Source: Oscillospiraceae bacterium
Lineage (GTDB): Bacteria; Bacillota; Clostridia; Oscillospirales; Oscillospiraceae
Direction of reading: 5' to 3'
Length of the DNA stretch: 54,651 nucleotides
NCBI GenBank assembly: GCA_017435525.1
Contig: JAFSEW010000059.1
Span: 1-54,651, forward strand
The position numbers and the translations under genes are program-made. The notes beneath the pieces are model-generated. The model searched no databases, was not told where the DNA came from, and was given only the letters and a program-made list of their open reading frames with translations. This document shows positions 1-54,651 of this stretch, one piece after another (position 1 is the first letter of the stretch; each line of letters opens with the position of its first letter).

Positions 1-48
1 CCATTGCTCCGGCACGACTTTTGCGTATTACAGAGGGGAAAATCTTAG

Positions 49-80
49 CCAACTATCCCCATAACACTTCCAACTATCCC
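49..80. promoter_or_regulatory. Direct repeat, candidate LytTR binding site
   Basis: Two exact copies of CCAACTATCCC begin at 49 and 70, so they are phased 21 bp apart, which is two helical turns. They end 7 bp before the -35 box of the following promoter. LytTR regulators such as AgrA bind paired ~9-bp direct repeats with this spacing just upstream of -35. The reverse complement contains the GTTGG core seen in many LytTR half-sites. The assignment to the adjacent regulator is inference. Confidence 0.5.
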
Positions 81-87
81 GGCTGTG

Positions 88-116
88 TTTACATCAGGTT
101 TTGTTTATGCTATCAT
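88..116 (+). promoter_or_regulatory. Sigma-A promoter of LytTR/ABC operon
   Basis: TTTACA (88-93), a 17-bp spacer and TATCAT (111-116) lie 25 bp before the regulator start codon at 142. The -35 is one mismatch from consensus and sits directly downstream of the repeated CCAACTATCCC motif, the arrangement expected of an activated promoter. Confidence 0.55.
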
Positions 117-141
117 GAAGCCACAGAAAGGAGGGGGAAAT

Positions 142-852
142 ATGATCGTCATTGGAATTTGTGACGGCGAACAGACAGTCCGGAGCCTGCTTGCCAGTTA
201 TGTAGATCGCTACAAGGAGGAAACAAATACGCAGATCCAGCTGCTTAGCTATAGCACAGGCGAAAAGCTTCTGAAAAACTATATGCTCGATATGGATCTG
301 ATTTTTCTGGAGATTCCGCTGCGAAAGATGAACGGCCTGAAGATCGCAGAGTATTTGCGCAGATATGATGCGCGGGTCAGGATCGTATTTCTGACCACCG
401 TTCTGACCTATGTATTGGAAGCTTACGATGTGGGAGCCAGCAACTATATTCTCAAGCCGCTGAGCTATGGAAAGTTCTGCAAAGAACTGGCACGCATCCA
501 TCAGGGATGGGAACAGAAGGATGAACGCTCCTTCCTTGAGCAGAGCAAGAACACTCTGCGCAAGGTTTATTTTCATGAAATCCGCTATATAGAAACCAAT
601 GGGAAAAATACGCTGATTCATACCGAGAAAGAATGCATTGCTAGTACCAGACAAATGAAGCAATTTGAGGCATTGCTTTCTGACTCGACACTGGTGCGTT
701 GCCATGCCGGATATATTGTAAATCTTCGTTACTTCCATAAAGCAGAGGCATCCGTAATTACACTGATAGACGGGGCGCAGATTCCGGTGAGCCGAAACCG
801 CCGGAAGGCTGTGCTTGCGCATCTTCAACGCTTTTATGGAGAAGAAACATGA
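142..852 (+). CDS. LytTR-family response regulator with atypical receiver
   Basis: A 236-residue AgrA/ComE-type regulator: receiver domain at about 1-120, LytTR DNA-binding domain at about 135-235 (the LVRCHAGYIVNL segment is a typical LytTR signature). The receiver keeps the conserved Lys of the YILKPL motif and a Thr after beta-4, but the phospho-acceptor position in LIFLEIPLRKMNG is Glu57 instead of Asp, and the acidic pocket reads CDG. This may make it phosphorylation-independent or constitutively active (inference). ATG 142 is chosen over an upstream in-frame ATG because AAAGGAGGGGG ends 5 bp before it. The stop overlaps the next ATG (ATGA), so it is translationally coupled to the ABC exporters and probably controls them. 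No histidine kinase is visible in the window; it could lie upstream. Confidence 0.88.
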   Translation: MIVIGICDGEQTVRSLLASYVDRYKEETNTQIQLLSYSTGEKLLKNYMLDMDLIFLEIPLRKMNGLKIAEYLRRYDARVRIVFLTTVLTYVLEAYDVGASNYILKPLSYGKFCKELARIHQGWEQKDERSFLEQSKNTLRKVYFHEIRYIETNGKNTLIHTEKECIASTRQMKQFEALLSDSTLVRCHAGYIVNLRYFHKAEASVITLIDGAQIPVSRNRRKAVLAHLQRFYGEET

Positions 853-2669
853 AAAACCTGAAAGATAACCTGAAAGTGCTGTGGTGGTCGATCAAAATTG
901 CATTCAGGATTTCTCCGAATGTGTTTCTGTTTTGGCTGATTTTCAGCGGTGCTGTGGCACTTTTACCCTCTGTAGCTCTGATCTGCAACCGAAACGCGGT
1001 ATCTATCCTGACGGAATACCTGCTTTCTGGACAGGGCAGTTTTTCCGACATAATCCCCTCGATTTGCACCCTTGGCTTGATTCTGATTCTGGCGGGTTTC
1101 TCCCGCAGAATCAATGGTGATTTCCTGTATGCTGTGATGTATGACGATTTCTACTTCGGAATGCAGGAATACCTGATGGACAGCATTCAGAAAGTGGAGA
1201 TTAAAACCCTACTTGATAAAGATTTTTATGATGACTACTGCTACTGTGTCAACCGCAGCGGCAGTCTGACCGACCTGATGAGCAGCGGCTGCATCTGCAT
1301 CATGAAGAGCCTTTCCGCTATTTCTCTGATTGGTGTAGCAATTTCCGTATCTCTTCCTGTTGGCATTATCGCAACGGTCTGCTTTGCGGTATCCCTGGTG
1401 CTGAACCTTCGCTTTTCATCCAGACTGGTTGTCGATACGCTGGATCTTCGTGCGATTGAAGCAGAATCGATACATTACAGCGCAGAGATGAAAAAGCCCG
1501 GTGTTGCCAAGGAAATGCGTATCTACCAAACGCAGGCGTTCTTTCTGAATAAGTGGAAACAGGCCTTTGGGAAGGTGCAGGACTATTGGAGAAATTACGA
1601 TCAGTCCGGCGTTAAACTCTCCTCCTGCGTCAGTATGTGCCTTTACACATCGATTTTGCTCATGCTGCTGTTTTCTGTTCTGCAATCTGCAAATGGAATG
1701 CAGAGTGTTGATGTTTTCCTGATGCTATATCTGTTGGGCGAAAGTCTTTCTGAGACAAATAAGGTGTTTTCCAGCTCGATCTTTGAAGCGCTTCGCGGTT
1801 TTCAGGCCCTTCGCTACCAACACCGCTTCCTGACAAACGTGCCGATGCATGAAGAGCGGCTGCTGGACAAAACTGCCATCGAGGAGACAACATCGCAGCA
1901 GCAAAGTGCCTCCCGGATTGTATTTGAAGGAAAGGATCTGCGTTTCTCTTATGATGGAAAGCATGAAGTTCTGCATGGCCTGAACTTCCAGATTCATGAG
2001 GGCGAAACAATCGCGCTGGTAGGCAGTAACGGCAGCGGCAAATCCACACTGGTGAAGCTGTTGGTGGATCTCTACCGTCCGGACAGCGGCGAACTGCTCT
2101 TCTACGGGAAACGCTACCGGGATTATCCCATCGGCAGCATCAATCAGAAGATCGGCATGTTCTTCCAGAATTTCTATCTGTTCCATATGTCTCTGCGGGA
2201 AAATGTCGGCTTCGGTAATATCAAGCATTTGAAGGACGATAACGCAATCCTTGCAGCCATGGAAAAGGGTGGTGCGATTCCCATTGCGGAAAAAGCACCC
2301 AATGGTCTTGAACAGATTCTGAAAAAGACGGTTATCAAGAGCGGATTGAATCTCTCCGGCGGCGAACAGCAGAAGGTTGCCGTTTCCCGTACGCACATGA
2401 CGGATAAGGAAATACTGATCTTTGACGAACCTGCCGCAGCGCTGGACCCTATTGCAGAAATGGAACAGTTCCTGAATATCAAGGCAAAAGCTGCGGGCAG
2501 AACCGCCATCCTCATCAGCCACCGGGTCGGCTTTGCCCGCATGGCAGACCGCATTTTCGTACTGAACAAAGGCAATCTGGCCGAGGTTGGTACCCACGAT
2601 GAGCTGCTCCGAAAAAATGGTGTCTATGCTGATTTCTTCCATCAGCAGGCGCAGTGGTACGAGACTTAA
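849..2669 (+). CDS. ABC exporter half-transporter (permease-ATPase fusion)
   Basis: A 606-residue exporter subunit: hydrophobic transmembrane region at about 15-320 and nucleotide-binding domain at about 355-600. The NBD carries Walker A GSNGSGKST, the signature LSGGEQQ, Walker B ILIFDEP and H-loop ISHR, so it looks catalytically intact. There is no N-terminal C39 peptidase domain, so it is not a bacteriocin-processing exporter of the ComA type. It overlaps the regulator by 4 bp and is followed after 12 bp by a second half-transporter of almost the same length and with a similar C-terminus (QAQWYET versus QASWYQTQ), which suggests a heterodimeric exporter. The substrate is unknown; antimicrobial-peptide, signal-peptide or drug export are all possible. 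Confidence 0.87.
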   Translation: MKNLKDNLKVLWWSIKIAFRISPNVFLFWLIFSGAVALLPSVALICNRNAVSILTEYLLSGQGSFSDIIPSICTLGLILILAGFSRRINGDFLYAVMYDDFYFGMQEYLMDSIQKVEIKTLLDKDFYDDYCYCVNRSGSLTDLMSSGCICIMKSLSAISLIGVAISVSLPVGIIATVCFAVSLVLNLRFSSRLVVDTLDLRAIEAESIHYSAEMKKPGVAKEMRIYQTQAFFLNKWKQAFGKVQDYWRNYDQSGVKLSSCVSMCLYTSILLMLLFSVLQSANGMQSVDVFLMLYLLGESLSETNKVFSSSIFEALRGFQALRYQHRFLTNVPMHEERLLDKTAIEETTSQQQSASRIVFEGKDLRFSYDGKHEVLHGLNFQIHEGETIALVGSNGSGKSTLVKLLVDLYRPDSGELLFYGKRYRDYPIGSINQKIGMFFQNFYLFHMSLRENVGFGNIKHLKDDNAILAAMEKGGAIPIAEKAPNGLEQILKKTVIKSGLNLSGGEQQKVAVSRTHMTDKEILIFDEPAAALDPIAEMEQFLNIKAKAAGRTAILISHRVGFARMADRIFVLNKGNLAEVGTHDELLRKNGVYADFFHQQAQWYET

Positions 2670-2681
2670 GGAGGCACGGCG

Positions 2682-4490
2682 ATGAAGAATAAAAACACCT
2701 TGTCTACCTGTAAAATCCTCTGGAAAGCGCTGTGTATGGGGCTTCGGGTTAAAACGCCTGCATCTCTTCTGGTATCCATCCTGGCAATCCCTGCAGCGCT
2801 GATTCCGCTGCTGCTGTCAAAGCAGCTTCAGCACATGACAGATCTAATGGTTAGTGTGGCTACGGCGCGTGGTGCTGTTTTGGCGGATGTTGTGTCAGCA
2901 TTCCTGCTGTTGGGTGTATACTTCCTGCTCCAGCTGTTTTTCCAATTCCTATCGGAGTATCATTCCATCAACGACAAGTATCGAACCAAGCTGTGCATCA
3001 AAGAATATGTGTTGCGGCAGGTCTGCACTGTCCACTATTCCTACTTAGAAAACCGCGATGATTTCTTTAAGCGCATTGAGTTTGCTGAATCCTATGCGGC
3101 AGATGAAATGTCTCGGAACATCCAGACGATATTTGTTGTGCTGCAGCAGCTTGTGTTATTTGCCAGCATCAGCATTGCCCTCTGGACAGTGCATCCCATT
3201 ATCGTCCTTGTTCTGCTGATTACCAGCATTCCAGCCGCGATTTTGTCCTACAAACAGGCAGATGAAACCTTCCGCAGCCGGACAAAGTGGTGCGAAGAGG
3301 GAACCCTGGCCATCCACTTTTTCCATAAGTGTTCGTCTACGGACAGAGGCATTCAGGAAGTGCGGCACTACGAGCTTTTTGACTATCTGAAAGCCCGCTG
3401 GCGGGCTTTGGCGGATAGCTATATTTTCAAAAAGAATCAGCTGACAGCCAAGCACCTGAAAGCAAACCTGCTTGCGGATTTCCTGCGCAGTGCTGTGTAT
3501 CTGGTGATCCTCCTGCTGACAGCATGGATGATCTATCAGGATCCTTCTATCGGCATCGGCGTGTTTACGCTGGTCTATACATTGTCGGACAAGCTGCAAA
3601 AGGCTACCGGAACCATTCTAACGAGCATCATGCAATTCTCTGCGAGCCTGTCCTATATGAAAGAATTCTTTTCTCTGGAAGAACTGGAACGGGAAGAAAC
3701 AAAAGAATCTGCAATGGAAGGTACAGAACAGGGCGGCTCCATTGCGTTTGAGAATGTGTCATTCTCGTATCCCAATTCTGACAAAGAAGTTCTTCACAAT
3801 ATTTCCGTATCCATCCGCAGCGGTGAAAAGATCGCGATTGTGGGAGACAACGGCTCCGGCAAATCTACGTTCATCAGCCTGCTTACCGGTATGTTCCTAC
3901 CTGATTCCGGCCAGGTGTATGTGGATCATCTTCCTGTGAATGAACATAAACAATTGCTGCGGAAACGAATCTCGGTTATCTTCCAGGACTTCGCCCACTA
4001 TGAGGCATCCCTCCGGGAAAATATTACCGTATCGGATGCCTCCCAAAAGCTGTCTGACGAGAGAATCATGGAGTTAGCAAAGAAAATCCATGTGGAGGAT
4101 GTGATTGAAGAGCAGGCAAATGGTCTGGATTCGCTGCTGGGCCATTTAAGCAGCAAGGGTAATGACCTATCCGGCGGTCAATGGCAGAAGATCGCGCTGC
4201 TTCGTGCAGTCTACCGCAGCAACACCAGCATAATGATCCTTGACGAGCCTACTGCCGCACTGGATCCTCTGGCAGAAGCAGAACTGTACCGTAATTTCGC
4301 ACAGATAACCGGTGATCGCACGACACTACTGATTTCCCACCGTCTGGGTATCACAAAACTGGTAGACCGTATTCTTGTATTCCGTGACGGACACATTGTG
4401 GAAGACGGAACCCACCAAGAACTAATGGAACAAAAAGGCTATTACAGTGAAATGTATCAGGCCCAAGCATCCTGGTATCAAACGCAATAA
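2682..4490 (+). CDS. ABC exporter half-transporter, second subunit
   Basis: A 602-residue permease-ATPase fusion. The transmembrane region covers about 20-325. The NBD (about 340-595) has Walker A GDNGSGKST, signature DLSGGQWQK, Walker B IMILDEP and H-loop ISHR. Both NBDs of the pair keep the catalytic Glu, so neither shows the usual degenerate site of many heterodimeric exporters. AAGGAGG ends 7 bp before the ATG. It is the last gene of the LytTR operon, ending before a strong terminator. No precursor-peptide gene or maturation enzyme is visible beside it. Confidence 0.87.
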   Translation: MKNKNTLSTCKILWKALCMGLRVKTPASLLVSILAIPAALIPLLLSKQLQHMTDLMVSVATARGAVLADVVSAFLLLGVYFLLQLFFQFLSEYHSINDKYRTKLCIKEYVLRQVCTVHYSYLENRDDFFKRIEFAESYAADEMSRNIQTIFVVLQQLVLFASISIALWTVHPIIVLVLLITSIPAAILSYKQADETFRSRTKWCEEGTLAIHFFHKCSSTDRGIQEVRHYELFDYLKARWRALADSYIFKKNQLTAKHLKANLLADFLRSAVYLVILLLTAWMIYQDPSIGIGVFTLVYTLSDKLQKATGTILTSIMQFSASLSYMKEFFSLEELEREETKESAMEGTEQGGSIAFENVSFSYPNSDKEVLHNISVSIRSGEKIAIVGDNGSGKSTFISLLTGMFLPDSGQVYVDHLPVNEHKQLLRKRISVIFQDFAHYEASLRENITVSDASQKLSDERIMELAKKIHVEDVIEEQANGLDSLLGHLSSKGNDLSGGQWQKIALLRAVYRSNTSIMILDEPTAALDPLAEAELYRNFAQITGDRTTLLISHRLGITKLVDRILVFRDGHIVEDGTHQELMEQKGYYSEMYQAQASWYQTQ

Positions 4491-4545
4491 ATATTTCTCA
4501 GTAAATGGATCAGAAATCCCATAGGTTTGGGAACCGTACAACAGC

Positions 4546-4579
4546 AAAAGCCAAGCTGCAAAATAGCAGCTTGGCTTTT
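4546..4579 (+). terminator. Rho-independent terminator after ABC operon
   Basis: A perfect 14-bp stem AAAAGCCAAGCTGC/GCAGCTTGGCTTTT with a 6-nt loop is followed by CTTGC. It closes the LytTR/ABC transcript. The rest of 4491-4652 shows no gene. The T-tract on the opposite strand (from the A-run) would also allow some termination of the leftward acetyltransferase transcript. Confidence 0.8.
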
Positions 4580-4652
4580 CTTGCTATGGATACTATATAG
4601 CAGAATCCTATGTTTTGAAGTGTGCTCTTACTATCAGAAAAATTGGGACTTG

Positions 4653-5180
4653 TTAATCTAAGTCAATCCAATATCTTTGATTGACTTCTCCATCCTCATC
4701 AACAAATTCATTTTCTAATATTCCGCCATTTTTCATAATGGATTTTGCTGAACCGATATTAGACTTATCGCAAACCATTAATACTTTATCAATCCCTAAT
4801 TTTTTACATTCGATTAATGCTAAACGAATCATTTCGGTAGCATATCCCTTTCTTCTTTCAGATGGACGAATGCCATCTCCGATATGCCCGCCAAATTGTA
4901 ATAGATAATCATTTAAGTAATGCCTGATATTTACGGCACCCAATAAAATATTCCTTTCAACATCCAATAAAAAGAATACCGAATCTGGCACTTTTCCGTC
5001 TTTTGGCTCTTTAATTTCTAAATTCTCTAAATAATTATCAAAGTCACGATAATCATTCTTGAAGATAGACCAGGGAGAATGATTGGTATGATTGATTTCT
5101 TGATCTAATCGCCACTCATCAATCATTTCTGACAGTTGAGGATAGTACTCTTTTGTTAATTTAATCAATCTAACATTCAT
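4653..5180 (-). CDS. GNAT family N-acetyltransferase
   Basis: A 175-residue acyl-CoA N-acetyltransferase. The acetyl-CoA-binding motif A is visible as RRKGYATEMIRLAL near residue 110, followed by a C-terminal segment with the usual Asn/Ser (CDKSNIGSAKSIMKNGG). The protein type resembles RimJ/RimL- and YkkB-like acetyltransferases; the substrate cannot be told. AGGTGAG precedes the ATG. The gene is strikingly AT-rich with A/T-ending codons (AAT, TTA, ATT), unlike almost everything around it, and it stands alone between two hairpins, which suggests recent horizontal acquisition. Confidence 0.85.
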   Translation of the reverse strand: MNVRLIKLTKEYYPQLSEMIDEWRLDQEINHTNHSPWSIFKNDYRDFDNYLENLEIKEPKDGKVPDSVFFLLDVERNILLGAVNIRHYLNDYLLQFGGHIGDGIRPSERRKGYATEMIRLALIECKKLGIDKVLMVCDKSNIGSAKSIMKNGGILENEFVDEDGEVNQRYWIDLD

Positions 5181-5247
5181 TCTTTCTCACCTACAAATTC
5201 CAATGTATTTCATTCTTATGCTACCATAATTTGGCTACAAATGCAAG

Positions 5248-5281
5248 AACAGGCACGGCAGAGGAGACTGCCGTGCCTGTT
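5248..5281 (-). terminator. Hairpin terminator after the amidohydrolase gene
   Basis: A perfect 14-bp stem AACAGGCACGGCAG/CTGCCGTGCCTGTT with a 6-nt loop lies 13 bp beyond the stop of the leftward gene at 5294. There is only a short T-stretch after it (GTTCTTGC on the minus strand), so termination may be partial. Confidence 0.6.
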
Positions 5282-5293
5282 GAAAGGGAATGT

Positions 5294-6004
5294 TTATTTT
5301 CTGCACAGATCAATAAAGTGCCGGAACAGGGGGAGCATGTTGGGCAGGTGTTCGCATTCTTCACCGATCATCCGTTCCGGGTGCCACTGGACACCGAAGA
5401 TGGGAAGGGATTTATGCTCGATGGCTTCAATGACGCCGTCAGCGCTGAGGGCGGAAACCAGCATATCCCGGCCCGGATCTTTCACAGACTGGTGGTGGAA
5501 GGAATTGGTGGAAATAGCCTTACCGAATAAGCTGTGAAGGCGCGTACCGACCGTGACAGAAACCGGATGATGGTCGGATTCCTTCTGATAGATGGCATCA
5601 TGGCAGCTAAGATCGGGAATCTCCTGGGGAATATCCTGCACCAGGCTGCCGCCCAGGGCTACGCTGATCAGCTGAATGCCCCGGCAGATGCCGAAAATCG
5701 GCTTACCTGCCCGGTAAAATGCATCAAAAAGCTTCAATTCCATAGCATCCAACGCAGGATCACAATCGACAGATCCGCGGTTTTCCTGGTCGTAGCAGGC
5801 CGGATCGATATCGCAGTTGGAACCGGTGAAGAGAATGCCGTCCGCCAGGGCTGCATAGTCTTCCGCATCGGCACCCGCTGAGATTACAGGGATGCCGCCG
5901 GCGGCGATCACCGCCCGGCAATAGTTGGACTGGCAGCGGTACAATCCGCCGACACTGAAATCGCTCTCACCGAATTTATGGGTAATGAGAATCACAGGCT
6001 TCAT
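5294..6004 (-). CDS. Gamma-glutamyl-gamma-aminobutyrate hydrolase family (peptidase C26)
   Basis: A 236-residue class I glutamine-amidotransferase-like hydrolase, the usual length for PuuD/YvdE-type enzymes. The nucleophile elbow FGICRGIQLISVALGG (Cys near 100) and the C-terminal GVQWHPE (catalytic His) are clear. Family members cleave gamma-glutamyl amides such as gamma-glutamyl-GABA. No putrescine pathway genes are nearby, so the actual substrate is uncertain. It starts 11 bp after tex on the same strand with GGAGC before the ATG, so the two are probably co-transcribed. Confidence 0.87.
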   Translation of the reverse strand: MKPVILITHKFGESDFSVGGLYRCQSNYCRAVIAAGGIPVISAGADAEDYAALADGILFTGSNCDIDPACYDQENRGSVDCDPALDAMELKLFDAFYRAGKPIFGICRGIQLISVALGGSLVQDIPQEIPDLSCHDAIYQKESDHHPVSVTVGTRLHSLFGKAISTNSFHHQSVKDPGRDMLVSALSADGVIEAIEHKSLPIFGVQWHPERMIGEECEHLPNMLPLFRHFIDLCRK

Positions 6005-6015
6005 AGCGATGCTCC

Positions 6016-8169
6016 TTATGCGTCCTTGGGAACGCCCTTCATGGTGAGGCTGATGCGGTGCCGCTTTTCATCCACATCCAGCACAGCTACCTTTACGATA
6101 TCGCCCACCTTCACGGCTTCGCTGGGGTGCTTCAGACGGCGGTTTGCCACCTGAGAGATGTGCACCAGGCCATCCTGATGGACGCCGATATCCACAAACA
6201 CGCCGAAGTCGATCACATTACGCACGGTGCCGGTGAGCACCATGCCGGGCTTCAGATCCTTCATTTCCAGCACATCCTTGCGCAGAATGGGGGCGGGAAG
6301 GTCTTCCCGGGGGTCACGGCCGGGCTTACGCAGCTCCTTGGCAATATCGGTAAGAGTTGGCTCACCCACGCCGCATTCCGCGGCCAGGTTGGAAAGACCC
6401 TTTTCTTCCATTCGCTGATGCAGATCCGCAAGATTGCCGGGAATGTCCTTTTTGTTGTAGCCGCAGAGGGTCAGCAGCTGATAGGCAGCGGCGTAGGATT
6501 CCGGATGCACGCCGGTATTATCCAAGATTTCCTTGCTCTCCGGCACACGCAGGAAGCCTGCGCACTGCTGGAACGCCTTGGGACCCAGCTTGGGTACTTT
6601 CTTGATTTGCGCGCGGGAGGTGAAAGCGCCGTTTTCTTCCCGGTAGGCTACGATATTTTTGGCAGTGGCAGCGGTGAGGCCGGACACCTGCTTCAGCAGG
6701 CTCTGGGAAGCGGTGTTCAAATCCACGCCAACAGCGTTGACGCAGTCTTCCACCACGGCACCCAGTGCGGCATCCAGCTCCTTCTGGGGGCAATCGTGCT
6801 GATACTGACCCACGCCGATAGCCTTGGGATCGATCTTTACCAATTCCGCCAGAGGGTCCTGCAGCCGCCGGGCAATGGACACTGCGGAGCGCAGATTCAC
6901 ATCAAAATCTGGGAATTCTTCCGCAGCCAGGGGAGAAGCGGAATATACGGAAGCACCGGCTTCGTTGACGATTACATAACCGGCCTCGGGGAAATTCTTC
7001 AAAAGCTCAATGGTCATGGCTTCCGTTTCCCGGGAAGCGGTGCCATTGCCAATGGCGATATGCTGCACGGCATGCTTGCGCATCAGCCGCCCCAGAATAT
7101 CAATGGCCTCTTCCTTCTTGCGCTGAGAGAAGGTGGGATACACCACGGCGGTATCCAGCACCTTGCCGGTGGCATCCACAATGGCCACCTTGCAGCCGTT
7201 GCGGTAACCGGGGTCCAGACCCATGGTGACGAAGCCCTTCACAGGGGGCTGCATCAGCAGGGGCTTCAGATTCAAAGCGAAATTGTGGATGGCACCCTGG
7301 GCAGCCATATCCGTCAGATCGCTGCGGGTCTCCCGCTGCACAGAAGGGAGAATCAGCCGGTCGTATGCATCCTCCGCAGCAGCACGGACAAAGGCGGAAA
7401 CATGCATAGTAGGCTTCAGGGCATGGCGGCACACCAGGGCTGCGCCTTCGTTGCCGGGAAGGGTAATGGAAATTTTCAGGAATTCTTCCTTTTCGCCCCG
7501 GTTCAGGGCAAGAATCTGGTGACCCTGCAGCCGGGAAACCGGTGCGGAAAAATCGTAATACAACCGGTACACGCTGTCATTTTCCGGGTCTGCAGCCTTG
7601 GAAGTGAGAACAGCCCGGCGGCTGATCAGCTGACGCAAATCTTTACGAATGGCAGGATCATCGGAAAGATCCTCGGCGATAATGTCGGATGCGCCTGCCA
7701 GGGCATCTTCCACAGTTTCCACACCCTTTTCAGGATTCACATAAGCCTGGGCCAGTACAGTGGGGTCGCTGCCGTCCTGGGCGAAAATTGCCTGGGCCAG
7801 GGGCTCCAGACCCTTTTCTCTGGCCACAGAGCCACGGGTGCGGCGCTTCTGCTTGTAGGGGCGGTAGAGGTCTTCCACTTCTGCCTGGGTGGATGCGGCA
7901 TCGATGGCAGCACAGAGTTCTTCCGTCAGCTTGCCCTGGGTTTCAATGGCGGACTTCACTTCCTCCCGGCGGGCCTGGAGATTGCGAAGGTAGGTGAGCC
8001 GTGTCTCCAGGGTACGCAGCACCGTGTCATCCATAGCGCCGTGCATTTCCTTACGGTAGCGGGCGATGAAGGGAATGGTGTTGCCCTCATCCATCAGGGC
8101 AATCACATTCTCGATATATTGTTGCTTCTGCCCCAACTCCTGGGACAAAATTTCTGCGATACTCAGCAT
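6016..8169 (-). CDS. tex: Tex family RNA-binding transcription accessory protein
   Basis: A 717-residue Tex protein: N-terminal helical domain, YqgF/RNase-H-like core (GLDPGYRNGCKVAIVD near 320), helix-hairpin-helix region (GLTAATAKNIVAYREENG near 490) and a C-terminal S1 RNA-binding domain (GMVLTGTVRNVIDFGVFVDIG at about 640-710). Length and domain order match the family. Tex interacts with RNA polymerase or nucleic acids in other bacteria; its precise role here is unknown. AAGGAA precedes the ATG at 8169. It lies just downstream of rnpB on the same strand. Confidence 0.95.
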   Translation of the reverse strand: MLSIAEILSQELGQKQQYIENVIALMDEGNTIPFIARYRKEMHGAMDDTVLRTLETRLTYLRNLQARREEVKSAIETQGKLTEELCAAIDAASTQAEVEDLYRPYKQKRRTRGSVAREKGLEPLAQAIFAQDGSDPTVLAQAYVNPEKGVETVEDALAGASDIIAEDLSDDPAIRKDLRQLISRRAVLTSKAADPENDSVYRLYYDFSAPVSRLQGHQILALNRGEKEEFLKISITLPGNEGAALVCRHALKPTMHVSAFVRAAAEDAYDRLILPSVQRETRSDLTDMAAQGAIHNFALNLKPLLMQPPVKGFVTMGLDPGYRNGCKVAIVDATGKVLDTAVVYPTFSQRKKEEAIDILGRLMRKHAVQHIAIGNGTASRETEAMTIELLKNFPEAGYVIVNEAGASVYSASPLAAEEFPDFDVNLRSAVSIARRLQDPLAELVKIDPKAIGVGQYQHDCPQKELDAALGAVVEDCVNAVGVDLNTASQSLLKQVSGLTAATAKNIVAYREENGAFTSRAQIKKVPKLGPKAFQQCAGFLRVPESKEILDNTGVHPESYAAAYQLLTLCGYNKKDIPGNLADLHQRMEEKGLSNLAAECGVGEPTLTDIAKELRKPGRDPREDLPAPILRKDVLEMKDLKPGMVLTGTVRNVIDFGVFVDIGVHQDGLVHISQVANRRLKHPSEAVKVGDIVKVAVLDVDEKRHRISLTMKGVPKDA

Positions 8170-8197
8170 AGTTGATTCCTTTCTTCCTTAGGATAGG

Positions 8198-8222
8198 AAA
8201 GCACCGCCGAAAGCGGTGCTTT
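8198..8222 (-). terminator. Terminator of rnpB
   Basis: A 10-bp perfect stem AAAGCACCGC/GCGGTGCTTT with a 5-nt loop sits just past the 3' end of the RNase P RNA on the minus strand and before tex. On the minus strand it is followed by CCTATCC rather than a long T-run, so some transcription may continue into tex. Confidence 0.6.
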
Positions 8223-8225
8223 GAT

Positions 8226-8569
8226 GCGACAGGGGTCTATAAGCCGGGTTCTGTCTTGACAGCCATCTATCTAGCCCCGCAATTGCTCGCGGGATCAAGC
8301 CGCCTCCTCGAAGCGGTCGGGCAGACCTGTATGCTTCTCCACGGCGTTGCTACGGGATAGAGTTTACATCGTAAAAACCCATGTTACCATGGGCCGGGTG
8401 GGCTCTTACCCCACCTTTTCACCCTTACCTGACGGCGGTATTTCTCTGTTGCACTTGTCCTGGGGTCACCCCCGGCGGGAATTACCCGTTATCCCTGCCC
8501 TGCGTAGCCCGGACTTTCCTCATCCGCTGCCTTTCGGCATGCGTCCGCGGCTGTCCGACCCCGTCGCGT
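8226..8569 (-). ncRNA. rnpB: RNase P RNA, bacterial class A
   Basis: Read on the minus strand the sequence carries the universal RNase P core GAGGAAAGTCCGGGC near its 5' end and ACAGAACCCGGCTTA near its 3' end. The termini GCGACGGGGTC and GACCCCTGTCGC pair to make helix P1, which sets the ends to within a few bases. Length is about 345 nt, within the usual bacterial range. The core and large P-region hairpins point to the ancestral class A rather than the Bacillus class B, as expected for Clostridia. It is the catalytic RNA that cleaves tRNA 5' leaders. Confidence 0.93.
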
Positions 8570-8573
8570 GACT

Positions 8574-8602
8574 ATTGTACTTCATAGCGGTGGGATTGTC
8601 AA
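8574..8602 (-). promoter_or_regulatory. Promoter of rnpB
   Basis: On the minus strand TTGACA (8602-8597), a 17-bp spacer and TACAAT (8579-8574) end about 5 bp before the mapped 5' end of the RNase P RNA. This is a near-consensus sigma-A promoter, as expected for an abundant RNA. It is back to back with the murD promoter. Confidence 0.8.
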
Positions 8603-8607
8603 ACATC

Positions 8608-8636
8608 TTGCAAATTCTTTTTCCAGAGGCTATACT
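8608..8636 (+). promoter_or_regulatory. Promoter of murD operon
   Basis: TTGCAA (8608-8613), a 17-bp spacer and TATACT (8631-8636) lie 29 bp before the murD start. The -35 elements of this promoter and the divergent rnpB promoter are only 5 bp apart. Confidence 0.65.
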
Positions 8637-8665
8637 ATAAGCAGAATAAGAAACGAGGCGTTTAT

Positions 8666-10021
8666 ATGGCAACTGCGTTTGAACAATATTTTACTTCGCT
8701 GCGGGATAAGCATATTGCGGTGCTGGGTCTGGGCGTCAGCAATCGGCCGCTGGTGCGGCTGTTGCTGTCCTTCGGCTGCCGGGTCACCGGCTGCGACAGA
8801 ACCCCCAGAGAGAAAATTGATGCCGAAGTGCTGGAATTGGAAAGCCTTGGCTGCAATCTGCGGCTGGGAGAAAGGTATCTGGATGGGGTGGAAGCCGATC
8901 TGGTGTTCCGAACCCCCGGTATGCATCCGGGTAACCCCGCCATCGTAGCACTGGCGCAGAATGGCGCGGAAGTCACCAGCGAAATGGAAGTCTTTTTCGA
9001 GGTGTGCCCCTGCAGAATTATTGCCGTCACCGGTTCTGACGGTAAGACCACCACCACATCTCTCATTGCGGCTATGCTGAAAGCCGCAGGGAAGAAGGTC
9101 TGGGTCGGGGGCAATATCGGCACGCCGCTGCTGCCTGTCTGCCGGGAAATCAGTCCTGAGGACATTGCTGTGGTGGAACTGAGCTCCTTCCAGCTGATGG
9201 ATATGCGCCGCAGCCCCTCTGTGGCTCTGGTGACCAATCTGGCACCCAACCACCTGGATGTCCACAAGGATATGGAAGAATATGTGCAGGCCAAGAAGAA
9301 CATTTTCCGCTTCCAGAAGGAAGGGGATATCCTGATCCTCAACGCCGACAATGCCATTACCGATTCCTTTACCGGCATCGGTATTACCAAGCGGTTTTCC
9401 CGGCAGCACAGAGCCAACGGTGTGTGGCTGGATGGCGATGTGATTCGCCGCGGCGATACGGCCGTGCTGAATACGGCGGATATTCTGCTGCCCGGTGTGC
9501 ATAATATTGAGAATTATATGGCGGCAATTCTGGCTGTGGAGGGCCTGGTGGAGGATGCAACCATCTATCAGGTGGCGAAAACCTTTGGCGGTGTGGAGCA
9601 TCGGATCGAACTGGTGCGGGTTAAAGATGGCGTGAAGTTCTACAACGACTCTATTGCCTCTTCTCCCAGCCGCACCATCGCCGGTCTGCGCAGCTTCCGG
9701 GAAAAGGTAATTCTCATTGCCGGTGGCTACGATAAGCAGATTCCCTATGACGAGCTGGGCCCTGAGATTTGCGCGCATGTAAAGAAGCTGTATCTCAACG
9801 GTGCCACAGCCGGGCAGATTCGTGCTGCGGTGGAACGCTGCGGCGGAGAAATGCCGGAGATAACAGACTGCGGTGACTTTGCTTCCGCGGTAAAAGCGGC
9901 GGCGGCAGATGCCCAAGCCGGAGATGTGGTGCTGATGAGCCCCGCCAGCGCTGCCTTTGACCAGTTTAAAAACTTCATGGTCCGGGGCGAGACCTTTAAA
10001 AAACTTGTGATGGAGCTGTGA
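8666..10021 (+). CDS. murD: UDP-N-acetylmuramoyl-L-alanine:D-glutamate ligase
   Basis: A 451-residue Mur ligase that adds D-glutamate to UDP-MurNAc-L-Ala in cytoplasmic peptidoglycan precursor synthesis. A Rossmann-like N-terminal domain (AVLGLGVSNRPLVRLL), the ATP-binding loop VTGSDGKTTTT near 125, the central VTNLAPNHLD motif and the C-terminal VEHRIELV and YNDSIASSP motifs are all present. GAGGCG precedes the ATG. It is first in an operon with ispD and ispF, joining cell-wall precursor and isoprenoid supply; it stands apart from any other mur or fts gene cluster here. Confidence 0.96.
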   Translation: MATAFEQYFTSLRDKHIAVLGLGVSNRPLVRLLLSFGCRVTGCDRTPREKIDAEVLELESLGCNLRLGERYLDGVEADLVFRTPGMHPGNPAIVALAQNGAEVTSEMEVFFEVCPCRIIAVTGSDGKTTTTSLIAAMLKAAGKKVWVGGNIGTPLLPVCREISPEDIAVVELSSFQLMDMRRSPSVALVTNLAPNHLDVHKDMEEYVQAKKNIFRFQKEGDILILNADNAITDSFTGIGITKRFSRQHRANGVWLDGDVIRRGDTAVLNTADILLPGVHNIENYMAAILAVEGLVEDATIYQVAKTFGGVEHRIELVRVKDGVKFYNDSIASSPSRTIAGLRSFREKVILIAGGYDKQIPYDELGPEICAHVKKLYLNGATAGQIRAAVERCGGEMPEITDCGDFASAVKAAAADAQAGDVVLMSPASAAFDQFKNFMVRGETFKKLVMEL

Positions 10022-10023
10022 GT

Positions 10024-10746
10024 ATGGATATTACCAAAGTGACCCGGCCTGCCCGGAAGCTGCTGAAGCTGAAATATTGCGGCGCGGTGATTGTGGCTGC
10101 CGGTTCTGCCTCCCGGATGGGCGGCATCGACAAGGTGATGGCTCCGCTGCAGGGAGAACCCATGGTCAAGCGAACCATCCGCCAGTTCCAGGACTGCGAT
10201 GCCATTAAAGAGATCGTGGTGGTGACCCGGGAAGACCTGATCCTGCCTATTATGAGCCTGGTGCAGGGAATGGATAAGGTAAAAGCAGTGGTAGCCGGTG
10301 GCGCAAGCCGCCAGGAATCCGTCAGTCTGGGTCTGAACGCCTTGTCTGATAAAGTGAAGCTGGCAGCCATCCATGACGGTGCCCGCCCCCTGATTACCTG
10401 GCAGGTGATCGACCGGGCAGTTCGGGCGGCCAACAGCTACGGCGCTGCTGCCCCTGCGATTCCTGTGAAGGACACCGTTAAGGTAGTGCACGGCGGCGTG
10501 GTGAAGGAAACACCGGACAGAAAACATCTCTATGCGGTGCAGACACCCCAGGTATTTGACATGGATCTGCTCCGGGGCGCATTGAAAAAAGCTGCACAGG
10601 ACGGCGCGGAAGTCACCGATGACTGCAGCGCTGTGGAGCGGCTGGGTATGTCCGTGAAGATCGTGGAGGGTGACGAGCATAATCTGAAGGTCACCACCCC
10701 CTTTGACCTGGCAGTGGCGAAACTGCTTCTGGAGGAGAAAGTATGA
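10024..10746 (+). CDS. ispD: 2-C-methyl-D-erythritol 4-phosphate cytidylyltransferase
   Basis: A 240-residue nucleotidyltransferase of the MEP isoprenoid pathway that forms CDP-methylerythritol from MEP and CTP. It shows the CTP-binding loop [13 protein letters not shown] near 25, IHDGARPL near 120 and the substrate-binding VTDDCSAVE near 200. ATG 10024 is chosen because GGAG at 10012 is spaced 8 bp from it; an alternative GTG at 10018 overlaps the murD stop but is too close to that ribosome-binding site. It overlaps ispF by 4 bp, the common ispDF arrangement of separate coupled genes. Confidence 0.94.
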
Positions 10747-11219
10747 GAATCGGTCACGGATATGATGTGCATCGTCTGGTCAGCGGCAGAGATCTGATCC
10801 TGGGCGGTGAGAAAATTCCCCACAGTCTGGGTCTGGACGGCCATTCCGATGCGGATGTGCTGCTCCACGCGGTGATGGATGCGCTTTTGGGTGCGGCTGC
10901 CCTGCGGGATATCGGCTGGCATTTTCCCGATACGGATATGCGCTATAAGGGCGCGGATTCCCGAATGCTGCTGCGGACTGTCCGGGAGAAAATTCACGCC
11001 GCAGGCTATCGGGTGGGAAATGTGGATGTGACACTGATTGCCCAGAAGCCGAAGCTGAAGGACTATATTCCCAAAATGATGGAAAATATTGCGCAGGACT
11101 TGCTGGTTTCACTTTCACAGGTCAATGTGAAAGCCACAACCGAAGAGCGGCTGGGCTTTACCGGCCGGGAAGAAGGCATTGCCTGCCACGCGGTGTGCCT
11201 GCTGGAAGACAATAACTGA
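10743..11219 (+). CDS. ispF: 2-C-methyl-D-erythritol 2,4-cyclodiphosphate synthase
   Basis: A 158-residue trimeric enzyme that converts CDP-ME 2-phosphate to MEcPP. The metal ligands in [11 protein letters not shown] and the family motif [22 protein letters not shown] are intact, and the C-terminal [20 protein letters not shown] matches the family. Its ATG overlaps the ispD stop (ATGA). IspE is not in the window. A GC-rich hairpin follows before the DUF3343 gene. Confidence 0.96.
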
Positions 11220-11227
11220 ACATTTTC

Positions 11228-11259
11228 GACCTCCCGGGCATAGACTGACCCGGGAGGTC
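11228..11259 (+). promoter_or_regulatory. Hairpin that sequesters the DUF3343 ribosome-binding site
   Basis: An 11-bp perfect stem GACCTCCCGGG/CCCGGGAGGTC with a 10-nt loop starts 9 bp after the ispF stop. Its 3' arm contains the only Shine-Dalgarno sequence (GGGAGG) for the ATG at 11266. Only TCTTTGCT follows, so it is a poor terminator. Translation of the downstream pair may therefore depend on opening this stem. Regulation is inference. Confidence 0.6.
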
Positions 11260-11265
11260 TTTGCT

Positions 11266-11520
11266 ATGTGGAACTGTTTGATTACCTTTCGTTCGATAAC
11301 CTTTGTGCAGCGGGGACAGCGGGTGCTGGAAGATGCCGGGATTCGCTGCACATTGCAGCGAACGCCCCGATGGATGGAGCAGCAGGGCTGCGGCTATTAC
11401 CTGAAGCTGAGAAATGAAGATTGCCGCAGGGGAACGGAATTGCTCCGGGCAAATCAGGTGCCCTTCCGGAAAGTTTACCGCCAGCGGGAAGATGCGTTGG
11501 AGGAGGTGACGATGCTGTGA
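11266..11520 (+). CDS. DUF3343 family protein, putative sulfur/selenium carrier
   Basis: An 84-residue small protein resembling the DUF3343 family, with a Cys in a QQGCGYYLKL segment near 42 like the conserved Cys-Gly of the family. DUF3343 proteins are often encoded next to class V desulfurases and have been proposed as sulfur/selenium carriers; the function is not firmly established. ATG 11266 is set by GGGAGG 8 bp upstream. The stop overlaps the GTG start of the desulfurase, so the two are translationally coupled and probably act together. Confidence 0.75.
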   Translation: MWNCLITFRSITFVQRGQRVLEDAGIRCTLQRTPRWMEQQGCGYYLKLRNEDCRRGTELLRANQVPFRKVYRQREDALEEVTML

Positions 11521-12614
11521 TCTATCTGGATAACGGGGCAACCTCTTTGCAGAAGCCGGAAGCTGTCAAACGGGCGGTACTGCGGGCCATGCTGCGCTGC
11601 GGAAATCCCGGACGCAGCGGCCACCGGGCAGCTATGGAAGCGGCGGAAACGGTATATCACACCCGGGAAGCGGCGGGAAAGCTGTTTTCCTGCCGCCCGG
11701 AACAGGTGGTTTTCACAACCAACTGCACCCATGGGCTGAATATGGCCATGGGAACGCTGGTAAGACCCGGTATGCGGGTGGTGATATCCGGCTTTGAGCA
11801 TAATGCCGTGACCCGGACGCTGCACGCCATGGGTGCCAGAATCACAGTCTGCGGCAGAAAACTGTTCGACTGGGAGGATACGCTGGCGGCTTTTCGCAAA
11901 GGGCTGGATGCCGGGGCGGAAGTGGCAGTATTTACCCATGCGTCCAATGTATTCGGCTATGTTCTTCCGGTGGAAGACTTGGCTGCCATGTGCCGCAGAT
12001 ATGGTGTCCCCTTTGTAATCGACGCTGCCCAGAGTGCAGGCTCCCAGAAGGTGGATTTTACCGCGCTGGGCGCGGATTTCATTGCTATGCCCGGCCATAA
12101 GGGCCTTCTGGGCCCTCAGGGAACCGGTATTGTGCTGTGTAAGGATACGGTGAAGCCCCTGCTTTACGGCGGCACAGGCAGCCAGTCCCGGCTGCAGGAA
12201 ATGCCGGCGGAATTGCCGGACAGGGCAGAAGCCGGTACGCTGAATGTGCCGGGCATTGCCGGCCTGGGGGCAGGGCTGGATTATTTGCTTAGAGAGGGCG
12301 TTGAGAAGGTTGGGGCACGGGAACACCGGCAGGCAGCGCGGTGCGCATCGTATCTGGAAAAGAGGGGCTTCCGGGTTTTTCGGGGCACCCATCAGTGCGG
12401 CACGGTGTCCTTTGTGCCGCCGGGGGACTGTGAGGAATTCGCGGCGCGTCTTGGGGAAAAGGGCATCGCGGTGCGCGCCGGGCTTCACTGCGCGCCGCTG
12501 GCCCATGAAAGCGCGGGAACGCTGGAGACGGGTACGGTGCGGATCAGTTTCGGATATGGGGCAAACAACCGGGAAACGGAAGGTTTTCTCCGGGCAATTG
12601 CGTCGGTTCACTAA
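11517..12614 (+). CDS. Cysteine desulfurase family class V aminotransferase
   Basis: A 365-residue PLP enzyme of the NifS/SufS type. It begins IYLDNGATSLQKP, has the PLP-Lys in FIAMPGHKGLLGPQG near 198 and a catalytic Cys in AGLHCAPLAHESAGT near 322. GTG 11517 is the start: GGAGGTG lies about 8 bp upstream and it overlaps the previous stop as GTGA. The family removes sulfur (or selenium) from cysteine as a persulfide; the small upstream DUF3343 protein is a candidate acceptor. No suf or isc scaffold genes are nearby, so a role in a labile Se/S cofactor or tRNA thiolation is possible. Confidence 0.85.
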   Translation: MIYLDNGATSLQKPEAVKRAVLRAMLRCGNPGRSGHRAAMEAAETVYHTREAAGKLFSCRPEQVVFTTNCTHGLNMAMGTLVRPGMRVVISGFEHNAVTRTLHAMGARITVCGRKLFDWEDTLAAFRKGLDAGAEVAVFTHASNVFGYVLPVEDLAAMCRRYGVPFVIDAAQSAGSQKVDFTALGADFIAMPGHKGLLGPQGTGIVLCKDTVKPLLYGGTGSQSRLQEMPAELPDRAEAGTLNVPGIAGLGAGLDYLLREGVEKVGAREHRQAARCASYLEKRGFRVFRGTHQCGTVSFVPPGDCEEFAARLGEKGIAVRAGLHCAPLAHESAGTLETGTVRISFGYGANNRETEGFLRAIASVH

Positions 12615-12632
12615 TTATTTTCAATTTGGCTA

Positions 12633-12661
12633 TTGCTATCGGCTGCGCTTTCCGCTATAAT
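12633..12661 (+). promoter_or_regulatory. Promoter before cdaA
   Basis: TTGCTA (12633-12638), a 17-bp spacer and TATAAT (12656-12661) lie in the 123-bp gap between the desulfurase and cdaA. It probably starts the long transcript that runs through cdaR and the yicC-rsgA cluster. Confidence 0.65.
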
Positions 12662-12737
12662 AGAACAGATAATAGGGTTGTTATGCGGATTGCCCGATGA
12701 GGCACTGATTACCATACAGAAAAGGGGTAGAAGCCAA

Positions 12738-13610
12738 ATGAATTATTTAGAAACGCTGATTCAAAAAATTGGCACCATGCAGTGGTCTGACTATCTGGAT
12801 ATTATTTTGGTAGCCTTTCTGATTTATAAGCTTCTGCCTATGTTCCGGGCTTCCGGCACTTCCCGGGTGGCCAAGGTGATTTTTGCGATCCTGGTGCTGG
12901 CCTGGTTTACAGAGACAGCAGAACTCAATGCCCTGAACTTCCTGATCAATCAGGTGCTGGCAGTGGGTCTGATCGCTGTGATTGTGCTGTTCCAGCCGGA
13001 GCTGCGCAGGATGCTGGATCACATCAGCAATATGAAACTGGATAAATTTTTCGGCGTACGGCGGGAGCAGTACGATATGGACCCCATGATCGCCCAGACG
13101 GTGTATGCCTGCGAGGTGATGAGCCGGGAGAAGGTTGGCGCGCTGATCGTATTTGAGCGGGACAGCCGCCTGGATGACTATACCAAGACCGGCACAGCCA
13201 TCGACGGCCAGGTGTCGGAGCAGCTGCTGCGCAACATTTTCTTCCCCAAGGCTTCCCTGCATGACGGCGCGGTGATTATCCGCCAGGGCCGTGTGGCAGC
13301 GGCGGGCTGTGTGCTGCCGCTTTCTGACAGTAAGCGGCTCAGCGCGGATCTGGGTACGCGGCACCGTGCCGGTGTGGGTATGAGCGAACTGTCTGATGCG
13401 GTGGTGGTCATCGTATCGGAAGAGACAGGTGCCATTTCCGTGGCGGTGGGCGGTATGCTGAAGCGCCATCTGGCACCCCAGACTTTGGAGCGGCTGCTGC
13501 GCAACGAGCTCCATGAGGAAGATGAAAAGAAAGAAGAGAACCTGGTGCTGCTGCTCCGGCAGAAACTCCAGAAGTCCGTAAAGGAGGAGGGCAGCGATGC
13601 TGGAAAATAA
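12738..13610 (+). CDS. cdaA: Diadenylate cyclase CdaA
   Basis: A 290-residue membrane-bound enzyme that makes cyclic di-AMP from two ATP. Three hydrophobic helices lie within the first 90 residues, followed by the DAC (DisA_N) domain with LHDGAVII near 175 and GTRHRAG near 208, the two catalytic motifs. ATG 12738 is supported by AAAGGGG upstream; longer in-frame starts overlap the promoter. It overlaps cdaR by 14 bp, the conserved cdaA-cdaR arrangement. The usual third gene, glmM, is not present next to it. Confidence 0.95.
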   Translation: MNYLETLIQKIGTMQWSDYLDIILVAFLIYKLLPMFRASGTSRVAKVIFAILVLAWFTETAELNALNFLINQVLAVGLIAVIVLFQPELRRMLDHISNMKLDKFFGVRREQYDMDPMIAQTVYACEVMSREKVGALIVFERDSRLDDYTKTGTAIDGQVSEQLLRNIFFPKASLHDGAVIIRQGRVAAAGCVLPLSDSKRLSADLGTRHRAGVGMSELSDAVVVIVSEETGAISVAVGGMLKRHLAPQTLERLLRNELHEEDEKKEENLVLLLRQKLQKSVKEEGSDAGK

Positions 13611-14862
13611 AGTAGTCCGTTGGCTTGTGAGCTTTCTCGTTGCCTTCACATTGTGGTTCTATGTAATCACTGTAGTCAGCACCGAATACGACCAGTCCTT
13701 CTCCGGAATTCCGGTTTCGTTCCAGGGTGAGGCCATTCTGGAAGAGCGGGGACTGATGATCGTCTCGAATGAAACGCCCACTGTGGAATTGCAGCTGTAT
13801 GGCAAGCGTTCCGACCTGAGCAAGCTGGATAACTCCAACATCACTGTGACGGTGGACGTTTCCAAAATCGGTGAAGCCGGGGAACATCAGCTCAGTACCG
13901 GAAACATTTCCTATCCCGGGGATGTGCGCAACGATGCCATTTCCGTGCTGAACCGGTCACCCAGCACAATCACATTGCTGGTGGAGCAGAAGATCAAGAA
14001 GGAAATCCCCGTAAACATCGTCTATACAGGCACTGTGCAGGAGGAATTCATCGCAGATAAGGAAAATGCCTTGCTGGATTACACCATGGTGTCCATTGCA
14101 GGCCCCGCTTCTACCATTGATCAGATCACCCAGGCGGTGATCGAAGTGGATCTGAACGACAAGAATGAATCCTTCAGCGATTCCTATACCTATACCCTTT
14201 GCGACAAGGCCGGTGCTCCTGTGGATGCGGCCTATGTGGAAACCAATATTGCTTCCGTCAATCTGACGCTGTATATCCAGAGAGTGAAGGAAATTCCTCT
14301 GGTGGTGACAGTTGTGGAAGGCGGCGGCGCAACGGAAAATACCACAGTTGTGGAGCTGAGCCAGCAGACTCTGAAGATCTCCGGCAACGATATGGTTCTG
14401 GAACAGCTGAACGAACTGACGCTGGGTACCATTGATTTGGCTGCCATCCCGGAGGATACCATCCTGACATTCCCTGTGGTGCTGCCTACCGGCGTTACAA
14501 ATCTGAGTAATGTGGCAGAAATCCAGGTGAAGGTAAGCTTCCCCGAACTGGCCACCAAGACCTTTACTGTAACCAACATCAAGACCGGTAATATTCCTGC
14601 AGATATGGAAGCCGAGGTGCTGACCCAGTCCATGCAGGTGACCCTCCGGGGTCCCAAGGCACTGATCGGCCTGCTGACGCCGGATGATTTGATCATTGTG
14701 GTAAATCTGGCAGATGCCCAGCCCGGCACCTTTACGGTAAAGGGCAATGTGGTGCTCAGCAGCCAGTATTCCGCCTGCGGACCTATCAAGAGTGACAGTG
14801 TCAGCGTGACGCTGCGCAGTACGCTGGAGGCACAGACCGATGACCCAGAAGGTAATGGTTAA
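13597..14862 (+). CDS. cdaR: CdaR, YbbR-domain regulator of CdaA
   Basis: A 421-residue protein with one N-terminal membrane anchor (about 9-28, VVRWLVSFLVAFTLWFYVITVV) and an extracellular part made of YbbR-like beta repeats, several of which end in short polar segments such as KEIPVNIVYTGT and KEIPLVVTVVEGG. In Bacillus CdaR binds CdaA and modulates c-di-AMP synthesis. GGAGGAGGG precedes the ATG. The 3' end overlaps the next gene by 23 bp. Confidence 0.9.
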   Translation: MLENKVVRWLVSFLVAFTLWFYVITVVSTEYDQSFSGIPVSFQGEAILEERGLMIVSNETPTVELQLYGKRSDLSKLDNSNITVTVDVSKIGEAGEHQLSTGNISYPGDVRNDAISVLNRSPSTITLLVEQKIKKEIPVNIVYTGTVQEEFIADKENALLDYTMVSIAGPASTIDQITQAVIEVDLNDKNESFSDSYTYTLCDKAGAPVDAAYVETNIASVNLTLYIQRVKEIPLVVTVVEGGGATENTTVVELSQQTLKISGNDMVLEQLNELTLGTIDLAAIPEDTILTFPVVLPTGVTNLSNVAEIQVKVSFPELATKTFTVTNIKTGNIPADMEAEVLTQSMQVTLRGPKALIGLLTPDDLIIVVNLADAQPGTFTVKGNVVLSSQYSACGPIKSDSVSVTLRSTLEAQTDDPEGNG

Positions 14863-15262
14863 AGCCTGCTACCCCGACGGTACAGCACTGGTGCTGCATC
14901 TGCGGCAAAGTGCCTGTTCCGGGGATTGCCATCAGTGCTCCGGCTGCGGTGCGGCTCAGGAGTCGCTGCTGTTGACGGCCCAGAACCCCATCGGTGCAAG
15001 GCCCGGAGATCTGGTAGTGATCCAATCCGAAACAGGGCCGGTGCTGATGGGCGCTGCGGTGCTGTATATGCTGCCGCTGGTGCTGTTCTTCCTGGGCTAT
15101 GCCCTGGGCGCGGCGCTGTGGCAGATGGGTGCCTTGGTGGGGTGCCTGGCCTTTGCAGCGAGCATTGCCGTGTGCGTGCTGTATGACAGGAAGATCGCCA
15201 GGAAGAAAAAAACGATCTATACAATCACGGAATTTGCCCGGAAAGAACAGGGCGGATTTTAA
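14840..15262 (+). CDS. RseC/MucC family membrane protein
   Basis: A 140-residue protein with a Cys cluster ACSGDCHQCSGCGA (CX3CX2CX2C) near 27-37 and two transmembrane helices at about 75-118. This architecture matches the RseC family (SoxR-reducing system protein RseC). In Rnf-bearing anaerobes such proteins are thought to affect electron transfer or iron-sulfur chemistry; the role here is not known and no rnf or soxR gene is in the window. It overlaps cdaR at the 5' end. Confidence 0.85.
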   Translation: MTQKVMVKACYPDGTALVLHLRQSACSGDCHQCSGCGAAQESLLLTAQNPIGARPGDLVVIQSETGPVLMGAAVLYMLPLVLFFLGYALGAALWQMGALVGCLAFAASIAVCVLYDRKIARKKKTIYTITEFARKEQGGF

Positions 15263-15280
15263 GAAAAGGGGATAATGACA

Positions 15281-16159
15281 TTGATCAAGAGTATGACCGG
15301 CTATGGCCGGGCCGTGGAAACGGTCAATGGAAGAGAGTTTACGGTAGAACTGCGCTCGGTAAATAACCGCTATTTGGATTGCTCTGTCCGGCTGCCCCGG
15401 ATGGTATCCTTTGCGGAAGATGCAGTGAAGCAGGCGGTAAAGGCTTCCGTATCCAGAGGTAAGGTGGATGTGTTCATCTCTGTGCGCAGCGAAGCCGGTG
15501 ATGAAGTGGTGGTCAACCTGAACAAGGCTGTGCTGGAGAGTTACCTTGCAGCTATGCGCCAGATGGTTGCGGACTATGGTGTGCAGGATGACATCAGTGC
15601 TTCCGCAGTGTCCCGCCTGCCGGAAGTGTTTACCATGGAGAAGCCCCAGGTGGATGAGGAGCAGCTGCAGAAGGATCTGCTGCAGGTTGTTGCGAAAGCC
15701 CTGGAAGGCTATGATGCCATGCGCTGCACCGAGGGTGCTGCCCTGGATCGGGATCTTCGCAGCCGGGGTCAGACGATCCTGGATCTGGTTGCTCAGGTGG
15801 AAGCCGGTAACCGGCAGACTGTGGTGGATTACCGTGCCAGACTGGAAGCCAAGCTGAAGGAAGTGCTGGCCAACACCGCCATTGATGAAGGCCGCATCCT
15901 GACGGAGGCTGCCATCTTTGCGGACAAGGTTGCTGTGGATGAAGAAACCGTTCGTCTGCGCAGCCATCTGCAGCAGATGAACAATATGCTCACCGGCGGC
16001 GGTGCCATCGGCAGAAAGCTGGACTTCCTGCTGCAGGAAATGAACCGGGAGGCCAACACCATTGGCTCCAAGTGCACCGATGTGCGCCTGGCCCGGATCG
16101 TTGTGGATATTAAGGCTGAACTGGAGAAGATCCGGGAGCAGACCCAGAATATCGAGTAA
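15281..16159 (+). CDS. yicC: YicC family endoribonuclease-like protein
   Basis: A protein of about 292 residues with the canonical N-terminus IKSMTGYGR, the YicC_N domain at about 1-155 and the DUF1732 domain at the C-terminus ([37 protein letters not shown]). E. coli YicC is an endoribonuclease implicated in RyhB decay; Bacillus YloC is homologous. I favour TTG 15281 because it gives the family N-terminus and lies 9 bp after AAGGGG, whereas ATG 15275 is only 3 bp away. It heads the conserved remA-gmk-rpoZ block. Confidence 0.92.
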
Positions 16160-16169
16160 GAGGTGCCCT

Positions 16170-16427
16170 ATGAAACTGATCAACATCGGCTTCGGCAGTA
16201 TGCTTGCTGCCGGACGGGTGCTGGCCATTATGGATCCGGATTCCGCCCCCATCAAGCGTGTGATGCAGGAAGCCAAGGACCGGGGTATGCTGATCGATGC
16301 GTCCTACGGCCGGAAAACCAAATCGGTGATCCTGATGGATACGGACCATGTGATCTTATCGGCCATGACCCCTGAGATTCTCAGCGCCCGTGTTGCCGGA
16401 GAAGAGAGAGAGGAGAAGGAAGCATGA
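16170..16427 (+). CDS. remA: RemA family DNA-binding regulator (DUF370)
   Basis: An 85-residue protein matching the DUF370/RemA family: [27 protein letters not shown] is the typical N-terminus and the [19 protein letters not shown]-like middle part is present as [18 protein letters not shown]. In Bacillus RemA activates matrix and osmoprotection genes. It lies between yicC and gmk in the same order as Bacillus yloC-ylzA-gmk and overlaps gmk by 4 bp. AGAGGTG precedes the ATG. Confidence 0.92.
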
Positions 16428-16984
16428 AGCAGGGAAAACTGTTTGTGATATCCGGTGCATCCGGTGTTGGTAAAAGCACCGTGCTGCAGCATGTGATGGC
16501 TGCCAGAAAAGATCTGACCTTTTCCGTGTCTGCCACCACCCGTCCGCCCAGACCCAATGAAGTGGACTGTGTGCACTACTACTTTATTACCAAGGAAGCA
16601 TTTCAGGAGATGATCGCCCAGGATGCCTTCCTGGAATATGACAACCACAATGCCAACTACTACGGCACCCCCATTGCACAGCTGGAAGAAAAAATGCGCT
16701 CCGGCCATGTGATGCTGGATATTGAGCCGGTAGGCGCTAAAAATGTCCGTCAAAAGCGGCCGGATGCCACGCTGATCTTCATTATGCCCCCTTCCATGGA
16801 GGAGCTGGAGCGGCGTCTTCGGGGCCGTGGTGACACCTCGGAAGAGCAGATTGCCATCCGGTTGGAGCGAGCCAAGTGGGAAATGGAACAGCGCTACTGG
16901 TATGACCATGTTGTGGTGAACGATGTTCCCGAGACTTGTGCCGAAGCTATTTTGAAAATTATCGCCCAGGCGGCGAATGAATAA
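16424..16984 (+). CDS. gmk: Guanylate kinase
   Basis: A 186-residue GMP kinase (ATP + GMP to ADP + GDP). Walker [11 protein letters not shown] near 10-19, the GMP-binding [21 protein letters not shown] and the lid region [18 protein letters not shown] are intact. The length is slightly short of the usual 200-205 residues. It is coupled to remA and rpoZ. Confidence 0.96.
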
Positions 16985-17004
16985 GAATTTGGAGGAAATT
17001 ATCT

Positions 17005-17211
17005 ATGCTTTACCCCCCTGTTGCTGATTTGCTGAAGAATGTGGACAGCCGTTATCTGCTGGTGAATGTGGTGGCACAGCGTGCCCGCCAGATCGCCGAA
17101 GAAGCAGAAGTATTCCAGGAAGAGCTCACCGATAAGCCCGTTACCCTGGCAATCCGTGAAGTTGCTGAAGGCAAGCTCAGCGCTAGCGTGAAGGACGATT
17201 ACAAGAACTAA
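17005..17211 (+). CDS. rpoZ: RNA polymerase omega subunit
   Basis: A 68-residue omega protein with the core PPVADLLKNVDSRYLLVNVVAQRARQIAEE motif, which contacts the beta-prime subunit and promotes polymerase assembly. TTGGAGGAAA precedes the ATG. In Bacillus coaBC follows rpoZ; here priA follows directly after 21 bp. Confidence 0.94.
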   Translation: MLYPPVADLLKNVDSRYLLVNVVAQRARQIAEEAEVFQEELTDKPVTLAIREVAEGKLSASVKDDYKN

Positions 17212-17232
17212 ATCGCGAAAGGAGAGGGCTGT

Positions 17233-19668
17233 ATGATTGCGAAAATAGCCGTGGCTGCGGCGAATTTTGCCATTGACAAGCCCTATTCCTATGGCATTCC
17301 CCATGGGATGGCGCTGCAGCCCGGTATGCGGGTGACGGTGCCCTTTGGCAGAGGAAACCGGCCCAGTGAAGGCATTGTGCTGCAGCTGGAAGCGGCTGAC
17401 GATGCCGGATTAAAACTTGTATCCCACTGCCTGGATGATGCGCCGCTGCTAAGCCCCACCATGCTGCGGCTGGCAGCCTTTATGCGGGAACGGTATTTCT
17501 GCACCCTTTACGATGCGGTACGGGTGATCTTGCCGGCGGGTCTTTGGTTTCGCAATGACGATACCTATTTCCTGACGGAAGACCGCAGCTGGAAAGATGC
17601 AGCCATCCGGCAGAAGGATGCCCTGAAGCTTTTGCAGGAGCTGGAAGCCCTTGGGGGCAATGCCAAAGAGCAGCAGCTGCGCGCAGCCTTGCCCCAGGAA
17701 GAGGCGTTTGAAAAAGCGGTTTCCTACCTGCTGCGAAAGAAGTGGATGGCATCCAGGCGGGATTACCGCCGCAAGACTCTGGATAAGACAGAGAAAATCG
17801 CAACCCTGGCGTCTTCCGCGGAAGAAGCTATGGACTTTGCAACATCCAGACCCAAATCTGCCGCCATGCAGCGTGCGGTGCTGGAAACCATGTGCGCCGT
17901 GGGCAGTGTGGCGGTAAAGGAACTGTGCTACTATACCGGCGCAGGCGTTGCCACAGTGAAGAAGCTGGCGCAGCTGGGCTACCTGGAACTGACGGACAAG
18001 CCGGTGCTGCGGTGCCGGGAGATTCGCCCGGCGAAGCTGGACGGCCCGTTGGTGCTGAATGAAGAGCAGGAAAATGCCTATCAGGGTCTGTGCAGCCAGA
18101 TGCAAGGGGAAACACCCGGCGTTGCGCTGCTGTATGGTGTTACCGGTTCCGGTAAGACCGCCGTGTATCTGAAATTGATACAAAGCTGCCTGGATCAGGG
18201 CAAAAGTGCGGTGCTGATGGTGCCGGAGATTGCACTGACCCCCCAGCTGCTGGGACTTCTGGCAGCCCATTTTGGCGAAACCGTAGCGGTGCTGCACAGC
18301 AGCCTGCCGGCTACGGAGCGCTACGATCAATGGAAGCGTATCCGCAGCGGTGATGCCAAAGTGGTTATCGGCACCCGCTCTGCGGTATTTGCGCCCTGTG
18401 TCAGTCCGGGACTCTTTATCCTGGACGAAGAACAGGAACATTCTTATAAATCGGAAAATAATCCCCGTTACGCTGCCAAAGAGGTGGCTTTCTGGCGGGG
18501 TATCAAAGAAAAAGCCATGGTGCTGCTGGGGTCTGCCACCCCCAGTATCGAAACCATGTACCACGCGAAGCGTGGTGACTACCGGCTGTATCAGCTGCGC
18601 TGCCGCTATAACGGAAAGGCGCTGCCCAGGGTTGAAATTGTGGATATGCGGGAAGAATTACGCCAGGGCAATGACCTGAGCGTCAGCTATCCCATGCTGG
18701 ATGCCCTGCGTCAGACCAAGGGTGCCGCAAAGCAGAGCATTCTGTTTCTGAACCGCCGGGGCAACAGCCGTGCGCTGGTGTGTGTGGACTGCCGCAAGGC
18801 ACCGGAATGTCCCAGGTGCAATGCCCGGCTTACTTACCACAGCGCCAACGAGCGGCTCATGTGCCACTACTGCGGCTACTCCCACAAAGTTCCCGTATGC
18901 TGCCCGGAATGCGGCGGCGTGTGGAAGCGGGTGGGCAGCGGCACCCAGAAGGTGCAGCTGGAGCTGCAGGAGATGATCCCGGACCTGACAGTGGATCGGA
19001 TGGACACGGATACCGTGTCTGCGGTAAATACCCATGAAAAGATTCTGGAGCATTTTCAGCAGGAACGGGTGGATGTGCTCATCGGCACCCAGATGGTAGC
19101 CAAGGGACTGAACCTGCCGGATGTGACCATGGTGGGTGTGCTGGATGCGGATCTGAGCCTGTATACGGACAGTTATCGGGGGCCGGAGACCACATTTAAT
19201 ATGCTGACCCAGGTGGTAGGCCGTGCCGGACGGGGCGATACCCCCGGACGGGCCATGATACAGACCATGGCACCGGAGCATCGGGTGATCCGGTTGGCAG
19301 CTGAGCAGGATTATGAAGGGTTTTACGATCTGGAGATCGGCATGCGCCGGGTTCAGAACGCGCCGCCTTTCAGCGATGTAACCACCGTTACATTTACAGG
19401 GCAGGATGAAGCGCTGCTGATGCGCGGTGCCGCGAAATTCCGCGACAGTCTGAAAGCCTGCCTGCAAGGAAGAGAAGACTGCACGGTACTGGGGCCTGCC
19501 CCCTGTGCCGTGCCCAAAATAAACTACAATTTCCGCTATCAGCTGACGCTCCGGGGACCTATGGACAGGTCGCTGCGGCTTCTGCTGGCGCATCTGCTGC
19601 GGCAGTTTGCCCAGGATAAGGCCAACCGGGGTGTATCGGCCTATGCGGATGTAAATGCCTACGGATAG
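17233..19668 (+). CDS. priA: Primosomal protein N' (replication restart helicase)
   Basis: An 811-residue superfamily 2 helicase that reloads the replisome at stalled forks. It has the N-terminal 3'BD domain, Walker A GVTGSGKTAVY near 302, the Walker B variant LDEEQEHSYK near 397 and four Cys pairs between about 515 and 560 (CVDC, CPRC, CHYC, CPEC) that bind zinc, followed by helicase motifs GTQMVAKGLNLPDVT and QVVGRAGRGD. GAAAGGAGAGG precedes the ATG. Confidence 0.96.
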   Translation: MIAKIAVAAANFAIDKPYSYGIPHGMALQPGMRVTVPFGRGNRPSEGIVLQLEAADDAGLKLVSHCLDDAPLLSPTMLRLAAFMRERYFCTLYDAVRVILPAGLWFRNDDTYFLTEDRSWKDAAIRQKDALKLLQELEALGGNAKEQQLRAALPQEEAFEKAVSYLLRKKWMASRRDYRRKTLDKTEKIATLASSAEEAMDFATSRPKSAAMQRAVLETMCAVGSVAVKELCYYTGAGVATVKKLAQLGYLELTDKPVLRCREIRPAKLDGPLVLNEEQENAYQGLCSQMQGETPGVALLYGVTGSGKTAVYLKLIQSCLDQGKSAVLMVPEIALTPQLLGLLAAHFGETVAVLHSSLPATERYDQWKRIRSGDAKVVIGTRSAVFAPCVSPGLFILDEEQEHSYKSENNPRYAAKEVAFWRGIKEKAMVLLGSATPSIETMYHAKRGDYRLYQLRCRYNGKALPRVEIVDMREELRQGNDLSVSYPMLDALRQTKGAAKQSILFLNRRGNSRALVCVDCRKAPECPRCNARLTYHSANERLMCHYCGYSHKVPVCCPECGGVWKRVGSGTQKVQLELQEMIPDLTVDRMDTDTVSAVNTHEKILEHFQQERVDVLIGTQMVAKGLNLPDVTMVGVLDADLSLYTDSYRGPETTFNMLTQVVGRAGRGDTPGRAMIQTMAPEHRVIRLAAEQDYEGFYDLEIGMRRVQNAPPFSDVTTVTFTGQDEALLMRGAAKFRDSLKACLQGREDCTVLGPAPCAVPKINYNFRYQLTLRGPMDRSLRLLLAHLLRQFAQDKANRGVSAYADVNAYG

Positions 19669-19683
19669 AAAGAAGGTAACAGT

Positions 19684-20154
19684 ATGGGACTTCGAAAGAT
19701 TCTGACTGACAAGGAGCCTGCCCTGCACAAGGTTTGCAAGCCGGTCACTGCCTTTGACAGCAAGCTGCACAAGCTGCTGGATGATATGCGTGAGACCCTG
19801 ATCGATTCCAACGGTGTGGGTCTGGCTGCACCTCAGGTGGGAATTCTGCGCCGGGTGGTGCTGGTGGATGTGGGCGATGAGATTCTGGAACTGGTGAACC
19901 CCACGCTGCTGGAGACCGATGGCGAGCAGATGGGCGCCGAGGGCTGCCTCAGCGTTCCCGGCAAGTACGGCCTGGTGCTGCGGCCCTACTGGGCCAAAGT
20001 TCGTGCCCAGGATCGCTATGGCGACTGGTACGAGGCCGAGGGCGAAGAACTGATCGCCCGGTGCTTCTGCCATGAGCTGGATCACCTGGACGGTATTATT
20101 TACACAGAAGTGATGGAGCGCTTCCTGACCGAAGAGGAACTGGAAGCCGATTAA
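19684..20154 (+). CDS. def: Peptide deformylase
   Basis: A 156-residue metallohydrolase that removes the formyl group from nascent proteins. The three motifs GVGLAAPQVG near 45, EGCLSVPG near 88 and HELDHLDG near 131 supply the metal ligands and catalytic Glu. It is adjacent to fmt, the enzyme that adds the formyl group, in the common def-fmt pair. Confidence 0.96.
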   Translation: MGLRKILTDKEPALHKVCKPVTAFDSKLHKLLDDMRETLIDSNGVGLAAPQVGILRRVVLVDVGDEILELVNPTLLETDGEQMGAEGCLSVPGKYGLVLRPYWAKVRAQDRYGDWYEAEGEELIARCFCHELDHLDGIIYTEVMERFLTEEELEAD

Positions 20155-20171
20155 GATTTGGAGGAAACTGC

Positions 20172-21086
20172 ATGCGCGTCGTTTTCATGGGAACCCCGGA
20201 TATTGCTGCCACCTGCCTGAAGCAGATTCTCGCTGCCGGTATGGATGTGGTGGGTGTATATACCCAGCCTGACCGTCCCAAGAACCGGGGAATGAAGCTG
20301 GCCATCTCTCCTGTAAAGGAGGTGGCGCTGGCCCATGATCTGCCGGTATACCAGCCTGAAAATTTCCGTGAGGAAGCCACCGTGGAGCAGCTGCGTCAGC
20401 TGCAGCCCGATGTGGTGGCTGTGGTGGCCTATGGCCGGATTCTGCCCCAGAAGGTGCTGGATATTCCTGCCAAGGGCTGCATCAACATCCACGCCAGCCT
20501 GCTGCCTGCTTATCGCGGCTCTGCCCCTTACCAGTGGGCAGTGCTGAACGGCGAGAAAGTGACCGGTGTAACGGCTATGTATCTGTGCCGGGAAATGGAT
20601 GCCGGCGATATCATTGATGTGGTGCAGACCCCCATCGAACCCAATGAAACCGCCGGTGAACTGTTGGACCGTCTGGCCGTGCTGGGTGCAAAGCTGCTGG
20701 AAAAGACGCTGTGCTGCATAGACGCCGGCAATGTAAGCTGCACCTGCCAGGATTGCAGCTGCGTTACCTACGCCCCTATGCTGGATAAATCCATCTGCCC
20801 CATTGACTGGAACAAGACTGCCCAACAGGTGCACGACCATGTAAGAGGCTTGCATCCCTGGCCTGTAGCCACTGCGGAGATTGCCGGTACCCGGTTCAAG
20901 ATCCACAGCACCGTGATGGTGGAAGGAAAGAAAAATGCTGCCCCCGGCACCATCCTGGCCCTGACCAAGACAGGCCTGCAGGTAGCCTGCGGCGAAGGCG
21001 CCGTGGAGATCCGCTGCCTTCAGGCAGAGGGCGGCAAACGGATGGCTGCGCCGGACTATTTCCGGGGTCACCCGCTGGAGATCTGA
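20172..21086 (+). CDS. fmt: Methionyl-tRNA formyltransferase
   Basis: A 304-residue transferase that formylates initiator Met-tRNA with 10-formyl-tetrahydrofolate. The Rossmann-type N-terminus VVFMGTPDIAATCLKQIL and the catalytic INIHASLLPAYRGSAPYQWA segment are clear; the C-terminal tRNA-binding domain begins near 205. TTGGAGGAAA precedes the ATG. rsmB starts 2 bp after the stop. Confidence 0.96.
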   Translation: MRVVFMGTPDIAATCLKQILAAGMDVVGVYTQPDRPKNRGMKLAISPVKEVALAHDLPVYQPENFREEATVEQLRQLQPDVVAVVAYGRILPQKVLDIPAKGCINIHASLLPAYRGSAPYQWAVLNGEKVTGVTAMYLCREMDAGDIIDVVQTPIEPNETAGELLDRLAVLGAKLLEKTLCCIDAGNVSCTCQDCSCVTYAPMLDKSICPIDWNKTAQQVHDHVRGLHPWPVATAEIAGTRFKIHSTVMVEGKKNAAPGTILALTKTGLQVACGEGAVEIRCLQAEGGKRMAAPDYFRGHPLEI

Positions 21087-21088
21087 CC

Positions 21089-22408
21089 ATGGCTGCCAGA
21101 GAAACTGCCCTGAATGTGCTGATCGCCTGCCGCAAGGAAGGTGCCTGGTCCAACGGTGTGCTGAAGGAGTATCTTACCCGTGACCGGCTGGATCGCCGGG
21201 AAGCGGCGCTGGCCACCCGGCTTTGCTACGGTGTGCTGCAGAACCGGCTGAAGCTGGATTTTTACCTGAAGCAGCTGCTCACCGGGAAACTGAAGGATCT
21301 GCACCCCGCGGTGCGGGATATTCTGCACCTGGGGCTTTACCAGATTTTTGAAACCGATAAAATTCCGGAGTCCGCAGCGGTGAATGAGTCTGTGGCTCTG
21401 GCGAAAAAATATTGCCCCCGGCAAAAATTTGCCCCGGGTCTTGTGAATGCGGTGCTGCGCAATGCCCTGCGCAGCCGGGATACCCTGAAGCAGCCTGCAG
21501 GCTATGCCGAGCGCTACAGCCATCCCCAGGTGCTGGTGGATCTGCTGAAGGGCTATGTGGGCAGCAAGGCCCTGGAGCCCATGCTGCAGGCCAACAACGC
21601 GGCCCCCGCTACCATTGTGCAGGTGAACACCCTGCGTACGGATGCCCAGACTCTCACAGCGCAGCTGGAAGGGGAAGGCGTAACCGTTCAGCCCCATGGC
21701 TGGATGCCGGACTGCCTGGTGCTTTCCGGCTTCGGCAATCTGGAGCAGCTGAACGCTTTCCGGGAAGGCCTGTTCTATGTGCAGGACCCCGCCGCAAAGC
21801 TCAGCGTGCTGTGCGCCCAGCTTCCGGAGACTTCCGCGGTGTTGGATTGCTGCGCGGCACCCGGCGGCAAGTCCTTTGCCGCAGCCATTGCCATGAAAGG
21901 CACCGGCACCATTCGTTCCTGCGATGTCCATAGCCATAAAACCGGCCTGATCGAAAACGGTGCGGCCCGGCTTGGCATTTCCAATCTCACGGCCTACTGC
22001 GCCGATGCCACGGTATTCCGCCCGGAATGGGAGAATGCCATGGATGCAGTGATTGCCGATGTACCCTGCTCCGGCTACGGTATTATCCGCAAGAAGCCGG
22101 ATATCCGGTACAAAGACCCCGCTTCCATGAAAGATCTGCCCCAGCTGCAGCTGCAGATTTTAAAGAATCAGGCCCGGTATGTCAGACCCGGCGGCCTGCT
22201 GCTGTATTCCACCTGTACCTTGGTGCGGGCGGAAAATGAGGGCGTTGTGGAAGCGTTCCTGAAAGAAAACAAAGAATTTACTGCAGAGCCTCTGCCGCTG
22301 CCGGCAGTGTTCCCGGAAAATACCGACGGAATGCTGGCACTGGTGCCGGGGCAGTATGATACTGACGGATTTTTCATTTGCCGTATGCGGAGGAAAGCAT
22401 GTCTGTAA
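21089..22408 (+). CDS. rsmB: 16S rRNA m5C967 methyltransferase
   Basis: A 439-residue protein with an N-terminal NusB-like RNA-binding domain (about 1-135) and a Rossmann SAM-dependent methyltransferase domain. CCAAPGGKSFAAA near 252, DVPCSGYGIIRKKPDI near 325 (one catalytic Cys) and YSTCTLVRAENE near 375 (the other) are the RsmB hallmarks. It overlaps rlmN by 10 bp. Confidence 0.95.
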   Translation: MAARETALNVLIACRKEGAWSNGVLKEYLTRDRLDRREAALATRLCYGVLQNRLKLDFYLKQLLTGKLKDLHPAVRDILHLGLYQIFETDKIPESAAVNESVALAKKYCPRQKFAPGLVNAVLRNALRSRDTLKQPAGYAERYSHPQVLVDLLKGYVGSKALEPMLQANNAAPATIVQVNTLRTDAQTLTAQLEGEGVTVQPHGWMPDCLVLSGFGNLEQLNAFREGLFYVQDPAAKLSVLCAQLPETSAVLDCCAAPGGKSFAAAIAMKGTGTIRSCDVHSHKTGLIENGAARLGISNLTAYCADATVFRPEWENAMDAVIADVPCSGYGIIRKKPDIRYKDPASMKDLPQLQLQILKNQARYVRPGGLLLYSTCTLVRAENEGVVEAFLKENKEFTAEPLPLPAVFPENTDGMLALVPGQYDTDGFFICRMRRKACL

Positions 22409-23436
22409 ACCTGAAATCCATGACCCTGCCGGAGCTTTCGGCAGTGCTGAAAGAGCTAGGGCAGCCTGGCTTCCGGGCGAAGCAGGTGTATACCTGGCTT
22501 CATAAGGGCGTAAGAACATATGAGCAGATGACCAATCTGCCCCAGACCCTTCGGGCGCAGCTGGCAGAGCGGTATCCCATTTGCGCCCCGAATGTGGTGC
22601 GCAAGCAGGAATCTCAGAAGGATGGCACCATAAAATATCTGTGGCGGCTGTCCGACGGCAACTGCGTGGAGACGGTGCTGATGCGCTATCACTACGGCAA
22701 CACCGTGTGCATTTCCACGGAAGTGGGCTGCCGCATGGGCTGTGCCTTCTGCGCCTCCACCCTGGGTGGCCTGGTGCGCAAACTGGAGCCCTTTGAGATG
22801 CTGGATCAGGTGCTTTTCACTCAGGTGGATTCGGGCCTGCCCATTTCTCACATCGTGCTCATGGGCATCGGCGAACCTCTGGACAATTTTGATAATGTGA
22901 TGCGCTTCCTGGAGCTGGTGAATAGCCCTGAGGGTATGAACATTTCCATGCGCCACATCAGCCTTTCCACCTGCGGTCTGGTGCCCAAAATCCGGGAACT
23001 GGCAAAGAAGAAGCTGCAGCTTACCCTGTCCGTTTCTCTTCACGCCCCCAAGGATGAGATCCGCAACACCATTATGCCTGTAAACAAGGCCTACAACACC
23101 GAGGAGCTTCTGCAGGCCTGCCGGGATTACTATGAAGAAACCGGCCGCCGGATCTCCTTCGAATATGCCATGATCAACGGCGTTAACGACACGGAGGCAG
23201 ATGCCCGGCTGCTGCTGAAGCGGCTGAAAGGCCTGCCTGCCCACATGAATCTGATTCCTTTGAACCATGTGGAAGAAAGCCCTCTGAAGCCCAGCACCCG
23301 TGCTGCGGTGATGCGCTTCCAGCAGATTCTGGAAGAAGGCGGTGTTCCTGCCACTGTGCGCCGCACCCTGGGCGGCGACATTGATGCCTCCTGCGGACAG
23401 CTGCGGAGGAAATATAACAAGGAAAATCAACAATAA
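22399..23436 (+). CDS. rlmN: 23S rRNA m2A2503 / tRNA m2A37 methyltransferase
   Basis: A 345-residue radical SAM enzyme. The cluster motif GCRMGCAFCAS (CX3CX2C) starts near 111, GIGEPLDN near 155 and the C-terminal catalytic region with a late Cys (DIDASCGQLR) are present. ATG 22399 follows GGAGGAAA inside the end of rsmB; longer starts lack a ribosome-binding site. No features suggest the Cfr variant. Confidence 0.95.
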   Translation: MSVNLKSMTLPELSAVLKELGQPGFRAKQVYTWLHKGVRTYEQMTNLPQTLRAQLAERYPICAPNVVRKQESQKDGTIKYLWRLSDGNCVETVLMRYHYGNTVCISTEVGCRMGCAFCASTLGGLVRKLEPFEMLDQVLFTQVDSGLPISHIVLMGIGEPLDNFDNVMRFLELVNSPEGMNISMRHISLSTCGLVPKIRELAKKKLQLTLSVSLHAPKDEIRNTIMPVNKAYNTEELLQACRDYYEETGRRISFEYAMINGVNDTEADARLLLKRLKGLPAHMNLIPLNHVEESPLKPSTRAAVMRFQQILEEGGVPATVRRTLGGDIDASCGQLRRKYNKENQQ

Positions 23437-23452
23437 GGAAGGAGTGTGCCCA

Positions 23453-24184
23453 ATGCAAAGCTGGGGATTGACAGATCCTGGCTGTGTCAGACAGCAGAAT
23501 CAGGATACCTATCATATTGAACAGCTGGACCGCAATACGCTGCTTTGCGTACTGTGTGACGGTATGGGCGGCGCCAAATCCGGGAACATAGCCAGCACAC
23601 TGGCCGCGGATGTGTTTGTCCAGGAGATCAAACGGGTCTGGACCGGCACTATGGATCAGGAACGTATCGATCAGATGCTCCGCAGTGCGGTAAAATTGGC
23701 AAACTTTACTGTGTATGATCAGTCTGCCCAGATCGAAGAGTTTACCGGCATGGGAACTACCCTGGCGGCAGCGCTGATCAAAGGCAAGGATGTTACCGTC
23801 GTGAATGTGGGTGACAGCCGCGTGTATAAAGTGGATAAGGACGGCATCTATCAGCTGACCAAGGATCATTCTCTGGTGCAGATGATGGTAGAGCGGGGCG
23901 AACTGACCCCGGAACTGGCCCGTACTTATCCCGGTAAGAATTTTATTACCCGTGCAATCGGCACGGAGACTGTAGCGGAATGTGATCTGTTCCACTACAA
24001 AGTGGAAAGAGGCGATTGCCTGCTGCTGTGCAGTGACGGTCTTTCCAATATGATGGATGATCAGGAAATCCTGTTTGAGGTGGTTCACGGCGTCAGCAAG
24101 CAGCAATGCTGCCAGCGGCTTCTGAACATTGCGAAGAACAGGGGAGCGCCGGATAATGTCACCAGCGTTTTGATTCAGATTTGA
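23453..24184 (+). CDS. prpC: PP2C-family serine/threonine phosphatase
   Basis: A 243-residue Stp/PrpC phosphatase. Metal-binding motifs DGMGGAKSGN near 35, GDSRVYKV near 122 and SDGLSNMMDD near 190 and the final DNVTSVLI motif are intact. It dephosphorylates targets of the adjacent PASTA kinase. AAGGAAGGAGTG precedes ATG 23453; the upstream in-frame extension overlaps rlmN and is not needed. The kinase starts 28 bp downstream. Confidence 0.95.
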   Translation: MQSWGLTDPGCVRQQNQDTYHIEQLDRNTLLCVLCDGMGGAKSGNIASTLAADVFVQEIKRVWTGTMDQERIDQMLRSAVKLANFTVYDQSAQIEEFTGMGTTLAAALIKGKDVTVVNVGDSRVYKVDKDGIYQLTKDHSLVQMMVERGELTPELARTYPGKNFITRAIGTETVAECDLFHYKVERGDCLLLCSDGLSNMMDDQEILFEVVHGVSKQQCCQRLLNIAKNRGAPDNVTSVLIQI

Positions 24185-24212
24185 TCCCCGGCGTGAAAGG
24201 AGAACTACCGTA

Positions 24213-26513
24213 ATGGATAATGATAAATACATAGGCCGCCTGCTGGACAACCGGTATGAGATCCTGGAGGTCATCGGTGTCGGCGGCATGGCCGTTGTTT
24301 ATAAAGCCCGGTGTCACAGGCTGAACCGCCTGGTGGCAATCAAAATTTTGAAGGATGATTATTGTCAGGACGACGAATTCCGCCGCCGCTTCCATGCGGA
24401 GGGTCAGGCTGTCGCCATGGTAAGCCATCCCAATATCGTATCTGTGTACGATGTTTCCTCTTCTCAGGATGCGGATTTCATTGTCATGGAACTGATCGAC
24501 GGCATCAGCCTGAAGCAGTACATGGAGAAGAAGGGCGTTCTGAACTGGAAGGAAACCCTGCATTTTGCCATGCAGATCGGCAAGGCCTTGGAGCATGCCC
24601 ACAGCAAGGGTATCGTTCACCGGGATATCAAGCCCCATAATATCATGGTGCTGAAGAATGGCTCTGTGAAGGTGGCTGACTTCGGCATTGCCCGGGTCAT
24701 GTCCGAAAGCCATACCCTCACCCGGGAGGCCCTGGGCAGCGTGCATTACATCTCCCCCGAGCAGGCCAAGGGCGGCCGGGTGGATGACCGCAGCGATATC
24801 TACTCTCTGGGTGTTGTGATGTATGAGATGATCACAGGCCGGCCTCCGTACAACGGAGAGTCTCCCGTTGCTGTAGCCATTCAGCACATCAACGGCGGCG
24901 CGAAAATGCCCTCCACCCTGAACCCCAATATTCCCGGCGGTCTGGAACAGATCATCATGAAGGCCATGGCGCTGGAGCCTGCTTCCCGCTATGATTCCGC
25001 AGGCGCTATGCTGGCGGATATGGATGAATTCCGGAAGATGCCAGCGATTCTGTTCGACTATAATATCCCGCCTATTGAAGAGGTGACCCGGCTGCATAAC
25101 ACAGGCTCCGTGGGAACTGTGCCTGCAGGCAGCCAGGTTCGCAGCGGTACCGGCCCTGTCAGAAGCACCACCGGTACGGTTCGCGGCGGTACTGGCCGCG
25201 TCAATACCGGCGTCTCCCAGAATCAGCCGGTTCGCCGCACTGCCGCCCAGATGAGCGCTGTCCGGGCGGTGCAGAAGAATGCAGAAAAAGCTGCCCAGGC
25301 CCGTCGCAGCAGCGCTGCCAGCCGCCGTCCTGCCGCTGAGGAAGATGACCGCAGCAAGGCAGCCACCGTGGCGATTATCATCTGCTCTCTGGTTGCCGTG
25401 ATTGCCATTGTGATTTTCCTGATTACCCTGTTGGGTGGCGGTGAAAAAACTGTGCTGGTAAGCGTGCCCACCCTGATCGGCAAGAACTATGACACATTGC
25501 AGATCGAGGGCTTTGTCCTGGAGCCCCCAAGATATGAGTATGATTCCCTGTATGAAAAGGGCCAGATCATTCACCAGAGTCCCGATCCGGGGCAGAAGGT
25601 GCAAACCGGTACTTCCATCAGCATTACCATCAGCCTGGGTGAGATGCCCCAGGTAAAGACGATGGAAAATCTGGTGGGCCAGGAGCGTTCTGTGGCGGAG
25701 AATTTCCTCACCGGTCAGGGACTGCTGTACCTGTGCATGGAGGAAGCCAGCGATACCGTGGCTGCGGGCATGGTCACCCGGACGGAACCTGCCCACGGAG
25801 AAGAACTGACCGACGGCCAGACAGTGAAACTCTATATCAGCACGGGTCCTGCTATTCAGGAAATCCAGCTGCCGGATGTGGTGAAGCAGAATGTTGCCAC
25901 CGCGGAAGGCCTGCTGAACTTGCAGGGTATCCAGCTGAACATCGAAAAGAAAGAAGAGGACAGCCTGGAGATTGATGCCGGCTGTATCATCCGTATGGAA
26001 CCTGCCGGCGGCAGCACCGTGAAAACCGGTGATACGGTTACCCTCTATGTCAGTACCGGCCCCAAGATCGTAAAGATGCCCAATGTGGTGGGTAAGGATA
26101 TCGAAGCAGCCCTGGAAATGCTGGATTATGCAGGCTTTACAGATATTGACTACACCACCTATGTAGACAGCGATGAACCTGAAAACGAGGTTGTGACCCA
26201 GTCGGTCAATGCCAACGAAGAGATTCCCATCAATACCAAGATCGTCCTGGCGCTTTCCAAGGGTCCCACAGAGCCTCCGGTACCGCCGGAAGTGGAAAAG
26301 AGTGTGTCTTTCACTCTGCTCCCCGACGGCATGGTGGAAAACTACCAGGTGACCATTACCCGGACAGACACCGGAGAAGTGGTGTTTGATGACCCGGTTT
26401 CTCCTGAGACAGAATCTCTGGAACTGCTGCTGACTGGCAGCGGAACCGTGATGTTTGAAATCAAAATTGCTGACGCAGAGCCTGAACAGGTAGAGGTAGT
26501 ATTCTCGGAATGA
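24213..26513 (+). CDS. prkC: PASTA-domain serine/threonine protein kinase
   Basis: A 766-residue transmembrane kinase. The catalytic domain covers about 10-275 with GVGGMAVVYKA, HRDIKPHN and ADFGIAR; a juxtamembrane Ser/Arg/Thr-rich linker (280-380) is followed by one membrane helix (about 385-408) and four extracellular PASTA repeats (about 415-690), each starting near a PxxxG-type motif. A further ~75-residue beta-rich tail follows. PASTA repeats bind muropeptides or lipid II, linking kinase activity to cell-wall state and to spore germination in Bacillus. It is paired with prpC and overlaps rsgA by 4 bp. Confidence 0.95.
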   Translation: MDNDKYIGRLLDNRYEILEVIGVGGMAVVYKARCHRLNRLVAIKILKDDYCQDDEFRRRFHAEGQAVAMVSHPNIVSVYDVSSSQDADFIVMELIDGISLKQYMEKKGVLNWKETLHFAMQIGKALEHAHSKGIVHRDIKPHNIMVLKNGSVKVADFGIARVMSESHTLTREALGSVHYISPEQAKGGRVDDRSDIYSLGVVMYEMITGRPPYNGESPVAVAIQHINGGAKMPSTLNPNIPGGLEQIIMKAMALEPASRYDSAGAMLADMDEFRKMPAILFDYNIPPIEEVTRLHNTGSVGTVPAGSQVRSGTGPVRSTTGTVRGGTGRVNTGVSQNQPVRRTAAQMSAVRAVQKNAEKAAQARRSSAASRRPAAEEDDRSKAATVAIIICSLVAVIAIVIFLITLLGGGEKTVLVSVPTLIGKNYDTLQIEGFVLEPPRYEYDSLYEKGQIIHQSPDPGQKVQTGTSISITISLGEMPQVKTMENLVGQERSVAENFLTGQGLLYLCMEEASDTVAAGMVTRTEPAHGEELTDGQTVKLYISTGPAIQEIQLPDVVKQNVATAEGLLNLQGIQLNIEKKEEDSLEIDAGCIIRMEPAGGSTVKTGDTVTLYVSTGPKIVKMPNVVGKDIEAALEMLDYAGFTDIDYTTYVDSDEPENEVVTQSVNANEEIPINTKIVLALSKGPTEPPVPPEVEKSVSFTLLPDGMVENYQVTITRTDTGEVVFDDPVSPETESLELLLTGSGTVMFEIKIADAEPEQVEVVFSE

Positions 26514-27397
26514 TGAAAAAAGCAACAGGCCGTATTATCCGCAGTCTCAGCGGTTTCTACGAGGTGCGTACCCCGGAAGGGGTAGTTACCTGCCGGGGTA
26601 GGGGAAGCCTGCGCCGCAGCGGTGACAGCCCGCTGACCGGTGATATGGTGGAAATCTCTGTGGAAAAGGGAAAGGGCATGGTGGAGAAGATCCTGCCCAG
26701 AAAGAACAGCTTTGTACGGCCGGCTGTAGCCAATATTGATGTACTGGTGATCTTTGCTGCCAATGTGAATCCGGTGACGGAACCGTTTCTGATTGACCGG
26801 GTGGCAGCCATTGCCGGTGACCGGGAAGTGCCGGTGGTGCTGTGCATCAACAAGTGCGATCTGGACCCTGCGGTGGATCTGGTGCGAATCTACAGCCGCG
26901 CAGGTTTCCCTGTGATTCTGACCAGTGCGGAAACCGGTGAAGGCGTGGATACGCTGCGTAAGCTGATCCGGGGCAAGCTGACCGCCTTTACCGGTAATTC
27001 CGGTGTGGGTAAGAGCAGCATGCTCAATGCCCTGTGTCCTGATCTGTGCCTTGCTACCGGTGAGGTTTCCGAGAAACTGGGCCGCGGCCGCCATACCACA
27101 CGGCATGTGGAACTGTATGACCTGGGGGATGACACCTATGTGGCAGATACCCCTGGCTTCTCTTCCTTCGACACGGACCAGATGGACATCATGCTGAAGG
27201 AAAATCTGCAGTATGCGTTCCCGGACTTTCGGGAGCACCTGGGCGGCTGCCAGTTTCATGACTGCACCCACAGAAAAGAACCGGGCTGCGCGGTGCGAAA
27301 AGCTCTGGAGGACGGTCTGCTGGAACCTTCCCGCTATGACAGCTATCTGCGGCTTTATGAGAAGGCCAGTCAGATCAAGCAGTGGGAACTGAAGTAA
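26510..27397 (+). CDS. rsgA: Ribosome small-subunit-dependent GTPase A
   Basis: A 295-residue circularly permuted GTPase for late 30S maturation. Order: OB-fold (about 1-70), G4 NKCD near 108, P-loop GNSGVGKSS near 162, DTPGF near 212 and a C-terminal zinc motif with Cys and His ligands (GGCQFHDCTHRKEPGC). In Bacillus it is a PrkC substrate and is likewise encoded directly after prkC. The following rpe and thiN of the Bacillus cluster are missing here. Confidence 0.95.
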   Translation: MMKKATGRIIRSLSGFYEVRTPEGVVTCRGRGSLRRSGDSPLTGDMVEISVEKGKGMVEKILPRKNSFVRPAVANIDVLVIFAANVNPVTEPFLIDRVAAIAGDREVPVVLCINKCDLDPAVDLVRIYSRAGFPVILTSAETGEGVDTLRKLIRGKLTAFTGNSGVGKSSMLNALCPDLCLATGEVSEKLGRGRHTTRHVELYDLGDDTYVADTPGFSSFDTDQMDIMLKENLQYAFPDFREHLGGCQFHDCTHRKEPGCAVRKALEDGLLEPSRYDSYLRLYEKASQIKQWELK

Positions 27398-27403
27398 TAA
27401 TAA

Positions 27404-27424
27404 GGGCCCGGCGCTGCCGGGCTC
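27404..27424 (+). terminator. Short hairpin after rsgA, weak terminator
   Basis: Arms GGGCCCGGC and GCCGGGCTC with a 3-nt loop form 8 Watson-Crick pairs and one G-U pair, 6 bp after the rsgA stop. It is followed by TTGCC only, so it is at best an attenuating or stabilising element between rsgA and the PHP gene. Confidence 0.35.
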
Positions 27425-27445
27425 TTGCCATAGGGAGGAATATAT

Positions 27446-28354
27446 ATGATTCTGAGACAAGCAGCATTCCAAAAGAAGATACCTTTTCTGAAAGGCGGAC
27501 TCCACTGCCACACTACGCTTTCCGACGGTAAGGGAAGCCCGGAGGCAACCGTGCGGCACCATGCCCACATGGGGTATGATTTCCTGGCCATTACCGATCA
27601 TCGGCGCTATAATTTCACCAACTTTGCGCCGGACACCGGACTGCTGATCCTCCCCGGCATGGAGGCGGACAGATTCCTGGATGGCTCCGGCATGCAGGTG
27701 GTGCACGCGGTGGCTCTGGGCCCGGAAACCGGAAACGGCTATACCGATGGCCAGGAAGTTCTCTATGAAAGAGGCGGACTGGCCGTGGATTGCCAGGACA
27801 TTTTTGACGATATTCGTAAAGCGAATAACCTGGCGGTGCTGGCACATCCTACCTGGAGCGGCAATACACCGTCGGATGTTCTGGCGCTGCAGGGCTATGA
27901 CATGATCGAAATCTGGAATACCGGCAGCGAGCTGGACTGGGGAATTTCCGATCGGGGTTACCACTGGGATGTGCTGCTAAGCGCAGGCCGCCGGGTGTGG
28001 GGCGTGGCTTCGGATGACGGACATGCGCTGCAGGAAAATGGCTTCGGCTTTGTGCGGGTGGCTGCGGAAAAGAATGTGGCATCCATTTTGGAGGCTTTGA
28101 AAAACGGCGAATTCTATGCTTCCTGCGGCCCTGAGATTTACGATTTCTATATTGAAGACGGCTGGGCCTGCATCCATTGTTCCCCTGTGGATCAGGTGGC
28201 TGTGCGCAATTTCACGGCACCCCATCGGGTGGTTCAGAAAAACGGCATTACCGCCGCACAGATTAAAATCCGGGACTGCTGTCAGGATTATATCCGTATG
28301 GAAGTTGTGGACGAAAAGGGCAGACGCGCCTGGACAAACCCGATTTTCCTATAA
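27446..28354 (+). CDS. PHP-domain phosphoesterase-like protein
   Basis: A 302-residue protein of the PHP superfamily. The metal-binding GLHCHTTLSDG near 16 and LAITDHRRYN near 50 and a later LAHPTW near 130 match metal ligands of PHP phosphoesterases. There is no polymerase domain. Relatives are variously annotated as histidinol phosphatase-like or nucleoside phosphatases; the substrate cannot be inferred. AGGGAGGAA precedes the ATG. It is the last gene of the long rightward run. Confidence 0.82.
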   Translation: MILRQAAFQKKIPFLKGGLHCHTTLSDGKGSPEATVRHHAHMGYDFLAITDHRRYNFTNFAPDTGLLILPGMEADRFLDGSGMQVVHAVALGPETGNGYTDGQEVLYERGGLAVDCQDIFDDIRKANNLAVLAHPTWSGNTPSDVLALQGYDMIEIWNTGSELDWGISDRGYHWDVLLSAGRRVWGVASDDGHALQENGFGFVRVAAEKNVASILEALKNGEFYASCGPEIYDFYIEDGWACIHCSPVDQVAVRNFTAPHRVVQKNGITAAQIKIRDCCQDYIRMEVVDEKGRRAWTNPIFL

Positions 28355-28357
28355 ATA

Positions 28358-28396
28358 AAAAAACTGGAAGTGCCAGGGTGCACTTCCAGTTTTTTT
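28358..28396. terminator. Bidirectional terminator
   Basis: A 10-bp stem ACTGGAAGTG/CACTTCCAGT (extended by an A-run on one side and a T-run on the other) with an 8-nt loop lies between the convergent PHP gene and the leftward membrane-protein gene. Both strands get a T-tract, so it should stop both transcripts. Confidence 0.85.
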
Positions 28397-28877
28397 ATTG
28401 GAACTTAATTTCAGGGCGCTTTCTGCGGTGGCGCTTGGGCTTTCGGCCAAAAGGAATATACAGCAGAGGTGTAAAATTCGAAAGGATCACACTCAGGGTA
28501 AATCGATTTGTGAGCTTATGGAAAAGGGAGGCAATGGTAGAAATCCAATTTTGAATGATAGCCAGGCGGAAGCTCAGTGTGATGGGAAAACCGGGCAGAT
28601 ACAACTGCGCCAAACAGATAACCAGAAAAATAGCGGAAGCGATTCCGGCGGAAACGGCAATTTCTGCTTTTGTCATGGAACGGAAGAACCACAATCCTCC
28701 CGCAAGCAGAATCAACAGGAAAAGCACACCGCTGAAAACAGCGGAACGCAAAGGATCGATAGAATCCTCTGACCGAAAGAAAAATCCGCCGACATAAACG
28801 GTCAGATAATAGCTGACCACACCGGAGAGAATACAATAAACGGGAACACGCCACAGAGTTTTCATGCGCAGCTTCAT
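28395..28877 (-). CDS. Small hypothetical membrane protein
   Basis: An unrecognised 160-residue protein with four probable transmembrane helices (about 8-30, 45-65, 72-93 and 118-142) and a very basic C-terminus (GRKPKRHRRKRPEIKFQ). The basic tail suggests a cytoplasmic end near membrane phospholipid or nucleic acid. AAAGGAGGCC precedes ATG 28877. It is monocistronic with its own strong promoter and a perfect palindrome over the start of transcription, so it is probably regulated. No function is proposed. Confidence 0.7.
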   Translation of the reverse strand: MKLRMKTLWRVPVYCILSGVVSYYLTVYVGGFFFRSEDSIDPLRSAVFSGVLFLLILLAGGLWFFRSMTKAEIAVSAGIASAIFLVICLAQLYLPGFPITLSFRLAIIQNWISTIASLFHKLTNRFTLSVILSNFTPLLYIPFGRKPKRHRRKRPEIKFQ

Positions 28878-28913
28878 AAAATGGCCTCCTTTCGCGCGGA
28901 CATATGGTACGGG

Positions 28914-28957
28914 ATTCCTATTAGGAATAGTATATCCTCTGGGGAAATGGCTGTCAA
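28914..28957 (-). promoter_or_regulatory. Promoter with palindromic operator
   Basis: On the minus strand TTGACA (28957-28952), a 17-bp spacer and TATACT (28934-28929) are followed within 1 bp by the palindrome ATTCCTA-T-TAGGAAT (28914-28928), which would cover the transcription start. The strong promoter plus an overlapping 7-1-7 palindrome looks like a repressor site. Confidence 0.65.
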
Positions 28958-29011
28958 GAAAAGGCCTGGTAAAAATGTAGGGGGACAAAATCCCGAAGGC
29001 ACAATACGCGG

Positions 29012-29040
29012 TTGATTTCCTTTGAATTCTGAAGTAGAAT
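29012..29040 (+). promoter_or_regulatory. Promoter of the 29079 gene
   Basis: TTGATT (29012-29017), a 17-bp spacer and TAGAAT (29035-29040) precede the ATG at 29079 by 38 bp. GAAGGGATG supplies the ribosome-binding site. The rest of the 28878-29078 gap is accounted for by the divergent promoters. Confidence 0.55.
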
Positions 29041-29078
29041 CAAATATACGATAACGATTCAAATGAAGGGATGTTTGT

Positions 29079-29843
29079 ATGGCATATTATTTTCCGTTTG
29101 GACAAGAACTGCATCCATTGGTGCAAGAGGATACATCGCCGAAAAAGGTCTTTGTGCTGGGTGTCTATGCCAGCGCTGTTCACGCAAGATGGAAGAAGGA
29201 TGGACAGATCGTCTGTCAGGCACTTGCGGTTGCCAGTGAGCCCCGCATCTTCTGGGACGGGGATCCTGCTGAAGCAAAACAGATTATTGATTCCATTGCC
29301 ATCCCACCGGAACTGGGCACATTGGAACCTGCCGGGAAACAGCTGAATGGTCCTTCTGCAAAGGTGCTGGATGAGAATATCCTGGCCCCCTTGGGATTTA
29401 CCCGTGCAGACGCATGGCTGTGCGACTGCTTGCCGGAAACCCGCATCAACTCAAGTCAGGCGAAGGTCATCAAGGGACGCTACAATCCCCTGATTGCTCC
29501 CTACGGCCTGAACTGTGTGACGATTCCCAATCGACCCTCTGCCTTCTGCGATCAAAAACGCTGCGCCGAAATTACAGAGGAATTGATGCGCTCAGAGGCG
29601 GATTTGCTGGTGCTGCTTGGGGATATTCCCATTTCGCAGTACCTGAACAAGGTCGCGGATGTTCCGTATTCGACACTGGGAGAGTATGTGGATTTGTATG
29701 GCTACGGAAATACCACAGAAACGGTCATCAATGGAAAGACCATCCAGGTTCTGCCGTTGGCGCACCCCCGGCAAATCGGTGCCTTGGGTGCCCATAGTGA
29801 ACGCTGGCATCTGGCCCATAAGGAATGGGAAAATAATCGATAA
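29079..29843 (+). CDS. Hypothetical protein, possibly uracil-DNA glycosylase-like
   Basis: A 254-residue soluble protein I do not firmly recognise. An N-terminal VFVLGVYASAVHARW beta-strand/loop, a central NSSQAK...NPLIAPYGLN region and a C-terminal LPLAHPRQIGALGAHSERWH (His-Pro) resemble motif positions of the uracil-DNA glycosylase superfamily, but the match is weak and the catalytic residues cannot be assigned. It is monocistronic with its own promoter and terminator. Three Cys residues cluster at 128-176 (LCDCLP, FCDQKRC), but no metal motif is evident. Confidence 0.6.
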   Translation: MAYYFPFGQELHPLVQEDTSPKKVFVLGVYASAVHARWKKDGQIVCQALAVASEPRIFWDGDPAEAKQIIDSIAIPPELGTLEPAGKQLNGPSAKVLDENILAPLGFTRADAWLCDCLPETRINSSQAKVIKGRYNPLIAPYGLNCVTIPNRPSAFCDQKRCAEITEELMRSEADLLVLLGDIPISQYLNKVADVPYSTLGEYVDLYGYGNTTETVINGKTIQVLPLAHPRQIGALGAHSERWHLAHKEWENNR

Positions 29844-29846
29844 AGG

Positions 29847-29890
29847 AAAAGAGCTCTGCGGGAACAGTTTGCGGTTCTTGCAGAGCTTTT
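29847..29890 (+). terminator. Rho-independent terminator
   Basis: AGCTCTGC (29852-29859) pairs with GCAGAGCT (29880-29887), with inner GAAC/GTTC pairing and flanking A- and T-runs. It lies 4 bp after the stop of the 29079 gene and could also act on the opposite strand. Confidence 0.7.
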
Positions 29891-29893
29891 GCA

Positions 29894-30135
29894 CATATTG
29901 CGAATCCCTTCACAAACACCCAAAGACCACCCTTTGGGCGCGGAGGTGACCTGGGGGAATGTGAGAGGGATTTGCTTTTGCCTGCGGCAAAAATAAAGGA
30001 AGCCACCAGTGTTTGCACTGGTGGCAGCAATATGCCACCGGCATATTGCGATTACATTTTTCAAATCCCTTCACAAAGCCAAAAAGAAGACCACCCAAAG
30101 GGTGGTCTTCTTTTTGGCGGAGTGAGAGGGATTTG
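29894..30135. repeat. Hairpin array flanked by copies of the tRNA-Ser 3' end
   Basis: Within about 240 bp there are three perfect hairpins: TTTTGCC/GGCAAAA (29976-29992), GCCACCAGTG/CACTGGTGGC (30002-30025) and GCAATATGCC/GGCATATTGC (30027-30049). GTGAGAGGGATTTG, part of the tRNA-Ser T-arm and 3' end, occurs at 30122-30135 (in the gene) and again at 29961-29974. AATCCCTTCACAAA occurs at 29903-29916 and 30064-30077, and CATATTGCGA at 29894-29903 and 30042-30051. Read on the minus strand this is a degenerate duplication of tRNA 3' end, terminator and trailing segment, with the hairpins between copies. No ORF is present. Confidence 0.8.
30081..30116 (-). terminator. Terminator of tRNA-Ser
   Basis: A 15-bp perfect stem AAAAAGAAGACCACC/GGTGGTCTTCTTTTT with a 5-nt loop starts 3 bp beyond the tRNA 3' end. 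The T-run forms part of the stem on both strands, so it is a strong and symmetrical terminator. Confidence 0.85.
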
Positions 30136-30206
30136 AACCCTCGCGCGCTTTTTAGACGCCTACTCCCTTAGCAGGGGAGCCCCTTCGGCCTCTTGGGTAT
30201 CACTCC
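30119..30206 (-). tRNA. tRNA-Ser (GCU anticodon)
   Basis: Read on the minus strand an 88-nt tRNA with acceptor arms GGAGTGA/TCACTCC, a long variable arm (GGAGTAGGCGTCTAAAAAGC region) typical of class II tRNAs, T-loop GGTTCAAATCC and an anticodon loop CTGCTAA in the stem CCCCTGCTAAGGGG, giving anticodon GCT for AGC/AGU serine codons. The CCA end is not encoded (GCC follows). Confidence 0.95.
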
Positions 30207-30238
30207 GAATCACAACAGCTTTATCTGATTGCCAAGAT

Positions 30239-30267
30239 ATTCTAGCACAAGGCAACCTGTTTGTCAA
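30239..30267 (-). promoter_or_regulatory. Promoter of tRNA-Ser
   Basis: On the minus strand TTGACA (30267-30262), a 17-bp spacer and TAGAAT (30244-30239) precede the tRNA by 32 bp. The -35 lies 5 bp from the DUF896 terminator. Confidence 0.75.
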
Positions 30268-30270
30268 GGA

Positions 30271-30296
30271 AAAAAGAAGCAGATTACTGCTTCTTT
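30271..30296 (-). terminator. Terminator of DUF896 gene, overlapping its stop codon
   Basis: AAAGAAGCAG/CTGCTTCTTT, a 10-bp stem with a 4-nt loop, is followed by a T-run on the minus strand. The TAA stop codon of the DUF896 gene sits in the loop, so the coding sequence and terminator are merged. Confidence 0.8.
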
Positions 30297-30490
30297 GTAA
30301 CTTTTTCCTTGGTGCCGTCGGGACGGACGATGGTGGTGTTCTCCAGATGTCCTACCAGATTGGCTTTCACGGAATCAATGTAGATCCGGCGCAGCTTATC
30401 ACGCTCTGCCAGTTCTTCCTGGTTAAGACCCTCTGCTTTGGCTTTTCTGGCCAGTTCGTTGATCCGTGCGATTACAGCATTCATATCCAT
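30284..30490 (-). CDS. DUF896 (YnzC-like) small protein
   Basis: A 68-residue protein of the DUF896 family: IARINELARKAKAEGLNQEELAERDKLR is the family signature helix pair, and the C-terminal strand is a basic tail (KEKVTKKQ). Bacillus YnzC belongs here and its role is not well defined. AAGGAGA precedes the ATG. It lies 12 bp downstream of the S4-domain gene on the same strand. Confidence 0.88.
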   Translation of the reverse strand: MDMNAVIARINELARKAKAEGLNQEELAERDKLRRIYIDSVKANLVGHLENTTIVRPDGTKEKVTKKQ

Positions 30491-30502
30491 AAAACAATCT
30501 CC

Positions 30503-31288
30503 TTATACATAACGGTGGATGGTTACGCTGATGCGGCCTTTTTTGGTTTGGCCGCCCACAGCAGCGAGTTTGATTTTTCCCAGCCCACGGACGGACACTT
30601 TGCAGCCTTCCGGGATGGGCTTATCGGGCTTTTCACAGGGCAGACCGTCAATGGCTGCCTTTCCGGCGGTGACATACTGGACGGCCAGACTTCTTCCAAT
30701 GCGAAATCCGGAACTGATTACACTGTCCAGCCGCAAGGAAGCCAGCGTGTCCCGAATTTCTTTGATCTCCGGTTCCGGGACGGATACCTTGGTCAGCGGA
30801 ATTTGCTGCACAGAGAGCTTTGTACGGCCTGCGGACAGAAAATTCTGCGCAATGTAGGGGGCAATTTCCGCGGTTACGAAAAAATCGCAGCTGCCGCTGC
30901 CCACACAAATATCGCCCACGGTTTCTCTGGCGATTCCTGCGCCCATCAGTGCACCCAAAAAGTCCCGGTGGGAAAGGGTATCGGCTTCATAGTAAGTGGC
31001 CCGAAGGCAAACCACAGGGGAATCTTCTTCCAGGAGAGATGCTTCTTCCAGATATTCCGGAAGATATACCAGCATTTTCCGCTCTGCATCTTCATAGCCG
31101 CCGAAGGTATGCAGCCCCGGCACATCTCCGAAGAGAAAGCGGGTCATTTCCAGCTCTCTGGGGGAGAGAAAACATGTGATGGCAGGAATGTCCCTGCGGA
31201 TTCCGGCCTGAATCTTATCCCAAACCTTTGCCAGAAGTACCCTGTCTTCCGGCGAATGGGCAATTTTTTCAATATTTGCTCTGTCCAT
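30503..31288 (-). CDS. YlmH-like S4-domain RNA-binding protein
   Basis: A 261-residue protein with the YlmH-type N-terminal region (FLSPRELEMTRFLF) and a C-terminal S4 domain (SLRLDSVISSGFRIGRSLAVQYVTAGKAAIDG). Bacillus YlmH is an RqcP-like factor that binds obstructed 50S subunits and is usually in the division ylm cluster; here it stands with DUF896 instead. ATG 31288 is preferred to an upstream in-frame ATG because AGGTGA lies 5 bp upstream and the longer start would overlap the promoter -10. Confidence 0.85.
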   Translation of the reverse strand: MDRANIEKIAHSPEDRVLLAKVWDKIQAGIRRDIPAITCFLSPRELEMTRFLFGDVPGLHTFGGYEDAERKMLVYLPEYLEEASLLEEDSPVVCLRATYYEADTLSHRDFLGALMGAGIARETVGDICVGSGSCDFFVTAEIAPYIAQNFLSAGRTKLSVQQIPLTKVSVPEPEIKEIRDTLASLRLDSVISSGFRIGRSLAVQYVTAGKAAIDGLPCEKPDKPIPEGCKVSVRGLGKIKLAAVGGQTKKGRISVTIHRYV

Positions 31289-31295
31289 AGTATCA

Positions 31296-31331
31296 CCTAT
31301 GGTATTATACCATAGGATCTCCACATTGCAA
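31296..31331 (-). promoter_or_regulatory. Promoter with a perfect 10-1-10 palindrome over -10
   Basis: On the minus strand TTGCAA (31331-31326), a 16-bp spacer and TATAAT (31309-31304). The -10 lies in the middle of CCTATGGTAT-T-ATACCATAGG (31296-31316), a perfect 10-1-10 palindrome. It also brackets the YlmH ribosome-binding site on its right arm. This looks like an operator, or an RNA hairpin at the transcript 5' end. Confidence 0.6.
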
Positions 31332-31342
31332 GCAAGTTTTTC

Positions 31343-31371
31343 TTGTGTCCCGGCGGCATTTCGGGTATAAT
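31343..31371 (+). promoter_or_regulatory. Promoter of the FAD oxidoreductase genes
   Basis: TTGTGT (31343-31348), a 17-bp spacer and TATAAT (31366-31371) precede the ATG at 31396 by 24 bp. It is divergent from the YlmH promoter. Confidence 0.65.
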
Positions 31372-31395
31372 GGCAGGAAGAAAGCAGGTGAAAGT

Positions 31396-32610
31396 ATGAT
31401 CGTCGGAATTATTGGCGGCGGCGCTTCCGGTATGGCGGCAGCATTGGCAGCAGCGGAAAATCCCAATGTGCAGGTGCTGCTCTTTGAACGGCAGGCGCGC
31501 CTGGGCAGAAAATTGCAGGCTACCGGCAATGGCCGGTGCAATCTGACAAATCTCCATGCGGCCCACGGGGGATACCATGGAGAAAACGCAGCCTTTGCGC
31601 AGCGGGCTATCCATGATTTTGACCCTGCAAGAACCTTGCTCTGGTTTCAGGAGTTGGGTCTGTTTACGGTGGCTGAGGAAAGCGGCCGGGTGTATCCCTA
31701 TTCCGATCAGGCCAACTCTGTGGTGGATGTGCTGCGCTTTGCCCTGGACAAGCCCAATATCCAGGTGCTGACCGGGGTGGAGATTACCAAGGTGCGCCGC
31801 ACCGGTGATACCTTTACCCTGGAAACCGCGCAGGGCAAACATGTTTGCCACAAGGTGATCGTGGCCTGCGGCGGTCTGGCGGGTACCAAGCTGGGCGGCT
31901 CTATGGCAGGCTATAAGCTGCTGAGCAAAATGGGGCATCATGCCACGAAGCTGCGCCCAACGCTGGTGCAGCTGAAAAGCAGCTGGGGTGGTGTGGTATC
32001 GCTGAAGGGTGTCCGTGCCAATTGCCATGCCCGGATTCTGCGCGACGGAGCGGTTTTTGCCGAAAGTGCAGGAGAACTGCAGTTTACGGAGTACGGTATT
32101 TCCGGCCCGGTGATTTTCGAGATCTCCCGGGATGTCTGTCAGGGGGCAGGGCAGTGGCTGTGCCGGCTGGATTTCCTGCCGGATATTTCCCGGGAAAAGC
32201 TGTTGGCTGCGCTGCAGCGTCGGTGTGATACTGCGCTGACAGCAGAAGACCTGCTGACAGGCATTCTCCACAACCGCCTGGGCCGTGTTCTGACAAAGGC
32301 TGCGGGAATTTCCGCCAATACACCCATCCGGGCGCTGAGTCAGGAAGCGCTGGAAGCGGTGTGCCAGGCGGTGAAAGCCTTCGATGTTCCGTTGACGGAA
32401 CCTCTGGGCATGGACAGCGCACAGGTGACAGCCGGTGGAATTCTGACGGCAGAATTTGACGAAACCACCATGGAAAGTAAATTGGTGCCCGGGCTCTATG
32501 CCTGCGGCGAAGTATTGGATATTGACGGAGACTGCGGCGGCTATAATCTGCAGTGGGCCTGGAGCTCCGGGCGACTGGCAGGCCGCAGTGCCGGAAAGGA
32601 AACACTATGA
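31396..32610 (+). CDS. HI0933/BaiN-type NAD(P)/FAD-dependent oxidoreductase
   Basis: A 404-residue flavoprotein (COG2081 type). Dinucleotide-binding GIIGGGASGMAAALAA at the N-terminus, the family motif ATGNGRCNLTN near 45 and the C-terminal DIDGDCGGYNLQWAWSSG near 375 identify it. Its closest named relative is BaiN, which reduces bile-acid double bonds; the substrate here is unknown. AGGTGAAAGT precedes ATG 31396. It overlaps the next flavoprotein gene by 4 bp. Confidence 0.88.
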   Translation: MIVGIIGGGASGMAAALAAAENPNVQVLLFERQARLGRKLQATGNGRCNLTNLHAAHGGYHGENAAFAQRAIHDFDPARTLLWFQELGLFTVAEESGRVYPYSDQANSVVDVLRFALDKPNIQVLTGVEITKVRRTGDTFTLETAQGKHVCHKVIVACGGLAGTKLGGSMAGYKLLSKMGHHATKLRPTLVQLKSSWGGVVSLKGVRANCHARILRDGAVFAESAGELQFTEYGISGPVIFEISRDVCQGAGQWLCRLDFLPDISREKLLAALQRRCDTALTAEDLLTGILHNRLGRVLTKAAGISANTPIRALSQEALEAVCQAVKAFDVPLTEPLGMDSAQVTAGGILTAEFDETTMESKLVPGLYACGEVLDIDGDCGGYNLQWAWSSGRLAGRSAGKETL

Positions 32611-34187
32611 TTCGAATTCGAGAGATTTCTCTGCCCCCGGAGCACAGCGTGCATCAGCTTCCCTATGAAGCTGCCCGGCTGCTGAAGATTTCCAATTCCA
32701 AGGTGCGGCGGCTGAACATTGTGCGCCGCAGCGTGGATGCCCGGAAAAAGCCCGATGTGAAAATTATCTACACCGTGGATGTGGCCGTGGAGGGAAATGA
32801 AAACAAGATTCTCAAGCAGTCCGGCTGCAAGCGGGCAGCCATTGCGCCGGTGAGCTTCTACAAGCCCCCCAAATCCGCACCGGATACTGCCAACAGGCCG
32901 GTGGTCATTGGCTTTGGCCCTGGGGGTATGTTCGCGGCGCTGATTCTGGCCATTGCAGGCATGAAGCCCATTGTGCTGGAGCGTGGCGACGATGCCGCCA
33001 CCCGCAATGCCAAGGTGGAAACATTCTTCGCCACTGGGCAGCTGGACCCCAAAAGCAATGTGCAGTTCGGAGAAGGCGGCGCCGGAACATTCTCCGACGG
33101 CAAGCTGAATACCGGCGTCAACAACCCCAGAATCGGCTGGATTCTGGAGCAATTTGTGAAGGCCGGTGCCAGAGAGGATATTCTCTTTGATGCCAAGCCC
33201 CATGTGGGCACCGATGTGCTGCTGACTGTGGTGCAGAATCTGCGGCAGCGGATCATTTCCCTGGGCGGCGAAGTCAGATTTCAGAGCCAGGTTACCGGAA
33301 TCCGCACGAAAGAAGGTGCCATTGCTGCGCTGGAGATTAACGAAACGGAAGTGCTGCCCTGCAGCCATGCGATTCTGGCCATCGGCCACAGCGCAAGAGA
33401 TACCTTTACCATGCTCCATGAAATGGGCATCCCCATGGAGGCCAAGCCCTTTGCCATGGGCGTGCGCATCGAGCATGATCAGAAGCTGATCGATGAATCT
33501 CAGTACGGCAAGGTAGACCCGGTCCTGCCCCCGGCGGATTACAAGCTGGTGCGGCACCTGGAAAATGAAACGGTTTACACTTTCTGCATGTGTCCCGGGG
33601 GCTATGTGGTGGCAGCGGCTTCGGAAGAAGGCGGCGTGGTGACCAACGGCATGAGCTATGCGGACCGTGACGGGGAAAATGCCAATGCTGCGCTGCTGGT
33701 AACGGTGCATCCCGATGATCTGCCCGGAGAAGGGCCTCTGGCGGGTATGCACTGGCAGCGGGAAATTGAGCAGGCCGCCTACCGGGCAGCCGGAAGCTGC
33801 TATAAAGCACCGGCACAGAAGGTAGGAGACTTCCTGGCCGGTGTTAAGAGCGAAGGCCCCGGTGCTGTAACGCCTACCTATCGCCCCGGCGTGGTGTGGT
33901 GCGATCTGCGTGATGTGCTGCCTGCCAAGCTTACCAATGCTTTGAAAGAGGCGCTGCCCCAGCTGGACGGCAATCTCAAGGGCTTTGCAGGCCCCGACGC
34001 GGTGCTGACTGCCCCGGAGACCCGGAGTTCTTCCCCTGTGCGGATTCTGCGCAATGAGAGCAAGCAGGCGGCTCTGAGAGGACTGTATCCCTGCGGCGAA
34101 GGCGCGGGCTATGCCGGTGGAATCATGTCTGCCGCCATCGACGGCATCCAATGCGCAGAAGCGCTGATCGCCTCCCTGACAGAATAA
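32607..34187 (+). CDS. FAD-dependent dehydrogenase-like protein (COG2509)
   Basis: A 526-residue protein with an N-terminal ~80-residue domain, then the FAD-binding motif VVIGFGPGGMFAALILA near 95, FGEGGAGTFSDGKLNTG near 155 and a C-terminal YPCGEGAGYAGGIMSAAIDG. These define COG2509-type flavoproteins; their reactions are unknown. ATG 32607 is inside the upstream stop (ATGA), so it is coupled to the HI0933-type gene. The two flavoproteins may work together (inference). Confidence 0.85.
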   Translation: MIRIREISLPPEHSVHQLPYEAARLLKISNSKVRRLNIVRRSVDARKKPDVKIIYTVDVAVEGNENKILKQSGCKRAAIAPVSFYKPPKSAPDTANRPVVIGFGPGGMFAALILAIAGMKPIVLERGDDAATRNAKVETFFATGQLDPKSNVQFGEGGAGTFSDGKLNTGVNNPRIGWILEQFVKAGAREDILFDAKPHVGTDVLLTVVQNLRQRIISLGGEVRFQSQVTGIRTKEGAIAALEINETEVLPCSHAILAIGHSARDTFTMLHEMGIPMEAKPFAMGVRIEHDQKLIDESQYGKVDPVLPPADYKLVRHLENETVYTFCMCPGGYVVAAASEEGGVVTNGMSYADRDGENANAALLVTVHPDDLPGEGPLAGMHWQREIEQAAYRAAGSCYKAPAQKVGDFLAGVKSEGPGAVTPTYRPGVVWCDLRDVLPAKLTNALKEALPQLDGNLKGFAGPDAVLTAPETRSSSPVRILRNESKQAALRGLYPCGEGAGYAGGIMSAAIDGIQCAEALIASLTE

Positions 34188-34190
34188 GAA

Positions 34191-34213
34191 AAGCCGCCTT
34201 GGGCGGCTTTTTT
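34191..34213 (+). terminator. Terminator of the flavoprotein operon
   Basis: AAGCCGCC/GGCGGCTT with a 3-nt TTG loop is followed by TTTT. It overlaps the stop codon of the convergent DUF1294 gene. Confidence 0.85.
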
Positions 34214-34481
34214 ATGTGATTTTGGGAACCAGCCACAGCAGCAGGGCAATATGCAGCAGCATCAGAACGGGGATACCTGCGAAGAATTTGGGATGCCTGG
34301 TTTTATGCCGGAACAGCACCATGCCCAGCCACGCACCCAGGCTGCCGCCTATGACAGCCAGACCCATCAGGGTGGCTTCCGGGATACGCCATGCGTTTTT
34401 CTTTGCTTTGCGCTTATCCGCAAGCATAAACCCAAGGGCAAGCGCATTGATTATTAGCAGGTAAATCAGAAGCGTGTCCAA
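34212..34481 (-). CDS. DUF1294 membrane protein
   Basis: An 89-residue protein with three hydrophobic helices and the DUF1294 motif DKRKAKKNAWRIPEATL; GGSLGAWLGMVLFRHKTRHPKF is the other hallmark. The family is of unknown function. The start is a TTG (34481) with AAAGGTG about 10 bp upstream, since the ATG-less reading frame gives the usual DTLLIYLLIINALALGF N-terminus. It is divergent from the lipoprotein gene. Confidence 0.8.
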   Translation of the reverse strand: MDTLLIYLLIINALALGFMLADKRKAKKNAWRIPEATLMGLAVIGGSLGAWLGMVLFRHKTRHPKFFAGIPVLMLLHIALLLWLVPKIT

Positions 34482-34512
34482 AGAAATATCACACCTTTCC
34501 GGAGGGATTTGT

Positions 34513-35013
34513 ATGAAGCGTATTTTGCTGTGTTTGCTGTGTGCCTGCTGCCTGTCCGGGTGTAAAAGCCCGGCGGCTTATGAGACGATGACCGATCTGT
34601 ACTACATCCCGGAAATGCCGGAGCCTGCGCAAATTACCCTGTGGCTTCCGGAAACGGCAGCGTTCAGTGTTTTGGAAAATCAGGAGACAGGGAAGCTCTA
34701 CCTGTGCGACGGCTACAGTGTATCCGTGCAGACCATGGCAGCAGGGGATCTGGATGCTACCCTCAGAGCTGCCACCGGCTATGGGCAGTCGCAGCTCCAT
34801 GGTATCGGCTGGGAGCGGGATGGCATTGCCCGCTATGAATGCGCCTGGGCCAGCGCCGGAGAGAGCGGGGATCAGATCGGCCGCACGGTGGTATTGGATG
34901 ATGGCACTTACCACTATACGGTAAGCATCATGGGGCAGGCGGATCTGGCAGGCGCGCTGACAGAAACCTGGGCTGCCATTACGGATTCTGTGGCCCTTGA
35001 CATTGCCCGATAG
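34513..35013 (+). CDS. Putative lipoprotein of unknown function
   Basis: An unrecognised 166-residue protein with a lipoprotein signal: KRILLCLLCACCLSGC, with Cys17 in the LSGC lipobox. The mature part is a mix of beta-strand-like segments ending SDSVALDIAR. CCGGAGGG precedes ATG 34513. Its 3' end overlaps the convergent WYL regulator gene by 35 bp with no terminator between them, so the two mRNAs are antisense over that stretch. Confidence 0.7.
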   Translation: MKRILLCLLCACCLSGCKSPAAYETMTDLYYIPEMPEPAQITLWLPETAAFSVLENQETGKLYLCDGYSVSVQTMAAGDLDATLRAATGYGQSQLHGIGWERDGIARYECAWASAGESGDQIGRTVVLDDGTYHYTVSIMGQADLAGALTETWAAITDSVALDIAR

Positions 35014-35974
35014 CTTCCAGACAGAGGGCACGGCACTGGTCGATCACAGACTGGGGGTGCAGGATCTGTGCCTTGCTGCCAAAACCGATGACCCAACTGA
35101 GGAACATAGGAGATACTGCCACATTCACAGTGAAATTGAAATGCTCATCCCCGTCGGGAATCAGCATGGTATTCTTGCCGAAACGGTCGATGACCACATT
35201 CATCAGCTCCCGGTGGAAACGCATTTTGACAGTGGTGGCATCGCCGTAGAACATCTGGAAGGTGCGGTTGGCATATTCGTGGAGGGCCTTTCCGGTAAGC
35301 TCCGGGCAGGGCATGCGATTCTCTTCGCAGATACGAATGTCACTCATCCGGTCTACCCGGTAAGAGGTGATGCCGTGGCGGGCGGAATGGGCGAGCAAAT
35401 AGCAGTTTTCATTATCCTGGCAAAGTCCGTAGGGGCTTGCCAGGTATTCTTTTTCCCGGTAACGGCGTTTGCCGCCGAAGTCCCAGTCAAAATACCGGAA
35501 TGAGATCTGCTTGTTCTGGCTGATGGCTTCCTGAATGGCATCCACATTATAATAAATGGTTTCATTCATACTCTTGACCCGGCCGCTGACCAGCACGGTA
35601 CGCTTCATAAGCCGGGCATCCTGCTCGTTGCACTCCTTGCAGAGCTTTTCGATCAGCTCCCGGGATTTCTTCTCTGTGAGATACCGGCTGGACTGCACCG
35701 CATCAATCAGCAGTTTCAGCTCCGGCAGCTCAAAGTTCCGGGAGGCAATGTAGTAGCCGCCGTTTCTGCCGGGGATGGATACGATATCCACGCCGTAATC
35801 CTGCAGCGCGGCAATATCGGAATAGACGGTTTTCCGGTCACAGGAGATATTGTGCTGGCGCTCCAGCATGTGGATCAGCTCCGCGGTGCGTACAGGTTTG
35901 CTCTCCTGAGAGTTCGTTTTCAGATAGTCCAGAATATAGAGGATCTTCAGCTTCTGATTGTCGGATTTTGGCAT
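34979..35974 (-). CDS. WYL-domain transcriptional regulator
   Basis: A 331-residue protein with an N-terminal winged HTH (about 5-70; SCDRKTVYSDIAALQDYGVDI is the recognition region), then a WYL domain from about 135 (ISFRYFDWDFGGKRRYREKEYLASPYGLCQDNENCYLLAHS) and a WCX-like C-terminus. WYL domains sense nucleic-acid or small ligands in some families. ATG 35974 is supported by AAAGGGG 8 bp upstream; an in-frame GTG at 35983 is too close. Its promoter is divergent from nfo. Confidence 0.88.
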   Translation of the reverse strand: MPKSDNQKLKILYILDYLKTNSQESKPVRTAELIHMLERQHNISCDRKTVYSDIAALQDYGVDIVSIPGRNGGYYIASRNFELPELKLLIDAVQSSRYLTEKKSRELIEKLCKECNEQDARLMKRTVLVSGRVKSMNETIYYNVDAIQEAISQNKQISFRYFDWDFGGKRRYREKEYLASPYGLCQDNENCYLLAHSARHGITSYRVDRMSDIRICEENRMPCPELTGKALHEYANRTFQMFYGDATTVKMRFHRELMNVVIDRFGKNTMLIPDGDEHFNFTVNVAVSPMFLSWVIGFGSKAQILHPQSVIDQCRALCLEAIGQCQGPQNP

Positions 35975-36001
35975 GACCGGCACCCCTTTCTTATTGGGTT
36001 C

Positions 36002-36030
36002 AGAATATCACAGGGGGAATGAAAAGTCAA
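36002..36030 (-). promoter_or_regulatory. Promoter of WYL regulator
   Basis: On the minus strand TTGACT (36030-36025), a 17-bp spacer and TATTCT (36007-36002) lie 28 bp before the ATG at 35974. Confidence 0.65.
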
Positions 36031-36044
36031 TTCAGGGGGCAGAT

Positions 36045-36073
36045 TTGCATTTTCGCCGGATTTGTGCTATCAT
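36045..36073 (+). promoter_or_regulatory. Promoter of nfo
   Basis: TTGCAT (36045-36050), a 17-bp spacer and TATCAT (36068-36073) precede the nfo start by 21 bp. The -35 of the divergent WYL promoter is only 14 bp away, so a WYL dimer on one side could affect both. Confidence 0.6.
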
Positions 36074-36094
36074 TCATAAAAAGGAGTGAATGTT

Positions 36095-36925
36095 ATGCAA
36101 TATTTTGGATGCCATCTTTCCGCTTCCGGCGGTTACAGGGCAATGGTGAAAACCGCCCGGGAAATCGGCGCGGATACCTTTGCGTTTTTTACCCGCAATC
36201 CCCGGGGCAGCAAAGCCAAGCAGGAGAACCCGGCAGATGCTGCCGAAGCGATGGAACTTTTGCAGCAGTGGCAGTTTGGTAAGCTGGTGGCCCACGGGGC
36301 TTACACCATGAATCTTTGCACCGCAGACCCGGAAGCCAGAGCATTTGCCGCTTCCGTACTGGAGGACGATCTGCGCCGGATGGCTGCCATTCCCGGGCAG
36401 TACTACAATTTCCACCCCGGCAGCCATGTGGGGCAGGGAACGGAAACGGGCATTGCCCAGATTGCCGATGCGCTGAAAAACGCCCTGCGCCACGGTTACC
36501 CGGTAACGGTACTGCTGGAAACCATGGCAGGAAAGGGCAGTGAAATCGGCGGCAATTTCCGGGAACTGCAAGCGATTATGGATGCCGTAGGCAGAGCGGA
36601 TGTGGGCGTGTGCCTGGATACCTGCCATGTGTATGATGGAGGCTATGACATTGTAAACGATCTGGACGGCGTTTTGGCGGAGTTCGACAGCGTTATCGGG
36701 CTGGACAAGCTGAAAGCGCTCCATGTAAATGATTCCAAGAACCCGTTTTCCAGCCATAAAGACCGGCACGCATGTCTGGGTGATGGCAGCCTGGGCCTGG
36801 AAACCTTCCGGAAAATCGTGCAGCACCCTGCACTGCAGGGCAGACCTCTGATCCTGGAAACGCCCAATGAACTGCCCGGTTATGCCAAGGAAATCCAACT
36901 TTTGCGTGGGTTCACAAATTCTTAA
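36095..36925 (+). CDS. nfo: Endonuclease IV (AP endonuclease)
   Basis: A 276-residue TIM-barrel AP endonuclease that cuts abasic sites. Metal ligands fall in HPGSHVG near 108, ETMAGKGSEIGG near 145, CLDTCHVYDGGYD near 177 and VNDSKNPFSSHKDRHACLGDG near 213. ATG 36095 is 8 bp after AAAAAGGAG; the in-frame GTG at 36086 is part of that ribosome-binding site. It is monocistronic, sharing a divergent promoter region with the WYL regulator. Confidence 0.95.
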   Translation: MQYFGCHLSASGGYRAMVKTAREIGADTFAFFTRNPRGSKAKQENPADAAEAMELLQQWQFGKLVAHGAYTMNLCTADPEARAFAASVLEDDLRRMAAIPGQYYNFHPGSHVGQGTETGIAQIADALKNALRHGYPVTVLLETMAGKGSEIGGNFRELQAIMDAVGRADVGVCLDTCHVYDGGYDIVNDLDGVLAEFDSVIGLDKLKALHVNDSKNPFSSHKDRHACLGDGSLGLETFRKIVQHPALQGRPLILETPNELPGYAKEIQLLRGFTNS

Positions 36926-36926
36926 T

Positions 36927-36955
36927 TTGACAGAATCCACTTCCCGGGCTATCTT
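36927..36955 (+). promoter_or_regulatory. Promoter of the FHA-FtsW gene
   Basis: TTGACA (36927-36932), a 17-bp spacer and TATCTT (36950-36955) begin 1 bp after the nfo stop, with AAAAGGAGG and a GTG start at 36977 downstream. Because of this promoter the cell-wall pair is its own unit. Confidence 0.7.
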
Positions 36956-36976
36956 TATGAAAAAGGAGGTGACGGT

Positions 36977-38692
36977 GTGGAAAACCTGATCATGCTGCTG
37001 GGGCAGGCAGGCGATACCTATTTACATGTATATATCAGCATTATGCGCTATCTGGCGCTGATCATGGCTGCTTTGATCCTTCTGCGGTGTGCAAGGCCGC
37101 TGCTGACCTTCCGGCGGGAGCCGGAGATCTGGGCGTGGCTGTGTCCGGAAGGGGGAAAACCACTGGCCATTACCCATTGGGAAAGCGTCATCGGCCGCAG
37201 CAAGCGCAGCGACATCGTCATTGATTTCCCCACGGTGTCCAGAACCCACTGCGTTCTGACACGCTATGATGATGGCAGCTGGACCGTGGCGGATTCCGGT
37301 TCTTCCGGCGGTGTCCGGGTCAACGGAAAACGGGTCGCGGTAAGCCCGCTGGACAAGCAGGATGTTCTGGAAATCGGCGGCATCAATATGCAGCTGCAGC
37401 CCATTTCCCAAAAACAGAACAAACGCCTGGCGCAGCTGCGCAGTACGCGCTTCCGTACAGCCAGAAGTATTGCCAATCTGCTGCTGCTGACGGTATTTCA
37501 GTGCCTGTGCTGCATCGGCTATATGATGACCACCCAGAAGGGACAGTCCGTGCTGCTGGGTTTTGGCGGCATTGTGATCATGCAATGGCTGCTGCTTCTG
37601 TTTAACCTCACCATTCGCCGTACCGCTTTCGAGGTGGAGACGCTGGCCTTTTTCCTCAGCACTTTGGGTATGATGGCCATTGTAGCGGTGAAGCCCGGTG
37701 AGGCCGTGAAACAGCTGATTGCTATGGCAGCGGGCGTACTGACCTTCCTTTTGGTGGGCTGGTCACTGCGGAATCTGGGCAGAGCCAAAAAGTTCCGCTA
37801 TCTGGCCGCCGTTGCCGGTATTGGCTTTCTGGTGGCAACGCTGGTGTTTGGCACGGAATATTACGGTGCAAAAAACTGGATCATCATTGGCAGCACTTCC
37901 ATTCAGCCTTCAGAACTGAGCAAGCTCTGCTTTGTCTATGCCGGTGCGTCCGCTATGGAGCGTCTGGTCAATAAGCGTAATATCTTTGGTTTTATTATCT
38001 ATTCCATAATAATCTGCGGCCTGCTGGCCCTGATGAACGACTTCGGCACCGCATTGATTTTCTTCTGCGCGTTTTTGATCATTGCCTTTTTGCGAAGCGG
38101 CAGCGTGGGTACCATTGCCCTGGCCTGCACTTCCCTGGGCTTTGCGGGCGTGGTGGCGCTGAAGATTGCCCCTCATGCGCTGCGGCGTTTCTCGGCCTGG
38201 CGCCATGTGTGGGAATATCCCCTGACCAGCGGCTACCAGCAGACCAGATCCCTGATGTGTATCGCTTCCGGCGGCCTGTTCGGTCTGGGTGCCGGGCAGG
38301 GCTGGATGAAAAATATGTTTGCGGCGGATTCCGATGTGGTGTTTGCCACCATTTCCGAGGAATGGGGCTTGCTGATGGCCATGCTGCCTGTATTTTGCAT
38401 TCTGGCCATGGCAGTGTTTGTGATGCGCGCTGCTGCCATGGGCCGCAGCAGCTTCTACACCATCGGTGCCTGTACCGCAGCAGGGATCATGATGATCCAG
38501 GCAATTCTCAATGTGCTGGGCACGGTGGATATCCTGCCGCTGACCGGTGTGACATTCCCGTTTTTGTCCAACGGCGGTTCCAGCATGATTGCAGCCTGGG
38601 GCCTGCTGGCCTTTATCAAGGCGGCAGATACCCGGCAGAATGCCAGCTTTGCTGTGCGGATTCACAAAGAAGTGGAGGATGAAGATGAATAA
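36977..38692 (+). CDS. FHA-domain FtsW/RodA/SpoVE family SEDS protein
   Basis: A 571-residue fusion. One membrane helix at about 18-38 precedes an FHA domain (about 65-125; GRSKRSDIVIDFPTVSRTHC carries the phospho-Thr-binding Arg, Ser and His), followed by a ten-helix SEDS transferase domain from about 165 (GTEYYGAKNWIIIGSTSIQPSELSKLC, YQQTRSLMCIASGGLFGLGAGQG, PFLSNGGSSMIAAW). SEDS proteins polymerise peptidoglycan glycan strands with a partner PBP, here the next gene. The FHA could be read by the PrkC kinase of the same window (inference). GTG start after AAAAGGAGG. Confidence 0.9.
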   Translation: MENLIMLLGQAGDTYLHVYISIMRYLALIMAALILLRCARPLLTFRREPEIWAWLCPEGGKPLAITHWESVIGRSKRSDIVIDFPTVSRTHCVLTRYDDGSWTVADSGSSGGVRVNGKRVAVSPLDKQDVLEIGGINMQLQPISQKQNKRLAQLRSTRFRTARSIANLLLLTVFQCLCCIGYMMTTQKGQSVLLGFGGIVIMQWLLLLFNLTIRRTAFEVETLAFFLSTLGMMAIVAVKPGEAVKQLIAMAAGVLTFLLVGWSLRNLGRAKKFRYLAAVAGIGFLVATLVFGTEYYGAKNWIIIGSTSIQPSELSKLCFVYAGASAMERLVNKRNIFGFIIYSIIICGLLALMNDFGTALIFFCAFLIIAFLRSGSVGTIALACTSLGFAGVVALKIAPHALRRFSAWRHVWEYPLTSGYQQTRSLMCIASGGLFGLGAGQGWMKNMFAADSDVVFATISEEWGLLMAMLPVFCILAMAVFVMRAAAMGRSSFYTIGACTAAGIMMIQAILNVLGTVDILPLTGVTFPFLSNGGSSMIAAWGLLAFIKAADTRQNASFAVRIHKEVEDEDE

Positions 38693-40058
38693 GGTTGCGG
38701 CAAGAGCAGCGGCGCTGCTGGTCTTCGTCCTGATTCTCACCGGAGGCCTGGTATTCTTTCTGGGCGAATACATTGCCGGGGCAGAAGACTGGGTGATGTT
38801 TGCCGGTTCGCCCCATGTCTACAGCGGCAATAAGCTGGGCACCGGCATCCTCACCGACCGGGAGGGAGAACTCCTGACAGACCTGCGCTCCGGAAGAACC
38901 TATAGCGAGGATGCGCTCCTGCGGGAATCCATGCTTCATTGGACCGGCGACCGGCTGGGCAATATCCACGCGCCCTTTATGCAGACCTATGCGGCGCAGC
39001 TGCTGGGGTTTGACCCGGTAAACGGCCTGTATTCCTATGGGGATTCCTGCGGCACCGTGCAATTGACCCTTTCCGCCAAGGCACAGAAGGAAGCCCTGGA
39101 AGCCATGGGGAACAAAACGGGAACTGTGGCAGTATACAACTATAAAACCGGTGAGATCCTCTGCGCGGTGACAACCCCTACCTACGACCCGGAAAATGTG
39201 CCGGATATTGCCGGGGATACTGCCGGAAAGTATACCGGCGTGTATATGAACCGGTTTGTGCAGTCGCGCTATATTCCCGGCTCTATTTTTAAAATAGTGA
39301 CCCTGGCGGCGGCGCTGGAAGCCACTCCCGGGATTGAGGAACTGGAATTTACCTGCTCCGGTACCTATGAGATCGGCGGCGGTGACATTACCTGCATGGA
39401 AAGACACGGAAAGCAGACCCTGAAGCAAGCCTTCCGCAATTCCTGCAACTGCGCCTTTGCCCAGGTGGCAGAGCATGTGGGCAGAGAGAAGCTGGCCCGG
39501 TATGTGGCTCTGATGGGGATTACCGATGCCCTGTCCTTTGACGGTGTCACCACATCCGCAGGCAATTTTGAAGTGGCCGATGCAACCCCTGAACAGGTGG
39601 CCTGGAGCGCCATCGGGCAGCATAAGGATCAGATCAATCCCTGTGCATACCTGGCCTTCATCGGCGCTGTGGCCGGAGAGGGTACCGGCGCTATGCCCTA
39701 TATCGTTTCGCAGGTTACGGCAGGGGAGCGCACCACCTATGAAGTGGATGTGCAAAAGAGCGACCGGGTGATGACAGTGGAAACCGCCCGGGTGCTGCGG
39801 GAATATATGCGTAACAATGTGGTGGACAAGTACGGCGCAGAGAACTTCCCGGATGTGGAGGTGTGCGCCAAGACCGGCACTGCGGAAGTGGGCGGCGGAA
39901 AAGCGCCCACGGCAACCTTTGCAGGCTTCGTGGCGGATAAGGATTATCCGCTGGCCTTCATCGTAGTGGTGGAAGAGGGCGGCTACGGCCGGGATGCCTG
40001 CATTCCGGTGGCTTCCAGGGTGCTGAAAGCTTGTATGGCAGCTATGGATGGCATTTGA
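38685..40058 (+). CDS. Class B penicillin-binding protein (transpeptidase)
   Basis: A 457-residue protein with an N-terminal membrane anchor (about 8-30) and a transpeptidase domain with SIFK near 200, SCN near 253 and KTGTAE near 396. The dimerisation region is short, as in PbpA/PBP2-type partners of RodA-like proteins. It starts 8 bp before the end of the SEDS gene (ATG 38685, GGAGG 6 bp upstream), so the pair is translationally coupled. Together they form a SEDS-PBP peptidoglycan synthase. No terminator separates it cleanly from the liv promoter that follows. Confidence 0.9.
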   Translation: MNKVAARAAALLVFVLILTGGLVFFLGEYIAGAEDWVMFAGSPHVYSGNKLGTGILTDREGELLTDLRSGRTYSEDALLRESMLHWTGDRLGNIHAPFMQTYAAQLLGFDPVNGLYSYGDSCGTVQLTLSAKAQKEALEAMGNKTGTVAVYNYKTGEILCAVTTPTYDPENVPDIAGDTAGKYTGVYMNRFVQSRYIPGSIFKIVTLAAALEATPGIEELEFTCSGTYEIGGGDITCMERHGKQTLKQAFRNSCNCAFAQVAEHVGREKLARYVALMGITDALSFDGVTTSAGNFEVADATPEQVAWSAIGQHKDQINPCAYLAFIGAVAGEGTGAMPYIVSQVTAGERTTYEVDVQKSDRVMTVETARVLREYMRNNVVDKYGAENFPDVEVCAKTGTAEVGGGKAPTATFAGFVADKDYPLAFIVVVEEGGYGRDACIPVASRVLKACMAAMDGI

Positions 40059-40117
40059 TTGTATAAAACATACAAAAGATATTAAAAAAGCATGAATCTT
40101 TTGTTGTATTTGGTATG

Positions 40118-40146
40118 TTGACATATGTCTTTCTCTCGGATACAAT
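40118..40146 (+). promoter_or_regulatory. Promoter of the liv operon leader
   Basis: TTGACA (40118-40123), a 17-bp spacer and TACAAT (40141-40146) form a near-consensus sigma-A promoter 31 bp before the leader-peptide ATG at 40178. Confidence 0.85.
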
Positions 40147-40177
40147 ATGCACAAATCAACCGGGAGGTATTTTGGCT

Positions 40178-40324
40178 ATGGCTGCACATGCAATGAATCA
40201 GCATACCAACTGCTGCACTACTTCTGCAGCAGCATCTACCTCTGCCCGAATTCTTAACATTTTGGACACTGCCGTATTGGCAGTGTCCATTCTTGTGCTG
40301 CGGGTAGGCTTGTTGATTTTGTAA
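40178..40324 (+). CDS. Candidate Ile/Leu/Val-rich leader peptide of livJHMGF
   Basis: A 48-codon ORF with GGGAGG 10 bp upstream of ATG 40178. Its first half is AAHAMNQHTNCCTTSAAAS-like, and its last 24 residues, beginning RILNILDTAVLAV, contain 16 Ile, Leu or Val. It lies on the untranslated leader between the liv promoter and a terminator upstream of a branched-chain amino-acid transporter, the layout of a peptide-controlled attenuator. A 10-bp perfect hairpin GGACACTGCC/GGCAGTGTCC (40264-40288) lies inside the ORF. An alternative ATG is at 40193. No homologous named family is known to me; it could be a coincidental ORF, but the composition and position argue otherwise. Confidence 0.65.
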   Translation: MAAHAMNQHTNCCTTSAAASTSARILNILDTAVLAVSILVLRVGLLIL

Positions 40325-40352
40325 GAAATACGCAACTGATCTTGTATAAGAG

Positions 40353-40379
40353 GCGGTTGTGAGAGGCAACCGCTTTTTT
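40353..40379 (+). terminator. Attenuator-type terminator before livJ
   Basis: GCGGTTG/CAACCGC with a 7-nt loop is followed by TTTTTT, 28 bp after the leader-peptide stop and 33 bp before livJ. CAACCG at 40157-40162, next to the leader ribosome-binding site, could pair with the CGGTTG arm as an alternative. The antiterminator fold is not resolved here. Confidence 0.75.
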
Positions 40380-40411
40380 ATAGACATCCGTCAAAAAAGG
40401 AGAAAATGAAA

Positions 40412-41554
40412 ATGAAAAAGATTATTGCAATGATTCTGGCCGTTATGATGGTAATCGCCATGATGGCAGGCTGCCAGGCTGGCGGCAAGGATGACAATGC
40501 CATTAAGATCGGCATGATGGGCCCCCTGACCGGCGGCGCCGCCGTTTACGGCACTGCTGTTAAGGCAGCTATGGAAATCGCTGTGGAAGAAATCAACGCC
40601 AAGGGCGGCCTGCAGTTCGAGCTGAACTGCCAGGACGACGAGCATGACGCTGAGAAGGCTGTTAACTGCTACAACACCCTGAAGGACTGGGGCATGGACA
40701 TTCTGGCCGGCACCGTCACTTCCACTCCCTGCCAGGCAGTTGCTCCTATGTGCAGCGAAGACAACATCTTCCTGCTGACTCCCTCTGCTTCCGCTGACGC
40801 CATTCTGGAAGCCGGCGACAACATCTTCCAGGTTTGCTTCAAGGACACCAACCAGGGTATCGCTTCCGCTGACTACTTCGCAGCCAAGTTTGCAGATGCC
40901 GCCATCGGCGTTATCTATGACTCCTCCGACAATTACTCCGCAGGTATCTACGAGAACTTCAAGAAGCGGGCTGAGACCAACGGCCTGAACATCGTCTGCG
41001 CCGAAGCCTTCACCGCTGACAACAAGGCTGACCTGTCCACCCAGGTTACCAAGTGCAAGGAAGCCGGTGCTACTCTGGTGTTCCTGCCCTTCTACGCTGT
41101 GGAAGCTGCTCAGGTTCTGACCTATGCCAACACCATCGGCTACGCTCCCACCTTCTTCGGCTGCGACGGCATGGATGGCATCCTCACCACCGAAGGCTTT
41201 GATCCCGCTCTGGCCGAAGGCCTGATGCTGCTGACTCCCTTCTCCGCTGACTCCACCGACGCTGCCACCCAGGCTTTCGTCAAGAAGTTCCAGGAGAAGA
41301 CCGGTATCCTGCCCAACCAGTTCGCTGCTGACGCTTACGACGTTATCTACGCCCTGTACCAGGCCTGCAATAACGCAGGTGTGAAGCCCTCCATGAAGAC
41401 TGCCGACATCAACGAGGCTATGAAGGCACAGTTCACCTCCATGACCTTCGACGGTCTGACCGGTGCAGGCATGACCTGGTCCGCTGACGGCGCAGTTTCC
41501 AAGAGCCCCATGGCCGTTGTCATTGAGAACGGTGTCTATGTTGGCGTGGAATAA
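40412..41554 (+). CDS. livJ: Branched-chain amino-acid ABC transporter substrate-binding lipoprotein
   Basis: A 380-residue lipoprotein of the Leu/Ile/Val-binding family. The signal ends AMMAGC, with Cys21 as the lipidated residue. The mature part has the periplasmic-binding-fold start IKIGMMGPLTGGAAVYGTAV and family motifs FLTPSAS-like LLTPSASADAI. ATG 40412 is 9 bp after GGAG; the in-frame ATG at 40406 is only 3 bp from it. Codons are strongly C-ending (GGC, AAC, ATC, TTC), unlike the neighbours, as expected for a highly expressed gene. It is first in a livJ-H-M-G-F operon. Confidence 0.93.
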   Translation: MKKIIAMILAVMMVIAMMAGCQAGGKDDNAIKIGMMGPLTGGAAVYGTAVKAAMEIAVEEINAKGGLQFELNCQDDEHDAEKAVNCYNTLKDWGMDILAGTVTSTPCQAVAPMCSEDNIFLLTPSASADAILEAGDNIFQVCFKDTNQGIASADYFAAKFADAAIGVIYDSSDNYSAGIYENFKKRAETNGLNIVCAEAFTADNKADLSTQVTKCKEAGATLVFLPFYAVEAAQVLTYANTIGYAPTFFGCDGMDGILTTEGFDPALAEGLMLLTPFSADSTDAATQAFVKKFQEKTGILPNQFAADAYDVIYALYQACNNAGVKPSMKTADINEAMKAQFTSMTFDGLTGAGMTWSADGAVSKSPMAVVIENGVYVGVE

Positions 41555-41586
41555 TTCCAACTGAATCCAAGTTACATTACACAGCT

Positions 41587-41612
41587 GGACAGGGGGGAAA
41601 TCCCCCCTGTCC
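41587..41612 (+). promoter_or_regulatory. Perfect GC hairpin in the livJ-livH gap
   Basis: GGACAGGGGGG/CCCCCCTGTCC, an 11-bp perfect stem with a 4-nt AAAT loop, starts 32 bp after the livJ stop. No T-run follows, so it is more likely an mRNA-stabilising or processing element than a terminator, consistent with livJ being made in excess over the permeases. Confidence 0.6.
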
Positions 41613-41630
41613 GGTTGCCTGTTCAAAAGA

Positions 41631-41685
41631 GACAGCGGCAGTCCATGGGAAAGCCCCAGCCTATGGGGTTCTGCCATAGACTGTC
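41631..41685 (+). promoter_or_regulatory. Second hairpin upstream of livH
   Basis: GACAG/CTGTC and GGCAG/CTGCC pair around an inner CCCCA/TGGGG hairpin (with asymmetric bulges). It ends 20 bp before the livH TTG start and may influence livH translation; no function is proved. No ORF lies in 41555-41705. Confidence 0.4.
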
Positions 41686-41705
41686 GGGAAAGAGAGGAAA
41701 CAAAA

Positions 41706-42587
41706 TTGAGTCTACTGCAGTATTTGATCAACGGCATCAGTATCGGCAGCGTGTATGCCATTATAGCCCTGGGCTATACCATGGTCTACGGCATTGCCAA
41801 GATGCTGAACTTTGCCCACGGTGATGTGATCATGGTGGGTGCTTACATATCCTTCTGTGTTACCAACTATATGGGGCTGCCTGCTATCGTCAGTGTGCTG
41901 GCGGCAATGGCGGTTTGTACCTTGCTGGGCATCCTCATTGAGGGCCTTGCCTATAAGCCTTTGCGCGGTGTTCCCAGTCTGGCCGTGCTGATTACCGCCA
42001 TCGGTGTCAGCTACTTTTTGCAGAATGCAGCCCAGCTGATCTGGGGCAGTGCGCCCAAGAATTTCAGCAGCATCGTGTCTGTGCAGCCCCTGCATCTGTT
42101 TAACGACCGTATTGTAATTACCGGCGAAGTGATCGTCACCATTCTGACCAGCGTGGCCATCATGGTTGCCCTGACTCTCTTTACCGGCAAGACCAAGATC
42201 GGTAAGTCCATGCGTGCTGTAGCCGAAGACCGTGCTGCCGCGCAGCTGATGGGTATCAATGTCAACCGCACCATCTCCACCACCTTTGCCATCGGCTCCT
42301 GCCTGGCAGCTGTTGCCGGTGTTCTGCTGTGCTCTACCGTGCCCACCCTGATGCCCACTACCGGTTCCATGCCCGGTATCCGCGCCTTTACCGCAGCTGT
42401 GTTCGGCGGTATTGGCTCCATCCCCGGCGCTATGCTGGGCGGTGTGCTTCTGGGCATTATCGAAACTTTCACCAAGGCCTATCTGTCCACGGAATTCTCC
42501 GATGCCATCGTGTTCCTGGTGCTGATCCTGGTGCTGCTGGTGAAACCTGCCGGTCTGCTGGGTAAGCAGATCCAGGAGAAAGTGTAA
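41706..42587 (+). CDS. livH: Branched-chain amino-acid ABC transporter permease LivH
   Basis: A 293-residue integral membrane protein with about eight helices; YTMVYGIAKMLNFAHGDVIMVGAY is the family N-terminus and the C-terminal PGAMLGGVLLGIIETF is typical of LivH. It starts with TTG 41706 because AGAGAGGAAA sits just upstream and the predicted N-terminus SLLQYLINGISIGSVYAIIALGYTM matches the family. It forms the channel with LivM. Confidence 0.92.
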   Translation: MSLLQYLINGISIGSVYAIIALGYTMVYGIAKMLNFAHGDVIMVGAYISFCVTNYMGLPAIVSVLAAMAVCTLLGILIEGLAYKPLRGVPSLAVLITAIGVSYFLQNAAQLIWGSAPKNFSSIVSVQPLHLFNDRIVITGEVIVTILTSVAIMVALTLFTGKTKIGKSMRAVAEDRAAAQLMGINVNRTISTTFAIGSCLAAVAGVLLCSTVPTLMPTTGSMPGIRAFTAAVFGGIGSIPGAMLGGVLLGIIETFTKAYLSTEFSDAIVFLVLILVLLVKPAGLLGKQIQEKV

Positions 42588-42596
42588 GGTGCCGCC

Positions 42597-43661
42597 ATGA
42601 AGAAGCTGAATATCAACAAGACCAATCTGGCAACCTACGGCATTGTGATCGTGGGCTTTGCCGTGATGCAGATCCTTTCCATGCTGGGCCTGCTCAGCAG
42701 CTCTTTGAAGGGCTATCTGATTCCTATCTGCGTGTATATCGTGCTGGCCGTATCCCTGAACCTGGTTGTAGGTATTTCCGGTGAGCTGAGCCTGGGTCAT
42801 GCCGGCTTTATGGGCGTGGGTGCCTTTGCCGGTATCGTTGTGGCTGCGGCTCTCAAGGATGTGGTGGACAGCAATGTGCTGCGGCTGGTGGCTGCCATGA
42901 TCGTGGGCGGCGTTATAGCCGGTGTTGCCGGTGTCATCGTCGGCGTTCCCGTGCTGCGTCTGCGGGGCGACTATCTGGCCATCGTGACCCTGGCCTTTGG
43001 CGAGATTCTCAAGAACATCATCGGTAACCTCTACATCGGCAAGGACTCTGAAGGTCTGCATATGGCATTCAAGGCAGAGAACCTGCACATGCTGGAAGAC
43101 GGCAAGAAGATCATTGCCGGCCCCATGGGTGCCGCCGGTGTGCAGAAGCTTTCCACCTTCCCCATGGGCTTTGTACTGATCCTGTTCACCCTGTTTGTGG
43201 TGCTGAACCTTGTCAATTCCAAGGAAGGCCGCGCCATCAAAGCTGTCCGTGACAACCGGATCGCAGCGGAATCCGTGGGTATCAATGTTACGGCATTCCG
43301 CCTGAAGGCATTCGTGGTGTCTGCATTCCTGGCAGGTATGGCCGGTGCCCTGTACGGCCTGAACTTCTCCAGTATCACCGCTTCCAAGTTCAACTTCAAC
43401 ACCTCTATCAACATTCTGGTGTTTGTGGTTCTGGGCGGCATGGGCAATATTCTGGGCAGTGTTATTTCCGCTACTGTGCTGTATGTGCTGCCGGAAGCTA
43501 TGCGCGGTCTGTATGACTACCGTATGATCCTCTATGCCATCGTGCTGATTCTGGTGATGCTGTTCACCTGGTCCCCCAAGGTCAAGGGTATGGTGCAGGT
43601 TGCCAAGGCAGCAATTGCCGAAAAGCTGAATCTGAAGAAGGAGGCAGGGAACAATGGCTGA
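42597..43661 (+). CDS. livM: Branched-chain amino-acid ABC transporter permease LivM
   Basis: A 354-residue permease with about nine helices. LVVGISGELSLGHAGFMGVGAFAG near 60 and LRLRGDYLAIVTLAFGEI near 120 are LivM signatures. The basic C-terminal tail ends KLNLKKEAGNNG. It overlaps livG by 8 bp. TAAGGTG precedes the ATG. Confidence 0.93.
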   Translation: MKKLNINKTNLATYGIVIVGFAVMQILSMLGLLSSSLKGYLIPICVYIVLAVSLNLVVGISGELSLGHAGFMGVGAFAGIVVAAALKDVVDSNVLRLVAAMIVGGVIAGVAGVIVGVPVLRLRGDYLAIVTLAFGEILKNIIGNLYIGKDSEGLHMAFKAENLHMLEDGKKIIAGPMGAAGVQKLSTFPMGFVLILFTLFVVLNLVNSKEGRAIKAVRDNRIAAESVGINVTAFRLKAFVVSAFLAGMAGALYGLNFSSITASKFNFNTSINILVFVVLGGMGNILGSVISATVLYVLPEAMRGLYDYRMILYAIVLILVMLFTWSPKVKGMVQVAKAAIAEKLNLKKEAGNNG

Positions 43662-44496
43662 TAATTATTCCAGAAAAATGATCCGTGTTCCCAGCTATGC
43701 GCTGCTGCGCGAACAGGACCAGGGCAAGATGCCCGTGTTGGATGTCCGGAATCTGGGCATCGACTTCGGCGGCCTGACAGCCGTTGACGGCTTTAACATT
43801 ACCATCGGCCCTACCGAGATATCCGGCCTCATCGGCCCCAACGGCGCCGGTAAGACCACCATTTTTAACTTGCTGACTTCCGTGTATCAGCCCACCCGTG
43901 GCAGTATCCTGCTGAAGGGTATCGATACCAAGGGCATGACCACTGCCAAGGTCAATCGCCTGGGTATCGCCAGAACCTTCCAGAATATCCGCCTGTTTAA
44001 CGATATGTCCGCCCTGGACAATGTGAAGGTGGGTATGCACAATTCCATCAAGTGTTCGTTCCTGGCATCCCTGCTGCGTCTGCCTCAGTACTACAAGGCT
44101 GAAAAAGCCGCCAATGAGAAGGCAATGGAACTGCTGGACTTTATGGGTCTTGCGGATGTGGCCCATGTGAAGGCAGGCAGCCTGCCCTATGGCGTGCAGC
44201 GCCGGCTGGAGATCGTCCGTGCCCTGGCTACTGATCCTGCTATCATTTTGCTGGACGAGCCTGCTGCGGGCATGAACCCCAGCGAGACTACGGAACTGAT
44301 GCACCAGATCCGCCGGATTCGTGATACCTTCCACATCGCTATTTTCCTCATCGAGCATGATATGAACCTGGTGATGAATGTCTGTGAGGCTATCGCAGTG
44401 GTGAACTACGGCAAGATCATTGCCAAGGGCACGCCCGAAGAAATCAAGGAAAATCCCGCGGTTATCGAAGCCTATCTGGGCAGAAAGGATGGTTGA
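43654..44496 (+). CDS. livG: Branched-chain amino-acid ABC transporter ATPase LivG
   Basis: A 280-residue ATPase. Walker A GPNGAGKTT near 65, the LivG-type signature LPYGVQRRLEIVRAL near 185, Walker B IILLDEP and IFLIEHDMNLVMNV near 230 are intact. The N-terminal ~30 residues are longer than usual. It pairs with LivF. Confidence 0.94.
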   Translation: MADNYSRKMIRVPSYALLREQDQGKMPVLDVRNLGIDFGGLTAVDGFNITIGPTEISGLIGPNGAGKTTIFNLLTSVYQPTRGSILLKGIDTKGMTTAKVNRLGIARTFQNIRLFNDMSALDNVKVGMHNSIKCSFLASLLRLPQYYKAEKAANEKAMELLDFMGLADVAHVKAGSLPYGVQRRLEIVRALATDPAIILLDEPAAGMNPSETTELMHQIRRIRDTFHIAIFLIEHDMNLVMNVCEAIAVVNYGKIIAKGTPEEIKENPAVIEAYLGRKDG

Positions 44497-44501
44497 GCCA
44501 C

Positions 44502-45200
44502 ATGCTGAAAGTGGATAATATTCATGTGTATTACGGCGCCATCCATGCTGTCAAGGGTGTTTCCCTGGAAGTGAACGACGGCGAGATCGTTGCCCTGATC
44601 GGTGCCAACGGCGCCGGTAAGAGCACCGTTTTGAAAACGATTTCCGGCCTGATGCACCCCCGCAGCGGCAGCATCCAGTTTGACGGCCAGGATATTTCCC
44701 ATACCGATGCCTATAAACTGGTGCGCCACGGCCTGGCCCATGTGCCGGAAGGCCGCCGGATCTTCCTGCAGATGACGGTGCAGGAGAATCTGGAAATGGG
44801 TGCTTTCACTCAGAAGGAAGTTTCCAAAGAAGACCTGGAACGGATGTTTACCCTGTTCCCCAGACTGAAAGAGCGCCGCAAGCAGATTGCCGGTACCCTG
44901 TCCGGCGGCGAGCAGCAGATGCTGGCTATGAGCCGCGCGCTGATGAGCCATCCGAAGCTGCTGATGCTGGACGAGCCCTCCATGGGTCTTGCACCCATCC
45001 TGGTGGATCAGATCTTTGATATTATCAAGGAACTCCACGCAGCCGGTACCACCATTTTGCTGGTGGAGCAGAATGCAACCAAGGCGCTGCAGATTGCAGA
45101 CCGCGCTTATGTTCTGGAAACCGGTAATATCACCCTTTCCGGCACCGGCGCAGAGCTGGCAAACAGCGACGAGGTCCGGAAGGCATACCTGGGCGGTTAA
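44502..45200 (+). CDS. livF: Branched-chain amino-acid ABC transporter ATPase LivF
   Basis: A 232-residue ATPase. Walker A GANGAGKST near 37, signature LSGGEQQMLAMSRAL near 135, Walker B LLMLDEPSMGL and the C-terminal switch region LLVEQNATKALQIADRAYVLE are intact. ATG 44502 is preferred; a TTG at 44493 overlaps the livG stop but is very close to its ribosome-binding site. The last gene of the liv operon. Confidence 0.94.
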   Translation: MLKVDNIHVYYGAIHAVKGVSLEVNDGEIVALIGANGAGKSTVLKTISGLMHPRSGSIQFDGQDISHTDAYKLVRHGLAHVPEGRRIFLQMTVQENLEMGAFTQKEVSKEDLERMFTLFPRLKERRKQIAGTLSGGEQQMLAMSRALMSHPKLLMLDEPSMGLAPILVDQIFDIIKELHAAGTTILLVEQNATKALQIADRAYVLETGNITLSGTGAELANSDEVRKAYLGG

Positions 45201-45206
45201 AATTTT

Positions 45207-45242
45207 ACACCCTCTGCATAGAATCATGCAGGGGGTGTTTTT
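45207..45242 (+). terminator. Terminator of liv operon
   Basis: ACACCC plus CTGCAT pair with ATGCAG plus GGGTGT around a 6-nt loop, followed by TTTTT. The 3' arm GGGGGTG is also the only Shine-Dalgarno-like sequence for the small ORF that starts at 45243. Confidence 0.8.
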
Positions 45243-45392
45243 ATGTGCCGAAAGAATCAGATGTGGGGTCGGTGCGCCATCGGGTTTGGGCTGGGACTTC
45301 TTACAGGCTGCTCCATGGAATCCGGCTTCTGGTGCTGCGCCCTGGGAATCGGGGTCATCATTGCCGGATTCGTATGTATGCAAAGAAAATAG
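45243..45392 (+). CDS. Cys-rich small membrane protein
   Basis: A 49-residue ORF starting at the end of the liv terminator: CRKNQMWGRCAIGFGLGLL is followed by a second hydrophobic stretch WCCALGIGVIIAGFVC and a basic QRK end. There are six Cys residues in 49. The two hydrophobic segments suggest an integral membrane hairpin protein. The start is inferred from GGGGGTG in the terminator arm. No family is assigned; proteins of this shape are common next to sporulation genes in clostridia, and the SipL-like gene follows 62 bp later. Confidence 0.6.
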   Translation: MCRKNQMWGRCAIGFGLGLLTGCSMESGFWCCALGIGVIIAGFVCMQRK

Positions 45393-45454
45393 GCATAAAC
45401 CTGTCCTACAGAGAATAGGCTTCAGTAGCTATGTGGGATAAGGAGTGATGGAAT

Positions 45455-46948
45455 ATGGAACTGCAGTTCCAAAACAAATCCCTGGATTGCCTGCGCAGCA
45501 TTCTTTGCTGCGTCAAAAGCCAGGAGCAGACCCAGGAAATGAAATTGCCGGAGGCTATGCCGGATGTGGCGAAGGTTCTCGGTGCCTGGGGGCAGTGCGT
45601 TCTTCGCAGCAAGGAGTGGCACAATGGGCGCATGAGTATCTCCGGCGGTGTTATGGCGTGGGTGCTCTATGCGCCGGAGGACGGTTCTTTCCCCAGAGTG
45701 CTGGAAGCGTGGCTGCCCTATCAGCTGCATTGGGAATTGCCGCAAACCCAGCGTGATGGCACGATTCTGGTGCAGCCGGTGCTTCGCAGAGTGGATGCCC
45801 GGGTTACTTCCGCCAGGAAGCTGATGCTGCGTACCTGTGTGGAGGCTCTGGGAGAAGCTCTGGAACCGGTGCGGCTGGATATATTTCAGCCGGAGCGAGT
45901 CCCGGAAAGTCTGTGCCTGTTGAAAAAGAACTATCCGGTATTGATTCCGGTGGAGGCCGGGGAAAAGACTTTCCACATGGAGGAAGAGCTGCAGCTGCCG
46001 GGTGACTGCACCGATGGGACAAAGCTGATTCATTACAGTTTGCATCCACAGATTACGGAACAGAAGATGGTAGGGAACCGGCTTTTACTGCGAGGTTCTG
46101 CGGTGCTTCAGGGCCTGTGCCGGGGGCCGGAGGAGAACCTGCGGAGTTTTTCCTATGAGATCCCCATGTCCGCATATGCAGAACTGGAACCGGAGTTTGG
46201 GGAAGGCACTGCGGTGCAGGTGATTCCTGCTGTGACGGAATTGGAACTGGAGATGATGGAGCAAGGAAAACTGCGGCTCAATGCCAGCGTGGTAGGGCAA
46301 TACCTGGTTTGCGCAAGGAAACTGCTGGAGCTTGTGGAAGATGCCTATCAGCCCGGTGCCAAGACCCAGCTGCAGACCCAGACCCTACAGATACCGGCAA
46401 TTCTGGAAATGGAGTGCCACCCGGTTCGGGTGGAGGCCAATCAGGATTTTCCTGCGGGAGAAATCCTGGATGTGACGCTGCAGGCCGGACAGCCTGAGCT
46501 TTCCAGTGGAAGCACAGAAACCCGTCTGCAGCTTTCCGGTGTCTTTCAGATTTTATACCGGGATGAGGGACAGGTGCTCCAAAGTGCTGTGCTTCCCTGG
46601 GAACAGGCCCAGACGCTTCCGGCAGATGCTGCTGTGCAGCTTTGCGTCTGTGCCCAACAGGGAGAGCAACCGGACACCAACCGTTCCGGCAACAGTATCC
46701 AGGCCTATGGTACCCTTATTTTGCGGCAAAAGGCAATCTCTGCCGGGAATATTTCAATGGTTACCGGCGTGGAGGTTACAGAAGAATCGGCGGCAGACCG
46801 TCCCAGTCTGATCCTGCGAAGGGCAGAGGGAGAGTCGCTCTGGGAAATTGCCAAGGCCTGCGGCTCAACGGAAGCGGCCATTTGCCAGGCAAACGGACTT
46901 ACCCAGGCACCGGAACCCAATCAGATTTTGCTGATTCCTGTGGTATAA
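45455..46948 (+). CDS. SipL-like SPOCS (DUF3794) and LysM protein
   Basis: A 497-residue protein with repeated DUF3794/SPOCS beta modules over about 1-440 and a C-terminal LysM domain (about 448-495, LRRAEGESLWEIAKACGSTEAAICQANG...NQILLIPVV). This order is that of Clostridioides SipL, the SpoIVA-interacting coat-morphogenesis protein. Its presence implies the organism can build a spore coat. AAGGAGTG precedes ATG 45455. It is monocistronic, ending in a strong terminator. Confidence 0.88.
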   Translation: MELQFQNKSLDCLRSILCCVKSQEQTQEMKLPEAMPDVAKVLGAWGQCVLRSKEWHNGRMSISGGVMAWVLYAPEDGSFPRVLEAWLPYQLHWELPQTQRDGTILVQPVLRRVDARVTSARKLMLRTCVEALGEALEPVRLDIFQPERVPESLCLLKKNYPVLIPVEAGEKTFHMEEELQLPGDCTDGTKLIHYSLHPQITEQKMVGNRLLLRGSAVLQGLCRGPEENLRSFSYEIPMSAYAELEPEFGEGTAVQVIPAVTELELEMMEQGKLRLNASVVGQYLVCARKLLELVEDAYQPGAKTQLQTQTLQIPAILEMECHPVRVEANQDFPAGEILDVTLQAGQPELSSGSTETRLQLSGVFQILYRDEGQVLQSAVLPWEQAQTLPADAAVQLCVCAQQGEQPDTNRSGNSIQAYGTLILRQKAISAGNISMVTGVEVTEESAADRPSLILRRAEGESLWEIAKACGSTEAAICQANGLTQAPEPNQILLIPVV

Positions 46949-46950
46949 AG

Positions 46951-46987
46951 AACCGCCGCTGCGTGGGAGAAACGCAGCGGCGGTTTT
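46951..46987 (+). terminator. Terminator of the SipL-like gene
   Basis: A 14-bp perfect stem AACCGCCGCTGCGT/ACGCAGCGGCGGTT with a 7-nt loop, followed by TT. Nothing else is seen in the 46988-47081 gap apart from a weak GTTTTCC/GGGAAAC hairpin. Confidence 0.85.
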
Positions 46988-47081
46988 GGCGGTTGTCGCA
47001 AAGGGGATGATTCCGCCTGAACACAGGATACCTGTTTTCCTGCGAAGAACCTAGGGAAACATGTCGAAGGCAGAATAATAC

Positions 47082-47110
47082 TTGTTTTTCTATTTTTCCG
47101 GTGCTATAAT
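47082..47110 (+). promoter_or_regulatory. Promoter of the CobW-type genes
   Basis: TTGTTT (47082-47087), a 17-bp spacer and TATAAT (47105-47110) lie 39 bp before the ATG. No Zur-type palindrome is seen in the 40 bp around it. Confidence 0.65.
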
Positions 47111-47149
47111 AACCGGGATAAAATAAAAACAATACAGAAGGTGTATCCA

Positions 47150-48379
47150 ATGACAAAAATCGATATTTATTCCGGCTTTTTGGGAGCCGGTAAGACCACA
47201 CTGATCAAGAAAATGATTGCGGAAGGTTACTGCGGCCAGAAGCTGGTGCTGATTGAAAATGAATTTGGTGAGATCGGCATTGACGGCGGTTTCCTGCAGG
47301 AGGCCGGCATCAATATTACCGAGATGAACTCCGGCTGCATCTGCTGCAGCCTGGTGGGTGACTTCGGTAAGGCTCTGGAGCAGGTGATTGCCGAGTATCA
47401 CCCCGACCGGGTGATTATCGAACCCTCCGGCGTTGGCAAGCTGTCTGATGTGATTGCTGCCGTGCAGAAGGTGCAGGATGTGGAGCTGGGTTATACCGTG
47501 GCTGTTGCCGATGCCGGTAAGGTGAAGATCTACACCAAGAATTTCGGTGAGTTCTACAATAACCAGGTTGAGACTGCTTCCACCATTATCCTCTCCCGTA
47601 CCGATGCCATTGCCCAGGATAAGCTGGACAAGGCCGTGGCCATGCTGCGCCAGCACAATGCAGAAGCCACCATCGTCACCACTCCCTGGGGGGAACTGAC
47701 CGGTGAGCAGCTGGTCAAGGCTATGGAAGGTAAGGCTACTGTGGCTGCACAGCTGGAAGAGCTGGAACACGCACACCATGAGCACCACCACCATGAGCAC
47801 GACGAGCATTGCTGCTGCGGCCACGACCATGAGCATGAGCATCATCATGAGCATGACGAGCACTGCTGCTGCGGCCACGACCATGAGCATGAGCACCACC
47901 ATGAGCACGACGAGCACTGCTGCTGCGGCCACGACCATGAGCATGAGCACCATGAGCACGACGAGCACTGCTGCTGCGGCCACGACCATGAGCACCACCA
48001 CCATGAGCACGACGAGCATTGCTGCTGCGGTCACGACCATGAGCATCACCACCATGAGCACGACGAGCATTGCTCCTGCGGTCATGATCATCACCACCAT
48101 CATGCTGACGAGGTGTTTACCTCCTGGGGCGTGGAAACTGCCAAGAAGTTTACCGTTGAGCAGATCAAGCTGGCTCTGGAAGCTCTGGATACCGATGCCT
48201 ACGGCATGGTTCTCCGGGCCAAGGGTATTGTGCCCTGTGTCAGCGGCGGCTGGATTCATTTCGACTTCGTTCCCTGCGAGCATAATGTCCGTATGGGCGG
48301 CGCCGACATTACCGGCAAACTCTGCGTCATCGGTTCCAAGCTGAATGAGGCCGCCATTGCAGCCCTCTTCGGTGTGTAA
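47150..48379 (+). CDS. CobW/COG0523 GTPase with long His-Cys repeat
   Basis: A 409-residue metallochaperone-type GTPase. Walker [11 protein letters not shown] at 8-17, the COG0523 metal motif GCICCS at 62-67 and a CobW C-terminal domain from about 320 are present. Between them (208-318) six copies of DEHCxCGHDH are embedded in His-Glu-rich spacers: far longer than the His stretches of ordinary COG0523 proteins. The family inserts or delivers metals, notably Zn, to target proteins. ATG 47150 is used because GAAGGTG lies upstream. It is coupled to the next CobW-like gene (12 bp apart). Confidence 0.9.
47771..48103 (+). repeat. In-frame tandem His/Cys-coding repeats
   Basis: Six repeats of about 45-51 bp encode [15 protein letters not shown]-like units, the last with CSCG. 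The repeat has very similar DNA across copies (GACGAGCACTGCTGCTGCGG), so copy number may vary between strains by slippage. The reading frame stays open throughout. Confidence 0.9.
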
Positions 48380-48391
48380 GGGGAAAACGCT

Positions 48392-49333
48392 ATGCAGCAG
48401 ATTCCTGTTTATGTATTTACCGGTTTCCTGGATGCCGGTAAGACCAAGTTTATTCAGGAGACCCTGGAAGATCCCCGGTTCAATGACGGCGAGCGCACCC
48501 TGCTCCTGACCTTTGAGGAGGGCGAGGAGGAATACGATTTCTCTGCCTATCCCCATCAGAATGTGTATCTGGAAAACCTGGATCAGCAGACCGTCACCAC
48601 TAAGGAATTGCAGGCGCTGGCAAAGAAGTACAAAGCCCAGCGTGTGGTGGCTGAACTGAACGGCATGCAGCTGGTAGGCGACCTGTATATGCGCTTCCCG
48701 GAGGAATGGGTGGTAGCCCAGGAGGTCATGTTTGCCGATTCCACTACCATCATGGCCTATAATGCCAATATGCGCAATCTGGTGATGGACAAGCTGGCCG
48801 GTGCCCAGATGGTGGTATTTAACCGTCTGCAGCCCGGTGCCGATACCACGCAGCTGCACAAACTTTCCCGGGCAGCCAACCGCCGCATTGACATTCTTTA
48901 CGATTATCTGGACGGCACCACTGCTTTTGACGATGTGGTAGACCCCCTGCCCTTTGATATCCATGCTCCTGTGATTACCCTGAAGGATGAAGATTATGCC
49001 CTGTGGTTCCGGGATATTTCCGAAGAACCCCAGAAGTACGACGGCAAGACCGTGTGCTATAAGGCCCAGGTTGCCATGCTGCGCAAGGATAAAAACGGCA
49101 TGTTTGCCCCCGGCCGGTTTGTGATGACCTGCTGCGTGGACGATATTGAGTTCTGCGGTCTGCCCTGCCGTTACGATAAGGCCCGGACGCTGGAGCCCAG
49201 AAGCTGGGTCATGGTCACGGCTTCCATCAAGGCAGAGAAGCATCCCCTCTACAAGGGCGATGTGGGTGCAGTGCTTACGGCAATTTCCGTAACCCCTGCC
49301 ATGCCCGCCGATCCCGATGTGGCGACTTTCTAA
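48392..49333 (+). CDS. CobW-like P-loop protein fused to a DUF1980/TIGR03943 C-terminal domain
   Basis: A 313-residue protein. The N-terminal half keeps Walker A TGFLDAGKT near 10-18 but has no CXCC metal motif and the switch regions read LTFEEGEEEYDF and VVAELNGMQL. The C-terminal ~100 residues (RFVMTCCVDDIEFCGLPCRYDKA, WVMVTASIKAE) resemble the soluble domain of YcgQ/TIGR03943-type proteins, which in Bacillus are associated with zinc. It is the second gene of the operon and may be a partner of the upstream GTPase. The fusion is inferred from motifs only. Confidence 0.7.
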   Translation: MQQIPVYVFTGFLDAGKTKFIQETLEDPRFNDGERTLLLTFEEGEEEYDFSAYPHQNVYLENLDQQTVTTKELQALAKKYKAQRVVAELNGMQLVGDLYMRFPEEWVVAQEVMFADSTTIMAYNANMRNLVMDKLAGAQMVVFNRLQPGADTTQLHKLSRAANRRIDILYDYLDGTTAFDDVVDPLPFDIHAPVITLKDEDYALWFRDISEEPQKYDGKTVCYKAQVAMLRKDKNGMFAPGRFVMTCCVDDIEFCGLPCRYDKARTLEPRSWVMVTASIKAEKHPLYKGDVGAVLTAISVTPAMPADPDVATF

Positions 49334-49340
49334 ATAACGA

Positions 49341-49373
49341 ACCCTCCCTGCCATCAATAGCAGGGAGGGTTTT
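49341..49373 (+). terminator. Terminator after the CobW-type operon
   Basis: ACCCTCCCTGC/GCAGGGAGGGT with an 8-nt loop is followed by TTT. It separates the operon from the convergent dehydrogenase gene. Confidence 0.85.
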
Positions 49374-49408
49374 GTCCTATATCGGTGGTCATTTCAGCGA
49401 ACCGTACT

Positions 49409-50500
49409 TTATGCTTCTACTGGAGGCAGCAGGGCCGTGGTGCCGGTGCGTTCGGCGATCATCCGCATCTCGGTATAGGTTTTTTCGTTCAGAGAAATAC
49501 CCTCTGCCAGAACACGCTGCCGGGACAGGGCTTCCTTTTCACCGTGGACATAGATCCGGTCTGTGCCCTGGGCCTTATCAGAATCCTTCAGTTCCTGCAG
49601 GAATTTGGAAAGAGAGGCTTCAATTTCTGCCTTGTCGCCGAACATACCGTAGTCCAGGGCGATGAAGCAATGGCAGATATTGGCTCTTCCGGGGGTCTTA
49701 TAGATATAATTGGAGGTGGTGCCGCCCGAGAGAATGGCCGTGGCAATCTCACAGAGCATGGCAAAGCCATAGCCCTTATAGCCGGCGGTCAGCTCACCGC
49801 TGCCGCCTAAGGGAAGGATGCCGCCGCCGGACTTTTGGACGATGTTACCCAGAACACGGTCAGCCTCGTTGCTGTCATGGCCGTTTTCGTCCAGAGCCCA
49901 GCCTATGGGCAACGCATTGCCCCGTTTTACATACACTTCCAGCTTTCCTCTGGGAACGACCGTTGTGGCAGCGTCAAAGACATAGTTATGTGGCTGTGCA
50001 GGCATGGCAAAAGCGATGGGATTGGTGCCAAGCATAGCTTGCCGGCCGAAGGTGGGCACCATGATAGCTTCGGTGTTGGTCATGCACATGCCGATGAGTC
50101 CTGCTTCGGCGGCCATATTGGCATAGTAACCGGCGATGCCATAGTGGTTGGAATTGCGCACAGTGACCATACCAAAGCCAAATTGCTTAGCTTTGGTGAT
50201 GGCCAGCTCCATGGCCTGCACGCTGAGGGTTTGCCCCATGGCATCATTGCCTTCAATCACGGCAGAGAGGGGCGTTTCTTTGATGATTTCCGGCTTGGCA
50301 TCCAGCTTCACCAGGCCTCCGGTGATCTCCTTATGGTATCGGATCAGACGCTGAATACCGTGGGATTCAATGCCGGAAAGATCCGCCGCCAGCAGTACAT
50401 CGGTGATCTGGGCGCTTTCAGATTCTGAAAAGCCGTAACCCTGAAACACGCCGATGCAGAAGGCTTTCAATTTCTCGTAGGGAATGCGGTAATACTGCAT
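49409..50500 (-). CDS. Ldh family malate/L-lactate/ureidoglycolate dehydrogenase
   Basis: A 363-residue NAD(P)-dependent dehydrogenase of the YlbC/AllD (LDH2) fold. The catalytic His in VRNSNHYGIAG near 115, MTNTEAIMVPTFGRQAMLGTNPIAF near 140 and the C-terminal PGEKE-like HGEKEALSRQ segment identify it. The substrate (malate, lactate, ureidoglycolate or a sulfonate analogue) cannot be told. GAGGGG precedes the ATG. It is monocistronic. Confidence 0.9.
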   Translation of the reverse strand: MQYYRIPYEKLKAFCIGVFQGYGFSESESAQITDVLLAADLSGIESHGIQRLIRYHKEITGGLVKLDAKPEIIKETPLSAVIEGNDAMGQTLSVQAMELAITKAKQFGFGMVTVRNSNHYGIAGYYANMAAEAGLIGMCMTNTEAIMVPTFGRQAMLGTNPIAFAMPAQPHNYVFDAATTVVPRGKLEVYVKRGNALPIGWALDENGHDSNEADRVLGNIVQKSGGGILPLGGSGELTAGYKGYGFAMLCEIATAILSGGTTSNYIYKTPGRANICHCFIALDYGMFGDKAEIEASLSKFLQELKDSDKAQGTDRIYVHGEKEALSRQRVLAEGISLNEKTYTEMRMIAERTGTTALLPPVEA

Positions 50501-50530
50501 GGATACCCCTCGTTTCGTCTGGTTTTCTTT

Positions 50531-50559
50531 ATCTTATCAAAGGCAGAAAGAAAAAGCAA
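50531..50559 (-). promoter_or_regulatory. Promoter of the Ldh-family gene
   Basis: On the minus strand TTGCTT (50559-50554), a 17-bp spacer and TAAGAT (50536-50531) precede the ATG at 50500 by 30 bp. The divergent rarA gene has an extended -10 TGCTATACT (50608-50616) with a weak -35. Confidence 0.5.
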
Positions 50560-50640
50560 GCACCATACTTGAAATGAAAAATAAAGGATGCAATTTTACA
50601 CGCAGTGTGCTATACTGTTAAAAAATGAAAGGAGCGGCCT

Positions 50641-51903
50641 ATGTATCAGCCATTAGCAGACCTTTTGCGTCCCACAACCCTGGACGAAGTGTACGGCCAG
50701 GAGCATATTTTGGGGCAGGGCGCCATACTGCGCCGCCTCATTGATTCCGGGAAGATCCCCAATATGATTTTCTACGGCCCCAGCGGTACCGGCAAGACCA
50801 CTGTGGCCAATATCATTGCGGAGCAGACCAACCGGACGCTCTTTAAGCTCAACGCCACCACCGCATCCACAGCGGACATTAAGAATATTGTGGCGCAGCT
50901 GGATACCTTTCTGGCACCCAACGGTGTACTGCTGTATCTGGATGAGATTCAGTCTTTTAACAAAAAGCAGCAGCAATCTCTGCTGGAGTATATTGAAAAC
51001 GGCAAGATCACCCTCATTGCTTCCACCACGGAGAATCCCTATTTCTATGTGTTCAACGCGATCCTCAGCCGCTCCACGGTGTTTGAATTCAAGCAGATTT
51101 CTGCTTCTGCATCGCTGCAGGCAATTCAGCGAGCCGTGGCGTATCTGGAGCAGCGCAATGCGCTGAAAGCCGATGCGGAGGCCGGTGCCCTGGAATATAT
51201 TGCCGGTGCCTGCGGCGGGGATATCCGCAAGGCTATGAATGCGGTGGAAGTTCTGTTCTCCGCAGGAAGGCCGGAAGGTGACCGGATTGCCCTGACCCTG
51301 GCAGATGCCAAAGCGGTTACCCAGAAAAGCGCTCTCCGGGCAGACCGGGAAGGGGATAACTATTACGATCTGCTTTCCGCACTGCAAAAATCCATTCGCG
51401 GCTCCGACCCGGATGCGGCCTGCCATTATCTGGCCCGGCTTCTGGAAGCGGGGCAGATGCAATCTGCCTGCCGCCGGCTTATGGTTATAGCTGCGGAAGA
51501 TGTGGGACTTGCCTATCCCATGATTATCCCCATTGTGAAATCCTGTGTGGATATGGCCCTGATGATGGGCATGCCGGAGGCACGGATTCCCCTGGGAGAT
51601 GCGGCGGTGCTGATGGCCACTTCTCCCAAATCCAATTCCGGCCATATCGCCCTGGATGCTGCCCTGGCGGATGTGCGTAAGGGCAAAGGCGGCGATTTCC
51701 CCCGGCATCTGCAGAATGTCCACGCGGATACCTACACCATGGAGCGGGAGCAGGGCTATCGCTATCCCCACGACTATCCCGGCCACTGGGTGCAGCAGCA
51801 GTATCTGCCGGATGAACTGGTAGGTACGCGTTACTATGAATACGGACCCAATAAGCTGGAGCAGGCAGCCCGGCAGTATTGGGAAACCATTAAGAAACCG
51901 TGA
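50641..51903 (+). CDS. rarA: Replication-associated recombination ATPase RarA/MgsA
   Basis: A 420-residue AAA+ ATPase acting at stalled forks. Walker A GPSGTGKTT near 45, Walker B LYLDEIQSF near 100 and the C-terminal tetramerisation region (YPHDYPGHWVQQQYLPDELVG) match RarA. AAAGGAG precedes the ATG. Confidence 0.94.
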   Translation: MYQPLADLLRPTTLDEVYGQEHILGQGAILRRLIDSGKIPNMIFYGPSGTGKTTVANIIAEQTNRTLFKLNATTASTADIKNIVAQLDTFLAPNGVLLYLDEIQSFNKKQQQSLLEYIENGKITLIASTTENPYFYVFNAILSRSTVFEFKQISASASLQAIQRAVAYLEQRNALKADAEAGALEYIAGACGGDIRKAMNAVEVLFSAGRPEGDRIALTLADAKAVTQKSALRADREGDNYYDLLSALQKSIRGSDPDAACHYLARLLEAGQMQSACRRLMVIAAEDVGLAYPMIIPIVKSCVDMALMMGMPEARIPLGDAAVLMATSPKSNSGHIALDAALADVRKGKGGDFPRHLQNVHADTYTMEREQGYRYPHDYPGHWVQQQYLPDELVGTRYYEYGPNKLEQAARQYWETIKKP

Positions 51904-51910
51904 GGTGCCT

Positions 51911-52117
51911 ATGGATATCCAGCTGAATGATGTGCTGATCATGAAAAAGGCCCATCCCTGCGGGGAAAAACGCTGGCTGGTGCTGCGTACCGGGGCGGAT
52001 TTCCGGCTGCGGTGTATGGGGTGCGGTCATGAGGTGATGCAGCCACGCCACAAGGCAGAAAAGAATATTCGCGATGTGCTTCGTCAGGGCATATCGACAA
52101 AGAAAACCGGCGGCTGA
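51911..52117 (+). CDS. DUF951 family protein
   Basis: A 68-residue protein: DVLIMKKAHPCGEKRWLVLRTGADFRLRCMGCGHEVMQPR has the Cys pair of the DUF951 family and probably binds one metal (CMGC plus a single earlier Cys). Function unknown. It starts 7 bp after rarA (TGAGGTG), so the two are co-transcribed. Confidence 0.88.
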   Translation: MDIQLNDVLIMKKAHPCGEKRWLVLRTGADFRLRCMGCGHEVMQPRHKAEKNIRDVLRQGISTKKTGG

Positions 52118-52177
52118 GGGCTTCAGCTGCCGGTTTCCCATTTATGGGCAGGAAAAGGAAAGAAGAAAACCTCTCCG

Positions 52178-52205
52178 GTCGGTCGCCGATGCGACCGACT
52201 TTTTT
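52178..52205 (+). terminator. Terminator after rarA-DUF951
   Basis: GTCGGTCGC/GCGACCGAC with a 4-nt loop is followed by six T. The remaining stretch to spoIIGA (52206-52252) holds a weak -10 TATACT at 52219-52224. Confidence 0.9.
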
Positions 52206-52252
52206 GCCGCCCCGGGCTATACTTGCCTCACAACAAGGAAGGAGGCAGCACG

Positions 52253-53023
52253 GTGGTCGTGTATCTGGATTTGGTAATAGGACTGAATTTTCTCATTGAC
52301 CTGCTCCTGCTGGCAGGCACGAACCGCATTGCCGGTTTTCCTGTGCCCTGGAGACGCACAATACTGGCAGCCGCGCTGGGGGCAGTCTATGCAGGCGGGT
52401 GTATGCTGCCGGGATTTCGCTTTCTGGGAAACGGACTGTGGCGATGTGTCAGCCTGGGACTTATGGGCGCCATTGCCTTTGGTATCTCCAGAAGCGCTGT
52501 GCGTCGGGGATTGCTGTTCGTGCTGTTGTCCATGGCCATGGGCGGTGTGGCACTGTGCGTGGATGCCGGGGGCATCCGGGGGATTGCGGCAGGTGCCACT
52601 GTATTGCTGCTTTGCACATTCGGGTTTCGTGGCGCGCCGGGCAGCCGGGAGTATGTCCCGGTGGAGCTGAACTGGGAGGGCCGTCGGGAGGAACTGCTGG
52701 CGCTGCGGGATACAGGCAATACCCTCCGGGACCCGGTAACGGGGCAAAGTGTGCTGATTGTGGATGCGGCAGCGGCCTGGCACCTGCTGGGGCTGACCCG
52801 GCAGCAGCTGCAAAAGCCTGTGGAGACGGTTGCCGCGGGGGAGTTTCCGGGGCTGCGCCTGATTCCATACAGCACCGTAGGGCAGAGCAATGGCATGTTG
52901 GCGGCATTGCGGATGGAGAATGTCAGAATCGATCAATGGCGGGGAAGTACGCTGGTGGCTTTTGCACCGGCAGGATTGGATGCAGAGGGTGGTTACCGGG
53001 CTTTGACAGGAGGGGTTACATGA
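52253..53023 (+). CDS. spoIIGA: Sigma-E processing peptidase SpoIIGA
   Basis: A 256-residue sporulation protease. The first ~125 residues hold five hydrophobic helices ([17 protein letters not shown] start), and the C-terminal half is a retroviral-type aspartic protease domain with the catalytic [15 protein letters not shown] (Asp near 156). It cleaves pro-SigE in the mother cell after a signal from the forespore. The start is GTG 52253, set by GGAAGGAGG 7 bp upstream. It overlaps sigE by 4 bp. Confidence 0.95.
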
Positions 53024-53730
53024 TGGATAGACTTACGGCATTTTTGAAACGGATTGGATTTCTCACGGCAGAATCGGTGTATTACATAGGCGGCGCGGAT
53101 GTGCTTCCGCCGCCCATGAAGGGCATGGAGGAGCAGGCAGCGCTGGAAGCCATGGAAAACGGGGACGAAAGCGCAAAGCAGAAGCTCATTGAACGGAATC
53201 TGCGGCTGGTGGTGTTCATTGCCCGGAGATTTGAAAATACCGGGATCAACCTGGAAGACCTGATTTCCATCGGAACCATTGGCCTGATTAAAGCCATCGG
53301 CACATACCGGCGGGATAAAAATATCAAGCTGGCAACTTACGCATCCCGATGCATTGAGAATGAGATTCTCATGTATATTCGCAAGATAGCCGGGCAGAAA
53401 GCCGAAGTTTCCCTGGATGAACCGATCAATATGGACTACGATGGCAATGAGTTACTCCTTTCGGACATTCTTGGCACAGAGGAGGACATGATCCTGAAGC
53501 CTCTGGAAGATGATGTGGATCTGCGGCTTCTGCGTCAGGCGGTGCGGGAATTGCCGCCCAGAGAGCGGGAGCTGATCGTCATGCGCTATGGGCTGGAAGG
53601 ACATCAGGAGCTGACCCAAAAGGAAGTGGCGCAAAAGATGGGAATCTCCCAGTCGTATATCTCCCGACTGGAAAAGAAGATCATGCTGAAGCTGCGCAAA
53701 GAGCTGCTGCGTCAGACAAATTGTGCCTGA
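53020..53730 (+). CDS. sigE: Sporulation sigma factor SigE
   Basis: A 236-residue sigma-70-family factor with an N-terminal pro-region (about 1-22, ending near [13 protein letters not shown]), region 2 ([56 protein letters not shown]) and region 4 ([23 protein letters not shown]). SigE drives early mother-cell gene expression. ATG 53020 overlaps the spoIIGA stop; AGGAGGGG precedes it. sigG, which usually follows, is replaced here by rex. Confidence 0.96.
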
Positions 53731-53736
53731 TACCTC

Positions 53737-53765
53737 TTGATTTTTATATCACCCGATGGTATAAT
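53737..53765 (+). promoter_or_regulatory. Promoter of rex
   Basis: TTGATT (53737-53742), a 17-bp spacer and TATAAT (53760-53765) begin 6 bp after the sigE stop. ATCGATA occurs at 53764-53770 and again at 53780-53786 in the 5' untranslated part; no canonical Rex box is visible. Confidence 0.65.
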
Positions 53766-53813
53766 CGATACGAAAATATATCGATAAGAATATGTATCAA
53801 TTAGAAAGATGGT

Positions 53814-54461
53814 ATGGAATCAATGGAACGCAAAGAGATTTCCAAAGCCGTGCTGAAGCGGCTGCCGGGTTATGTGGCATATCTTCGCAGTATGCCGGAA
53901 ACCGGTTCTCCCTATATTTCTGCTACGGCTCTGGCCAGCGCACTGGGAATGGGTGAAGTGCAGGTCCGCAAGGATCTGGCTATGGTGTCCGATGGCGGCA
54001 GACCTAAAATCGGTTATCTGCGGGAAAGCCTGATCGAAGATATTGAGCAGTTTCTGGGCTATGACAACACCACCGACGCTGTGCTGATCGGCGCAGGAAA
54101 ACTGGGGCAGGCGCTGCTGGGCTACAGCGGATTTGCTGCCTACGGTCTGAATATTCTGGCGGCATTTGATGCCAATCCTTCTGTAGAAAATACGGAAGAT
54201 GGGAAACCCATTTACCATATTTCCCGTCTGGAGAGCTTCTGCCGTGCCAACAAGGTGCGTATGGGCATTATTACGGTGCCTACCCAGCATGCCCAGTCGG
54301 TGTGCGATCAGCTGATTGCCTGCGGCATTAAGGCTGTATGGAATTTTGCCCCCACACATTTGGAGGTTCCGGCCAATATCTTGGTGCAGAATGAGAATAT
54401 GGCCACCTCTCTGGCAGTGCTTTCCATGCATCTGCAGGCCCACATGAAAGAGAAAAAGTAA
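53814..54461 (+). CDS. rex: Redox-sensing transcriptional repressor Rex
   Basis: A 215-residue protein with an N-terminal winged helix (about 1-75; YISATALASALGMGEVQVRKDLAMVS) and a Rossmann domain that reads NADH/NAD+ (VLIGAGKLGQALLGYSGFAAYG near 90). It represses fermentation genes until NADH rises. ATG 53814 is used, though the ribosome-binding site is weak (GAAAGATGG); the in-frame ATG at 53823 gives ERKEISKAV. It is monocistronic. Confidence 0.95.
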   Translation: MESMERKEISKAVLKRLPGYVAYLRSMPETGSPYISATALASALGMGEVQVRKDLAMVSDGGRPKIGYLRESLIEDIEQFLGYDNTTDAVLIGAGKLGQALLGYSGFAAYGLNILAAFDANPSVENTEDGKPIYHISRLESFCRANKVRMGIITVPTQHAQSVCDQLIACGIKAVWNFAPTHLEVPANILVQNENMATSLAVLSMHLQAHMKEKK

Positions 54462-54483
54462 AAGCAATATTTCCAAATAAAAC

Positions 54484-54511
54484 AACGGCTGTACCTTTCG
54501 GTACAGCCGTT
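54484..54511 (+). terminator. Terminator of rex
   Basis: AACGGCTGTACC/GGTACAGCCGTT, a 12-bp perfect stem with a TTTC tetraloop, 22 bp after the rex stop. Confidence 0.85.
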
Positions 54512-54524
54512 TCAGTCTGTCAAA

Positions 54525-54559
54525 GAACCCCAGTTTTTGTTAGGAAAAAACTGGGGTTC
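54525..54559. repeat. Inverted repeat after rex
   Basis: GAACCCCAGTTTTT/AAAAACTGGGGTTC, a 14-bp perfect stem with a 7-nt loop. It is followed by a GGAGTTG/CAACTCC hairpin near 54600. No gene is visible in 54512-54651; the element may be a second terminator or a mobile-element end truncated by the window. Confidence 0.6.
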
Positions 54560-54651
54560 GGCATATCTGGGACAAAAAACTAAGCAATCTTTGCGAGAAA
54601 CAGGAGTTGTTCCAACTCCAATTTGCCAGTTTTTTCAGATTCATGGCAGCA

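Follow-up and report, generated by a model that had tools for sequence, protein, structure and literature searches.

A candidate leader-peptide attenuator for branched-chain amino acids upstream of livJHMGF in an Oscillospiraceae bacterium

Organization of the liv locus

The window, that is, the whole 54,651-nt stretch of DNA that was analyzed, carries a penicillin-binding-protein-2-like gene (38679–40058; best NCBIfam model TIGR03423, below its cut-off), followed by a promoter, a leader and livJHMGF. The livJ-type substrate-binding protein (40406–41554, + strand) has a Pfam Peripla_BP_6 domain, and its top NCBIfam model is that of the branched-chain amino acid (BCAA) binding protein, at 117 bits, with the cut-off of 477 not reached. 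Downstream on the same strand, livH (41706–42587), livM (42597–43661), livG (43654–44496) and livF (44493–45200) have LivH, LivM, LivG and LivF, respectively, as best NCBIfam models, again below cut-off. The span 41706–45200 encodes the Pfam domains BPD_transp_2, ABC_tran and BCA_ABC_TP_C. Judged from these liv matches below cut-off, BCAAs are the probable substrate of the importer. Elsewhere in the window, class A RNase P RNA (8223–8566, − strand) and a tRNA (30118–30206, − strand) are the only Rfam matches at gathering score, and a gene for a CobW-kind GTPase, identified by eye (47141–48379, + strand), contains six tandem His/Cys-rich repeats, which suggests metal binding.

The promoter (40118–40146, + strand) is composed of a −35 hexamer TTGACA (40118–40123), a 17-nt spacer and a −10 hexamer TACAAT (40141–40146), matching the consensus at 11 of 12 positions. 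The match alone is weak, because a consensus scan found two promoter-like sites in the region against a mean of 1.1 in shuffled sequence. Its near-exact form, searched as a fixed-spacing pattern, recurs in 33 of the 34 genus loci searched; the exception (L168) lacks upstream DNA. In the window and these 33 loci, conservation extends past the hexamers into the spacer and flanks (TTGACAAATGT...GAGATACAAT in most) and may perhaps mark a further regulator site.

A leader peptide with a partitioned codon signature

The leader contains a Shine-Dalgarno sequence, GGGAGG (40162–40167, + strand), read directly in the window, and an open reading frame (ORF) of 48 codons plus TAA (40178–40324, + strand), for which relatives have homologous leaders. 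The promoter and ORF had been proposed at these positions, and the ribosome-binding site named, in a preliminary description of the DNA; all three are present as proposed. The peptide is sharply divided. None of its first 24 residues is Ile, Leu or Val, and 16 of the last 24 are, a count noted earlier that now carries a binomial P of 1.7e-5 against the 24.7% of ten neighboring genes. Across 59 pooled leaders, which are related and thus not independent draws, Ile/Leu/Val make up 3% of residues 1–22 and 41% of the rest (lowest 22%), with the background at 24.7%. The preliminary description had offered conservation of the ORF and its bias in relatives as a check, and both were found, the bias in these pooled leaders and the ORF in the genus loci described below.

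Codon choice in the 59 leaders is shifted toward rarer codons relative to the background, the same ten neighboring genes of this window only: GTA is used at 0.35 versus 0.09 and ATT at 0.76 versus 0.41, CTT and TTG are also favored, and CGA supplies 0.27 of Arg codons versus 0.03. The rare CGA is found repeatedly as part of CGAATT on either side of the coding hairpin in genus leaders, for example L147–L174, and some of the CGAATT bases may pair with an ATTC close to the transcript 5′ end. By sequence comparison, the ORF is conserved among relatives, as expected of a ribosome-mediated attenuator; the Shine-Dalgarno sequence of relatives is no independent evidence, because it served to choose the ORF start. 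The enriched codons fit the genes that follow, which encode a liv-type importer or belong to ilvE operons. The peptide had no match in Pfam or NCBIfam at E 0.001.

A covarying hairpin within the coding sequence

A hairpin inside the ORF, noted earlier, is present at 40263–40289 (+ strand) as TGGACACTGCC-GTATT-GGCAGTGTCCA, encodes (L)DTAVLAVS in phase, and covaries strongly across 57 leaders. These leaders (54 distinct rows) form alignment A4, in which the in-phase stem starts at a D or G codon; A4 comprises 57 of 60 leaders, without L088, L165 and L015, and the extents were corrected by hand for L162, L166, L043, L021, L026 and L041. Of its 432 cells, 99.1% pair, compared to 29–56% with slid partners, a figure inflated because row selection itself used a pairing rule. 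Seven of the eight pairs have changed on both sides, and the 47 double-change cells compare with a mean of 8.8 in shuffles that do not preserve the relatedness of the leaders (0 of 500 as high). An unrestricted scan returned the same motif as best ORF hairpin in 56 of 60 leaders (all except L165, L051, L032 and L015), and in 13 of 13 further leaders. The single terminator-like site of a consensus scan (shuffled mean 0.7) corresponds to this coding hairpin and not to the hairpin at 40353. Many leaders have a U-rich stretch 3′ of it. In trp and his leaders, a hairpin that pauses RNA polymerase provides a model, and by analogy of place the coding hairpin probably acts as such a pause hairpin.

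Two weaker structures lie upstream. A small hairpin pairs CTGCTGCA (40210–40217) with TGCAGCAG (40225–40232) within 40210–40232 (+ strand) by folding, and CTGC/GCAG hairpins resembling it were seen by eye in genus sequences. Folds also place a helix over the leader Shine-Dalgarno, with its 5′ arm at 40161–40169 (+ strand) and its 3′ arm within 40237–40248 (+ strand; TACCT 40237–40241, CCCG 40245–40248), so that the Shine-Dalgarno can pair with codons ~20 to 27 of the ORF. Compared to 200 shuffles, the duplex energy had a mean z of −1.86 in 30 genus leaders (18 at p 0.05) and −1.49 in 29 leaders of other genera (12 at p 0.05); the window leader itself reached p 0.185. In alignment A5, 72.1% of cells pair, compared to 36–52% when slid. 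Covariation of this helix on A5 was at chance (175 of 500 shuffles; 481 of 500 for pairs and pair types), and RNAalifold on A5 predicted no consensus pairs for it. A related alignment, A6, keeps 20 of 29 rows, short or shifted leaders having been dropped. From these sequence data, a helix covering the ribosome-binding site of the leader is suggested only; it would account for the recurrent SSAR or S.CA codons.

Terminator and a predicted antiterminator beside the leader stop codon

The previously proposed terminator with six T is borne out at 40353–40379 (+ strand), where the fold gives a stem (40353–40360/40366–40373), a GAGAG loop and a T run (40374–40379), at −12.2 kcal/mol and z −4.99. It lies ahead of the first structural gene, as an attenuator should. 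Downstream of the leader stop and before the gene, 52 of 58 leaders had a hairpin with a T run under a single search rule, applied without a shuffled control.

A competing helix, the antiterminator (40331–40361, + strand), pairs CGCAACTG (40331–40338) with CGGTTGTG (40354–40361) and has an inner helix (40340–40343/40350–40353). It competes for the 5′ arm of the terminator at −12.8 kcal/mol (z −4.16, 0 of 200 shuffles; p 0.06 in a longer stretch). The preliminary description, which had drawn no convincing antiterminator, gave CAACCG (40157–40162) with CGGTTG as the best alternative pairing. An antiterminator does exist, with its arm just after the stop codon, and the CAACCG pairing is rejected: the post-stop arm takes the same segment, the post-stop helix is the one conserved in the genus, and CAACCG is absent by eye from the genus sequences. 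In the window, the last two bases of CAACCG instead overlap the 5′ arm of the Shine-Dalgarno helix. The full-length minimum free energy structure pairs the first transcript bases with the end of the ORF.

Within the genus, the sequence after the stop typically reads TAACCGG...TTCAT...ATGAAGAAGCGGTTAC, and TAACCG or TGACCG pairs with the terminator 5′ arm. Twenty-nine genus leaders, with L105 left out, were used for the antiterminator counts and for the partition-function counts below. In 16 of the 29, the antiterminator arm includes the stop codon by eye; in the rest, the arm lies near it. In alignment A3 (29 genus rows, 28 distinct), 91.8% of outer-helix cells pair, compared to 25–44% when slid. 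The covariation score of this helix (0.272 versus 0.225 shuffled, 0 of 500) and its double-change cells (5 versus 1.8, 1 of 500) exceed shuffles; double-change pairs (2 versus 1.2, 145 of 500) and pair types (138 of 500) in A3 do not. RNAalifold on A3 predicted five of the seven outer-helix pairs, at a small energy of −0.84. Tested against 100 shuffles, the antiterminator energy had a mean z of −2.20 in 25 genus sequences, 13 of them at p 0.05. In a stop-proximal test of 27 sequences of other genera, the mean z was −0.93, with nine at p 0.10 and seven at 0.05. L088 was left out of the energy test, and L002, L152, L154, L107, L092 and L093 could not be evaluated. Some antiterminators of other genera lie further inside the ORF by eye (L037). 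The antiterminator is therefore clear mainly within the genus, and in other genera mostly not.

These features bear on what the ORF is for. It could encode a functional small membrane peptide made with the importer, its Ile/Leu/Val run forming a transmembrane helix and an ordinary terminator setting stoichiometry. The second half is indeed hydrophobic, the ORFs reach up to 106 codons, and the frame stays open across the leaders found. A hydrophobic helix accounts for the Ile/Leu/Val tail and not for the first half, which is nearly empty of these residues; Arg also breaks the hydrophobic run in many leaders. Mean column identity over 29 peptides is 19%, and the motif with the highest conservation is a palindrome in the RNA that shows compensatory changes. 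Together with the position of the stop codon within or near the antiterminator arm, these results make a membrane peptide very improbable.

The converse reading, an RNA-only element upstream of livJ (a riboswitch or protein-binding leader) with an incidental ORF, draws on the strong RNA structure, since the leader (40150–40400, 251 nt) folds at z −4.31 with 0 of 200 shuffles as low, and on a livJ riboswitch candidate published for Streptomyces (excerpts of PMC11109978). Against it stand the open frame with its Ile/Leu/Val pattern in 59 leaders and the coding hairpin held in one codon phase. No conserved unpaired core was seen by eye in alignments A3–A6. The leader matched no Rfam family at gathering score, its six matches up to E 10 lying far below theirs, and the covariance-model search found no T-box at gathering score or among those six. 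We consider an RNA-only element most unlikely.

Conservation and distribution of the leader

With LivJ alone as query, 101 genus genomes gave 61 matches at E 1e-60 or better, and the best 30 of the 61 were taken as loci: L001 and L002, already known, and 28 new ones (L147–L174), of which L168 has no upstream DNA. By eye and without a leader model, the leader ORF and terminator were present in 24 of the 27 loci with upstream DNA from these best 30 of 61. L149, L159 and L163 (genomes G294, G264 and G269) retain the promoter and have a lost or decayed leader ORF, coding hairpin and terminator; on sequence grounds, these appear to be natural losses of the switch. Given three genus relatives without it, the leader is dispensable. 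L165 keeps the ORF and terminator with a degenerate coding hairpin. Beyond the best 30 of the 61 matches, L100, L103, L104, L105 and L107, fetched by the leader model, were examined together with L097, a LivJ locus of the genus (G049) with no leader. A 29-leader HMM run on whole genus genomes hit 12 of 101 at E 0.01, 11 before LivJ-like genes (the window's own genome included) and one spurious; its recall is limited, as it missed leaders visible by eye in genus loci.

In the family, LivJ was matched in 97 of 200 genomes. An HMM built on 17 seed leaders was run on the ORFs of 25 residues or more found in the 520 nt upstream of LivJ, and 32 of these 97 loci, 17 of them seeds, scored E below 0.1. 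A second HMM, built from alignment A1 (29 leaders) and run on whole genomes, found 40 places in 38 of the 200 genomes, 12 of them not A1 rows. Nine of the 12 precede LivJ-like genes (those in G036, G159 and G161 were already known from the LivJ search). Another (L141/L263, G031) precedes genes for an LctP-type permease and a lactate-dehydrogenase-like protein, both below NCBIfam cut-offs, and ilvE. At L140:441-644 (G153:C7; also L264), a leader with hairpin and terminator is followed by an ORF of ~60 residues, a small membrane-type ORF that is not a known BCAA gene. L144, also among the 12, was discarded for low complexity, and L108, before an aminotransferase-like gene (iscS by eye), was likewise rejected as a leader.

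Further out, the A1 HMM matched four of 295 genomes of the order beyond the window's own genome, all weakly. All four were rejected, three being parts of ORFs of at least 264 codons and one a frame without the architecture. Two of 291 genomes of the class, G760 and G586, were matched beyond the window's own genome. Both show the architecture with its coding hairpin and a terminator, and in both the leader precedes an amidohydrolase gene (Pfam Amidohydro_2 for G586, by likeness for G760). In G586, ilvE directly follows the amidohydrolase gene and is itself followed by an ATPase gene (by eye), a VorB gene that clears its cut-off (534.6 bits against 399) and genes for two partner subunits that do not clear theirs. 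In G760, ilvE comes fourth, behind a 2-isopropylmalate-synthase-like gene (312 bits against a cut-off of 532) and one resembling acyl-CoA ligases. The IlvE proteins of the three ilvE operons score 479, 484 and 451 bits, above the NCBIfam cut-off of 307. The leader therefore follows BCAA metabolism and not only livJ. Its place on a liv transporter, as first described, stands; its restriction to a transporter does not. Searches of the families of G760 (16 genomes) and G586 (6 genomes) found no further members.

A 59-leader HMM detected a leader at E below 0.001 in 16 of 80 LivJ loci, with the best reverse-strand control at 0.12. They include loci of Candidatus Faecousia intestinavium (Oscillospiraceae) and Yanshouia hominis BX1 (L224); the 16 are not independent, because several leader peptides are identical to ones already found.

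Model of the switch

To describe switching, we computed partition functions for the 29 genus leaders, with the ribosome assumed to mask a stretch of about 30 nt. With the ribosome at the stop codon, the modeled antiterminator probability had a median of 0.00 and a mean of 0.11, and exceeded 0.5 in L162, L169 and L170. With the ribosome eight codons upstream, the median was 0.95 and the mean 0.75, with at least 0.5 in 23 of 29; no antiterminator formed on stalling in the other six (L153, L161, L165, L166, L167 and L173). The window leader went from 0.00 to 1.00 between the same two positions. In the window and these 23 genus leaders, the antiterminator is exclusive with the terminator and can be masked by a ribosome.

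Unmasked RNA also favored the antiterminator in the model (median 0.96, mean 0.74; below 0.5 in 7 of 29). No protector hairpin of the trp/leu type, which would keep the antiterminator arm paired while the RNA is untranslated, was found in the 29 genus leaders; an untranslated leader should therefore read through, and is predicted to behave oppositely to trp-type leaders. For full-length RNA at equilibrium, the model gave the terminator 0.96 with or without a ribosome and the antiterminator 0.00. The antiterminator must therefore win by timing, through the order of synthesis.

Four elements are seen in the sequence and backed by statistics: the ORF with its biased halves, the coding hairpin with its covariation, the terminator and, in the genus, an antiterminator that overlaps it. 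We hold with good confidence that a ribosome-mediated transcription attenuator sensing charged Ile, Leu and Val tRNAs controls livJHMGF. This upholds the attenuation proposed in the preliminary description, with the leader also found before livJ in other genera and before BCAA aminotransferase operons, and with an antiterminator by the stop codon.

We infer translation of the leader, its sensing, the direction of the switch and the pausing and loading roles as follows. Transcription would start near 40153. A ribosome would load at 40162–40178 and cross a first half without Ile/Leu/Val codons before entering the hairpin-bearing half that is rich in them. The coding hairpin (40263–40289) probably pauses RNA polymerase until the ribosome catches up, and the Shine-Dalgarno helix may confine loading to the first ribosome. 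With ample supplies of all three amino acids, the ribosome would reach the stop codon at 40322 with its footprint over most of 40331–40338, leaving 40353–40361 to pair with 40366–40373, and transcription would end at the T run. When one of the three is scarce, the ribosome would stall upstream and expose 40331–40338, which would capture 40354–40361 before the terminator 3′ arm is made, allowing RNA polymerase into livJ.

That the leader instead senses translation generally, through a ribosome-targeting antibiotic or overall slowdown, would fit published leaders of like logic for drug transporters (bmrCD; PMC4191407) and the antiterminator favored in the modeled untranslated leader, and is scarcely probable given the excess of Ile/Leu/Val codons in one half and their depletion in the other, ahead of a liv-type importer or ilvE operons.

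With attenuation by BCAA supply as the preferred reading, the switch would very probably let certain gut bacteria turn on the importer, and in some cases genes of related metabolism, when BCAAs are short and not otherwise. More tentatively, the leaders might be a BCAA attenuator type of their own, common across one Oscillospiraceae-like family and reaching two other families of the class. It would be marked by a first half that avoids the sensed codons, a one-phase covarying hairpin, a Shine-Dalgarno helix that closes after the first ribosome and a stop-codon antiterminator. Leader translation would be needed for termination, and BCAA uptake, transamination and 2-oxoacid oxidation would fall into one regulon; we put this forward as a possibility that is doubtful rather than favored.

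Interest in how gut Bacillota use BCAAs is broad, and among the open-access papers listed in our searches none addressed the control of that use in Oscillospiraceae. The leader offers a testable cis switch for uptake and ilvE operons, its peptide and hairpin signature a means of finding that switch in metagenome-assembled genomes, and its presence a hint to the BCAA specificity of poorly annotated liv-type importers.

Comparison with known attenuators

Premature termination of the liv genes has reportedly been studied in Escherichia coli. The E. coli ilv and leu leaders use the logic of a protector (1:2) hairpin, which was not found in the liv leaders of the genus. Among the open-access titles listed in the searches, none concerns control of an Oscillospiraceae liv importer by a leader-peptide attenuator, which is not proof of absence. 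The mechanism is very probably ribosome-mediated attenuation, a known kind of control, with unusual features in a lineage for which those titles gave no description.

Excerpts of the papers cited here allow closer comparison. Attenuators of other ABC transporters and his leaders in bacilli are described in PMC2965389; the words liv and branched are absent from its main text as excerpted, and the excerpts of PMC8632094 do not mention livJ. The Streptomyces livJ motif resembles the present leader in lying upstream of LIVBP-like genes and in having its Shine-Dalgarno within P1; it differs in being a proposed riboswitch from another phylum, with no uORF described in the excerpts (PMC11109978). The ilvB uORF motif of Corynebacterium shares a conserved uORF with Ile/Leu/Val codons, a terminator (P2) and a complementary antiterminator, but belongs to Actinomycetota and to biosynthesis (PMC10272879, PMC11109978). 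The ilvGMEDA, ilvBN and leuABCD leaders of E. coli, with 28–32 residues, BCAA codons and a terminator, likewise serve biosynthesis, and BCAA attenuators are predicted in Lactococcus and Streptococcus (PMC6123439).

The preliminary description regarded T-box or CodY control as the more frequent for such genes in Bacillota. Attenuation of BCAA genes there is already published for biosynthesis in Listeria and Staphylococcus (PMC5864092, PMC5794164), and the present leader returned no T-box up to E 10. The Staphylococcus aureus ilv-leu attenuator peptide is alike in lineage, in a Leu/Ile-containing leader and in having a terminator and antiterminator; unlike the liv leader, it controls biosynthesis and is combined with CodY (PMC5794164). 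Rli60, the ilv-leu attenuator of Listeria monocytogenes, is also a case of ribosome-mediated BCAA attenuation in Bacillota, with a BCAA-rich leader peptide and overlapping terminator and antiterminator. Its peptide has 13 residues, its operon is biosynthetic, and no coding hairpin of the liv-leader kind is described in the excerpts (PMC5864092). Mutants in the start codon and ribosome site of Rli60 lower expression, whereas the liv leader, when untranslated, is predicted to read through (PMC5864092 for Rli60).
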